Assembly (NCBI GenBank): GCA_014800815.1
Contig: JAAVFI010000006.1
Span: forward strand, 1 to 42,678
DNA length: 42,678 nt
From: Bacteroidales bacterium
GTDB lineage: Bacteria; Bacteroidota; Bacteroidia; Bacteroidales; Muribaculaceae
Direction: 5' to 3'
Shown here piece by piece: positions 1 to 42,678 of this stretch. How positions within the stretch are numbered: position 1 is the first letter of the stretch; the number at the start of each line of letters is the position of its first letter. The notes under the pieces were generated by a model. It did no database searches. It was not told the DNA's origin and was given only the letters and a program-made list of their open reading frames with translations. Both the position numbers and the translations under genes were made by a program.

Positions 1-2
1 AT

Positions 3-329
3 CCTGTCTTTCTCGACCTGCCGTGCTACATCATCATCTACCACAGTTGCGCGGGCACTCGCAATCCCGACTTCCCGCCTTGCGTAGAGCGCGACATCTC
101 TATCAGCGCATACCGCGCATACCGTCGAAAGGCCATGGAAGACCTGCCTGCGAAGGCCGCTCCCATGACCGCGTATTTCCTCATCCCCGTCTCTTCGCCG
201 GAGAAGCCGCCACCCGAGGTCGTAAGTTCGGGTCCCACCATGGAGGGCCTGGACTTCTACACCTTAGCGGCAGCTGCCCCGCACCCGATGAGCCTCACGG
301 CTCACGCCCCGCAGCGAAGAGGAAATTGA
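3..329 (+). CDS. C-terminal part of an unrecognised protein (gene starts before the window)
   Basis: The frame starting at base 3 is open from the window edge to a TGA at 327-329, giving about 108 residues with no start needed inside the window; ATG codons at 135 and later are in frame. Codon choice (GAC, CTC, ATC, CGC) resembles the real genes nearby. Visible text includes PVFLDLPCYIIIYHSCAG near the left edge and a proline/alanine-rich tail ending APQRRGN. I recognise no family. The overlapping frame (23-337) gives an arginine/histidine-rich peptide typical of a shadow frame. The next gene, metK, converges on it. Confidence 0.5.
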   Translation, partial: PVFLDLPCYIIIYHSCAGTRNPDFPPCVERDISISAYRAYRRKAMEDLPAKAAPMTAYFLIPVSSPEKPPPEVVSSGPTMEGLDFYTLAAAAPHPMSLTAHAPQRRGN

Positions 330-357
330 CATTTTGATAAAACGCCCCCCCATATAT

Positions 358-395
358 AAAAAACTCCCCCGGCACAGGCGGCTGTACCGGGGGAG
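358..395 (-). terminator. Rho-independent terminator of metK
   Basis: A 14-bp stem with one mismatch (CTCCCCCGGCACAG at 364-377 against CTGTACCGGGGGAG at 382-395) closes a 4-nt loop. A run of six A on the plus strand (358-363) reads as U6 after the hairpin on the minus strand. It lies 22 bases past the metK stop codon. Confidence 0.85.
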
Positions 396-416
396 CAATG
401 AAAGTCAGGGTTCGGC

Positions 417-1706
417 TCAGAGTCCGAAAGCCTTCTTGATATCTTCTACCGCATCGAGTTTCTCCCATGTGAAGAGCTCGACGGTGCGGGTGATAGGTTC
501 TTCGTAGTGCGAAGTGAAAGTCTTCGTAACAGTGCGGGGGATACGGCCCACATGACCGTACGAAGCGGTTTCGCGGTAGATAGGATTGCGGAGCTTGAGG
601 CGCTGCTCAATGGCGAACGGACGCATGTCGAAGAGCTTTGCCACGCGGTCGGCGATTTCCGCGTCAGAGAGGTCTACCTTGGCAGTGTCGTAGGTATTGA
701 TATTGATGCTTACAGGCTCTGCCACACCGATAGCGTATGCCACCTGCACAAGAGCGCGGTCGGCAACACCGGCTGCCACAAGATTCTTGGCGATATGGCG
801 AGCTGCATAGGCAGCAGAGCGGTCGACCTTGGAGGGGTCCTTACCCGAGAATGCGCCGCCGCCGTGAGCACCGTGGCCACCGTATGTGTCCACAATAATC
901 TTACGGCCCGTAAGACCCGTGTCGCCGTGAGGGCCACCGATCACGAATTTTCCCGTCGGATTTACATAGAGCTTGTAGTCGCTCTTCTTTACCATTTCGG
1001 CAATGTCGGCGGGGAGCTCTTCGAGAGTGCGCGGTATGAGGATGTTTTGTACATCGCGGTGAATAATCTCGAGCATGCGCTTGTCGGCCTCGTCCTGCGA
1101 AATGCCTTCGGCGGCAGCGTCGATAAATTCGTCGTGCTGAGTCGATACCACGATAGTGTCGATAGCCACAGGGCGGTCGTTCTCATCGTATTCCACAGTC
1201 ACCTGGCTCTTGGCGTCGGGGCGGAGATAAGTCATGTCTACGCCTTCGCGACGGATCTTGGCGAGAGTCTGCAGCAGCGCATGGCTCAGAGCAAGAGTCA
1301 GAGGGATGTAGAGGTCGGTTTCGTTTGTAGCGTAGCCGAACATCATACCCTGGTCGCCGGCGCCCTGGTTTTCGAGTGTTTCACGCTCAACGCCGCGGTT
1401 GATGTCGGCGCTCTGCTCGTGAACGGCGAGGAACACGCCGCACGAATTACCGTCGAAGCGGAGTTCCGAGCGGTCGTATCCTATTTCATTGATTACGCGG
1501 CGCGCGGTCTCCTGAACGTCGATGTAAGCCGAACTTTTGATTTCGCCGGCTACAACTACCTGTCCGGTGGTTACGAGGGTCTCGCAAGCAACTTTCGACT
1601 GAGGGTCACGGGCGAGGAATTCATCAAGTACGGCATCTGAAATCTGGTCGGCAACCTTGTCGGGATGACCTTCCGATACCGATTCTGAGGTGAAGAGATA
1701 GTGCAT
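417..1706 (-). CDS. metK: S-adenosylmethionine synthetase
   Basis: This enzyme makes S-adenosylmethionine from methionine and ATP in the cytoplasm. The 429-residue product opens with the family N-terminus [13 protein letters not shown] (residues 5-17, including the conserved His14). It carries the ATP-motif hexapeptide GAGDQG at about 115-120 and the glycine-rich loop [15 protein letters not shown] at about 276-290. It is longer than the roughly 384-residue E. coli enzyme, which fits the long Bacteroidetes form. The start at 1706 is preceded by AAAGGAAAT, a plausible ribosome site. The leader of about 370 nt carries a SAM-II-type aptamer, a terminator and an inserted inverted-repeat element, so expression is probably repressed by its own product SAM. 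Confidence 0.98.
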
Positions 1707-1724
1707 TATGATTTCCTTTCTGTT

Positions 1725-1890
1725 TAAGTAAGTCTTGTAAATTAGTTTCTATTACAATTTGAAGTAGGTATGAGCAAGATTCGTCCTTACGAAGAAGGAG
1801 TTATGGGGCTCCATAATGACTGATGAGTAAGCACGAAGATTGCCATAACTACTCAAAGAGTGATAGAAAATAATTTTCATGACTTACTTA
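1725..1890. mobile_element. MITE-like inverted-repeat element, copy 1, in the metK leader
   Basis: This 166-bp segment is bounded by 31-nt terminal inverted repeats differing at four positions; the ends read TAAGTAAGTC...GACTTACTTA. It is flanked by a 4-bp direct repeat TGTT (1721-1724 and 1891-1894), consistent with a target-site duplication. The interior holds the core GTTATGGGGCTCCATAA (1800-1816), itself a TTATGG/CCATAA hairpin, and a 17-codon frame (1770-1823) ending EGVMGLHND-stop on the plus strand. There is no transposase. Copy 3 (37084-37286) has the same plan and core; copy 2 (27063-27112) has the same ends but no interior. It lies between the metK attenuator terminator and the metK start. 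Confidence 0.65.
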
Positions 1891-1908
1891 TGTTCATGTT
1901 ATCGCAAT

Positions 1909-1943
1909 AAAAAAGCGGAAGCATACCTGACCGATGCTGCCGC
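1909..1943 (-). terminator. Attenuator terminator in the metK leader
   Basis: On the minus strand, GCGGCAGCAT and ATGCTTCCGC (plus 1934-1943 and 1915-1924) form a 10-bp stem with one mismatch. Six U follow (plus A-run 1909-1914). It sits about 57 nt downstream of the SAM-II-like aptamer and upstream of metK, so it is the probable expression platform. A competing pairing exists: plus 1932-1944 (terminator arm) against 1972-1984 can form CGATGC/GCATCG plus GCG/CGC, a possible antiterminator. Confidence 0.75.
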
Positions 1944-1998
1944 GCAGAACAAAAACCTAAAACCGACACAACGCAGAGGCATCGAGCCTCGACGATGA

Positions 1999-2055
1999 CG
2001 GGCGATTTTAGCATTTTTTTGGGTGGTTGCAAGCAGCCAAATCTGTCCACCGGGC
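1999..2055 (-). promoter_or_regulatory. SAM-II-type riboswitch aptamer upstream of metK
   Basis: Read on the minus strand, GGTGG and CCACC enclose a loop containing GATTTGGCTGCTTGCAA, followed by an A-rich stretch and ATGCTAAAA. This matches the SAM-II plan as I recall it: helix P1, a first loop with GAUUU...UUGCA, and a 3' AAAnnGCUAAA segment that folds back into that loop as a pseudoknot. The position, between a promoter (2080-2087) and a terminator (1909-1943) ahead of SAM synthetase, supports SAM-dependent repression. Assigned by eye, without a covariance model. Confidence 0.8.
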
Positions 2056-2079
2056 GTTTCCGACCCCTTTATTGCTCTG

Positions 2080-2087
2080 CAAAGTTA
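2080..2087 (-). promoter_or_regulatory. metK promoter, -7 element
   Basis: TAACTTTG on the minus strand matches the Bacteroidetes consensus TAnnTTTG. Transcription would start near 2073, just before the aptamer, giving a leader of about 367 nt. I see no good -33 element. Confidence 0.65.
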
Positions 2088-2132
2088 AGAATTTGCATCC
2101 GTTCCACTGATATTTCAATGTTTAAATAAAGT

Positions 2133-2168
2133 TAAAGGCAGGCTTCCTTTATCGGAAACCTGCCTTTA
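2133..2168 (-). terminator. Terminator of the TonB/DUF5689 operon
   Basis: A 10-bp perfect stem, TAAAGGCAGG (2133-2142) with CCTGCCTTTA (2159-2168), has a second stem TTCC/GGAA inside. It lies 19 bases after the stop codon at 2188. The U-rich tail on minus is short, so termination strength is uncertain; the hairpin is symmetric and could act both ways. Confidence 0.65.
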
Positions 2169-2187
2169 TATCAGATACAAAGGATTA

Positions 2188-5100
2188 TCAGAAGATAGCC
2201 TTCGAAGTGTTGCGGATGCCGGGGCCGCCGCAGTACTTCATCACGTCACCCACGATAGTCACTTTCTCGCCGAGAATATCCGGGGCATACTTAAGAGAAA
2301 GCGTATCGCGGAGTTCCTTGGGAGACGCGGGGAGCTGTACAGCGATGAGTTTGGAAGTGTCAGTGCAGTCGGGAGTAGGACCGAGCACTACGTTGCTCGC
2401 TACTGCACCTTCGGCAGAGAATGTCACGTTTGATATCGACGAAGAAGGCATGTAGCCTACCACGTAGCCCTGAACATATACGCCGCTTTCGGTAGCGTCC
2501 GAAGTGCTCGCGGGGTTGAGAGCCACAATCTGGTCTACATTGTAGGGAGAGCTTTCAGTGCCTGCTCCGGCTTCAACGTCGCCCCACGGTCCGGCGGGTT
2601 CGGTAGGCTCGGTGGGAGTGGTTGTGCCGCCGTTGCCGCCCTTACCGCTGGTATAGAGGTAGGGGAGTACGTAGGTAGATGCAGCCTCGGCAGCGGTGTA
2701 GCAACCGAACGAACCGTACTGCGGATCCTGATATACAATCTTGCCCGTAGCCACGTTGGTGATAGTAGCTGTTCCGTCGGCATTGAATGCTACGGTCCAT
2801 ACTCGGCCGTTGGCACTGTCGTCGGTAGTGTCGAAAGTCTTGTAGCCGTCTTTTGCACCGAGGAATTTACCTGCCGAAGTGGTAATGTTGTAGCCTCCGC
2901 TCACAGCGGTGAAAGTCAGGGCTGCGCTGGCAGGAGCTTCGAATGAATCACCGCCCGTGCAATCGGTAGCGGCCATGTAGCCGTAGTTCTTGTCGAAAAG
3001 TGCACCGTATTTGTTGCTTGCTACAAAGAGGTAAGAGTTACCCGAAGTAACCGAAGTAGCCTTGGTGAAGGTATCTACGGAAGGTGTACTGGGCTGAGCA
3101 CCGTCAAATACACATTCGCTTACATTCTTGAGGCCGGCAGCACCGCAGTACTTCATCACATCGCCCTTGAGAGCTACGAGCTTACCGAGGTTGCCGGGAT
3201 TGTCGGCAAGGTTAAGAGTTGAGCGGACTGTGTTCGAAGGAAGCTGAATAGTGATACACTGGTTGGGGTCGGTGCAGTCGGCTGTGGGGCCGAGAACGAG
3301 GTTGGTATTAGCTGCATCCTGAGTGCTGAAGTTGGTGCTCGAAAGGGAGGTCGAGGTACCGCCTGTGGGCATAGAACCTACGATGTAACCCTTAGCCCAT
3401 ACGCCGCTCTGAACAGCGTCCGTGGTCGATGAAGGATTGAGAGCACGGATCTGAGCAACATTGTAGGGGCTCGCGTCAGTACCGCTGCCTTCGGGTACGT
3501 CGCCGGTCACGGGAGGAGTGACGGGAGTATCGCTGCCGCCCTCGAACTTATTCTCGGTAAGATTCTTCACGCCGGGGCCACCGCAGTACTTCATGATGTC
3601 GCCCTTCACGGCGAGTTCTTTGCCGAGGTTGCCGGGCTGGTTGGCCAGTGCAAGCTGGTCGCGCATGGAAGTCGGAAGCTGAATACCGATACACTTGCTT
3701 GCATCGGTGCAGTCGGGTGTGGGTGCGAGTACGAGGTTGGTGGTAGCTGCGTCTTCGGTGCTGAAGTTGGTTCCTGCAAGTGTGGTCGAGCTGCCGCCGG
3801 TAGGCATTGAGCCTACAATGTAACCCTTAACCCATACACCGCTTGCAACAGCTGCGGTAGTGCTCTGAGGATTCATTGCCACAATCTGAGTAACGTTGTA
3901 GGGAGTTGCCTCCTGACCGTCGCCGGCAGGAATTTCGCCACCGCCGGTCACTACACCTTCGATAGAGAATTCGCTCACGCCGCCGGTGTTGCCGGTGATA
4001 CCGTAAGTGCCGAAGTTTTCTGCAAGATTACCGAGAACCATTATCTCCTTGCCGAGGTTGGCAGGGTTGGTCGAGAGGTTGCCGTACTGCTGGAAGGCTG
4101 TACCTGAGGGCAGAGTCACTACAATACACTTCTGCCAGTCTGTTTCAGTAGCCGAGCCTGCAATTACGAGGGTATTGTCGAGGAGGGTCGGAGCTTCCCA
4201 CTGGATGTCGTCGTTCGAAGATACCACTTCAACTTCGGGAGCTACGGCACCTACTATATAGCCCTTCACCCAGCCGTTGCTTGATATGCCGGCAGCCTGC
4301 TCTTCGATAGCCTGCTCAACGGTGTAAGGTTTCTCCTTGGTACCGGGCTGCTCGCCTACGGGGATTATGCCTTCGCCGTCGATGAGGATAAGCTGCCATG
4401 CACTGTTGTAGTAGCTGAGGATACCCACGATGTCGACAGGCTGAGTCGGAAGCACGATGTTGAAGAATGTGCAGTAGCCCGAAGTACGGACGGTGAGGGT
4501 AGAGCCGTTGCGGTCCTGGATAGTAGTGTTCTGGTCGGCGTTCTCACTTGAGTGATATACCGAGAGGGTGCGCTGTCCGCCTTCGGTGAAGGTAACGTTG
4601 CGGAAGCGTACGAGCTGGCTCTGGAACTTCTGAAGACCTTCGGTTGTCTGGTTGATATCGCCGAAAGTATTCATCACAAGGGTATCGATAGCGGGACGTT
4701 CGGGAAGTCCGTCGAGCTGAGCGTACTGCTGGAAATACTGCAGCGACATGAACGATACCTGATAAGTGTTGCCGTTTTCGTACCACGACTTGCGGCCGAT
4801 CTGCTGGAGGCCGGCGTACTTACCGATTTCCATACCGGTCACGTCGAGCACTATGTCCTGACCTACGCGGTAGTTCTGATACAGGTTGTACTGGTCGATA
4901 GAGAAAGCCAGAGCGGCGGTTTCGTCCTGGATAACGAGGCTCTTGAATACGTTGCCTTCCTCGTCGGAAGATATCACGCGACCGTGGATCACATAGCGGT
5001 GATCGGGGTCTTCGCTGTCCTCGATAGTCTTGGCATAGTTGGTATCGTCGCTCCAGAATGCCTGCTTGAGCTCAAGAATAGTGGTGTTGGGTTCAACATT

Positions 5101-5214
5101 CGCTTTGGGAACGTTGAAGGCCGGTGCATCGACGTCGTCCTGGCAGGACGCGAAGCCGAGTGCCATTGCCGCCACTACGGCCGGCCCTAATATATAATTC
5201 CTGAAAGTTTTCAT
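2188..5214 (-). CDS. DUF5689 surface lipoprotein with four DUF6359-like modules
   Basis: A 1008-residue lipoprotein: hydrophobic signal followed by GFASC, with lipid-carrying Cys24. Residues about 41-285 match DUF5689 (TTILELKQAFW, GRVISSDEEGNVFKSLVIQD, IVGILSYYNSAWQLIL), an OB-fold-like Bacteroidetes domain. Modules of about 130 residues follow at about 290-420, 431-558, 575-704 and 882-1008. Each has a start like SPYNVxQIxALNP, a GVWVKGYIVGSMP-type strand and, except the first, an end near VMKYCGGPG. A different domain (715-857, GNSYLFVASN...DGTATITN) separates modules 3 and 4 and recurs in the 560-residue protein at 11084. It is the third gene of the TonB operon, 15 bases after the second. 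Binding of nucleic acid or nucleotides is inferred from fold and neighbours, not shown. Confidence 0.85.
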   Translation of the reverse strand: MKTFRNYILGPAVVAAMALGFASCQDDVDAPAFNVPKANVEPNTTILELKQAFWSDDTNYAKTIEDSEDPDHRYVIHGRVISSDEEGNVFKSLVIQDETAALAFSIDQYNLYQNYRVGQDIVLDVTGMEIGKYAGLQQIGRKSWYENGNTYQVSFMSLQYFQQYAQLDGLPERPAIDTLVMNTFGDINQTTEGLQKFQSQLVRFRNVTFTEGGQRTLSVYHSSENADQNTTIQDRNGSTLTVRTSGYCTFFNIVLPTQPVDIVGILSYYNSAWQLILIDGEGIIPVGEQPGTKEKPYTVEQAIEEQAAGISSNGWVKGYIVGAVAPEVEVVSSNDDIQWEAPTLLDNTLVIAGSATETDWQKCIVVTLPSGTAFQQYGNLSTNPANLGKEIMVLGNLAENFGTYGITGNTGGVSEFSIEGVVTGGGEIPAGDGQEATPYNVTQIVAMNPQSTTAAVASGVWVKGYIVGSMPTGGSSTTLAGTNFSTEDAATTNLVLAPTPDCTDASKCIGIQLPTSMRDQLALANQPGNLGKELAVKGDIMKYCGGPGVKNLTENKFEGGSDTPVTPPVTGDVPEGSGTDASPYNVAQIRALNPSSTTDAVQSGVWAKGYIVGSMPTGGTSTSLSSTNFSTQDAANTNLVLGPTADCTDPNQCITIQLPSNTVRSTLNLADNPGNLGKLVALKGDVMKYCGAAGLKNVSECVFDGAQPSTPSVDTFTKATSVTSGNSYLFVASNKYGALFDKNYGYMAATDCTGGDSFEAPASAALTFTAVSGGYNITTSAGKFLGAKDGYKTFDTTDDSANGRVWTVAFNADGTATITNVATGKIVYQDPQYGSFGCYTAAEAASTYVLPYLYTSGKGGNGGTTTPTEPTEPAGPWGDVEAGAGTESSPYNVDQIVALNPASTSDATESGVYVQGYVVGYMPSSSISNVTFSAEGAVASNVVLGPTPDCTDTSKLIAVQLPASPKELRDTLSLKYAPDILGEKVTIVGDVMKYCGGPGIRNTSKAIF
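2191..4347 (-). repeat. Tandem DUF6359-type coding repeats
   Basis: Four copies of a module of about 390 bp lie inside the 1008-residue lipoprotein gene: about 3955-4347, 3541-3924, 3103-3492 and 2191-2571. Copies at 3541-3924 and 3103-3492 are closest; both carry ASGVW/QSGVW, KGYIVGSMPTGG and FST.DAA.TNLVL. The string CCGCAGTACTTCAT occurs near the 3' end of three copies (about 2229, 3147 and 3583). The first copy is the most diverged. The arrangement suggests internal duplication and makes copy-number change by recombination plausible. Confidence 0.8.
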
Positions 5215-5229
5215 TTTGCTTTGTATGAA

Positions 5230-6951
5230 TTATTTTGTGCCTGTAATGGCGAGATTTTTGATTTCCCAGGTGTCGGCACCCTCGGCAGACGAGCCGTACT
5301 TGAATGCCACCTGAATCTTTTTGCCGTCGAAGGCCGAGAGGTCAACTGCGCCGGAATTGACAAATGTCCACGCGCCCTCTGCAGGCCATGTGGGAATTGT
5401 AAGCTCTGTCCATTCGCTGGCACCCTCTTCGCGAGCTACCATACCGCAGAGTTCCTTGAGTGTGGTCTGGAATTTAGCTGCATGCTCGAAGTTTGCTGCT
5501 GCGCCGGTCACGCCTGTAAGATCGATTACGGGAGAGATAGCGTAAGCCTCGGCAGGGTTGGCTACATTGTTGAAGAATGCGCTGGCGTTGAGGTAACCGC
5601 TGTTCTGATATACCTTCCACGACCAGATGTATGAGAGACCTTCGGCGAGTGTGCCCTGGTCGAGAGTCCAGTCTGAGGGAAGCTCTGTGAGAGAAGCGGG
5701 GAGGAAAGTGTAGAGGGTTTCGCCCTGTGCGGGAGTGTCGCCGCCTGCAGGTACAATCTGGCTGCCCTGACCAATCTGGGGAGAGCCGTTGTACGACATC
5801 AGATTGCCGTAAACCACTACCTCCATGCCGGGAGTAAGCTGGTCTTCCGATGTGAACTTGTCGCCGTTGAGCCAGTAGCCGCGGAAAACGGTGAGCGATG
5901 TGCCGCCGGCCTTGTCGGCGATAGCATAGGTTGCGTTGCCGAACGATGTGCTGAGTTCGCTTACAGAAGTGATTGTACCCTTCACATATACCTTGTCGGC
6001 AGGTATCGAACCCGACGAAATCACCTCGAGAGCCCTGGTGACATTGTAGGGGTCCGACGCTGTTCCGGCACCTGCGGGCTCTGAGGGAGTAGCAGCTTCG
6101 GAGGGTGTGAAGCCTTCGAGTCCGTCGAGGTCGTTGAGGAGGAGCTGCCAGTCAGAAGCGAAGTAGCTCAGAATACCTGTCACGGAACCTGTGCCTGCGG
6201 GGATAAGGTCGTTGTGGAACGACGCATAGTTGCTGCAGCGCACCACAAGGCGGTTGCCGTTTTCGTCTACGATGTAGCGGTTGACGGTGGCTGTGGGAGC
6301 GTAGGGCTGACCCTGCTCTTCCCAGCTTACATTGTCGATGCGGATGATACGGCTCTGCCAGCGGAGGAGTTGTGCATTGTCCGACTTCGCAGCTACAACT
6401 TCGGGGATCGTGGTGACGGTGGTGTCGATGAGCTGAGGCTGGGGCAGAGGGAAGTGGTTGCGGACAACGTGCTTCTGGAATTCCTCAAGGCTCATACGCG
6501 CTACCTCGGTCGAACCGTTGGCGCCCATAGAGAAGAGGTTGCGGTAGCCGCCGGCTGCCATGCCGCTTGCATACACTGCCACCTCCTGGCCGATAGGATA
6601 GATTTTGTAGAGGTCGTATTCGTCTACGGAGAAGGTGATTGCCACCTGTTCGCCGTCGGGGTCTACAGTCTGTATGATGATATTCTTGAAGATGTTGCCG
6701 GTTTCGTCCGACGAGCATACACGGCCTGTGAAGACTATAGTGTCGCCGTTTTCGAGGTAGGGCACATCGGTGCAGCTGCTGAGATAGCTCCAGTAGTCAG
6801 CCTTGAAATCTTCCAGAGTGGTGGTAGGCACTACATCCACGCAGGGAGGCATTATTACCGGCGGATAGGTGAAGTTGTCGTCGCAACTCGTAAGGGCCGC
6901 GCTTGCAGCAAGCGCCATAGCCGATATATATAATAATGTGTGTTTCATCAT
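5230..6951 (-). CDS. DUF5689 surface lipoprotein with OB-type and anchor-J-type domains
   Basis: A 573-residue lipoprotein with lipobox LTSC (Cys23). DUF5689 spans about 42-280 (TTTLEDFKADYW, GRVCSSDETGNIFKNIIIQ, VTGILSYFASDWQLLL). A DUF6359/YhcR-like OB segment follows at about 294-400 (DPYNVTRALEV, VYVKGTITSV, GMEVVVYGNLMSYNG). Residues about 412-571 resemble the choice-of-anchor J type (LPSDWTLDQG, YIWSWKVY, YAISPVIDL, GADTWEIKNLAITG). That last domain is clearly similar to residues 185-343 of the divergent 560-residue protein, tying the two operons together. It is the second gene of the operon, 16 bases after the TonB receptor. The likely role is a surface ligand-binding partner replacing a SusD; the ligand is inferred. 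Confidence 0.85.
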   Translation of the reverse strand: MMKHTLLYISAMALAASAALTSCDDNFTYPPVIMPPCVDVVPTTTLEDFKADYWSYLSSCTDVPYLENGDTIVFTGRVCSSDETGNIFKNIIIQTVDPDGEQVAITFSVDEYDLYKIYPIGQEVAVYASGMAAGGYRNLFSMGANGSTEVARMSLEEFQKHVVRNHFPLPQPQLIDTTVTTIPEVVAAKSDNAQLLRWQSRIIRIDNVSWEEQGQPYAPTATVNRYIVDENGNRLVVRCSNYASFHNDLIPAGTGSVTGILSYFASDWQLLLNDLDGLEGFTPSEAATPSEPAGAGTASDPYNVTRALEVISSGSIPADKVYVKGTITSVSELSTSFGNATYAIADKAGGTSLTVFRGYWLNGDKFTSEDQLTPGMEVVVYGNLMSYNGSPQIGQGSQIVPAGGDTPAQGETLYTFLPASLTELPSDWTLDQGTLAEGLSYIWSWKVYQNSGYLNASAFFNNVANPAEAYAISPVIDLTGVTGAAANFEHAAKFQTTLKELCGMVAREEGASEWTELTIPTWPAEGAWTFVNSGAVDLSAFDGKKIQVAFKYGSSAEGADTWEIKNLAITGTK

Positions 6952-6967
6952 TCTTTATATTGGTTGG

Positions 6968-9742
6968 TTAGAAGCGCACGCCGACATTGAGATACATCCT
7001 GAAGCCCTGCGCATAGCTGTAGCGGTTGGGATAGAGGCTGTTGTCGTAGGGTGTGGCACCGTCGGTACGGAGTCGACCCTGCTGATAGGCGTTGGTCACG
7101 ATGTTCTTGTTGTTGAGGATGTTGTTGAGGTTGAGGTTCACATTGAGACTTACCTGGCGGTTGATATAGATTATCTTGCCGATAGAAGCGTTGAGTGTGA
7201 AGGCGTTCTTGATTTTGTCCTGGCCTGAGAGTTCCTTAACCTTGGCTTCGAGTTCCTCGTAGCTGTTGCCGAATTCTTCCCAGAGGTTGGGGAGAGCTTC
7301 GTGGTAGCGGGGCGAGAGGGTTACGTAAGCGTCGCCCTGCCATGTGCAGTTCACGTTGAAGAACCACTGCTTGGGAGCTGCATAGTCGATACCGATGTTT
7401 GCGCAGTACTGGGGAGTTGAGCCGAGATAGTAGTTGTTGAGGTAAACGGTCTGAGTTGTATCGGGGCTCATGTTATTCTCGAACGAACGTGTACCCTCGG
7501 GATTTCCCTTGTACTGGAAGCGTGAGTACTGGCCGGCGAATGTTGCGGTGATCGAAGGAGTGATTTTGTATGCCATACCTACTTCTACGCCCTTGTAAAC
7601 GCGGTGTACGCCCGTGAGGATGTAGTTGGCGTAGGTCTGGTAGTCGTCGTCATAGAAGCCGTTGCGCTCGATAGCGTTGTTGGCGTCGATGTAGTAGCCG
7701 GTCACCGAACCGCGGAAGCGGCGGTACGACCACATGTAAGAGAGGTCGGCGGCGAAGTCGCGTTCGTTTTCAACGCCCTTCACAATGTCGTTCTTGATAC
7801 GGGGAGCTACAAATACCTGGTCGAAGAGAGGTGCGCGTGTGCCGTACTCGATATGACCTGCAAACTGGTTGCGGCCGTCGAGCTTGTAGGTAGCGCCGGC
7901 CTTTGCGCTCACGTTGTCGAAGCGGAGCATCTCGCTCTTGCCCTTGGAGTTGTGGGGAGCGCGGCCGTTCATCATCTTACCGTCGCGCTGATACTGAGTG
8001 TAGCTCATCTGCAGACCGTAGTTCACATCCCACTTCGGCAGATTGATTACATTCTGCAGCCATGCCTCGGCGCGGAGAGCGTGGATATCGTAGTCGTAGC
8101 CGAAACGGTCGCCCTTGGTCACGCGGCGGTTGGGGTTCTCGAGGTCGTTCTGGAGGTTGTCGGGCATGATAGCCTGTTCGCGCTTCGAGAAGGGGTCGAT
8201 GTCGATCCAGAATTCACCGCCGAGGAGGTCGCGGATAGTCTTGTAGTTGGAGCTGCGGGTATAGTTGAAAGATACACCGCCCTGGAGGCTCATCACATTG
8301 TTGAGACGGGTGTTCACGTAAGAGCTGAACATGCCCACGAGCTGGTGATTGATGCGGTTCTCCATGATGTACGACGAACCGATTTTCTCGCTTTCGGGCA
8401 GGAGCTCGTTCTCAGCATTGTTGAGGTAGTTGATATTGTAGAGATTGTCCCAGTTGATCTGGCGGAAAGCCTCGTCATTCTTCCAGAGGTCGGTGTAGAG
8501 CTCGGCGGCTGCCTCGTCGTCGCGGCTCAGGAAGTAAGACGGCAGAAATTTGTAGTACGAGGGGTTGGGGTCGGAAGCGTTGAAGTAGTTCAGCGCTGAG
8601 CGGTTGTAGTACACCGAGCGGAAGGCCGCTGCAGTATTCACTACTGTCTGATTCTTCTTGAAGATCCAGCTGAGAATGGCGGTGGGGTCGAAAGTCTCGG
8701 TGATACGCGATGAGCGTTTCTTGCCGTCCTGCCAGCCCCAGTCGGGGTTATAGAGGTTGCTGCCGGCGAGGTCGTACACTTCCTGAGTCACCGCACGGCC
8801 TGTAGCACGCTGGGTGGGGCCGCCGAATACGGTAAGAGTAAGAGAGTTGGAAGTATTGAACTGCTTCTCGATAGAGGCGAAGAGGCCTGCCGAGTTGTAG
8901 AATGTGCCTTCCATTACACCCTCGTTGGCGTAGCGTCCGATTGCGCTCACTGTAAATGCCCAGCCGTGCTTGTTGAGGCCGGTGGAGTAGGTGGCCATGG
9001 CGCGGAGCATGTAGTTCGAGTTGGTGAACGCTACAGAACCGTTGAAGCCGGGAGCGTAGAGATCGGTGGTGGTGTTGTAGTTCACGCTGCCGCCGAGGTC
9101 GCCGAAGCCGTAAGCGGCGGCGTCGGTACCAACTGAAGTGGTCTTGTTGCGGAATGCGCGGCTGGTCATACCCAGGAGGGTGGAGAAGCTGAACGAACCG
9201 CGTACGAGGTCGTTCATGCGCAGACCGTTGATATATACGCTCTGGTACTGGTTGTCAAGGCCGCGGAAGCGGTAGTACATCGGGCCGAAGTTGTACGATG
9301 CGGTGTTGAAGTAGATGTTGTTGCTCGCGCCTGAGAGGGAAGCGACACTCTGTCCGGTACCCTCGTCGTCGGTGAGGAGCTCTTCTTCAAATGTCAGGTC
9401 TTCGAGGTCTGAGAAGAAGTCGGTCGATGCGTTGGAGGGGAGCAGACGGATTTCGCCTGTATTTACAGTGCCATGACCGATAGGCATTGAAAGGGCGAAG
9501 GCATCGTAGCCGTCGCAGGTTACTGTGACGAATGCATCGATGTTGTCAGGTGTCTCAAGCCTGAACTGGCCGTTGAAATTTGTTGTTGCCTGCGTGTTGC
9601 CGTCGCGCAACATCACTGTGGCGCCGCTAATCGGGCTGCCGGAGTTACCATTGACCACTACGCCCGTAAGTGTCGCCGCTTCGACATGAAGCCACGGACA
9701 CGCAAGAGCGAGAGTCAACAATAGAAACAGTCTGAATCTCAT
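6968..9742 (-). CDS. TonB-dependent outer-membrane receptor (SusC-like, no SusD)
   Basis: A 924-residue protein with a signal peptide ending near residue 22. A carboxypeptidase-regulatory-like domain covers about 23-105 (LTGVVVNGNSGSPISGATVM). An acidic linker follows (SDLEDLTFEEELLTDDEG, about 110-127). The plug domain is about 140-240 (YRFRGLDNQYQSVYINGLRM, GFGDLGGSVNY). The rest is beta-barrel with alternating aromatic residues, ending YLNVGVRF with the terminal Phe of outer-membrane proteins. It probably imports a ligand captured by the two lipoproteins encoded just downstream. It is first in the operon with a candidate promoter at 9795-9802, and is divergent from a secreted EEP nuclease/phosphatase gene. 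Confidence 0.9.
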   Translation of the reverse strand: MRFRLFLLLTLALACPWLHVEAATLTGVVVNGNSGSPISGATVMLRDGNTQATTNFNGQFRLETPDNIDAFVTVTCDGYDAFALSMPIGHGTVNTGEIRLLPSNASTDFFSDLEDLTFEEELLTDDEGTGQSVASLSGASNNIYFNTASYNFGPMYYRFRGLDNQYQSVYINGLRMNDLVRGSFSFSTLLGMTSRAFRNKTTSVGTDAAAYGFGDLGGSVNYNTTTDLYAPGFNGSVAFTNSNYMLRAMATYSTGLNKHGWAFTVSAIGRYANEGVMEGTFYNSAGLFASIEKQFNTSNSLTLTVFGGPTQRATGRAVTQEVYDLAGSNLYNPDWGWQDGKKRSSRITETFDPTAILSWIFKKNQTVVNTAAAFRSVYYNRSALNYFNASDPNPSYYKFLPSYFLSRDDEAAAELYTDLWKNDEAFRQINWDNLYNINYLNNAENELLPESEKIGSSYIMENRINHQLVGMFSSYVNTRLNNVMSLQGGVSFNYTRSSNYKTIRDLLGGEFWIDIDPFSKREQAIMPDNLQNDLENPNRRVTKGDRFGYDYDIHALRAEAWLQNVINLPKWDVNYGLQMSYTQYQRDGKMMNGRAPHNSKGKSEMLRFDNVSAKAGATYKLDGRNQFAGHIEYGTRAPLFDQVFVAPRIKNDIVKGVENERDFAADLSYMWSYRRFRGSVTGYYIDANNAIERNGFYDDDYQTYANYILTGVHRVYKGVEVGMAYKITPSITATFAGQYSRFQYKGNPEGTRSFENNMSPDTTQTVYLNNYYLGSTPQYCANIGIDYAAPKQWFFNVNCTWQGDAYVTLSPRYHEALPNLWEEFGNSYEELEAKVKELSGQDKIKNAFTLNASIGKIIYINRQVSLNVNLNLNNILNNKNIVTNAYQQGRLRTDGATPYDNSLYPNRYSYAQGFRMYLNVGVRF

Positions 9743-9794
9743 TGCTTTATTGTTAGTGTTTATTATAGAGTTTCTTTATTTGCGGAAAATTGGT

Positions 9795-9802
9795 CAAAAT
9801 TA
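9795..9802 (-). promoter_or_regulatory. Candidate promoter of the TonB/DUF5689 operon
   Basis: TAATTTTG on the minus strand fits TAnnTTTG and lies 53 bases before the receptor start. The region is AT-rich, so chance matches are possible. Confidence 0.45.
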
Positions 9803-9961
9803 GTGAAAATTTCCCAATTGCTGCAAACTATTCCTCTTATAATTGCCACACGGGTACTTTTTTAACATTTTGCTTCCCTTTGTCGGTGCCCTTAACGGGT
9901 GCCTGTGAATTTTCCTGAAATTTTGGTCTCGGTATATACTCGCTTTATCAAAAATTATTCT

Positions 9962-9969
9962 TACTTTTG
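9962..9969 (+). promoter_or_regulatory. Promoter of the EEP nuclease operon
   Basis: TACTTTTG fits TAnnTTTG and lies 36 bases before the ATG at 10006. It faces away from the minus-strand candidate at 9795-9802. Confidence 0.6.
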
Positions 9970-10005
9970 CACACTGAATATTCTTCTGCCAAGTCTATAT
10001 AATTT

Positions 10006-11043
10006 ATGAAGAAAACACTACTCCTTTTAGCCCTCATCATCCTCACTTTCTCTGCAGGTGCGCAGACTCGCCGCGGACAAGTGGCAGGTATTGCTTTCTA
10101 CAACTGGGAGAACCTCTTTGACACCATTCCCAACAATCCCGAAGGCCGCGACCTCGAATTCACTCCCGGCGGAGCTCGCCAGTGGGACGGTCGCAAATAT
10201 TGGGAGAAAGTGCACAACCTCGCATACGCTATCTCAAATTTCACAAGCAAGACCACTCCCTACGGACCGGCTCTCATCGGCGTTTCAGAGATTGAAAACC
10301 GCTCGGTAATGGAAGATGTGGTGAATCAGCCAGAACTCAAGCCCTGGAATCTCCAGATTGTACACCACGACTCTCCCGATGCTCGTGGCGTAGACGTGGG
10401 CCTGCTCTACAACCCCCGCTACTTCAAGCTCGAAAATGTTACCAATCACCGCCTTACCGCTATCAAGTTCCGCACCCGCGACCAGATGTGTGTCGTAGGT
10501 TCGCTCCTCGGTCAGCGTGTAGCTGTCATTGTCAACCACTGGCCCTCTCGACTCGGAGGTCAGGAAAAATCCGAGCCCAACCGCGTTGCCGCTGCCGAAC
10601 TCTCCAAAAGCATCGCCGACTCTCTCTGGCGAGTGGATCCCAATATCGGTGTGATAATCATGGGTGACCTCAACGACGACCCGGGCAACAAATCCTGTGC
10701 AAAGATTCTCGGTGCTCAGCGCAAACCCGACAAAGTCGGCCCTCACGAATTCTACAATCCTTGGTGGGACATTCTTGAAAAAGACGGTGTGGGTACTCTG
10801 TCATATCGTGGCTCATGGAATCTCTTCGACCAGATTATACTCTCCGGCAACCTTGTAAATACGCCTGCTGAATCCGATTGGACCTTCTATCAGGCCAAAG
10901 TTCTCAACTTCCCCTTCCTTTTCGCTACTGAAGGAGCTCTGCAGGGCGCCCCAAAGCGCACCTATTCAAGTGGCGCATACCTCGGCGGATACTCCGACCA
11001 CTTCCCTACGGAAATTTTCCTCCGCAGGTACGTGACAAAGTAA
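10006..11043 (+). CDS. Secreted endonuclease/exonuclease/phosphatase (EEP) family protein
   Basis: A 345-residue protein with a clear signal peptide (cleavage near AGAQ, residue 20). EEP motifs appear in order: WENLFD (34-39), IGVSEIENR with the metal-ligand Glu95, HHDSPDARGVDVGLLY (120-135), NHWPSR with His178, MGDLNDDP with Asp221 and Asn223, and the catalytic SDH at 330-332. These are the metal-dependent phosphodiesterase/phosphatase residues, so the enzyme should be active in the periplasm or outside. Bacteroidetes homologues are usually called extracellular nucleases; exact substrate cannot be read. It starts an operon with the 560-residue protein (40-base gap), divergent from the TonB/DUF5689 genes. 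Confidence 0.9.
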   Translation: MKKTLLLLALIILTFSAGAQTRRGQVAGIAFYNWENLFDTIPNNPEGRDLEFTPGGARQWDGRKYWEKVHNLAYAISNFTSKTTPYGPALIGVSEIENRSVMEDVVNQPELKPWNLQIVHHDSPDARGVDVGLLYNPRYFKLENVTNHRLTAIKFRTRDQMCVVGSLLGQRVAVIVNHWPSRLGGQEKSEPNRVAAAELSKSIADSLWRVDPNIGVIIMGDLNDDPGNKSCAKILGAQRKPDKVGPHEFYNPWWDILEKDGVGTLSYRGSWNLFDQIILSGNLVNTPAESDWTFYQAKVLNFPFLFATEGALQGAPKRTYSSGAYLGGYSDHFPTEIFLRRYVTK

Positions 11044-11083
11044 TCAGAACCAACTAAATTACCAATATTCATAATTATATTCT

Positions 11084-12766
11084 ATGAAAAAATTTTTACT
11101 CACTCTTGCAGGAGTGGCAGCTCTCTCATTCGTAGCGAATGCTGAGATCTACACTCTCAACGTCGACGATGCAACAGAGATCGATGGTACATTTACCGAG
11201 GAAACAACAAAAGGTACTCAGGTAACGGCCGCTCACTATCAGCCTCTCAACTCGCTTAATCTCGGTGGATTCCAGTTTGAATTTACCACAACAAATACCA
11301 GCGCGACTTCTGCTCCTGCATATTATTATGCAACCTCTACTAATGCAAATCAGCAGAAAACTATCCGTATCTACAAGCAGACCACTATGGTCATCACCGC
11401 TCCCAATGGCGAGAACATGACCAAAATCAACTTTAAAGGCTCAAATGGTAAGGCCGGTGCTGCATATACCATTAATAATGGTACGCTTACTTTTGCATCC
11501 GCCTCTGCTGCAACATGGACCGGCTCAACCAACAGCCTCTCTATGACCGCTACAGAAAACTTCCGTATCACCGAAATCGAAATCACTACCGGTGAAGGCG
11601 GTGAAACTCCTGTAGAACCCGGAACTCCCAATGTAATCTACACCCTCCTTGCTCAGAGCAACACCGAGCTCCCCGAAGGTTGGACCCTCGACAATGTAGT
11701 GATGCCCGAAGAAGCTTCTTACATCTGGTCCTGGAAGACTTACAACGGAGCAGGTTACCTCAACGCAAGCGCTTATGTCGCCGGTGCAGCTTATGCATCG
11801 GAAGCCTATGCCGTATCTCCCGTGATCGACCTTACTAAGGTGACCAAGGCTACTGCAGAATTCGAGCACGCTGCTAAATTCCAGACAACTCTTACCGACC
11901 TTTGCGGCCTCTGCGTTCGCGAAGAAGGTGCTACTGCATGGACAGCTCTCACTATTCCCACCTGGCCTGCTGCCGACACTTGGACATTTGCTTCTTCAGG
12001 CAGCATCGACCTCTCTGCTTACGACGGCAAGAAAATCCAGCTCGCATTCAAATACGGTTCATCTGCCAATGGTGCCGACACCTGGGAAGTGAAGAACCTC
12101 GTGATCACAGGCGAAGGCGAAGGTCAGGCTCCTACCACTCCCGTAGTTGAAACTACAAACTATACTCTCGCTACCGCTATCGAAAACGGCACATACCTCT
12201 TCGCTATCGACGGTCAGGCAGGTGCTAACATCGCTGAATCTACCTCTTACGGTCGCTTCAATATGACCACTGTGAATGTTACTGTAGCCGGCAATACTAT
12301 CACCGCTCCTACAGCTTACGGTGTGAAGATTGAGAAGGCCGACGAAGGTTACACCCTCACTGATTGCTTCGGTCGTTACCTCGGTATGGACGACGAGCAC
12401 CTCACAAGCTTCCAGATCTATACAAGCCTCAACGAAGGTTGCTTCTGGACTATCGTTATCGAAAGCGACGGTACTGCAAATATCGTGAACGTACTCACCG
12501 AGTGCACTATTTCTCAGACCAAGGGTACGAGCGGAACATTCTTCACCAACATCGCTCCCGCAAACCTCAACGGTCTTGATGCTGCCGACTTCAACCTCCC
12601 CAAACTCTACGCCGGTTCTGCAAGCAGCGCGGTAGAAGCTGTTGAAGCTGCCGACAACGCTGTAGTTGAATACTTCAACCTTCAGGGCATCCGCGTTGAA
12701 AACCCCGCAAACGGTCTCTACATCCGTCGTCAGGGCAACAACGTTACCAAAGTCCTCGTGAAATAA
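11084..12766 (+). CDS. Secreted multidomain protein sharing domains with the DUF5689 lipoproteins
   Basis: A 560-residue protein with a signal peptide ending at SFVANA (residue 20). Residues 21-170 form a beta-rich Thr/Ala/Asn-rich domain I do not recognise. Residues about 185-343 are an anchor-J-like domain (ELPEGWTLDN, YIWSWKTYNGAGYLNASAY, YAVSPVIDL, ADTWEVKNLVITG), closely similar to the end of the 573-residue lipoprotein. Residues about 357-510 repeat the GTYLF...DGTANIVN domain of the 1008-residue lipoprotein. The C-terminus (EYFNLQGIRVENPANGLYIR) resembles a Por/T9SS-type sorting tail. It probably works at the cell surface with the divergent operon. Confidence 0.8.
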   Translation: MKKFLLTLAGVAALSFVANAEIYTLNVDDATEIDGTFTEETTKGTQVTAAHYQPLNSLNLGGFQFEFTTTNTSATSAPAYYYATSTNANQQKTIRIYKQTTMVITAPNGENMTKINFKGSNGKAGAAYTINNGTLTFASASAATWTGSTNSLSMTATENFRITEIEITTGEGGETPVEPGTPNVIYTLLAQSNTELPEGWTLDNVVMPEEASYIWSWKTYNGAGYLNASAYVAGAAYASEAYAVSPVIDLTKVTKATAEFEHAAKFQTTLTDLCGLCVREEGATAWTALTIPTWPAADTWTFASSGSIDLSAYDGKKIQLAFKYGSSANGADTWEVKNLVITGEGEGQAPTTPVVETTNYTLATAIENGTYLFAIDGQAGANIAESTSYGRFNMTTVNVTVAGNTITAPTAYGVKIEKADEGYTLTDCFGRYLGMDDEHLTSFQIYTSLNEGCFWTIVIESDGTANIVNVLTECTISQTKGTSGTFFTNIAPANLNGLDAADFNLPKLYAGSASSAVEAVEAADNAVVEYFNLQGIRVENPANGLYIRRQGNNVTKVLVK

Positions 12767-12794
12767 TCATCGCTTCGACGATTAAATAAGCTTT

Positions 12795-12840
12795 TCAGCC
12801 GCTTCGGGTTCAACTCCTTGAAGCGGCTGATTGTTTTCTT
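12795..12840 (+). terminator. Terminator after the EEP operon
   Basis: An 11-bp perfect stem, TCAGCCGCTTC (12795-12805) with GAAGCGGCTGA (12820-12830), is followed by TTGTTTTCTT. It ends immediately before the next gene at 12844. Confidence 0.8.
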
Positions 12841-12843
12841 AAT

Positions 12844-13797
12844 ATGGAATACACTAAAGATATACTTGGCGACGGCTACGAGGTGGCATACATCTCTCAG
12901 CCCTCGGACTATAGCGGCGAAGTGCGCTGTGCCGCGGTGCGCAAGCAATGCGCCGGCGCAGTACGTGCCGTGCTCTATGTGCACGGCTATAGCGACTATT
13001 TCTTCCAGAAGGAAATGGGCGATGCTTTTGTGTCGGCAGGCTATGCTTTCTATGCGGTGGAGCTACGCAAATACGGGCGCTCGCTGCTTCCCGGTCAAAA
13101 GATGTTTCAGGTGCGCGACCTGAGAGAGTACTATGCCGATATCGAGGCGGCACTCAAGGCTATTGAGGCCGACGGTATAGAAGATGTTGCGCTATTAGGA
13201 CACTCCACGGGCGGCCTTACTTCTGCTCTTTTCGTGGCCGAGCGTCATCCGCGGGCAGTGAGTGTGCTCATGCTCAACAGTCCTTTCCTGGCCTGGAATC
13301 TGCCTGCCGTTCTGCGCAAGTTTATAGTTCCCGCGGTAGGAGCTATCGGCCGAAAACTGCCTTGGCTGCCAGTCCATCAGCCTGCCGACGCGGGCTACGC
13401 CCAATCGCTGCATGCCAACTACGGCGGTGAGTGGAATTACAGCCGCGACTGGAAACCCGATGTGATGCCCGACCCCGACAGCGGTTGGATAGGGGCGATA
13501 GACAGCGCTCAGAAGGAACTCGCCCGATGCCGTATCGACATCCCCGTGCTGCTTATGCACTCGGCACGCTCGGCGCACAGAGGCGACGGTCCGGAGGCAT
13601 ACTATTCGGCCGATGCTATTCTTGATGTTGAGTCGATTTCAAAGGCAGGACGCGGGCTCGGTCCTGACGTGACCGAGGCAGTCTTCGAGGGCGGTCTGCA
13701 CGACCTTGTGCTCTCGCGCCCCTCGGTCCGTAGAGAAGTTATGGATGTGATGCTCCGCTTCCTCGCAGAGCATCCCGGAGAGCATCAGAAGGGCTGA
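12844..13797 (+). CDS. Alpha/beta hydrolase (serine aminopeptidase S33 / lysophospholipase type)
   Basis: A 317-residue protein without signal peptide or membrane segment, so probably cytoplasmic. The oxyanion strand is VLYVHGYSDY (43-52), the nucleophile elbow is GHSTGG (119-124, Ser121), and the likely catalytic His lies in EGGLHDLV near residue 289. This fits monoacylglycerol-lipase-like or S33 hydrolases; the substrate is unknown. The start 4 bases after the upstream terminator means it either has its own promoter inside that region or depends on readthrough. Its 3' end overlaps the convergent dnaB by 13 bases (13785-13797). Confidence 0.85.
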   Translation: MEYTKDILGDGYEVAYISQPSDYSGEVRCAAVRKQCAGAVRAVLYVHGYSDYFFQKEMGDAFVSAGYAFYAVELRKYGRSLLPGQKMFQVRDLREYYADIEAALKAIEADGIEDVALLGHSTGGLTSALFVAERHPRAVSVLMLNSPFLAWNLPAVLRKFIVPAVGAIGRKLPWLPVHQPADAGYAQSLHANYGGEWNYSRDWKPDVMPDPDSGWIGAIDSAQKELARCRIDIPVLLMHSARSAHRGDGPEAYYSADAILDVESISKAGRGLGPDVTEAVFEGGLHDLVLSRPSVRREVMDVMLRFLAEHPGEHQKG

Positions 13798-15362
13798 TTG
13801 TCGCCTTCCGAGAGGAAATCTTCGTTGCCCGCGGGGCGCTGACTGTCAAAGCCGAGAGCCTTGGCATCAGCGGCGGCCTGCTCGGCATTTACCTGCGGTA
13901 CGGCAGTCTCGGAGTTGTCGCTCGCGCCCACGAGTACATAGCCGTTGTTTGCGCCTGCTATATCCTCATCCCAGTTTTCGAAGCGTACAAGCTCCTTGCG
14001 GAAACGCATCTTCACGGTGCCTACACCACCGCTACGGTGCTTGGCAATGATGAATTCGGCAAGGCCGCGAATATCCTCATTGTTCTCGTCGGTAGCCGTG
14101 TGCGAGTAGTATTCCGGGCGGTGGATGAAGCAAACGATGTCGGCATCCTGCTCGATAGAACCCGACTCACGGAGGTCGGAGAGCTGAGGGCGTTTATCTT
14201 TGTTGCCGCGGTCTTCGACCTTACGGTTAAGCTGCGACAGCGCAATGATAGGCACGTCGAGCTCTTTGGCCAACTGCTTGAGCGAGCGCGATATGGTGGC
14301 CACTTCCTGCTCTCGCGAGCCGAGCTTCATGCCGGCCGTCATAAGCTGCAGGTAGTCGATGATGATTATCTTCACGCCGTGCTCGCGTACGAGGCGGCGT
14401 GCCTTGGTGCGGAGCTCCATGAGCGGGAGGCTCGAAGTATCGTCCACATACATAGGCAGGCCTTGCAGGCGGCTCAGACGGGTCGAGAGCTGGCCCCAGT
14501 CGGCGGTCGATAGGTTACCGCTCTTGATTTTCTCACCGGGTATCTCGCAGGCGTTCGATATAAGACGGTTTACAAGCTGCACGTTGCTCATTTCGAGCGA
14601 GAACACTGCTACGGGGTCGTTGTGCAGGGCTATGTTAAGAGCCATTGAGAGCACAAACGCGGTCTTACCCATCGCAGGACGGGCCGCGATGATGATAAGG
14701 TCGGATTTCTGCCAGCCCGAAGTCTCTTTGTTGAGGTCGCGGAAACCGGTGTCGAGGCCGCTGAGACCCGACTCGCGCTGACTTGCAACCTGCATCTGCT
14801 CTACGGCGCGCTCGATGATAGGGTCGATCTGCGACACATCCTTCTTGAGGTTGCGCTGCGAGATATCGAAAAGTCGTTTCTCGGCTTCCTGCAGCAGGTC
14901 GTCGATATCGTTGCTCTCGTCAAATGCCGCATTCTCTACCTTGGAGGCGAAGCTGATAAGCTCGCGGGCAAGATACTTCTGCGCAACGATGCGGGCGTGA
15001 TACTCGATGTGCGCCGCCGAAGCCACGTTTATGGTAAGTCCGGCTACGAAAGCGGGACCGCCGACGGCATCAAGTTCGCCGTCGCGACGCAGACGGTTGG
15101 TCACCGTCATGATGTCGATAGGCTCCTGAGCCATTCCGAGCGACTTTATGGCCGTGTACACCTTTTCGTGCTTGGGCTCATAGAAGCTCTCGGGAGTAAG
15201 AAGGTCGCACACGGCAGTGAAGGCGTCGCGCTCGAGCATGAGGGCGCCGAGTACGGCTGCCTCGATCTCTACGGCACGGGGCACAAGTCTGCCGGCGATT
15301 TCTGCCGGGAGGGCCTGACTTTTCTTCTTGTACGGGCGGTTGTCGCCGGATTGATTTTCCAT
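13785..15362 (-). CDS. dnaB: Replicative DNA helicase DnaB
   Basis: The hexameric helicase that unwinds DNA ahead of the replication fork; 525 residues. An N-terminal DnaB domain (PRAVEIEAAVLGALMLERDAF; IDIMTVTNRLRRDGELDAVGG) is joined to a RecA-like C-terminal domain with Walker A AARPAMGKTAF, Walker B IIIIDYLQLM, and LSQLNRKVEDR and LRESGSIEQDAD motifs. The length is slightly over the E. coli 471, with an extra acidic tail. It is the last gene of a minus-strand group (12 bases after the OmpA-like gene) and overlaps the convergent hydrolase by 13 bases. No terminator is visible between the two. Confidence 0.97.
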   Translation of the reverse strand: MENQSGDNRPYKKKSQALPAEIAGRLVPRAVEIEAAVLGALMLERDAFTAVCDLLTPESFYEPKHEKVYTAIKSLGMAQEPIDIMTVTNRLRRDGELDAVGGPAFVAGLTINVASAAHIEYHARIVAQKYLARELISFASKVENAAFDESNDIDDLLQEAEKRLFDISQRNLKKDVSQIDPIIERAVEQMQVASQRESGLSGLDTGFRDLNKETSGWQKSDLIIIAARPAMGKTAFVLSMALNIALHNDPVAVFSLEMSNVQLVNRLISNACEIPGEKIKSGNLSTADWGQLSTRLSRLQGLPMYVDDTSSLPLMELRTKARRLVREHGVKIIIIDYLQLMTAGMKLGSREQEVATISRSLKQLAKELDVPIIALSQLNRKVEDRGNKDKRPQLSDLRESGSIEQDADIVCFIHRPEYYSHTATDENNEDIRGLAEFIIAKHRSGGVGTVKMRFRKELVRFENWDEDIAGANNGYVLVGASDNSETAVPQVNAEQAAADAKALGFDSQRPAGNEDFLSEGDNQPF

Positions 15363-15374
15363 TGAGGGAGAGTT

Positions 15375-15995
15375 TTATCTTTTCTTTATATTGTCGATAT
15401 ATTCCTTGGTCGGGATAAAGTAAATCTCGATACGGCGGTTGGCGGCACGGTTGTTTATTCCCGTATTGGGAGCTACCGGTTCGTCAAAACCGAGACCATA
15501 GGGTATGGCCTGCGACTCCACGCCGATTTCTTTCTCGAAGAAAGCGTCTACTGCTGTAGCGCGCTCTGCCGTGATTTCGTCGGCATACTTTGTGTCGCCG
15601 GTATTGTCGGCATGCGCAGCAATCACCACCTTGTATTTGTCGGAGCGCTTGACATAGGGCACGAGCGGGCGGAGCTTCGCTGCTGCTTCTGGCTTGAGAG
15701 TTAGAGCGTTGGGTGCAAAGAGGGTAGAGGAGGGTATCACCACCATTACAACTTCGCCCGAGCGTACTTTCTCTACCTTGTAGCCGGCTTCTTTGAGCGT
15801 GCGGGCAAGATTGCCCATAGCCGAGGCTACGGCTGCGCTGTACTTGGCAGGCACGGCGGGCGTGGACACATTCTCTTCAATATCGGCCGCGAACGGGTCG
15901 AAATCATCCTTGCTCTGGGCTGTCGCCGCCGAGGCAACGCACAGCAATGCGGCTGCGGTAAAAGTCCGCAGAGTGTTGAATACAAGTCTCTTCAT
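15375..15995 (-). CDS. OmpA-family periplasmic/outer-membrane protein
   Basis: A 206-residue protein with a signal peptide (cleavage near SAATAQ, residue 27) and an OmpA C-terminal peptidoglycan-binding domain over about 100-205: LFAPNALTLKPEAAAKLRPL, VVIAAHADNTGDTKYADEIT, ERATAVDAFF, GFDEPVAPNTGINNRAANRR. The DNT...NNRAANRRIEI text holds the Asp and Arg residues that usually bind meso-diaminopimelate. There is no beta-barrel domain, so it is a small stand-alone peptidoglycan-associated protein. It lies 3 bases downstream of a small acidic-protein gene and 12 bases upstream of dnaB. Confidence 0.88.
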   Translation of the reverse strand: MKRLVFNTLRTFTAAALLCVASAATAQSKDDFDPFAADIEENVSTPAVPAKYSAAVASAMGNLARTLKEAGYKVEKVRSGEVVMVVIPSSTLFAPNALTLKPEAAAKLRPLVPYVKRSDKYKVVIAAHADNTGDTKYADEITAERATAVDAFFEKEIGVESQAIPYGLGFDEPVAPNTGINNRAANRRIEIYFIPTKEYIDNIKKR

Positions 15996-15998
15996 GGC

Positions 15999-16289
15999 TT
16001 ACAGCAGGCTTTCTTCGTATGCTATCTCGGCCTTGACCATTGCCGCAATCTCCTCGTCGGTGAATGCAACCTCGGGTGAATTTTTGCGAAGATAGCGGCC
16101 TATGTATGCCACCATAGCCTCAGTGTCGGGTTCCTCGTCGCCGTCAAAGTCCACGTCGAGGTCGCCGTTTTCGTCGTAGTAGTCGTATATAAGGTCGAGT
16201 ACTTCGCATACGGCGTTGTCGTTGCGGCGTTCGGGGGCGAGAGCCTTGGCCATTAATTCAACGGCCTCATTTTCATCGAATTCTTTCAT
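15999..16289 (-). CDS. Small acidic protein of unknown function
   Basis: I place the start at the ATG at 16289 (MKEFDENEAVELMAKAL), giving 96 residues. An upstream in-frame ATG at 16352 would overlap the end of rimM by 41 bases and adds a tail that looks like rimM read in another frame. The protein is rich in Asp/Glu (YDYYDENGDLDVDFDGDEEP) with predicted helices at both ends. I recognise no domain. Position between rimM and the OmpA-like gene, with 22- and 3-base gaps, puts it in the same operon. Short, soluble, no signal peptide. Confidence 0.7.
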   Translation of the reverse strand: MKEFDENEAVELMAKALAPERRNDNAVCEVLDLIYDYYDENGDLDVDFDGDEEPDTEAMVAYIGRYLRKNSPEVAFTDEEIAAMVKAEIAYEESLL

Positions 16290-16311
16290 GCTTGTAGGGT
16301 GTTGAGGAGAA

Positions 16312-16842
16312 TCAGTCGAGTTCGAGAAGTCCTTCGGGAAGCGACATCTCAATTATTTTGTTGTCGGTATCTATATCCTCTATCAGATTGTCGTCGGCGG
16401 GGATAAGTATCTCCCTGCCGTCGGCGGTCTTTACTTTGAAGAGGACGTTGACGGTCGAATCGTCGTAGTCTTCAATTGTGCCCACCTCGGTGCCGTCGGC
16501 AACGACAGCAAACCCGATGAGGTCGTCGAGGTAGAATCCCTCGGCGGCGTCGGCATCTTCGGGTACAAGCTCTGTCTCAAGCATTATGTCTTTGCCGGTG
16601 AGTGCGCCGGCCTGCTTTTCATCGGCTATGCCCTTGAGCGTAAGTAGCACCGTCTCCGAACTTTTAGGCCTTACGCCAAGAATGGTGAAGGGCACCATGA
16701 GGCCGTCGAGCTCCACAAAGAGGTGGCCGGGGGCAAGAAGGATTTCGGCGGTCTCCATGTCGAGAGCCGCGGCAATCTCACCTTTTATTCCGTGAGGCTT
16801 CGCAAAAGTGCCGAGAGCCGTAAGCTTGTCGCTGCTTATCAT
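16312..16842 (-). CDS. rimM: Ribosome maturation factor RimM
   Basis: A 30S-subunit assembly factor that binds S19 and helps 16S rRNA 3' domain maturation; 176 residues, the normal length. The N-terminal RimM domain starts TALGTFAKPHGIKGEI (residues 9-24). The C-terminal PRC-barrel half includes FYLDDLIGFAVV, GTIEDYDDSTVNVLFKV and ILIPADDNLIEDIDTDNKII. The start codon overlaps the stop of the DUF4290 gene (ATGA at 16839-16842), implying translational coupling. Confidence 0.95.
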   Translation of the reverse strand: MISSDKLTALGTFAKPHGIKGEIAAALDMETAEILLAPGHLFVELDGLMVPFTILGVRPKSSETVLLTLKGIADEKQAGALTGKDIMLETELVPEDADAAEGFYLDDLIGFAVVADGTEVGTIEDYDDSTVNVLFKVKTADGREILIPADDNLIEDIDTDNKIIEMSLPEGLLELD

Positions 16843-17429
16843 CTTTTCTTCTTCTTTTTGCCGGTGGGTGCGGGTGCCTGTTTGAATTCCTGCAGACGCA
16901 CTGTCTCGGTGTCGAGGCGTATAGCGCCGTGCGACATATTGCGGAGGTCTTCGAATACTCGTGCATCCTCCACATTGTCAATCTGATAGCCGATGAGAGT
17001 TTTCTTCATCTGGTTGGCTATCATCAGCACTAGAGCGTCGCGCTCCTCGCCTTCTTCCATAGCGGCGGCCTTGTCGATAAGCTGGGGCAGATATTTGCCG
17101 TAGTAGCGGAAGGGCATGGTGCCGGGGCGTTCAATGGGCACGGCGTCGGGGGTGCCGTTGAGAGTCTGACGCTCGATGTGCTCGAAGGGAGTGTCTACGT
17201 CGAGAGTGAAGTCGCTCATTATCATCAGGTGATCCCAGAGCTTGCGGCGGTATTCGGTGGCGTCGCCTGTGGAGGGGAAGAGGGTGAGCATAGCCTCGAT
17301 GATAGTGTGGGCGCAGCGTGTGCGCTCATCTCTGTCTTCGATAGTCACGCAGTGGTCTACCATTTGCTGTATGTTACGGCCGTATTCGGGCAGCACAAGA
17401 CGCTTTAGGTGGTTGGTATATGTCAGCAT
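16839..17429 (-). CDS. DUF4290 family protein
   Basis: A 196-residue cytoplasmic protein. The N-terminus (LPEYGRNIQQMVDHCVTIED), FPSTGDATEYRRKLWDHLM and the region MPFRYYGKYLPQLIDKA match my recollection of DUF4290, a family of unknown function largely confined to Bacteroidetes and often beside rimM. It is mostly helical with a lysine-rich end (TGKKKKKR). It heads the DUF4290-rimM-acidic protein-ompA-like-dnaB group, with a -7 element at 17458-17465. Confidence 0.88.
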   Translation of the reverse strand: MLTYTNHLKRLVLPEYGRNIQQMVDHCVTIEDRDERTRCAHTIIEAMLTLFPSTGDATEYRRKLWDHLMIMSDFTLDVDTPFEHIERQTLNGTPDAVPIERPGTMPFRYYGKYLPQLIDKAAAMEEGEERDALVLMIANQMKKTLIGYQIDNVEDARVFEDLRNMSHGAIRLDTETVRLQEFKQAPAPTGKKKKKR

Positions 17430-17457
17430 TGCTTAAGTTCGGATGTTATTCAGTTTT

Positions 17458-17465
17458 CAAAGTTA
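17458..17465 (-). promoter_or_regulatory. Promoter of the DUF4290-rimM-dnaB operon
   Basis: TAACTTTG on the minus strand matches TAnnTTTG, 29 bases before the DUF4290 start and downstream of the rpoD terminator. Confidence 0.65.
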
Positions 17466-17490
17466 CGAAGATTTCCCCACGCGGGCAAAT

Positions 17491-17525
17491 AAAAAACGAC
17501 ACCGCGGGATGCCCCGGGCGTCGTT
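17491..17525 (-). terminator. Terminator of rpoD
   Basis: On the minus strand AACGAC and GTCGTT (plus 17520-17525 and 17495-17500) close a GC-rich hairpin containing CCCG/CGGG. U6 follows (plus A-run 17491-17496). Confidence 0.8.
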
Positions 17526-17553
17526 AAGAGTTAAAAAGCAGTAAACTTGTGCC

Positions 17554-18414
17554 TTAAGAACCCAGATAAGACTTGAGCAGACGGCTCTTCTGGCCTTTGA
17601 GGCGGCGGATTGCTTTCTCTTTGATCTGGCGTACACGCTCGCGGGTAAGGTCGAACTTCGCGCCGATTTCTTCAAGAGTCATCTCCTGGCAGCCGATGCC
17701 GAAGAACATCTTGAGGATTTCGCGTTCGCGCTCGTGGAGCTGACGGAGTGCGCGGTCTACCTCGTTGGAGAGCGACTCCTGGTTGAGAGCGGCGTCGGCC
17801 ATGGGGCTGTCGTCGTTGGTCAACACGTCGAGGAGGCTGTTGTCTTCACCTTCAACGAAGGGGGCGTCCACCGAGATGTGACGGCCTGAAACCTTGAGGG
17901 TGTCGGCGATTTTCTCAACGGGTACGTCGAGCTGCTCGGCGAGTTCTTCGGGCGACGGGCGGCGTTCGTTTTCCTGCTCGAATTTCGAGAGGGCCTTACC
18001 AATCTTATTGAGCGAACCTACCTGGTTAAGGGGCAGACGCACGATACGGCTCTGCTCTGCGAGCGCCTGGAGAATCGACTGGCGAATCCACCACACTGCA
18101 TACGAAATGAACTTGAAACCACGGGTCTCGTCAAACTTACGCGCCGCCTTGATAAGGCCGAGATTGCCCTCGTTGATAAGGTCGGGAAGCGAAAGACCCT
18201 GATTCTGATATTGTTTGGCCACCGACACTACGAAACGCAGGTTGGCGCGGGTGAGTTTCTCAAGCGCGGCCTGGTCACCTTGGCGGATGCGCTGTGCAAG
18301 CTCTACTTCTTCCTCTACCGAAATAAGTTCTTCTCGTCCGATTTCCTGGAGGTACTTGTCGAGCGACGCGCTTTCGCGGTTTGTAATCGACTTGGTGATT
18401 TTTAGTTGTCTCAT
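17554..18414 (-). CDS. rpoD: Primary sigma factor RpoD (Bacteroidetes type)
   Basis: The housekeeping sigma subunit; 286 residues. It begins almost directly with region 1.2 ([20 protein letters not shown], 17-36) and lacks region 1.1, as usual for Bacteroidetes. Region 2 includes [19 protein letters not shown] and [20 protein letters not shown]. Region 3 starts after RIVRLPLNQ. Region 4 has [18 protein letters not shown]. The family recognises TAnnTTTG -7 boxes, which occur before many genes here. It has its own promoter and terminator. Confidence 0.97.
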
Positions 18415-18455
18415 GTGTTTATCTGAACCTTTCTATTCTGTGCAAAAAGAGTGTG

Positions 18456-18463
18456 CAAAATTA
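18456..18463 (-). promoter_or_regulatory. Candidate rpoD promoter
   Basis: TAATTTTG on the minus strand fits TAnnTTTG, 42 bases upstream of the rpoD start. Confidence 0.55.
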
Positions 18464-18590
18464 CAAAAAAATCTGATAACAGGCAAATTTATTCGCCCAT
18501 ATCATTAGAGATAACGCTAAAAAATTGAATTTGTTACGTTTTGCCCTCAAAAAACTCGTTTTCCTGCGTTGCCGTATCAGAAATTATACT

Positions 18591-18598
18591 TAACTTTG
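18591..18598 (+). promoter_or_regulatory. Promoter of tRNA-Gly
   Basis: TAACTTTG, an exact TAnnTTTG match, ends 11 bases before the first base of the tRNA. Confidence 0.75.
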
Positions 18599-18609
18599 CC
18601 ACACTTTAT

Positions 18610-18682
18610 GCGGCAGTAGCTCAGTTGGTAGAGCATCAGCTTCCCAAGCTGAGGGTCGCGAGTTCGAGCCTCGTTTGCCGCT
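18610..18682 (+). tRNA. tRNA-Gly (anticodon CCC)
   Basis: The cloverleaf is readable: acceptor GCGGCAG/TTGCCGC with one G-U pair; D-arm GCTC...GAGC; anticodon stem TCAGC/GCTGA with loop TTCCCAA, anticodon CCC (reads GGG); T-arm with TTCGAGC. CCA is not encoded. The 73-nt span is normal. Confidence 0.95.
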
Positions 18683-18691
18683 CTATCTCAG

Positions 18692-18731
18692 GCGACTGTG
18701 TCGACATTCGGCACGGTCGCTGTTGATTTTT
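18692..18731 (+). terminator. Weak terminator-like hairpin after tRNA-Gly
   Basis: GCGAC (18692-18696) pairs with GTCGC (18716-18720), with GTG/CAC inside. T5 follows after nine bases. If readthrough occurs, the Crp/Fnr gene is cotranscribed with the tRNA. Confidence 0.35.
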
Positions 18732-18739
18732 AAACAACA

Positions 18740-19303
18740 TTGAATACTTCCAATTTCAATACATACTACGACAATATCGACCACGACTTTTGGCGAACTT
18801 TGTGTCTCGAAGAAGGCGTGCTGCGCCACTATGAGAAAGACGAACTCTTTGTGACAGAGGGCGAAGTAGCGCGGTATATCGGCTATGTAAAGTCGGGCAC
18901 GCTGAAATACGTTGCATATTCGGCCGACGGTACGGAGCATGTTGTAGGCTTGGAGTTTGACAATGAGTTTGTTGCAGACTTTCCCTTTTCGCTTTACGGC
19001 CAGAAATCGCGGGTTTCTATTATCGCAGTATCGCCGTGCGACATCTACTGCGTGCCGACAAGACTCCTGGCAGAACGACTGAAGACCGATGCGGATTTTT
19101 ATAAGAAAGTTGCAGAAAGCAGCGTAGCCCTGTTCGACACCACTTACACCCGCTACGTGGATTTGCATATAAAATCGGCAAAGGAGAGATACGACGAACT
19201 CATTGAAAAACACCAAGATATATTCTCGATTTTCTCCCTCAAGGACATTGCCTCGTTCCTCAATATCACACCGACACATTTAAGCAGATTGCGAAAATCA
19301 TAG
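18740..19303 (+). CDS. Crp/Fnr-family transcription regulator
   Basis: A 187-residue regulator starting at TTG; no upstream ATG is in frame. The cyclic-nucleotide-binding-like beta-roll is about residues 25-115 (YEKDELFVTEGEVARYIGYV, SGTLKYVAYSADGTEHVVG). A long helix follows, then a compact C-terminal helix-turn-helix at 164-187 (IFSLKDIASFLNITPTHLSR). This is the normal size for Bacteroidetes members. No cysteine cluster suggests an Fe-S sensor; the ligand is unknown. Three bases downstream is a perfect palindrome (19306-19323) about 40 bases upstream of a predicted transcription start, the position of a class II activator site. Control of the neighbouring micropeptide gene is inferred. Confidence 0.88.
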   Translation: MNTSNFNTYYDNIDHDFWRTLCLEEGVLRHYEKDELFVTEGEVARYIGYVKSGTLKYVAYSADGTEHVVGLEFDNEFVADFPFSLYGQKSRVSIIAVSPCDIYCVPTRLLAERLKTDADFYKKVAESSVALFDTTYTRYVDLHIKSAKERYDELIEKHQDIFSIFSLKDIASFLNITPTHLSRLRKS

Positions 19304-19305
19304 GG

Positions 19306-19323
19306 TCTCAACATTTGTTGAGA
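19306..19323. promoter_or_regulatory. Perfect palindrome, probable Crp/Fnr operator
   Basis: TCTCAACA-TT-TGTTGAGA is an exact 8-bp inverted repeat with a 2-base centre (19314.5). The predicted start of transcription from the -7 box at 19344-19351 is near 19355, so the palindrome is centred at about -40.5. It could also be a short hairpin ending the Crp/Fnr transcript, but no T-run follows. Confidence 0.55.
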
Positions 19324-19343
19324 GATATCACGATTATTCTGTC

Positions 19344-19351
19344 TAATTTTG
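19344..19351 (+). promoter_or_regulatory. Promoter of the 15-residue peptide gene
   Basis: TAATTTTG fits TAnnTTTG, 24 bases before the ATG at 19376 and just downstream of the palindrome. Confidence 0.55.
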
Positions 19352-19375
19352 CGGCAGACATAAATTAATCGTGCT

Positions 19376-19423
19376 ATGAAGATAATCTATATTCTGCTTG
19401 TCGCATTGCTCTTTTTAGTTTGA
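19376..19423 (+). CDS. 15-residue hydrophobic micropeptide
   Basis: The frame MKIIYILLVALLFLV-stop encodes one Lys followed by an uninterrupted hydrophobic run, enough for a single membrane helix. It has a promoter (19344-19351), a palindrome placed like an activator site, and a hairpin with T-rich tail after it (19450-19486), so the transcript would be about 125 nt and code for nothing else. Alternatives: the surviving signal-peptide start of a decayed gene (the frame after the stop continues AGFSSFPIGEVVHV), or a small RNA with an incidental ORF. No strong Shine-Dalgarno is visible, which is common in Bacteroidetes. Confidence 0.4.
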   Translation: MKIIYILLVALLFLV

Positions 19424-19449
19424 GCCGGCTTTAGTTCGTTTCCTATTGG

Positions 19450-19486
19450 GGAGGTTGTGCATGTGCGTAGCCTCCTTTTAAATTTT
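19450..19486 (+). terminator. Terminator of the micropeptide transcript
   Basis: GGAGG (19450-19454) pairs with CCTCC (19471-19475), followed by TTTTAAATTTT. The stem is only 5 bp, so moderate support. Confidence 0.5.
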
Positions 19487-19540
19487 CGTTCAGTGCACCG
19501 TAAAGTTATTAAAAACAGAGAATAAGCCATTGAAAATTCG

Positions 19541-19548
19541 TAACTTTG
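19541..19548 (+). promoter_or_regulatory. Promoter of the DUF3800 gene
   Basis: TAACTTTG, an exact TAnnTTTG match, lies 18 bases before the ATG at 19567, so the gene is expressed independently. Confidence 0.7.
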
Positions 19549-19566
19549 TAGCCTGATTATATTAAC

Positions 19567-20388
19567 ATGATACATATTTGGCTCGACGAAAGCGATAAAC
19601 ACGGTACATATTACTCCAATTTCTATGGAGGAATATTGGTACAATCTCAGCATAGAGAAGAAGTTCTGCGTAGAATGGAATCCGTTCGAGCTGAGCTTGG
19701 TATAATAGATGAAATCAAGTGGCAAAAAGTAAATGCTTATCATTATGATAAGTATATAAAATTGATAGATGAACTTTTTGCAATGGGGAAAGAAGGATTG
19801 TTGAAGATAAGGATTTTCTTTCGACATAATCAGTATGATGCTGAATTGACCCCGGAGAAAAGAACGGAAGAATATCCGATATTGTATTACCAGTTTATCA
19901 AGTATGCATTCGGGCTTGTCTTTGCGGAAGACAAGGAGGGGATTCGTCTTTATCTTGATGAGATACCATTGAACCAACAAGATAAACAAAACTTCGTAGA
20001 GCACATATATGGTCTAAACAATGACTCGGATTTTAAGGCAAAAGGAATACGTTTTGTAGAAAAAGGTATTTCTGAAGTTAATTCCAAATCGCATCTCCCG
20101 TTACAATTTATGGATGTTATTCTTGGAGCTATTTGCTTCAAATTAAATGAAAAAGATAAATTGAAGTCAGACGGAGAAGAACGTCCGGGGAAGCGTACAA
20201 TACTTAAACTAAAACTGTATAAGTACATAAACAGCAAAATCCGAGAGATTTACCCGGACTTCAATATCGGAATAAGTACCCCGATTAAAGATGAAAGCGA
20301 CCGTTGGTTCCAGATTTACCGGCATTGGAGCTTTAAACCCAAGCACCACATACGCAATCTCACACGAACCAAAAGGGCAAAAAAATAG
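19567..20388 (+). CDS. DUF3800 domain protein, AT-rich, likely acquired
   Basis: A 273-residue protein matching DUF3800: N-terminal hydrophobic strand ending in DES (Asp7-Glu8-Ser9), a second acidic site LYLDEIP (Asp131), and a late LPLQFMDVILGAI (Gln180, Asp183), the equivalent of the usual LQxADxxAG. These acidic residues suggest an RNase H-like metal site, and the family is often found in mobile or defence-type contexts; activity is not shown here. The C-terminus is basic (RNLTRTKRAKK). The gene is visibly richer in A/T than its neighbours and uses AAA/GAA/ATA codons they avoid, suggesting transfer. It has its own promoter; a possible minus-strand small RNA ends at its stop codon. Confidence 0.82.
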   Translation: MIHIWLDESDKHGTYYSNFYGGILVQSQHREEVLRRMESVRAELGIIDEIKWQKVNAYHYDKYIKLIDELFAMGKEGLLKIRIFFRHNQYDAELTPEKRTEEYPILYYQFIKYAFGLVFAEDKEGIRLYLDEIPLNQQDKQNFVEHIYGLNNDSDFKAKGIRFVEKGISEVNSKSHLPLQFMDVILGAICFKLNEKDKLKSDGEERPGKRTILKLKLYKYINSKIREIYPDFNIGISTPIKDESDRWFQIYRHWSFKPKHHIRNLTRTKRAKK

Positions 20389-20457
20389 TCCTGCGTAACC
20401 TACACTTGTGAGCTACGCACTTTTCACGTAGCCGTTCAGTCACGACAGGATATTTTT
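20379..20457 (-). ncRNA. Candidate small RNA convergent with the DUF3800 gene
   Basis: A -7 box TACCTTTG (minus, plus 20464-20471) would start a minus-strand transcript near 20457. It would end at U7 (plus A-run 20379-20385) at the 3' end of the DUF3800 gene. The transcript contains two mutually exclusive hairpins: GCTACG/CGTAGC (plus 20412-20417 with 20427-20432) and TGCGTA/TACGCA (20392-20397 with 20414-20419). No ORF of note. Six bases separate the hairpin from the U-run, so the terminator is imperfect. Confidence 0.3.
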
Positions 20458-20586
20458 CAGTTGCAAAGGTACAACCTTTTCAGCAACTTACAAAATTATA
20501 ACGAGAAAAAGTACTTTTAAGTTCTATACGCGTCTTTCTGTCTGCATTTATTTCCCCAAATCTACCCTAATACCGAAAATAATGCG

Positions 20587-20594
20587 TATATTTG
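20587..20594 (+). promoter_or_regulatory. Promoter of the hut operon
   Basis: TATATTTG fits TAnnTTTG, 28 bases before the ftcD ATG at 20623. I see no convincing operator palindrome beside it. Confidence 0.6.
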
Positions 20595-20622
20595 TGTGCG
20601 ATACAGCCCAATCCTTAATTAA

Positions 20623-22326
20623 ATGGAAAAACGACTTATAGAATGCGTGCCTAATTTCAGTGAAGGACGCGACAAAGAAATAATTAAAAGCATTACCGAT
20701 GCTATTGGAAGCGTCGAAGGTATCAAACTCCTCGATGTCGATCCCGGCGAAGCCACAAATCGCACCGTAGTAACCTTTGTAGGAGAACCCGATGCGGTGG
20801 TCGAAGCTGCATTCCGCTCGGTAAAGAAAGCCGCCGAACTCATTGATATGCGCAAGCATCATGGTGCGCATCCTCGTATGGGCGCTACCGACGTTCTCCC
20901 CCTCGTTCCCGTCTCGGGAATCACTCTCGAAGAGTGCGCCGAACTGGCCCGCAAGCTCGGCAAGCGTATTGCCGACGAACTCGGAATCCCCGTTTTCAGC
21001 TACGAAGCATCTGCCTTCACACCCTCACGCAAGAATCTTGCCGTATGCCGCAAGGGTGAATACGAGGGCCTTGCCGAACGCCTCGGCAAGCCCGGCGAAG
21101 GTGCCGACTTCGGCGACCGTCCTTTCGACGAAGACATAGCCCGCACGGGCGCCACAGCCGTCGGTGCCCGCGACTTCCTCATCGCCGTCAACTTCAACCT
21201 CAATACAACATCTACCCGCCGTGCCAACGCTATCGCATTCGACGTCCGCGAAAAAGGCCGTCAGGCTCGTGAGGGCGGAAAACTCACCGGCAAACCTCTT
21301 ACCGACGAAAATGGTAAGCCGCTCATGATTCCCGGCCTGCTCAAAGGCACAAAGGCTATCGGTTGGTATATCGACGAATACGGCATTGCACAGGTGTCGA
21401 TGAACATCACCGACTCTGCCGCAACACCGCTCCACGTAGCATTCGACACCGTATGCGAGGCTGCCCGCAAGCGCGGTATACGCGTGACAGGCACCGAAAT
21501 AGTGGGTCTCGTTCCCAAGCGCGCCCTTGTCGACGCCGGCCGGTTCTTCCTCGCCCGCCAGCAGCGTTCGCTCGGTATTCCCGAGCGCGAAATCGTGCGC
21601 ATGGCAGTGAAATCAATGGGTCTCGACGAACTCAAGCCCTTCGACCCGGCCGAAAAAGTCATCGAATATATGCTTGAGGCCGGCGAAGAAAAATCGAAGC
21701 GCCTCGTCGACCTCACCTGTCGCGGATTTGCCGAAGAGACAGCGTCGGAGTCTCCCGCTCCCGGCGGAGGCTCAATATCGGCCTACATGGGTGCTCTCGC
21801 AGCAGCACTCGGCACCATGGTTGCCAACCTTTCGGCACACAAAGCCGGTTGGGACGACCGCTGGGAAGAATTCTCCGACATTGCCGAGCAGGGTCAGCAG
21901 CTCATGGAGCAGCTCCTCCACCTCGTCGACGAAGACACCGAGGCCTTCAACCGTATAATGGCCGTCTTCGGCATGCCCAAAGGCAACGACGCCGAGAAAG
22001 CAGCACGTGCCGAAGCTATGGAAGCCGCTACGCTCTACGCCTGTCAGGTGCCCCTCAGAACCATGGCAACCGCATACGAAACCTTTGCCGTGCTCAAGGA
22101 AGTAGCCGAAAAAGGCAACCCCGCATCGGCAAGTGATGCCGGAGTAGGAGCCCTCGCCGCCCGAGCAGCCGTGCGTGGCGCCGGACTCAACGTGCGCATC
22201 AACGCCGCCGGACTCACCGACCGCGCCGCTGCCGACGACCTCGTGAAGAAAGCCGAGAAAATCGAAATCGCAGCCGAAGAGGCCGAGAACGAAATCCTGA
22301 AAATCGTCAACAACCACATAAAGTAA
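20623..22326 (+). CDS. ftcD: Glutamate formimidoyltransferase / formimidoyl-THF cyclodeaminase
   Basis: A bifunctional 567-residue enzyme that moves the formimino group from formiminoglutamate to tetrahydrofolate and then releases ammonia to give 5,10-methenyl-THF. The transferase half begins RLIECVPNFSEGRDKE (residues 4-19) and has HHGAHPRMGATDVLPLVPV (79-97). The cyclodeaminase half starts near 350 (SESPAPGGGSISAYMGALAA) and ends with a helical bundle containing the SDAGVGALAARAA motif. Length and fusion match the mammalian-type FTCD also found in Bacteroidetes. It is first in a four-gene histidine-degradation operon; hutU begins 4 bases after its stop. Confidence 0.95.
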   Translation: MEKRLIECVPNFSEGRDKEIIKSITDAIGSVEGIKLLDVDPGEATNRTVVTFVGEPDAVVEAAFRSVKKAAELIDMRKHHGAHPRMGATDVLPLVPVSGITLEECAELARKLGKRIADELGIPVFSYEASAFTPSRKNLAVCRKGEYEGLAERLGKPGEGADFGDRPFDEDIARTGATAVGARDFLIAVNFNLNTTSTRRANAIAFDVREKGRQAREGGKLTGKPLTDENGKPLMIPGLLKGTKAIGWYIDEYGIAQVSMNITDSAATPLHVAFDTVCEAARKRGIRVTGTEIVGLVPKRALVDAGRFFLARQQRSLGIPEREIVRMAVKSMGLDELKPFDPAEKVIEYMLEAGEEKSKRLVDLTCRGFAEETASESPAPGGGSISAYMGALAAALGTMVANLSAHKAGWDDRWEEFSDIAEQGQQLMEQLLHLVDEDTEAFNRIMAVFGMPKGNDAEKAARAEAMEAATLYACQVPLRTMATAYETFAVLKEVAEKGNPASASDAGVGALAARAAVRGAGLNVRINAAGLTDRAAADDLVKKAEKIEIAAEEAENEILKIVNNHIK

Positions 22327-22330
22327 CCCA

Positions 22331-24346
22331 ATGACCGACGAAGCATTCCGCCAAGCCATCAGAGCAGGTATCCCCGACGAGTTGCCCGCTCCTCAGCCCT
22401 ACGATACCACAGTAAACCACGCGCCCCGACGCAAGAAAATCCTCACCCCCGAGGAAGAACGTCTTGCCCTCCGCAACGCTCTCCGCTACTTCCCCGAGAA
22501 GCACCACGCCGTGCTTGCTCCCGAGTTTGCCGACGAACTGCACCGCTACGGACGCATATATATGTACCGCTTCCGTCCTGCCTATGATATGTACGCACGC
22601 CCCGTCGACGCCTATCCCGCGCGTTCGCGTCAGGCTGCCGCTATCATGATGATGATTCAGAACAATCTCGACAAGGCGGTTGCGCAACATCCCCACGAAC
22701 TCATTACTTATGGTGGCAACGGCGCCGTGTTCCAGAACTGGGCACAGTACCTCCTCACCATGCAGTATCTCAGCGAGATGACCGACGAGCAGACCCTCGT
22801 GATGTACTCCGGTCATCCCCTCGGCCTCTTCCCCTCGCATCCCGGAGCTCCCCGCGTGGTAGTTACCAACGGTATGGTTATCCCCAACTATTCCAAGCCC
22901 GACGACTGGGAGCGCTTCAACGCCCTCGGCGTGAGCCAGTACGGACAGATGACCGCCGGCTCGTATATGTATATCGGTCCGCAGGGTATAGTGCACGGCA
23001 CTACCATTACGGTGCTCAATGCAGGCCGACGCCGTCTCGCTCCCGGACGCACCGACCTCGGCGGCATGCTCTTCGTCACCGCCGGACTCGGTGGTATGTC
23101 GGGCGCACAGCCCAAGGCCGGCAATATCGCCGGAGTGGTGACTATCGTAGCCGAAATTAACCCCGACGCCGTAGAGAAACGCCGTTCGCAGGGCTGGGTC
23201 GACGAAGTCTACACCGACCTCGACGCCCTTCTGCGCCGTGCCCTCGAGGCCCGCGAGAAGCGCGAAGCCGTGTCGCTCGCATATCAGGGCAATGTGGTGG
23301 ACCTCTGGGAACGTCTCGCCGAAGAAAACGTACCCGTCGAACTCGGCTCCGACCAGACCTCGCTTCACAACCCTTGGGCAGGCGGTTACTATCCCGCCGG
23401 ACTCTCTTTCGACGAGGCCAAGGCAATGATGGCCGACGATCCCGAAAACTTCCGCAAGCACGTGCAGGAGTCGCTCCGCCGCCAGGTTGCCGCTATCAAT
23501 AAACTCACCGCAGGTGGAATGTATTTCTTCGACTACGGCAACGCATTCCTCCTCGAGTCGGCCCGCGCCGGCGCCGACGTCGTCCTACCCGACGGCAAAT
23601 TCCGCTATCCCTCCTACGTTCAGGATATCATGGGCCCGCTTTTCTTCGACTACGGCTTCGGTCCCTTCCGCTGGGTGTGCACATCGTGCGACCCCGCCGA
23701 CCTCGAAAAGACCGACCTCATCGCCGCCCGAGTCCTCGAAGAAATCATGGCCGAAGCTCCCGACGAAATCAAGGGTCAGCTCGCCGACAACATCCACTGG
23801 ATTAAAGAAGCAGGGCGCAACCGCCTCGTGGTAGGTTCGCAGGCCCGCATCCTCTACGCCGATGCCGAAGGCCGCGCCAAGATAGCCCTCGCCTTCAACG
23901 ATGCCATTGCCCGTGGCGAGATATCGGCACCTATCGTTCTCGGCCGCGACCACCACGACGTGTCGGGCACCGACTCGCCCTATCGCGAGACCTCGAACAT
24001 CTACGACGGTTCGCAGTTCACCGCCGATATGGCCGTTCACAACGTCATCGGCGACTCCTTCCGCGGAGCCACATGGTTGTCGATTCACAACGGCGGCGGT
24101 GTAGGCTGGGGCGAAGTAATCAACGGCGGCTTCGGTATGGTTATCGACGGCTCCGAAGAAGCCGCCCGACGCATATCTTCCATGCTCCTCTGGGACGTGA
24201 ACAACGGCATTGCGCGTCGCTCGTGGGCACGCAATCAGGGCGCCCGCCACGCTATCGAGCGCGAAATGGCACGTACCCCGGGCCTCAAGGTCACACTCCC
24301 CAACATGGCCTCCGATTCTGTAATTGATAAAGCACTTGGTAAATGA
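22331..24346 (+). CDS. hutU: Urocanate hydratase
   Basis: Converts urocanate to imidazolonepropionate using tightly bound NAD+. The 671-residue protein is the long form, versus about 556 in Proteobacteria, with an extra N-terminal segment and an insertion before the C-terminal domain. Landmarks: TYGGNGAVFQNWAQYLL (126-142), MYSGHPLGLFP (158-168), the glycine-rich NAD segment VTAGLGGMSGAQPKAGN (249-265), LGSDQTSLHNP, and a C-terminal SIHNGGGVGWGEVINGGFGM. The stop overlaps the hutH start by four bases (24343-24346). Confidence 0.95.
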   Translation: MTDEAFRQAIRAGIPDELPAPQPYDTTVNHAPRRKKILTPEEERLALRNALRYFPEKHHAVLAPEFADELHRYGRIYMYRFRPAYDMYARPVDAYPARSRQAAAIMMMIQNNLDKAVAQHPHELITYGGNGAVFQNWAQYLLTMQYLSEMTDEQTLVMYSGHPLGLFPSHPGAPRVVVTNGMVIPNYSKPDDWERFNALGVSQYGQMTAGSYMYIGPQGIVHGTTITVLNAGRRRLAPGRTDLGGMLFVTAGLGGMSGAQPKAGNIAGVVTIVAEINPDAVEKRRSQGWVDEVYTDLDALLRRALEAREKREAVSLAYQGNVVDLWERLAEENVPVELGSDQTSLHNPWAGGYYPAGLSFDEAKAMMADDPENFRKHVQESLRRQVAAINKLTAGGMYFFDYGNAFLLESARAGADVVLPDGKFRYPSYVQDIMGPLFFDYGFGPFRWVCTSCDPADLEKTDLIAARVLEEIMAEAPDEIKGQLADNIHWIKEAGRNRLVVGSQARILYADAEGRAKIALAFNDAIARGEISAPIVLGRDHHDVSGTDSPYRETSNIYDGSQFTADMAVHNVIGDSFRGATWLSIHNGGGVGWGEVINGGFGMVIDGSEEAARRISSMLLWDVNNGIARRSWARNQGARHAIEREMARTPGLKVTLPNMASDSVIDKALGK

Positions 24347-25833
24347 AAACTCATACAATAACCACCTCTCCTTATAGTCTGTCGGTAGATCTGGCATGCC
24401 GCATAGTGTCGGAAGGATACAAGATAGAGCTCGGCGCCGACGCTGTAGAGCGCATCGAGAAGTGCCGCGCCTTCCTCGACGAAAAGATCAAGACCTGCAA
24501 GGAACCCCTCTACGGTATCACCACCGGATTCGGTTCGCTGTGCAATATCTCCATAAATGCCGACGACCTCTCCACACTTCAGAGCAACCTCGTGCAGTCG
24601 CACGCCTGCGGTGTGGGCGAAACTCTCGCTCCTGAGATTGTCAGAATGATGCTCCTCCTCAAGGTGCAGTCGCTCAGCTACGGCAACTCCGGCGTACAGC
24701 TCGCCACCGTGCAGCGCCTCGTCGACTTCTTCAACAACGACATCATCCCCGTGGTATACAGCCAGGGTTCGCTCGGTGCTTCAGGCGACCTCGCGCCGCT
24801 GGCCAACATGTGCCTCCCGCTCATCGGCCTCGGCAAAGTTCTGTACAAAGGCGAAGTTCGCGATTCAGCCGACGTCCTCGCTCTCATGGGCTGGGAACCC
24901 CTCACGCTGATGTCGAAAGAAGGTCTCGCCCTACTCAACGGCACCCAGTTCATGTCGGCGCATGCCACATGGGCGGTGCATCGTGCCCGCCGCCTTTTCA
25001 AAGCCGCCAACCTCGTTGCCGCCATGTCGCTCGAAGCCTTCGACGGTCGTATCGAGCCTTTCGGCGACGAAGTAAACCGTGTCCGTCACCACCGCGGCCA
25101 GATAGAGGTTGCTGCCGATATGCGTACACTCCTCGTGGGTTCGGCTCTCATCCGTCGCCACAAAGAGCACGTGCAGGACCCCTATTCCTTCCGTTGCATC
25201 CCGCAGGTACACGGTGCCGTGCTCGACACTCTCAACTACGTGGCACCAATTATCGAAGACGAGATCAACAGCCCCACCGACAATCCCACCATTTTCCCCG
25301 AACTCGACCTTATTGTATCGGCCGGAAACTTCCACGGCGAACCTATCGCCCTGCCCATGGATTCGCTCTGCGTGGCCCTCTCCGAGCTCGCAAATATCTC
25401 CGAGCGCCGTATCTACAAACTCATCGGCGGTACAAGAAATCTGCCCTCGTTCCTGGTGGCTAAGCCCGGCCTCAACAGCGGCTTCATGATTGCCCAGTAT
25501 GCCGCAGCCTCTATCGTCAACCAGTCCAAAGGACTATGCTGGCCTACAAGTTGCGACAGTATTCCCTCATCGCAGGGACAGGAAGACCACGTGTCAATGG
25601 GCTCCAACTCGGCCACAAAGCTGCTGCGCGTACTCGACAACACCACACGCGTGCTCGGAATAGAGCTCTTTACAGCAGCCCAGGCGCTCGACTTCCGCGG
25701 TGCTGCAGAGTCGTCGCCCCGCATCGTCGAACTCCACACAGAGTTCCGCAAACGCGTCCCCTTCATCGACGTCGACACCGTCATGTCCCCTCTCATCGAA
25801 GAGTCGGTTAAATTCGTCAGCTCATGTATATAA
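24343..25833 (+). CDS. hutH: Histidine ammonia-lyase
   Basis: Removes ammonia from histidine to give urocanate, the first step of the pathway. The 496-residue sequence contains the self-cyclising Ala-Ser-Gly triad (146-148 in GSLGASGDLAPLANM) that forms the MIO cofactor, the YGITTGFGSLCN segment (57-68), and late conserved NSGFMIAQYAAASIVN and QEDHVSMGSNSATK. The start is an ATG within ATGA shared with hutU; its end overlaps hutI by ten bases. Such overlaps suggest coupled translation. Confidence 0.96.
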   Translation: MKTHTITTSPYSLSVDLACRIVSEGYKIELGADAVERIEKCRAFLDEKIKTCKEPLYGITTGFGSLCNISINADDLSTLQSNLVQSHACGVGETLAPEIVRMMLLLKVQSLSYGNSGVQLATVQRLVDFFNNDIIPVVYSQGSLGASGDLAPLANMCLPLIGLGKVLYKGEVRDSADVLALMGWEPLTLMSKEGLALLNGTQFMSAHATWAVHRARRLFKAANLVAAMSLEAFDGRIEPFGDEVNRVRHHRGQIEVAADMRTLLVGSALIRRHKEHVQDPYSFRCIPQVHGAVLDTLNYVAPIIEDEINSPTDNPTIFPELDLIVSAGNFHGEPIALPMDSLCVALSELANISERRIYKLIGGTRNLPSFLVAKPGLNSGFMIAQYAAASIVNQSKGLCWPTSCDSIPSSQGQEDHVSMGSNSATKLLRVLDNTTRVLGIELFTAAQALDFRGAAESSPRIVELHTEFRKRVPFIDVDTVMSPLIEESVKFVSSCI

Positions 25834-27065
25834 TCAATATAGGAGCAATCCACATGGCCGTCGGAGCCGGTGTCGACCGGCTCCGCGGCTCTGAAATGGG
25901 AGCCGTAGCCCCCGTCTGCGACGCGTGGTTGCGCATCGACGGGCAGGGCAGAGTAGAGGCCTTCGGCGAAATGTCGGCTCTCGACACCTCCGCCCTCGGC
26001 ACAGAGGAAGTGGTGGACGCCCGTGGCGGACACATCGTACCCACCTTCTGCGATTCGCATACACATATTATATATGCAGGCAGTCGCGACGGTGAATTCC
26101 TCGACAAAATCAACGGCCTCTCATACGAAGAGATTGCCCGACGCGGTGGCGGCATCCTCAACTCCGCCGACCTCCTCGCCGTCACTCCCGAAGACCAACT
26201 CTATAATGCCGCCCGCGAGCGCGCCCTCGATATGATTTCGAAGGGTACGGGCGCGATAGAAGTCAAGAGCGGCTACGGCCTCACCGTAGACAGCGAACTC
26301 AAGATGCTACGCGTGGCCGCACGCCTGCGCGACACCCTCCCCATACCTGTCCGGATCACCTTCCTCGGCGCCCATGCCGTAGGCCGCGCCTATGCAGGCC
26401 GTCAGGCGGAATACGTGGATATGCTCATAGCCGACATGCTGCCCGCAGTAGCGGCTCAGGGACTCGCCGATTACGTGGACGTATTCTGCGACGAAGGCTT
26501 CTTTACCGTCGAAGATACCGACCGAATACTCACTGCAGCAGCGGCTTACGGTATCCGTCCGAAGATTCATGCCAACGAACTCGCCAACAGCGGCGGCGTG
26601 CAGGTAGGCATTGCTCATCGCGCACTCTCGGTAGACCACCTCGAGCGCATGGAAAGCCCCGAGATAGAGGCGCTCCGCAATTCCGATACTATCGCCACAA
26701 TGCTCCCCGGAGCGTCATTCTTCCTCGGTATGCCCTATGCTCCCGCCCGTGCAGCCGTCGACGCCGGACTCTCCGTAGCCCTTGCCTCCGACTTCAATCC
26801 CGGCTCGTCGCCCTCCGGCGATATGCGATTTGTGTGGGCGCTCGGCTGCATCAAGATGCGTCTTCGCCCCGACGAAGCCCTCGCGGCATGTACGCTCAAC
26901 GGCGCTGCGGCTATGGGGCTCGGAAGCACACACGGCGCTATAAGAGCAGGTGCTCCCGCCAACTTTGTTATTACCAAACCGATACCTTCACTCGCATTCA
27001 TTCCTTATTCATATACCACACCTTGGATATCTGCTATCTATCTCAACGGCAGGCATTACCTCTAA
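25824..27065 (+). CDS. hutI: Imidazolonepropionase
   Basis: Opens the imidazolone ring to yield formiminoglutamate, the substrate of FtcD. The 413-residue amidohydrolase has the metal motif FCDSHTHIIYAGSR (His79 and His81), the substrate loop AIEVKSGYGL, the metal His in KIHANELANSGG, and ASDFNPGSSPSG with the catalytic Asp. I use the ATG at 25824, overlapping hutH, because the following residues (MYIINIGAIHMAV) resemble the family's first strand; an ATG at 25854 is possible. Its TAA stop is the first three bases of the 27063-27112 inverted repeat. Confidence 0.95.
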   Translation: MYIINIGAIHMAVGAGVDRLRGSEMGAVAPVCDAWLRIDGQGRVEAFGEMSALDTSALGTEEVVDARGGHIVPTFCDSHTHIIYAGSRDGEFLDKINGLSYEEIARRGGGILNSADLLAVTPEDQLYNAARERALDMISKGTGAIEVKSGYGLTVDSELKMLRVAARLRDTLPIPVRITFLGAHAVGRAYAGRQAEYVDMLIADMLPAVAAQGLADYVDVFCDEGFFTVEDTDRILTAAAAYGIRPKIHANELANSGGVQVGIAHRALSVDHLERMESPEIEALRNSDTIATMLPGASFFLGMPYAPARAAVDAGLSVALASDFNPGSSPSGDMRFVWALGCIKMRLRPDEALAACTLNGAAAMGLGSTHGAIRAGAPANFVITKPIPSLAFIPYSYTTPWISAIYLNGRHYL

Positions 27066-27112
27066 GTAAGTCATGAAAATTTTAGTATAAACTAATTTTC
27101 ATGACTTACTTA
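27063..27112. mobile_element. Minimal inverted-repeat element, copy 2, after hutI
   Basis: A perfect 19-bp inverted repeat, TAAGTAAGTCATGAAAATT at 27063-27081 with its complement at 27094-27112, around 12 bases. The right arm is identical to the right end of the metK-leader element (1872-1890). It therefore looks like a copy that lost its interior, or a solo palindrome of the same family. It includes the hutI stop codon and may end the hut mRNA as a hairpin, although no T-run follows. Confidence 0.6.
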
Positions 27113-27129
27113 AAAACCAATCATTCAAT

Positions 27130-29121
27130 ATGCATTTGAAATCAGCTCTTGTTATAGCAGCCTTAATGAGTATTACCCCGGCCTTTGCCGATGTAGTAAA
27201 GCTCACGGGTACACCTCTCGGCTCCTCTCCTTCAGTCGATTATGATAAATCAGGCTTCCCCGCGACAACTGCCGTGAATACTCCTGACTACGCGTTCGAC
27301 GGCAACCCCGATACCTACTACGCCTCCTACGGCCGCTCTTATACCTACGTCGGACTCGACCTCGGCGAGCGCCACGTAATATCACGCGTGGGCTATTGCC
27401 CGCGTAATGCCGAGATAGGTCCCGGACGTCTTCAGCTCGGAATTATCGAGGGTGCCAACAGCCCCGATTTCCTCGACGCAATACCTATCCACATCATCAC
27501 CGAAAACAATGCCCCTGTCGGAAAAATCACTTATCGCGATGTCGACTGCTCGCGAGGCTTCCGCTATGTGAGATTTGTGAGCACTGCCGACAACCGTTGC
27601 AACATAGCCGAACTCGAATTCTGGGGAGAGAAAGGCGACGGCGACGACTCACATCTCTATCAGCTCACCAATATCCCTACGGTAGTTATCAACACCGTCA
27701 ACGCCGAAGAGCCTTATGATAAAGAGCACAATATAACGGCTCAAATCAAAATAATCTCCGACAACGGTACGAAAATCCTCGATGCCGAAGGCACCACACG
27801 TCTCCGTGGAAATGCGTCGATGGAATTCCCCAAGAAGCCCTATCGCATAAAGTTCGACAAGAAGCAGAATGTGCTCGACGCGCCCGCCAAAGCCAAGAAA
27901 TGGACGCTAATCAACAACTACGGCGACAAGACACTGCTCCGCAACGACCTCGCTTTCGAGACTGCTCGCCGACTCGGCATGGCATACGTTCCCTACCTCG
28001 AGTCGGTCGACGTCATTCTCAATGGCGAATATAAGGGCAACTATCAGCTCTGCGACCAGGTGGAAGTAAACAAAGGCCGTGTCGATGTCGAAGAAATGGA
28101 AACAACCGATATCGCAGGCGAAGCCCTCACAGGCGGATACCTCGTAGAAGTCGATGCCTATGCCGACCGGGAAATATCGTGGTTCCGCACTACCCGCGGC
28201 ACTCCCGTCACTATCAAGTCGCCCGACGAAGACGATATCACTCCCGAGCAGACATCGTACATACGCAATTACTTCAACGAGCTCGAAAACCTTCTCTGGA
28301 CATCTACCGCCGCCGGACGCAACACCTACCGCGATATGTTCGATATCGTGAGCTTCCTGCAGCACTTCCTCGTAGGCGAGATTTCAGGCAATACCGACAC
28401 CTACTGGAGCACATATATGTATAAGCGCAGAGGCAATCCCTCGTTCTATACCGGACCCGTGTGGGACTTCGACATCGCTTTCGAGAACGACGACCGTACA
28501 TATCCTATAAACAACATCGCAGGCTATCTCTACGCTTCGAGCAAGTCGTCCGAAGCACAGAATATGCGCAACTTCGTGACACGCATCATCCAGAACGACC
28601 GTGAGACAAAAGGAAATATAAGATACATCTGGGATATGGCCGGATATAACGACGACCTCTCTGCAAAGGGTCTTATCGAGTACTTCGAAGCTCGTGCCGA
28701 GCGTATCGACGCCTCTCAGAAACTCAACTTCCTGCGCTGGCCTATTCTCAACACATGCGTGCACCAGAATCCTCGCGCCGAAGGCTCTTACGAGAAAGAA
28801 GTGCAGCGCGTAACCGGCTATGTTGCAAAGCGTTTTGAGCACCTCGATGCTATCATCCGCCAGTATCCCACCACTCCCGTCTCAGGAGTCGAGGCACCCT
28901 CTTACACTCAGGGCAGCATCCTGGGCTACGGAGGCGAAGTAGCACTCGCAGGCTTCGGCCAAGGCTCTGTCTACGAGGTGTTTGATACTATGGGACGCAA
29001 AATTGCCGGTGGCGAGTTCGACCGCAGCGCCGAATTCACCCTTCCCGCATGCGCAATGTATATCGTCCGCACCGTCGACGGCACTTCCGGAAGCACCCAA
29101 AGCAAAAAGTTCGCTTTCTGA
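27130..29121 (+). CDS. Secreted CotH-family protein with discoidin-like N-terminal domain
   Basis: A 663-residue exported protein with signal peptide ending PAFA (about residue 20). Residues about 25-175 resemble an F5/8 type C/discoidin carbohydrate-binding domain (TPDYAFDGNPDTYYAS, YVGLDLGERHVISRVGYCPR, FRYVRFVSTADNRCNIAELEFWG). Residues about 195-560 match CotH (RLRGNASMEFPKKPYRIKF, WTLINNYGDKTLLRNDLA, GEYKGNYQLCDQVEV, TGPVWDFDIAFEND), a family including protein kinases of spore coats; in Bacteroidetes its role is unclear. The C-terminus (YEVFDTMGRKIAGGEF...MYIVRT) looks like a Por/T9SS sorting tail, so it may be exported to the surface. No own promoter is obvious; the upstream gap holds only the palindrome. 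Confidence 0.85.
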   Translation: MHLKSALVIAALMSITPAFADVVKLTGTPLGSSPSVDYDKSGFPATTAVNTPDYAFDGNPDTYYASYGRSYTYVGLDLGERHVISRVGYCPRNAEIGPGRLQLGIIEGANSPDFLDAIPIHIITENNAPVGKITYRDVDCSRGFRYVRFVSTADNRCNIAELEFWGEKGDGDDSHLYQLTNIPTVVINTVNAEEPYDKEHNITAQIKIISDNGTKILDAEGTTRLRGNASMEFPKKPYRIKFDKKQNVLDAPAKAKKWTLINNYGDKTLLRNDLAFETARRLGMAYVPYLESVDVILNGEYKGNYQLCDQVEVNKGRVDVEEMETTDIAGEALTGGYLVEVDAYADREISWFRTTRGTPVTIKSPDEDDITPEQTSYIRNYFNELENLLWTSTAAGRNTYRDMFDIVSFLQHFLVGEISGNTDTYWSTYMYKRRGNPSFYTGPVWDFDIAFENDDRTYPINNIAGYLYASSKSSEAQNMRNFVTRIIQNDRETKGNIRYIWDMAGYNDDLSAKGLIEYFEARAERIDASQKLNFLRWPILNTCVHQNPRAEGSYEKEVQRVTGYVAKRFEHLDAIIRQYPTTPVSGVEAPSYTQGSILGYGGEVALAGFGQGSVYEVFDTMGRKIAGGEFDRSAEFTLPACAMYIVRTVDGTSGSTQSKKFAF

Positions 29122-29186
29122 GTCAGGGTAGCCGAGAAACTTCGATTTTTACCCCGGAAACAACGTATAATATCGAAGTTTTTCTG

Positions 29187-29194
29187 TAACTTTG
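29187..29194 (+). promoter_or_regulatory. Promoter of the OmpA/TPR lipoprotein gene
   Basis: TAACTTTG matches TAnnTTTG exactly, 39 bases before the ATG at 29234. The preceding 60 bases hold an inverted repeat, AACTTCGAT (about 29140) with ATCGAAGTT (about 29173), that could end the CotH transcript or bind a regulator. Confidence 0.65.
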
Positions 29195-29233
29195 CAGTCA
29201 GTAAAACACATCACATAAAATCAACTTACGATT

Positions 29234-30919
29234 ATGAATCGCAATCTTTGCTATGTCCTTGCACTGGGCGCCGCTCTTTCACTTACTTCTTGCGGTAAGA
29301 AGCTCGGTCAGTTCAGCTCCGACTACTTCACAGTCACTCCCGACCCCCTCGAAGTAGTTGGTGAAAAAGTTCCCGCTCGTGTCAGCGCTAAAATCCCCGC
29401 TAAATTCTTCGTTAAGAACGCAGAAGTAACCGTTACTCCCGTTCTCGTTTTCGACGGTCGTGAAGTAGCTTCGCAGTCTTACTCTTTCCAGGGTGAGAAA
29501 GTTCGCGGCAACAACCCCGTAGTTTCTTACGAAAAAGGTTCTACTCAGACTATCCCCGTTAACTTCAACTACGAACCCGCTATGGCAAAGAGCGAGCTCA
29601 TGCTCAGCTTCAACGTTCAGCAGGGCAACAAGAAGTACACTCTTCCCCGCGTGAAAGTAGCAAACGGTGTCGTTACCACAGCTGCTCTCGCCGACGTAGC
29701 TACAGTTAACCCCGCTCTCGCTGCCGACGCTTTCCAGCGCATCATCAACGAGAAATATGCTGCCGACATCATGTTCCTCATCAACCAGGCTAACATCCGC
29801 GCCGGCCAGCTCAAAACCGACGCTATGGCAGAACTCCAGAAGGAAATGATTGAGGCTAACAAGGCCGACAACCGCGTCCTCGAGGAAATCAACATCTCTT
29901 CTTACGCTTCGCCCGACGGTGGTTTCGAACTCAACAACCGCCTCGCAGAGCACCGCGAAAAGAACACCAAGGAGTATGTGACCAACCAGCTCAAGAAAGA
30001 CAAAATCACCGAATTCGGCGAACTCACCGCTCAGTTCACCGCTCAGGACTGGGAAGGCTTCCAGAAACTCGTTGCTCAGAGCAACATCCAGGATAAGGAC
30101 CTCATCCTCAGCGTACTCTCTATGTACCGCGACCCCGAGCAGCGCGAACGCGAAATCCGCAACATGTCTGCTATCTTCGAGCAGCTTGCCGACAACATCC
30201 TTCCCCAGCTCCGCTACTCTCGCATCACAGCTTCTATCAACGTTATCGGTAAGAGCGACAGCGAAATCCAGGCTCTCTACGCTTCTAACCCCTCTGAGCT
30301 CAACATCGAGGAAATCCTCTACTGCGCTACTCTGACCGACGACAACGCAAAGCGTCGCGAAATCTATCAGACTGCAACCAAGCTCTATCCCAACGACTAC
30401 CGTACTTGGAACGACCTCGGTCTCACTCAGTTCAAAGCAGGCGACTACGCAGGTGCTCAGGCTTCCTTCGCTAAGGCTGCTTCTCTCGGCAACAACCCCG
30501 AACCTCAGATGAACCTCGGTCTTATCGAGATGACAAAGAGTGACTACAACAAGGCTAACAACTACTTCGGCTCTGCTGCAGGTGTTCCCGAACTCGGCGA
30601 CGCTCTCGGTCTCTACTACCTCAAGATTGGCGACAACGCTGCTGCCGTTAAAGCTTTCGGCGACACAAAGAGCAACAATGCAGCTCTCGCTCAGATCCTC
30701 ACAAAGGACTACAGCAAGGCTAAATCTACTCTCGCCTCTATCAACACCCCCGACGCCACTACATACTACCTCATGGCTGTCCTCGGTGCCCGCACCAACA
30801 ACGAGTCCATGCTCAACACCAACCTCCGTCAGGCTGTACGTCTCGACTCTTCACTCGCAAAGCGCGCAGTCAACGACCTCGAGTTTGCTAACTACAACCT
30901 CTCTAAGGCTCTTCAGTAA
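29234..30919 (+). CDS. OmpA-like/TPR outer-membrane lipoprotein, probably highly expressed
   Basis: A 561-residue lipoprotein (LSLTSC, lipid Cys20). The N-terminal half is beta-rich (FFVKNAEVTVTPVLVFDGRE, SFNVQQGNKKYTLPRVKV). Around 215-255 is an OmpA-like peptidoglycan-binding stretch (INISSYASPDGGFELNNRLAEHREK). From about 365 to the end are TPR-like helical repeats (YPNDYRTWNDLGLTQFKAGDYAGAQASFAKA, NNPEPQMNLGLIEMTKSDYNKANNYF). Codon choice is much narrower than in neighbours (almost only GCT/GCA, CTC, AAC, TTC, CGT/CGC), the signature of very high expression. It probably links the outer membrane to the wall. It has its own promoter and terminator. Confidence 0.85.
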   Translation: MNRNLCYVLALGAALSLTSCGKKLGQFSSDYFTVTPDPLEVVGEKVPARVSAKIPAKFFVKNAEVTVTPVLVFDGREVASQSYSFQGEKVRGNNPVVSYEKGSTQTIPVNFNYEPAMAKSELMLSFNVQQGNKKYTLPRVKVANGVVTTAALADVATVNPALAADAFQRIINEKYAADIMFLINQANIRAGQLKTDAMAELQKEMIEANKADNRVLEEINISSYASPDGGFELNNRLAEHREKNTKEYVTNQLKKDKITEFGELTAQFTAQDWEGFQKLVAQSNIQDKDLILSVLSMYRDPEQREREIRNMSAIFEQLADNILPQLRYSRITASINVIGKSDSEIQALYASNPSELNIEEILYCATLTDDNAKRREIYQTATKLYPNDYRTWNDLGLTQFKAGDYAGAQASFAKAASLGNNPEPQMNLGLIEMTKSDYNKANNYFGSAAGVPELGDALGLYYLKIGDNAAAVKAFGDTKSNNAALAQILTKDYSKAKSTLASINTPDATTYYLMAVLGARTNNESMLNTNLRQAVRLDSSLAKRAVNDLEFANYNLSKALQ

Positions 30920-30945
30920 GAGAATATGACACTACAATAAAAAAA

Positions 30946-30982
30946 CAGGGGTCTGAGGCTTGCTTCGGGCTCCTGATTTTTT
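30946..30982 (+). terminator. Terminator of the OmpA/TPR lipoprotein gene
   Basis: CAGGGGTCTG (30946-30955) pairs with CGGGCTCCTG (30966-30975), 10 bp including wobbles, followed by ATTTTTT. Confidence 0.8.
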
Positions 30983-30999
30983 ACCCGCATCATATAGCT

Positions 31000-31794
31000 A
31001 TGAAACAACTGCTCACAGCCATTCTCATGGCAATAACTCTCAGTTCAGCTGCAATGAACGACACCCTCCTGATAGCACACCTCTGCGACCCCCAGATAGG
31101 TTTCGGCCCGAAAGGAATCGACGACGACCTCGCCGCATTACGGGCTGAGATCGAAAACGTCAACGCCCTCGACGTCGACCTCGTGGTCATCGCCGGCGAC
31201 ATGGTCAACCGCATGGACAGCACCTCGATAGCCCTCTTCCACGACGCTGCCGCCCGCATAGAAGCCCCCCTCGTACTCACTCCCGGCAACCACGATATAG
31301 CCGAACCATGCACCCCCGCCGGACTTGAAAAGTACCGCAAAAACTTCGGCCCCGACTTCTCGGTAAACAAAATCAAGGGCCGCACACTCATATCCTTCAA
31401 CTCGCTCCTCCTCCGTGGTGGACCCGAAGAAGAAGTCCGCGACATGAACGCCCGCCTCGACTCAGCCCTCATTGCAGCGAAAGCCGAAGGCTCACCCGTA
31501 ATCCTCCTCTGCCACGTACCCCCATTCGAGAAAGACATCGACGAGAACGACGAATACTTCAACCTCCCCACCTCCATTCGCCGTCCCCTCATCGAGAAGT
31601 TCCGCAACTACGGCGCCACAATATGGCTCGCAGGACACACCCACAAAACCCACCGCAACGAATACGGCGGCGTGACAATACTCAACGGCGAAAACACAAG
31701 CTGCAACTTCGACGGCCGTCCCCGAGGCTTCCGCCTCCTCTCCATCTCCCCCGACGGCTCCTTCTCCTGGGATTTCATCCCCAACGAAAAGTAG
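31000..31794 (+). CDS. Secreted calcineurin-like metallophosphoesterase
   Basis: A 264-residue protein with signal peptide (cleavage near SSAA, residue 18). All five metallophosphoesterase motifs are present in order: HLCDPQIG (family DxH replaced by DPQ, as in CSTP1-like members), VVIAGDMVNR, PGNHDIAEP, LLCHVPPF and WLAGHTHKTH. The length suits a single catalytic domain. The substrate is unknown: nucleotide, phosphoprotein or other phosphoesters. It follows a strong terminator by 18 bases and I see no clear -7 box, so it may rely on readthrough. Confidence 0.9.
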   Translation: MKQLLTAILMAITLSSAAMNDTLLIAHLCDPQIGFGPKGIDDDLAALRAEIENVNALDVDLVVIAGDMVNRMDSTSIALFHDAAARIEAPLVLTPGNHDIAEPCTPAGLEKYRKNFGPDFSVNKIKGRTLISFNSLLLRGGPEEEVRDMNARLDSALIAAKAEGSPVILLCHVPPFEKDIDENDEYFNLPTSIRRPLIEKFRNYGATIWLAGHTHKTHRNEYGGVTILNGENTSCNFDGRPRGFRLLSISPDGSFSWDFIPNEK

Positions 31795-31831
31795 AATTCT
31801 CCGCCCATATCATCGCTCCTCAATAAAAGAC

Positions 31832-31876
31832 TCAAAGCCCTGTTAATCATCGATCAGCAGGGCTTTGAATTTTTTG
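31832..31876 (+). terminator. Terminator after the metallophosphoesterase
   Basis: An 11-bp perfect stem, TCAAAGCCCTG (31832-31842) with CAGGGCTTTGA (31858-31868), is followed by ATTTTTTG. Confidence 0.85.
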
Positions 31877-31909
31877 TTGGTAATAGTTGAGGCAAACTCG
31901 CCGAACAAC

Positions 31910-31943
31910 GAAATCACCCGTCTTTTCAAGGACGAGTGACTTC
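31910..31943. other. Isolated hairpin in an intergenic stretch
   Basis: GAAATCACCCGTC (31910-31922) and GACGAGTGACTTC (31931-31943) pair over 13 positions with two mismatches around 8 bases. No T-run follows. The rest of 31877-32041 shows nothing I can name. Confidence 0.3.
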
Positions 31944-32041
31944 GTGTTAGATGAATAGATTCGGCCTCGCGCAAACAGAGCTGTCTCACAAACTCTTGGA
32001 TACAGAATGGAGAACCTGTACAGGCTCGTAAGGATGAACTC

Positions 32042-32401
32042 TTATTGCATTGAATTTGCCGAAATAAATTCGTGCAATGAAGTCAATAGAGGTGTGATAT
32101 TTTTGACATCCACATTGGGCCATTCCCATTCAGGAAAAGGATCAGGCTCATCACAAGGCCGTGCTTCAAAATTATTCACATTTGGATCACTGGCTAATTC
32201 AAGCATGGGTATTGGACGCCAAGCATAATACCATTGTCCGGGAAGCACGGTGAATTTCAGGCCTTTAAAATTCCAAGCACCCAATAGAACATTTTCAATT
32301 GGACTAAATTCGTTGTCTACCATTAGAAGCTGGATTAGCGATGTGTTGACATATCCCCAATTTTTCCAATTATATGCACATACTACGATTACATACGCCA
32401 C
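32042..32401 (-). CDS. Hypothetical 119-residue protein
   Basis: An AT-richer frame encoding a Trp-rich acidic protein (AYNWKNWGYVNTSLIQLLM, LGAWNFKGLKFTVLPGQWYY, PDPFPEWEWPNVDVKN). No signal peptide and no family I recognise. A -7 box TATCTTTG (32446-32453) 44 bases upstream supports expression. Its base composition is unlike the core genes and like the next two minus-strand genes, suggesting a block of accessory genes. It may be an immunity-type or domain fragment, but nothing specific shows this. Confidence 0.5.
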   Translation of the reverse strand: MAYVIVVCAYNWKNWGYVNTSLIQLLMVDNEFSPIENVLLGAWNFKGLKFTVLPGQWYYAWRPIPMLELASDPNVNNFEARPCDEPDPFPEWEWPNVDVKNITPLLTSLHEFISANSMQ

Positions 32402-32445
32402 ATCTATTTAGGATTACACGGCATTAATGCCATAAATTTAGATTA

Positions 32446-32453
32446 CAAAGATA
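32446..32453 (-). promoter_or_regulatory. Candidate promoter of the 119-residue protein gene
   Basis: TATCTTTG on the minus strand fits TAnnTTTG, 44 bases before the start at 32401. Confidence 0.5.
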
Positions 32454-32472
32454 CGGTATTTTTCTGAGCCCG

Positions 32473-32518
32473 CAAAAACAAAACCGACATTGCTGGGCGC
32501 GGGGCCGGGGCAATGCCG
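32473..32518 (-). terminator. Terminator of the 511-residue protein gene
   Basis: On the minus strand CGGCATTGC pairs with GCAATGTCG (plus 32510-32518 and 32485-32493; one G-U) around a GC-rich loop, followed by GTTTTGTTTTT. Confidence 0.75.
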
Positions 32519-32550
32519 ATTAGGGATTTGTCTGACCTGCAGAGCAGGAT

Positions 32551-34086
32551 TTACTGGATTGTGACGGTGGTCACCTTTTTTGATTTGTAGGGGCCGTCGT
32601 TCACGAATTTATAGGTAGCTTTCACAACAGCCTTACCGTCTTTGTCGTAATAAGTCACGTCGTAGGTCACATTGTCAACGCGCTCTATGACAAACACCTC
32701 ATAGTCATCAATCCTAAGTCTATCTGACCAATCTGCGAAGACCTGCTTAATCCAATTGGCACCATCCTGGTCAATGTTGCCTACACTCACCATACCTGCA
32801 AGGAAGGAGAGAGCGGCCTTGTCTTTTTGTCTTTGAGCCGCTTTGGTGTCTCTTCCATGGCGGGCATTAGCAGTCATATGGCCGATGAGACCGTTTGCCA
32901 TCATTTGCGCAGCTTGGTCGGATGCTTTTTTTTCCTGAGCAGTTTGGCCACGTAGCCCCAATTTCAAGGTGATATAGTCTTTGGTGGCGGCTTTGGCCGA
33001 CTGGATGTTATAGGCGTTCGATTTGTAGGATTGGCGCAGCAAAGCATTGTCAACCTCCTGGTTCTTATTGCGTGTAAATATGGAAGCGTCAAATTTATTG
33101 TTGTATTCGGGGTGGGAGGCGTAGCTTTTATATTCAACGTTTACGGGATACGATTCGCTCTTTTTTTTGTAGTCGCTATCCACAACCCACAGCCATTTCT
33201 TTCCTCCGCTACGCATTTTGCCAGCGTTAAATTCGTAGATATTGGTGGGATACTTGAGTAGCTGCTCCAACAGGAACGGATTTGCCACAGTGTCGGCAAA
33301 CACTTCCATGGGTTTGTCTTTCGTCTTTGCGGCTCTGTAGCGTTCCTCGTAAATCGCACGCCTAATCATCATTTTGCTCGAATCTGGATGTCTCTCTATG
33401 TCGGCTTTGGTATTCTCCGGCAGGCTGTTAAAGTCGGGGTAGGTTTTGAAAAATTCAGCAAGCTCATTCGGTATAGTCTCATCTCCGTATGGCTCATTAA
33501 GCAATTGGAGTGCGACCTGAGCAAAGCAATATTCGTTCCAAAACGGCGCATAGACCTGCTGCAGGGGCTCGGAAAGTTTTTTGCTTATTTTGTCTTTGTC
33601 AAGGTCCTTTTTGATGTTCTTCTTAAGCTTTTCGTCGGTGGTTTTCGAAAGGATGTATTCAATAGCCGTTCTCTGCTCTGGGTTGGTAATCTTTTGCCCG
33701 TAGTTTTGGGCAACGTTTTCAAGAAGGACGCAGATGTTGCCGTTGTCGGTTTCCACCTGCTTCAATCTTGCTTTATGCGCAGCTATTTGCTTTGTTACAT
33801 CCTTTCTGCCATAGAGCTTCGACCGGAGCACAAACGTTTTGGGCTGATGCTCCACCAGGCTGTCGATCATCTCCTGTGAGAGATAGATCCAGCCATTGGA
33901 CACATGATGGAAGCTTTGAAAGACTTCCATCGGCGACTTAAAATGATAGGATGGGTTGTCGGAACGAAGTTCCGTGGGGCGCTCACACTTCACCGACGAC
34001 AGGTCGATGTAGGCCCGCCCGTTCTTGGCTGCGGTTGGCAATACCGACATGATAATCCCAGCCATTAGAATCAAATATTTTTTCAT
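32551..34086 (-). CDS. Hypothetical 511-residue exported protein
   Basis: A signal peptide (MKKYLILMAGIIMSVLPTAA) leads a Lys/Asp-rich, mostly helical protein with no family I recognise. Landmarks: YIDLSSVKCERP (26-37), a Lys-rich stretch KLKKNIKKDLDKDKISKKL near 155, WNEYCFAQVALQLL near 190, LGLRGQTAQEKKASDQAAQM near 380, and a C-terminal beta segment (DDYEVFVIERVDNVTYDVTY) with a strongly basic end (YKSKKVTTVTIQ). No metal or catalytic motif stands out. It may be cotranscribed with the 75-residue gene upstream (71-base gap), since no clear promoter lies between. Composition is AT-richer than in core genes. Confidence 0.75.
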   Translation of the reverse strand: MKKYLILMAGIIMSVLPTAAKNGRAYIDLSSVKCERPTELRSDNPSYHFKSPMEVFQSFHHVSNGWIYLSQEMIDSLVEHQPKTFVLRSKLYGRKDVTKQIAAHKARLKQVETDNGNICVLLENVAQNYGQKITNPEQRTAIEYILSKTTDEKLKKNIKKDLDKDKISKKLSEPLQQVYAPFWNEYCFAQVALQLLNEPYGDETIPNELAEFFKTYPDFNSLPENTKADIERHPDSSKMMIRRAIYEERYRAAKTKDKPMEVFADTVANPFLLEQLLKYPTNIYEFNAGKMRSGGKKWLWVVDSDYKKKSESYPVNVEYKSYASHPEYNNKFDASIFTRNKNQEVDNALLRQSYKSNAYNIQSAKAATKDYITLKLGLRGQTAQEKKASDQAAQMMANGLIGHMTANARHGRDTKAAQRQKDKAALSFLAGMVSVGNIDQDGANWIKQVFADWSDRLRIDDYEVFVIERVDNVTYDVTYYDKDGKAVVKATYKFVNDGPYKSKKVTTVTIQ

Positions 34087-34157
34087 TATGTTGTTTGTGA
34101 TGATGATTTGTTATTTCTACAAATTGATAGCATGGGGGGCGATGTTTATCCACTTGT

Positions 34158-34385
34158 TTATTTAAACCAGTCTTGATTCTTTGAACGCGGATACTCCTTA
34201 AGGATAAAATCCTTCAACTTAATTAAGAAATTCTTGGCGTCAGCTTCGTTGTCAAAGAAAATTGAATTTTGCCAATTTTCTTTAAGTATCTCCAACTCCT
34301 GTTTGGATTCATCTTTAATGTGGATGGTTCTGAAATAGCCATTGCAATCCATTGCAATCCACCAATAGTGCTGCTCTTTGTGCAT
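34158..34385 (-). CDS. Hypothetical 75-residue protein
   Basis: A small charged protein (HYWWIAMDCNGYFRTIHIKDE...FFDNEADAKNFLIKLKDFILKEYP). The WWIAMDxNGYFRT start and helical end look like a compact alpha/beta domain, but I recognise no family. A near-consensus -7 box (CAACTTTG on minus, 34389-34396) lies so close that transcription would begin at about the ATG; either the mRNA is nearly leaderless, the true start is the later Met12, or expression comes by readthrough from the candidate RNA gene upstream. Confidence 0.5.
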   Translation of the reverse strand: MHKEQHYWWIAMDCNGYFRTIHIKDESKQELEILKENWQNSIFFDNEADAKNFLIKLKDFILKEYPRSKNQDWFK

Positions 34386-34434
34386 TTTGCAAAGTTGCCG
34401 CGGTCATCCTCTCGTTGGCGTTTGTTGTTGTACG

Positions 34435-34757
34435 AAAAAAGCGTAGGAATCTGTATCTGTTACCGTCCTACAAGCAGAGGCTTCTCGCATTGCCCTATTC
34501 ATGTCGGACGGCAACGCAGAAGCCCACGCTTGTATATGCAATCATTACGTCCGGCTATATTTCTCCCGAAATATTGTGCCGAAAGTATGATAATTACATA
34601 TCCACGGGCATCTACCGTTGCTCAATCCTTGACATGAATATGAAATTTTGCGAGAATTTCTGCTTGTCAAGAATCAGCGCGGATAAACGCTTTCTTATGT
34701 ATTTAACTACATCCCGCTCCGCTTAACCCCAGACCGGGGCTTCTGCGAATCGGTCTG
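34435..34757 (-). ncRNA. Candidate structured noncoding RNA, about 320 nt
   Basis: The 495-base gap between dnaG and the 75-residue gene holds a complete minus-strand RNA unit. A -7 box (34764-34771) is followed seven bases later by a hairpin AGACCG/CGGTCT (34731-34736 with 34751-34756) at the predicted 5' end. Then come a stem CTTGACA/TGTCAAG (34628-34634, 34665-34671) enclosing GAAATT/AATTTC, and a bulged hairpin CGGC...GCCG with ATATTTC/GAAATAT inside (34552-34581). The 3' domain has outer helix AAGCGTAGG/CCCACGCTT (34439-34447, 34523-34531), inner GGCTTCT/AGAAGCC and TTGCC/GGCAA, and a possible pseudoknot GTCC/GGAC (34465-34468, 34506-34509). U6 follows (plus A-run 34435-34440). It does not match my memory of tmRNA, RNase P RNA or SRP RNA. 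It could belong to an existing Rfam family I do not recall. Confidence 0.6.
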
Positions 34758-34763
34758 CGACTG

Positions 34764-34771
34764 CAAAGTTA
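34764..34771 (-). promoter_or_regulatory. Promoter of the structured RNA
   Basis: TAACTTTG on the minus strand, an exact TAnnTTTG match, followed seven bases later by the 5' hairpin of the RNA. Confidence 0.65.
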
Positions 34772-34880
34772 TAAAAAAATTCTAATATTTGCCAATAGAT
34801 TATTTATTAAGAGGATATTAATTCACACTATTATCCTCTGCCGCCCTTTCTCCAGGGCATCTATCCCCAACGAAAAGGAG

Positions 34881-37064
34881 CTATTTCTGCCTCGGCAGAA
34901 TGATTCGGTCGCCGAGAATTTCGGCGAGACGGCGCTGGAATTCCTTGTACTCGCCTATCTGAGTGATGATTTCCATGGCCTTTTCAGGGTCGGAAGCACC
35001 CTCGGTGGCGAGGCGGCGCGTAAGGTCGGTGATGATGTCGGCGACTATCGCATTGCGAAGTTCGATAATTGCTCTGGGCACGAGAGTAGGCAATTGGTCC
35101 TGCTCTGTGCTCACGCCTTGTTTGGTGTAGATTTTCGACAGAGTATATCTGTCGACCATAAGCTCTACGGCCGTGGTACGTACGGCGTCGTCGGGGCTGT
35201 TTACAAGGCGTGTCTGCACCCATTTCATATCGAATTCATCGATAGAGGCGCGTATATATACTTCGCGGCGCTGCTGTGCTTCCGATTCAAGTCGGGCGAG
35301 TTGCTCCATGCTGCCGCCTTTTTGGCGTATTTCCTCGCGGGCTTGCTCGAGCAGAGCTTCCGCTTCGCCTTCGATTTCGGCCATGCGGCGGGCATGTTCT
35401 GCCGGCCATTCGTTGTTGCGCATCTCCTTCACGGCGGCATATACAGCCGCGTAGGGTGCGTAGGTAAATCCGATATTGTCGATGTCGAGCTGCGACGATA
35501 TCACATCGAAGACGGGCACGAGCGCGCACTTGTCGTCGTCGCCCTTCATGGGTATCGACAGCAGGCCGTAGCGCACAAGGTAGCGTGCGAGCATCTCCTC
35601 GAAAGGCTTCAGCTTGTTGGCGTCAAGGTTGAGCAGCGGAGCCTCGGCAGCAGGAGCAGTGCGGGCGCTCTCTTCTTTTTCGATACCTTCTATGCTTTTA
35701 CGAGCTTCTTCGCGGCGCTGATTCTTCTCGTCTTCTACGTATCGGCCCGTGATGAGTACGTTCAGCTGGTTTACGAGCACCTCCTCTGCAATACCGAGCA
35801 TGCGCGAGCATTGCGAGATATATTCCTGGCGCTTCACTGCCTCGTCGACATGAGCTACCGACTGCAGAATCACATTCACAACCTTGGCGCGTGCCGTGGG
35901 GTCGTTTGCCGGGATGTCCTTCATCAGAACCTCGGTCATAAATGCGATAATATCACGCTCATTTTCCGCGAGATACTGCTCGACTTCCGACGACGAATGG
36001 CTCTGTGCGAAGCTGTCGGGGTCGTCGCCCGGAGGCAGCAGTAGCACCTTCACATTCAGCTTCTCGGCAAGCAGCATATTGATACCTCGCAGCGAAGCCT
36101 TGATACCCGCAGCGTCGGCATCATAGATCAGAGTCACATTCTCGGTAAAGCGGCGCAGGGCTCGTATCTGGCCTTCTGTGAGCGAAGTACCCGACGAAGC
36201 CACAACATTCTCCACTCCAGCCTGGTGCATCGAAATCACGTCGAGATAGCCCTCGACGAGTATCACCTTGTCGCGTTTGGCAATGGCGCTCTTGGCCTGG
36301 AAGAGGCCGTATAGCTCAAGATTTTTCTTATATATGAGCGACTCGGGCGAGTTGACGTACTTCGCTATTGTCTTGTCGGAGCGCATCGTACGGCCACCGA
36401 AGCCCACCACGCGTCCCGAGATACTGAGGATAGGGAACATCACGCGTCCGCGGAAGCGGTCGTAGAGGCTCGTCCGCCCCTCGCGCTCGCTCTTGCCCGC
36501 GAGGCCGGTCTCTAAGAGGTACTTCTCGTTATATCCGCCATCGCGGGCGGCGTCGAGCAGGGCAGTGCTGCGGTCGAGCGAATAGCCGAGACGGAACCGC
36601 TCTATCATGGCGTCGTTGAGGCCGCGGTGACGGAAATATGCCAGCGCAATATCGCGTCCGTCCGGTGTCTCGAGCAGATTGTGGCGGAAGTGATTGAGCG
36701 CAAACTCATTCACCGCAAGCATAGCCTCACGGTCGTTCTGTTGCTGTCGCTCCTCGTCGGTCTGCTCCTTCTCGACTACCTCGATGTTGTACTTCCGAGC
36801 GAGATAGCGCAGAGCTTCCTGGTACGACATCTGCTCGTGCTCCATAATGAAGTTGACGGGCGAACCACCCTTGCCGCAACTGAAACACTTGCAGATATTC
36901 CTCGACTTGTTTACCGAAAACGACGGCGTGCGCTCGTTGTGAAACGGGCACAGACCCTTGTAGTTGGCACCCGAACGGCGCAACTTCACAAAGTCGCTCA
37001 CCACCTCTACGATATCGGCGGCGTCGAGAATACGGTTGACCGTTTCCTGATCAATACGTCCCAC
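34881..37064 (-). CDS. dnaG: DNA primase
   Basis: Makes RNA primers for replication, working with DnaB. The 727-residue protein has the CHC2 zinc finger (Cys39, His42, Cys60, Cys63 in CPFHNERTPSFSV...ICKCFSCGKGG), the RNA-polymerase core (FRGRVMFPILSISGRVVGFGG, about 204-224), and the TOPRIM domain with VILVEGYLDVISMHQAG (267-283, Glu271) and IYDADAAGIKA. The C-terminal part, longer than in E. coli (581), is helical and would bind helicase. The 203-bp inverted-repeat element lies just upstream of the start (from 37084), so the dnaG promoter must lie inside or beyond it. Confidence 0.97.
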   Translation of the reverse strand: MGRIDQETVNRILDAADIVEVVSDFVKLRRSGANYKGLCPFHNERTPSFSVNKSRNICKCFSCGKGGSPVNFIMEHEQMSYQEALRYLARKYNIEVVEKEQTDEERQQQNDREAMLAVNEFALNHFRHNLLETPDGRDIALAYFRHRGLNDAMIERFRLGYSLDRSTALLDAARDGGYNEKYLLETGLAGKSEREGRTSLYDRFRGRVMFPILSISGRVVGFGGRTMRSDKTIAKYVNSPESLIYKKNLELYGLFQAKSAIAKRDKVILVEGYLDVISMHQAGVENVVASSGTSLTEGQIRALRRFTENVTLIYDADAAGIKASLRGINMLLAEKLNVKVLLLPPGDDPDSFAQSHSSSEVEQYLAENERDIIAFMTEVLMKDIPANDPTARAKVVNVILQSVAHVDEAVKRQEYISQCSRMLGIAEEVLVNQLNVLITGRYVEDEKNQRREEARKSIEGIEKEESARTAPAAEAPLLNLDANKLKPFEEMLARYLVRYGLLSIPMKGDDDKCALVPVFDVISSQLDIDNIGFTYAPYAAVYAAVKEMRNNEWPAEHARRMAEIEGEAEALLEQAREEIRQKGGSMEQLARLESEAQQRREVYIRASIDEFDMKWVQTRLVNSPDDAVRTTAVELMVDRYTLSKIYTKQGVSTEQDQLPTLVPRAIIELRNAIVADIITDLTRRLATEGASDPEKAMEIITQIGEYKEFQRRLAEILGDRIILPRQK

Positions 37065-37083
37065 TCAGATAAGTATGTTTTGC

Positions 37084-37286
37084 TAAGTATGTGTTCTAAA
37101 TTATTTATAGTATTGGATTATGAAGAATGTGGATGAAATTTTGCATTCGGCTGAGGGCGTTATGGGGTTCCATAGCAACTGAAGCCGTAATCGCTCTGCG
37201 CTTTCGTAGCTTTGCGGAGAAAGAATACGGAAGTTCGCCGCATAGTTTATGAGACAATGCATTAAATAATTTCGAACACATACTTA
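37084..37286. mobile_element. MITE-like inverted-repeat element, copy 3, between dnaG and the reductase
   Basis: A 203-bp segment with 24-bp terminal inverted repeats differing at one position (ends TAAGTATGTGTTC...GAACACATACTTA; 37084-37107 and 37263-37286). The interior carries GTTATGGGGTTCCATA (37159-37174), the same core as in copy 1, then a hairpin-rich part with CTCTGC/GCGGAG and CCGTA/TACGG. A 20-codon plus-strand frame (37120-37182) ends EGVMGFHSN-stop, parallel to EGVMGLHND-stop in copy 1. No transposase. An extra TAAGTATGT at 37070-37078 precedes the left end. It fills nearly the whole gap between the two genes. Confidence 0.65.
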
Positions 37287-37292
37287 ATATTA

Positions 37293-38687
37293 TCAAACCT
37301 TTCCCTGGCGGAGCTGTTCGGCGTATTTGTCGATTTTGTGCAGCTGGGCAGGTATATTGATAGTCTGCGGGCAGTGCGAGAGGCACGCTCCGCAAGCCAC
37401 ACAGCGGTCGGCCTGGCGCAGCGGAGTCACCGCAGTGTCGTAGCCGAAAAGGAAAGCCCGTCGGGCGGCGGCATAGTGCGGGTCGGCGGTATCGCGGGGC
37501 ACATTGTCCTCGTTGATGCAGCGGTTGTAGTGCGCGAACACTCCCGGTATATTCACACCGTAGGGGCACGGCATACAGTACTTGCAGTCGGTGCAGGGTA
37601 TGGTGTCGTTCTGGAGAATTTCCACCGCCGTACGCATCAGGAAGCCGTCTTCCTCCTCGGTGATAGGGGCGAGGGGCGAGTAGGTCTTCAGATTATCCTT
37701 CAGGTGATCCATATACGTCATGCCCGAGAGCACGGTGAGGACGCCTTCGGGAGTGCCGGCATAGCGGAAAGCCCACGAGGCAATCGAATCGTCGGGCCGA
37801 CGCGTCTTCATCTTGGTCGAAATGGGATTCGACACCGAAGCAAGGCGTCCGCCGAGCAGAGGCTCCATGATTACGACAGGAATACCGCGCTTGTGGAGCT
37901 CGTTGTAGAGGTAGCTCGCGTTGGTGTTGCGCTCATTTATCTCCTTGGCATGGTCCCAGTCGAGGTAGTTGAGCTGAATCTGTGCGAAGTCCCAGTGTAC
38001 CTCACCCTTGTCCATAAGGCTCAGCAGATGGTCGAATACCTCCACATCGCCATGGTAAGAGAAGCCGAGATTGCGTATCACACCTTTCTCGCGTTGCTCT
38101 TTGAGGAAATCGAGCATGCCGTTGTTCACATAGCGGCCCTCGTATGCCTCCATACCGCCCATGCCGATAGCATGCAGCAGTAGGTAGTCGATGTAGTCGG
38201 TGCGAAGATTTACAAGCGACTGCTCGAACATCTTGCGCGAGACCTCGGCGCTCCATGTCTCGGGGGAGAAGTTGGAGAGCTTCGTGGCAATGAAATAGCT
38301 GTCGCGCGGATGACGCGACAGAGCCTCGCCCACAGCCGACTCCGACCGACCCTTACAGTAAGCGGGCGACGTATCGAAGTAGTTTACGCCCTCGGCAAGA
38401 GCCTTGTCAATAAGGGCGTTGATAGCTTCCTGGTCGAGCGAATCGTTGTCAGAGCCGTCGCGCATGCCTATGGTGGGGAAGCGCATACAGCCATAGCCGA
38501 GAATCGACACCTCATCGCCCGTGTTGGGGTTGCGGCGCATGGTCATTTTTCCCGATTCCTCGGCGGTCTCGGCATCGTCCGACGCCTTGACACCGCACGA
38601 TGCCAGAGCACCGGCGGCAGTGAATATTCCTAAATTGCGGAGGAACGAGCGTCGTCCGCTATCGCATTTCTTTACTTGCTTTGCCAT
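37293..38687 (-). CDS. Exported aldo/keto reductase with C-terminal 4Fe-4S clusters
   Basis: A 464-residue protein with a twin-arginine-like leader (GRRSFLRNLGIFTAAG, 11-26) followed by ALASC, so possibly a Tat-exported lipoprotein (Cys31). The aldo/keto reductase barrel has NYFDTSPAYCKGRSESAVGEAL (Asp and Tyr of the tetrad), FIATKLSN (Lys) and YLLLHAIGMGG (His). The last 110 residues hold ferredoxin-type clusters CTDCKYCMPCPYGVNIP and CVACGACLSHCPQTINIP. This fusion is common in anaerobes; export is the less usual part. It lies 2 bases downstream of the NapH/NapG-like gene, so electrons probably pass between the two; the substrate is unknown. Confidence 0.9.
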   Translation of the reverse strand: MAKQVKKCDSGRRSFLRNLGIFTAAGALASCGVKASDDAETAEESGKMTMRRNPNTGDEVSILGYGCMRFPTIGMRDGSDNDSLDQEAINALIDKALAEGVNYFDTSPAYCKGRSESAVGEALSRHPRDSYFIATKLSNFSPETWSAEVSRKMFEQSLVNLRTDYIDYLLLHAIGMGGMEAYEGRYVNNGMLDFLKEQREKGVIRNLGFSYHGDVEVFDHLLSLMDKGEVHWDFAQIQLNYLDWDHAKEINERNTNASYLYNELHKRGIPVVIMEPLLGGRLASVSNPISTKMKTRRPDDSIASWAFRYAGTPEGVLTVLSGMTYMDHLKDNLKTYSPLAPITEEEDGFLMRTAVEILQNDTIPCTDCKYCMPCPYGVNIPGVFAHYNRCINEDNVPRDTADPHYAAARRAFLFGYDTAVTPLRQADRCVACGACLSHCPQTINIPAQLHKIDKYAEQLRQGKV

Positions 38688-38689
38688 AC

Positions 38690-40222
38690 TCAGACAGTTT
38701 GATGAGTGTCAAGTCCTGATACATATATTGCGGCATGCTTTGCCGAAAGCTGGCCGGCCGTTCCCGACGGGCAGTGATACTCGCACGAGCCGCAGCCTAT
38801 GCAGTAGCTTTCGTCAACTACAGGACGCATATTGCCGTCGTCCTGTTTTATCATTTTGATAGCGCCGGCAGGGCAGTGGCGTACGCAGTTGCCGCACGTC
38901 TGGCCGAAAGCCGCCGATATACATATCGACGCATCTACCTTTGCCGTACCCGTCTTTATAGTCGACTTCTGAGCCACGCTCACAGGGGTGATAGCGCCGG
39001 TGGGGCACACTGTACCGCATCGGTTGCACTCGGGGCGGCAGAAACCGTCGGTAAATACCATTACAGGCTGCATGAATCCGTCAAGCGATGTCGACGGCCT
39101 CAGCACCTCATTGGGGCATTCGCTCACGCAGAGCTGGCAGGCCGTACAGTGGCTGCGGAAATGGCGCAGACTCACCGCGCCTGCAGGCACCGAAGGCTCT
39201 ATACCCTTGTGGGGCTGTTTCTTCTTGATAGGAGCGAAGCCGCCGTCAGTCACCTTTGCCGAAGCAACGGCAGCCGTGGCAAGAGCCGTACCCACCATGA
39301 AATTGCGTCGGCCCGCATCCACCGTCTTTTCTTCGGCGGCGGGGGCAGCCTTGCGGCGGGCGAGGGTATAGCTGATAGCCCCCTGCGAACAATTGTTCAG
39401 GCAGTCCATGCACACCACGCAGCGGCTGTAGTCAATCTTATGATTCTTTGTATCAATGCACTTGGCCTTGCAGTGTCTTCCGCAGCTTCCGCAGCGGTTG
39501 CACTTGTCTGTATCAATTTCGGGGCGCAGCAGCGAGAAGCGCGAGAGGAAACCGAGAATAGTTCCCACCGGGCAGACGGTGTTGCAATAGCCGCGACCGG
39601 TGCGGAAAGCGAAAATCGCCACAACAACAAAGGTAATCGCCGCCACTATAGCCACCGCCATATTGAAGTTGACAGTCGCCGCAGGCACCTTATCGAACAG
39701 ATAGTTGCCGTGAGACGCCTGAGCCTCGGCAAGGCTGCCCATAGCAGAGCGCCACGCCGGTACGAAAGCCTGACCGGCAATGCGTCCGTAAGCGCTGTAC
39801 GGGTCCATGATGCCAGCTATCGACATCGGCAGCACCGCAAGGAGTCCGAGCACCGCGAGTACGGCGAAAAGCCCGAGGAATATATAGCGCCACATAGTGC
39901 GGGGCTTCTCATATTTGTAGAGACCGAGCTTGCGCTTCTGCTTCTTCGAGAAGCGGTTCCTGAGCCACGCCACAATGTCTTGCGACACCCCCAGAGGGCA
40001 TATCACCGAGCAATATACGCGTCCGAAAACCAGCGTGAGGGCCGCCAGAATCACTATAGCCGTTACATTTACGGCGAGCAGGGCCGGTACAAGTTGTATC
40101 TTGGCAGTCCACGCAAGCCACAGAGCCGCGCGGCCGCTGAAGTCAACGAAGACGAGCGAGAGGGCCGTAATGAAGAGCACCGCAAACACGATGCGGAGAT
40201 ATTTCAACGAATGCGATTTCAT
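38690..40222 (-). CDS. Membrane polyferredoxin, NapH-like/NapG-like fusion
   Basis: A 510-residue protein. The N-terminal half is NapH-like: membrane helices around 8-28, 46-66, 112-133 and 187-207, with cysteine motifs VYCSVICPLGVSQD and GYCNTVCPVGTILG facing the membrane edge. Two ferredoxin motifs follow (CNRCGSCGRHC near 240, CVVCMDCLNNC near 268). At about 302 an internal twin-arginine-type segment (GRRNFMVGTALATAAVASA) precedes a second polyferredoxin part with CTACQLCVSECP, CNRCGTVCP, CGNCVRHCP and CIGCGSCEYHCP, like NapG/MauM. Such proteins pass electrons from quinol to periplasmic redox enzymes. Its partner is likely the adjacent exported aldo/keto reductase. Confidence 0.85.
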   Translation of the reverse strand: MKSHSLKYLRIVFAVLFITALSLVFVDFSGRAALWLAWTAKIQLVPALLAVNVTAIVILAALTLVFGRVYCSVICPLGVSQDIVAWLRNRFSKKQKRKLGLYKYEKPRTMWRYIFLGLFAVLAVLGLLAVLPMSIAGIMDPYSAYGRIAGQAFVPAWRSAMGSLAEAQASHGNYLFDKVPAATVNFNMAVAIVAAITFVVVAIFAFRTGRGYCNTVCPVGTILGFLSRFSLLRPEIDTDKCNRCGSCGRHCKAKCIDTKNHKIDYSRCVVCMDCLNNCSQGAISYTLARRKAAPAAEEKTVDAGRRNFMVGTALATAAVASAKVTDGGFAPIKKKQPHKGIEPSVPAGAVSLRHFRSHCTACQLCVSECPNEVLRPSTSLDGFMQPVMVFTDGFCRPECNRCGTVCPTGAITPVSVAQKSTIKTGTAKVDASICISAAFGQTCGNCVRHCPAGAIKMIKQDDGNMRPVVDESYCIGCGSCEYHCPSGTAGQLSAKHAAIYVSGLDTHQTV

Positions 40223-40226
40223 AGTC

Positions 40227-40295
40227 TCAGAGTATGAAGAGAAGCACCAGCATCAGCATAGTGAAGATGTGCTTGAGATAAGATAGAATTTCCAT
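40227..40295 (-). CDS. 22-residue membrane micropeptide ahead of the polyferredoxin gene
   Basis: The frame starts MEILSYLKHIF and continues with an almost purely hydrophobic tail (TMLMLVLLFIL-stop), one membrane helix. It is the first ORF after the -7 box at 40324-40331 (ATG about 22 nt after the predicted start) and its stop lies four bases before the next start codon, typical of an operon. It could be a small subunit of the redox complex or a leader ORF controlling translation. Short hydrophobic frames can arise by chance. Confidence 0.45.
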   Translation of the reverse strand: MEILSYLKHIFTMLMLVLLFIL

Positions 40296-40323
40296 TTGCA
40301 GTGTGATAAATGATTTCAATCTA

Positions 40324-40331
40324 CAAAGTTA
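40324..40331 (-). promoter_or_regulatory. Promoter of the polyferredoxin/reductase operon
   Basis: TAACTTTG on the minus strand matches TAnnTTTG. Transcription would begin near 40317, leaving the 22-codon frame as first ORF. Confidence 0.65.
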
Positions 40332-40436
40332 GAAAAAATATCGAATTACCCCAAAATTTCACCCCATGAATCCCGTTTTTTAACGCAATGGAACATTTTT
40401 ATAGCCCCGACCGCACTTTTTGTCGCCGAAATTGTT

Positions 40437-40444
40437 TAGTTTTG
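40437..40444 (+). promoter_or_regulatory. Promoter of the acyl-CoA ligase gene
   Basis: TAGTTTTG fits TAnnTTTG. It overlaps the long version of the ORF beginning at 40420 (TTG), which argues that translation starts at the ATG at 40471. Confidence 0.6.
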
Positions 40445-40470
40445 CAGAATGTTTTAGCTATTTGTATCCT

Positions 40471-42126
40471 ATGGAACATTACAAGACTCTTGTCCCCTAT
40501 ATAGAACAGACCCTCCGAAAGAACTGGGATCTGCTTGCTCTCACCGACTTCAAAGGCCAGTCATTCCAGTACCGCGACGTGGCCCGCAAGGTGGCAAAAC
40601 TTCACCTCCTTTTCGAGAACGCAGGCCTTAAACCGGGCGACAGAATAGCCCTCTGCGGTCGCAACTGCGCCCAGTGGGCCATTGCGGCGATAGCCTCCAT
40701 GACCTACGGAACCGTGGCCGTACCCATTCTCCACGACTTCAAGCCCGACAACGTTCACCACCTCGTATGCCACTCAGGCGCTCGCCTCTTCTTCGTCGAC
40801 GCCCACACGTGGGAGAACCTCGACCACGACAACATGCCCGACCTCGAAGGCGCGATACTCATCAACGACTATTCGCTCCTCTTCTCCCGCAATAAAAAAC
40901 TCACCGAAGCACGCGAGAATCTCAACCGGCTTTTCGGCGAGAAATATCCCGAGCGTTTCACCCCCGCCGACGTAAAATACCGCAAGGAAGACCCCGACGC
41001 AACCGTCCTCATCAACTACACCTCAGGCTCTACAGGATTCTCTAAAGGCGTGATGCTCAGCTATCGCAACCTCTGGAGCAACATTCAGTACTGCATCGAC
41101 GGCCTCGACTTCCTCTATCCCGGCGACGGCATGGTGAGCATGCTCCCTCTCGCCCACATGTTTGGCTTCACCGTAGAGATGTTGCACCCCTTTGTCAAAG
41201 GCTGCCACATCTCCTTCCTCACACGCACACCCTCGCCGAAAATCATCATGGAAGCCTTCGCCGAAGTGCGTCCCAAGCTCATCGTGGCCGTCCCCCTCAT
41301 CCTCGAGAAGATAGTGAAGACCAAAGTCTTCCCCGTTATCGACAAGCCCCTTATGAAAGTTCTCTTACACGTACCCTACGTCGATAACCGTGTCCTTGCC
41401 AAAATCAAGGATAAACTTCTCGCGGCCTTCGGCGGCAACCTCCGCCAGATTATCATCGGAGGCGCCGGCCTCAACCGCGAAGTCGAGACCTTCCTCCGCC
41501 GCATCAACTTCCCCTACACCGTAGGCTACGGCATGACGGAGTGCGGCCCCCTCATCGCCTATTGCCCCTGGGATACCCAGCGCCCCTCGTCATGCGGCAA
41601 AGTAGTAGACCGTATGGAAATCAAAGTCGACTCTCCCGACCCCGTCAACACCCCCGGCGTACTCTGGGTAAAGGGCGACAACGTGATGCAGGGCTACTAC
41701 CACAACGACGACGCCACAAAATCGTGCCTCCACCCCGACGGCTGGATGAATACCGGCGACATCGGCACTATCGACGCCGACGGCTACATATACATCCGCG
41801 GTCGCGACAAAAGCATGATTCTCGGCCCCTCGGGTCAGAATATATATCCCGAGGAGATTGAGCAGCAGCTCAACAACATGCCCTACGTAGCCGAGTCGCT
41901 TGTGGTAGACAAAGACAATAAACTCGTTGCCCTCGTCTACCCCGACATGGACCTCGTGACACGCGAGAAACTCACCGAGCAGCAGATTGAATCGCTGATG
42001 AAAGAAAACATCGCCAACCTCAACAAAGCCCTCCCCTCGTACAGCCAGCTCGCCGACGTGAAGATTCTCCACGAAGAATTCGAGAAGACTCCCAAGCGCT
42101 CTATCAAGCGCTATCTCTATCAATAA
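40471..42126 (+). CDS. Long-chain fatty acid-CoA ligase / AMP-forming synthetase
   Basis: Activates a carboxylic acid, probably a long-chain fatty acid, to the acyl-CoA through an acyl-AMP. With the ATG at 40471 the protein has 551 residues. Motifs in order: P-loop-like NYTSGSTGFSKGVMLSY, LPLAHMFGFTVEML, YGMTECGPLIAYCPW, WMNTGDIGTIDADGYIYIRGR and PSGQNIYPEEIEQQL; the end PKRSIKRYLY supplies the usual C-terminal lysine region. No signal peptide. The substrate could instead be another lipid acid. It is a single-gene unit with promoter and bidirectional terminator. Confidence 0.93.
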   Translation: MEHYKTLVPYIEQTLRKNWDLLALTDFKGQSFQYRDVARKVAKLHLLFENAGLKPGDRIALCGRNCAQWAIAAIASMTYGTVAVPILHDFKPDNVHHLVCHSGARLFFVDAHTWENLDHDNMPDLEGAILINDYSLLFSRNKKLTEARENLNRLFGEKYPERFTPADVKYRKEDPDATVLINYTSGSTGFSKGVMLSYRNLWSNIQYCIDGLDFLYPGDGMVSMLPLAHMFGFTVEMLHPFVKGCHISFLTRTPSPKIIMEAFAEVRPKLIVAVPLILEKIVKTKVFPVIDKPLMKVLLHVPYVDNRVLAKIKDKLLAAFGGNLRQIIIGGAGLNREVETFLRRINFPYTVGYGMTECGPLIAYCPWDTQRPSSCGKVVDRMEIKVDSPDPVNTPGVLWVKGDNVMQGYYHNDDATKSCLHPDGWMNTGDIGTIDADGYIYIRGRDKSMILGPSGQNIYPEEIEQQLNNMPYVAESLVVDKDNKLVALVYPDMDLVTREKLTEQQIESLMKENIANLNKALPSYSQLADVKILHEEFEKTPKRSIKRYLYQ

Positions 42127-42147
42127 GTAACGTATTTATAACCAATG

Positions 42148-42177
42148 AAAAAGGATGCTCTGCAGGGCATCCTTTTT
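42148..42177. terminator. Bidirectional terminator after the acyl-CoA ligase
   Basis: An 11-bp perfect stem, AAAAAGGATGC (42148-42158) with GCATCCTTTTT (42167-42177), carries A and T runs that allow termination in both directions. Confidence 0.88.
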
Positions 42178-42239
42178 CATGTCCGTGCCAAAATAATTTG
42201 CACAAGCGTTTGGAGCGATGCCTGGGGTACAGATTCACA

Positions 42240-42450
42240 CAGTCACAAGGCGCCCGAAGGCCACCGATTAACAGCAGCGTATGCAGATACTCTTCATTTT
42301 TACCACGCAACTAACACGCTGATTATCTACGTGATGTCCGACTTAGGACATCGATTAAAACCTAACCGGGTACATGCCGTAGCGAAGCGGAGGAATGTGC
42401 CCGGATGGCTCACCTCACTACGTTGGCGTCCTCAGGACGCCGATTCATGG
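42240..42450. repeat. Three hairpins with a shared CGATTM tail, spaced 87-89 bases
   Basis: GATGTCC/GGACATC (42333-42339 with 42346-42352) and GGCGTCC/GGACGCC (42425-42431 with 42435-42441) are perfect 7-bp hairpins, each preceded by CTACGT and followed by CGATTA or CGATTC. A weaker unit (GGCGCCCGAAGGCCAC then CGATTA, 42265-42270) lies 87 bases before. Between units 2 and 3 is a 10-bp stem CCGGGTACAT/ATGTGCCCGG with one wobble (about 42366-42404). Function unknown; repetitive-extragenic-type DNA is the simplest reading. Confidence 0.4.
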
Positions 42451-42678
42451 CAGAGTCTACGCCCCATACCTCCCATGCTTCCCACATATCCCATACCCTC
42501 CTACGCCCATTTCCCCGCCCCGCGACATATACCCGCACACATCCCACAGACCGCATACTATCTTCGCGGCATCATGTCACGCCGCTTCCTCGACATAACC
42601 GCAGAATTCGCTCGGTGGTTTGGCCGTTCCCTCTGTTGGTGGGAGCGCAACATCATTTTCACCCTCGAGCGACAGCGA
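42451..42678 (+). other. Window-edge stretch without a supported gene
   Basis: Pro/His-rich translations in all frames suggest non-coding DNA. One frame stays open from 42145 to the edge and shows MSRRFLDITAEFARWFG from 42574, which could be the start of a gene continuing outside, but its beginning lies inside a terminator. No promoter is seen. Confidence 0.3.

Follow-up and report, generated by a model that had tools for sequence, protein, structure and literature searches.

We found that a promoter, a leader RNA of about 370 nt and the gene behind it form one unit that recurs in many Bacteroidales. The leader, present in 12 copies in the Muribaculaceae genome studied here, folds into a large conserved structure with long-range helices, two of which carry short paired codes that differ from copy to copy. 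Mutually exclusive folds towards its 3' end suggest that it controls the downstream gene by transcription attenuation. The initial annotation, an earlier reading of the same DNA, mentioned neither the gene behind the leader nor its paralogues, nor the hypervariable codes and their pairing.

Extent, promoter and strand of the leader

The element, promoter included, spans about 385 nt (34386-34771, minus strand) of the window, the whole stretch of 42,678 nt that was analysed, and stops just ahead of the start codon of the next gene; dnaG (34881-37064) lies upstream. The leader RNA itself (34386..34757) was delimited using alignment A1 and a profile alignment of 230 near-full copies, with a 5' end (about 34757) inferred from the -7 box and a 3' limit set at the last base before the downstream start codon. 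All leader features given below are on the minus strand, and positions in the RNA (ref) are numbered such that the window coordinate equals 34772 - ref.

The promoter contains TAACTTTG (34764..34771), an exact match to TAnnTTTG, the Bacteroidales -7 promoter consensus, as the initial annotation had stated. Of the 225 copies whose upstream sequence is long enough, 199 have the exact motif, where mononucleotide shuffles predict 16.9. The run of six U residues noted there is likewise present (34435..34440); it follows a hairpin that we call Pt, and TTTT is found at the same place in 197 of 225 copies. Past this run, a tail of about 45 nt (...CGCCAACGAGAGGAUGACCGCGGCA) is conserved in the alignment up to just before the start codon. 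Its segment ACGCCAACGAGAGGAUGACCGCGGCA (34396..34421) ends 10 nt before the start codon and diverges more in other families.

The description of a highly structured RNA was borne out by folding of the minus strand (34771-34428), which gave a z-score of -8.0, with none of 100 shuffles equally stable. Owing to the near-palindromic sequence of the element, a stable fold is obtained for the plus strand too (z = -6.0). Numerous G-U pairs in the helices that covary point to the minus strand as the one that corresponds to the RNA: the pair ref 260-310 is GT in 113 cases and GC in 111, and the pair ref 265-305 is TG in 66. An antisense frame of 124 codons with a TTG start, pointed out previously, does exist (34352-34726). 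A short upstream ORF was considered and rejected, as the frame ATGCCCGTGGATATGTAA of the window copy is broken by indels elsewhere (two alignments, by eye).

Using the covariance models of Rfam release 15 on positions 34100-34890, we detected nothing at gathering score; the three matches returned (E 4.6-7) are far below the cut-off and at chance level, in agreement with the proposal of an RNA outside known families. The housekeeping RNAs tmRNA, RNase P, SRP and 6S were rejected on the basis that the region has no ARAGORN or Rfam match. No terminator was reported at the leader by a simple terminator scan, whose limit is exceeded by the 17-nt loop of the hairpin before the U-run. Elsewhere in the window, we identified a SAM-II riboswitch (1998-2056, minus strand; 57 bits against a gathering score of 44) about 290 nt upstream of an S-adenosylmethionine synthetase gene (420-1706, minus strand), and a tRNA-Gly with anticodon CCC (18610-18683, plus strand).

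A large conserved fold with long-range helices

The large fold comprises helices P1, P2, P2b, P3, P4, P5, a, c and b, with 85 pairs in all. In A1, 94.4% of its cells are paired. Shuffled alignments give 86.1%, with none of 500 reaching the observed value, and slid ones no more than 45.4%; the covariation score of the fold is 0.288, against 0.139. A search of all column pairs in 58 copies, with no assumed structure, placed two nested helices, a (ref 107-111:296-300) and b (ref 133-138:270-275), in the top 11 places, although their partners lie about 130 to 190 nt apart. When 230 near-full copies were used, equivalent to 140 effective sequences at 80% identity, the pairs of a were strongest and those of c, b, P3, P5 and Pt were among the top. 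When helices were controlled one by one in these 230 copies, 11 of 12 beat all 100 shuffles; the exception, alt247 (ref 247-254:287-294), is neither supported nor refuted because it barely varies.

Covariation counts in the 230 copies differ between the helices. P2b (34682..34685 with 34454..34457) is paired in 92.3% of cells and shows 102 cells changed on both sides, against at most 17 in slides. P3 (34666..34675 with 34624..34633) is paired in 90.5%, with 210 such cells against at most 100. P5 (GUUGCCGUCC, 34506..34515, with GGACGGUAAC, 34459..34468) is paired in 98.8%, with 72 against at most 19, and includes the stem 34465-34468/34506-34509 of the initial annotation, which therefore lies in a helix that covaries. 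P4 (34595..34615 with 34516..34540) has a variable tip hairpin (34557-34574). P2 (34687..34694 with 34437..34444) takes in part of the U-run; it is paired in 95.6% of cells with 26 changed on both sides, and none of 100 shuffles was as high, but slides reach 37.

The long-range helix c (UUCUCGCA, 34649..34656, with UGCGAGAA, 34482..34489) is paired in 96.0% of cells and varies little, with about 12 double changes on the tree at ref 120-286 and 34 cells changed on both sides, while slides reach 96. This core (UUCUCGCA:UGCGAGAA) is common to most aligned Muribaculaceae copies and changes little while a and b vary. P1, P2, c, alt151 and ref 241-249:325-333 are more weakly supported, because their cells changed on both sides do not exceed all slide controls. 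The last of these is another stem proposed earlier (34439-34447/34523-34531): its pairing holds in 90% of cells, but it shows little covariation.

The hairpin loop of P3 holds a-c-b and that of P5 holds b'-c'-a'. P3 and P5 are pseudoknotted with the long-range helices, and both are missing from the plain energy fold, which is a single long nested rod. The two loops may kiss; alternatively, the local hairpins may be made early and later be replaced by the rod. Energies were computed for the nested portion of the large fold (-51 kcal/mol) and for a partial terminator fold (-33), but both structures are incomplete and the values were left unused for this reason.

A competing hairpin before the U-run

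Hairpin Pt (ref 301-306:324-329) is formed by GUAGGA (34466..34471) and UCCUAC (34443..34448), lies directly before GC-U6 and resembles a terminator. Its cells are paired in 91.8% of cases in the 230 copies, and 149 of them are changed on both sides, against at most 17 in slides. The pair ref 303-327 occurs as GC in 101 copies and as AU in 99; on the tree we counted some 12 double changes for it, but also some 15 changes that disrupt the pairing. Because they have bases in common, Pt excludes P5, a and P2. On each side of the alternative, that is in P5, P2b and a and in Pt, there are pairs with about a dozen or more double changes on the tree. Two conserved and mutually exclusive folds, one of them ending in a hairpin and U-run, make up the anatomy of an attenuator. 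The position of Pt right before the U-run accordingly suggests a transcription attenuator, with Pt as the putative terminator.

Hypervariable pairing codes

Helix a is formed by 34659..34667 and 34470..34478, with the codes at 34661-34665 and 34472-34476, and contains the top covarying pairs. Helix b is formed by 34632..34639 and 34497..34504, with the codes at 34634-34639 and 34497-34502; it is paired in 90.7% of cells in A1 and in 73% in the broad profile alignment, where the length of the segment varies. We counted 115 distinct a codes among 230 copies. All five central pairs of a are kept in 200 of the 215 copies with all letters, and only 28 of these 1075 pairs are G-U. The a code is incompletely paired in the other 15 copies (L024, L044 and L019 by inspection), which are perhaps chimeras.

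Between copies 95-98% identical elsewhere (42 pairs), the codes differ at 0.657 per site compared with 0.0365 in the background, a ratio of 18, while the tip of P4, the other variable part, differs at 0.122 per site. The ratio is 7.5 at 90-95% identity (356 pairs), 4.9 at 85-90% (1378 pairs) and 32 at 98% or more, where there are four pairs, two of which have both codes equal. These copy pairs are not independent, and many of the closest involve the single copy L277. Codes are thus close to random in sequence between copies nearly identical elsewhere, yet their pairing is mostly kept.

A tree built from columns outside these helices gave about 106 double and 3 one-sided changes for the pair ref 107-300 and 99 double and no one-sided changes for ref 111-296, compared with 13 double and 36 one-sided changes for the P5 pair ref 265-305. 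Code replacement therefore mostly affects both partners of a pair together, in contrast to P5, which drifts through G-U. The b pair ref 138-270 (52 double, 4 one-sided and 24 breaking changes) is less clean, in part because of the variable length of b.

No two of the 12 copies in this genome have the same a code or the same b code; in L103 and L105 the b codes are one base apart and b' is equal. Two other copies of this genome, L003 and L004, differ in 15 profile columns of ref 67-340, of which 14 lie in or beside the codes: six in a/a', six in b/b' and two beside b (ref 130-131), with one elsewhere (ref 193). Six pairs are changed on both sides. A MAFFT alignment of the same two copies has 14 differing columns and reveals an indel of 3 nt in the linker that follows the U-run. 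Exchange of a whole tract from an unrelated donor fits these copies poorly, because their peripheral hairpin is unchanged except at ref 193.

Within genomes, 2 of 147 pairs of copies have an equal a code and 2 an equal b code; between genomes (7854 pairs, from 127 copies of known genome) the values are 1.0% and 1.6%. With 2 of 147 set against 1.0% for a, avoidance within genomes beyond the general diversity is not significant. When the downstream proteins are at least 80% identical, 4 of 8 pairs of copies have equal a codes, compared with none of 19 at 60-80%; the codes turn over between probable orthologues too. Codes also recur in new combinations among copies. They diversify with complementarity kept, as in kissing-loop self-recognition.

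Copies in the genome and distribution in Bacteroidales

BLAST with the RNA as query returned six copies from the genome studied here. In the family Muribaculaceae, 138 of 198 genomes had matches, this genome included, and often several each. A covariance model of the 3' domain (R1) detected 12 loci in this genome, with five weaker echoes on the opposite strand set aside. A model of the 5' domain built from other bases (R2) detected the identical 12 loci and two echoes, which shows that both halves always occur together here; the R2 search of this genome gave no 5' domain without a 3' domain, and trans-acting orphan halves were rejected for this genome. The exact -7 box is present at 11 of the 12 (missing at L104) and a downstream ORF also at 11, the remaining copy (L105) being cut by the contig end.

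In an even sample of the order, R1 matched 18 of 198 genomes and R2 also 18, with 17 common to both. The R1-positive genomes span 12 families and have, this genome aside, at most nine matches each; the count for the order is probably too low, because R1 was trained on one family. We compared 34 loci, including 26 from the order sample, with the element profile; all match with E values of 1.4e-11 or lower, covering at least positions 119-340. This profile also matched 288 of 288 loci collected, some of which had been used in building it. In samples of the phylum, which include a few genomes of the order, this genome was the only match (1 of 296 with R1 and 1 of 198 with R2), under strict filters that may miss weak relatives. 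Judged by sequence models in these samples, leader homologues are found in at least 12 Bacteroidales families and not elsewhere in the phylum.

The named carriers among the matches listed, on at least 118 stretches, include Duncaniella muris, Heminiphilus faecis, Paraprevotella clara, P. xylaniphila, Phocaeicola oris and Xylanibacter rodentium, and the labels Bacteroides, Prevotella, Parabacteroides and Barnesiella also occur there. Three labels of the Clostridia type among the same matches may be mis-binned contigs. Homologues in many genomes and strong covariation fit the initial proposal of a conserved Bacteroidales RNA. Lack of homologues, lack of covariation and membership of a known family, which that annotation had named as computational grounds for giving it up, were each looked for and none was found.

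The window copy has no match among plasmid and phage records. One uncultivated viral contig (L288, 540-2655) matches the pattern, with a leader copy before a 551-aa protein that has all three EF-Tu domains. In L075 (G061:C3:1-8000) the peripheral hairpin is interrupted by an insertion of about 5.3 kb, while the halves keep matching codes (by eye). Its genes, a tyrosine-recombinase-like gene and others, are in the opposite orientation (by eye); the insert was therefore taken for an unrelated visitor, and an autonomous element with a protein inside the leader was rejected.

Other genomes contain several incomplete copies. In two of these, L079 and L078, the 3' domain has been lost together with the U-run, and the 5' domain is followed by an ORF (lipoprotein-like; lipocalin-like by eye) after a few bases in L079 and roughly 115 nt in L078. 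These natural deletion forms may be constitutive. L081 runs into other sequence, L083 has the 3' half only, and L080 is cut by a contig end. Three copies from three genera (L007, L012 and L015) have about 100 nt of upstream sequence in common, including a terminator-like hairpin (by eye), and differ in their codes and first downstream ORFs.

Genes downstream of the leader

In the window, the leader is followed by an ORF of 75 aa (34158..34385, minus strand) without a signal peptide and one of 511 aa (32551..34086, minus strand) with a signal peptide, as judged by a home-made rule; neither has a Pfam family above cut-off. Downstream sequence of at least 600 nt was available for 217 unique copies, of which 209 have a co-oriented ATG ORF of at least 60 aa that starts within 400 nt. 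The distance, counted from about the end of the U-run, has a median of about 55 nt and an interquartile range of 51-78. Under a slightly simpler rule, such an ORF followed 210 of 217 leaders; the count was 394 of 651 for random positions and 112 of 194 for divergent upstream ones. When at least 150 aa were required, the corresponding values were 171 of 217, 231 of 651 and 54 of 194, and distances of 40-80 nt were found for 136 of 210 leaders and 75 of 394 random positions. The leader's fixed position and orientation before a coding sequence are those of a cis-regulatory 5' leader.

These ORFs, together with conservation that runs about 45 nt past the U-run to the next start codon, do not agree with the complete transcription unit of about 320 nt described in the initial annotation. 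A structured RNA does exist here, but not as an independent transcript of that length: what had been proposed as one regulatory or housekeeping RNA with a transcription unit to itself is the 5' leader of accessory genes, in 12 copies.

By the home-made signal-peptide rule, 109 of 209 first ORFs look secreted, compared with 68 of 399 upstream control ORFs of at least 200 aa; for first or second ORFs the figure is 156 of 209, without a matched control. Pfam annotations were obtained for 148 downstream proteins drawn at random from 346. The commonest family is the BspA-type repeat LRR_5 (17 of 148), and the others are very mixed, with PEGA, Big_2, sulfatase-modifying, radical SAM, kinase, peptidase and methylase families among the first 25. 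Many operons behind the leader (e.g. L001, L014, L015, L023, L034 and L144) encode first a small protein (about 75-150 aa) that lacks a signal peptide and then a secreted protein, which is often BspA-like. This pairing might reflect an immunity or chaperone role.

Matching of codes to the downstream gene was considered and rejected. Downstream, though not upstream, there is a slight excess of 6-mers of a and of b (for each, 7 of 200 permutations gave an equal or higher count), and position-resolved tests were inconsistent across 40 tests. In the largest effect, the 7-mers of b' occur 18 times at 60-200 nt after the aligned leader against 7.3 expected (pooled copies), a lead that is weak after 40 tests. 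A tie between codes and gene identity was also rejected, there being none below about 80% protein identity.

Proposed mechanism and alternative explanations

On balance, we lean towards a cis-acting leader with two states, most likely an attenuator, in which codes a and b would clamp a long-range fold initiated by c to its own transcript. The near-constant core c would start the contact between the two halves, and the clamps a and b would restrict the 5' half to the 3' half of its own transcript, as opposed to those of paralogous leaders in the cell. If the large fold is assembled during transcription, P2 would hold the U-run, Pt could not form and RNA polymerase would enter the gene. If it fails, or is blocked by some signal, Pt and the U-run would end transcription. 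As to the purpose of the codes, we offer a tentative reading: a and b around the common core c may give each leader a private address, kept by diversifying selection, with co-expressed leaders that fold and act only in cis, or with a terminated leader that acts back solely on its own locus.

Two alternatives also treat the element as an RNA. In the first, the leader is a ligand riboswitch or binds a protein and thereby affects translation or stability, Pt is no terminator and the codes are a free-drifting variable helix. This would agree with the leader position and with the long stretches conserved across families; hypervariable peripheral stems exist in other RNAs. We consider it unlikely, as the downstream genes are very mixed (LRR_5, then a long tail), unlike a metabolite regulon, and the codes change at 5 to 32 times the background depending on identity band, mostly by double changes with few one-sided ones, unlike P5, and far more than the variable hairpin at the P4 tip (0.657 against 0.122 per site). 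The kept U-run (197 of 225) and the compact, highly conserved RNA with its own promoter could also point to a terminated RNA of about 320 nt that acts in trans, the gene only using the same promoter by read-through. This seems quite improbable in view of the conserved tail beyond the U-run, the tight spacing to the start codon, the absence of a matching partner half elsewhere in this genome and code words without clear enrichment in the region after the leader.

Selection could also act on the DNA, with the inverted repeats as sites of recombination or mobility and the leader as a mobile cassette. Such an element would be multicopy and dispersed, with high identity between genera, codes in new combinations and a near-palindromic sequence, all of which is seen here. 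The covarying helices are instead rich in G-U pairs, a sign that selection acts at the RNA level, and the -7 box and the spacing to the gene are kept. Plasmid and phage records lack a match to the window copy, one viral contig matching the pattern, and no recombinase gene belonging to the element was noticed in an unsystematic look. A DNA-level element is thus very improbable.

The leader would represent a large RNA class that is absent from Rfam 15 and precedes accessory genes, often of secreted or surface type, in gut Bacteroidales. These genes include BspA-type repeats, PEGA and lipoproteins, and the leader could be a common control of the bacterial surface. The hypervariable complementary codes would amount to a natural experiment in RNA self-recognition that may reveal which long-range pairs matter, and they make it testable how near-identical structured RNAs in one cell avoid pairing with each other. 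The family also offers ready sets of related RNA switches with different codes.

Comparison with known systems

The FopS paralogous sRNAs of Bacteroides are, in the accessible part of their description, trans-acting RNAs of about 65-70 nt with a conserved seed, present in 12 to 15 copies per genome with sigma-ABfr promoters (PMC11697453). Like the leader, they are multicopy RNAs of this group of bacteria; by that partial description, a single-stranded 5' seed and terminator hairpin in 65-70 nt, compared with a leader of about 370 nt, set them apart, and membership of the FopS family was rejected. Bacteroidales-1 (RF01693) and other motifs have been reported as candidate structured RNAs of Bacteroidales or Bacteroidetes (PMC2864571, accessible part), and no Rfam model matches here; Bacteroides-2 and GUCCY-hairpin have no Rfam number in the table of that source and lie outside the Rfam comparison. 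A fragment of the leader may be among the 3161 candidates reported in the accessible part of PMC8040213. We found no description of this leader RNA in open PMC text.

By analogy, attenuators and plasmid kissing-loop control appear to be the closest working parallels. Attenuators and antitermination leaders include Bacteroid-trp (RF01692) and the EAR/put elements. Like the leader described here, attenuators have mutually exclusive hairpins in a 5' leader, one of which is followed by a U-run. Unlike them, this leader has a conserved core of about 260 nt, pseudoknotted or long-range helices, hypervariable paired codes, 12 paralogues in one genome before unrelated genes and no Rfam match. The antisense RNAs that control plasmid copy number (RNAI/RNAII, CopA/CopT) act through kissing loops and define incompatibility groups. 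As in the leader, their loops diversify on a constant scaffold, so that relatives do not cross-react; unlike in the plasmid systems, both halves are carried by one chromosomal leader with no antisense RNA evident, and the function is probably in cis.
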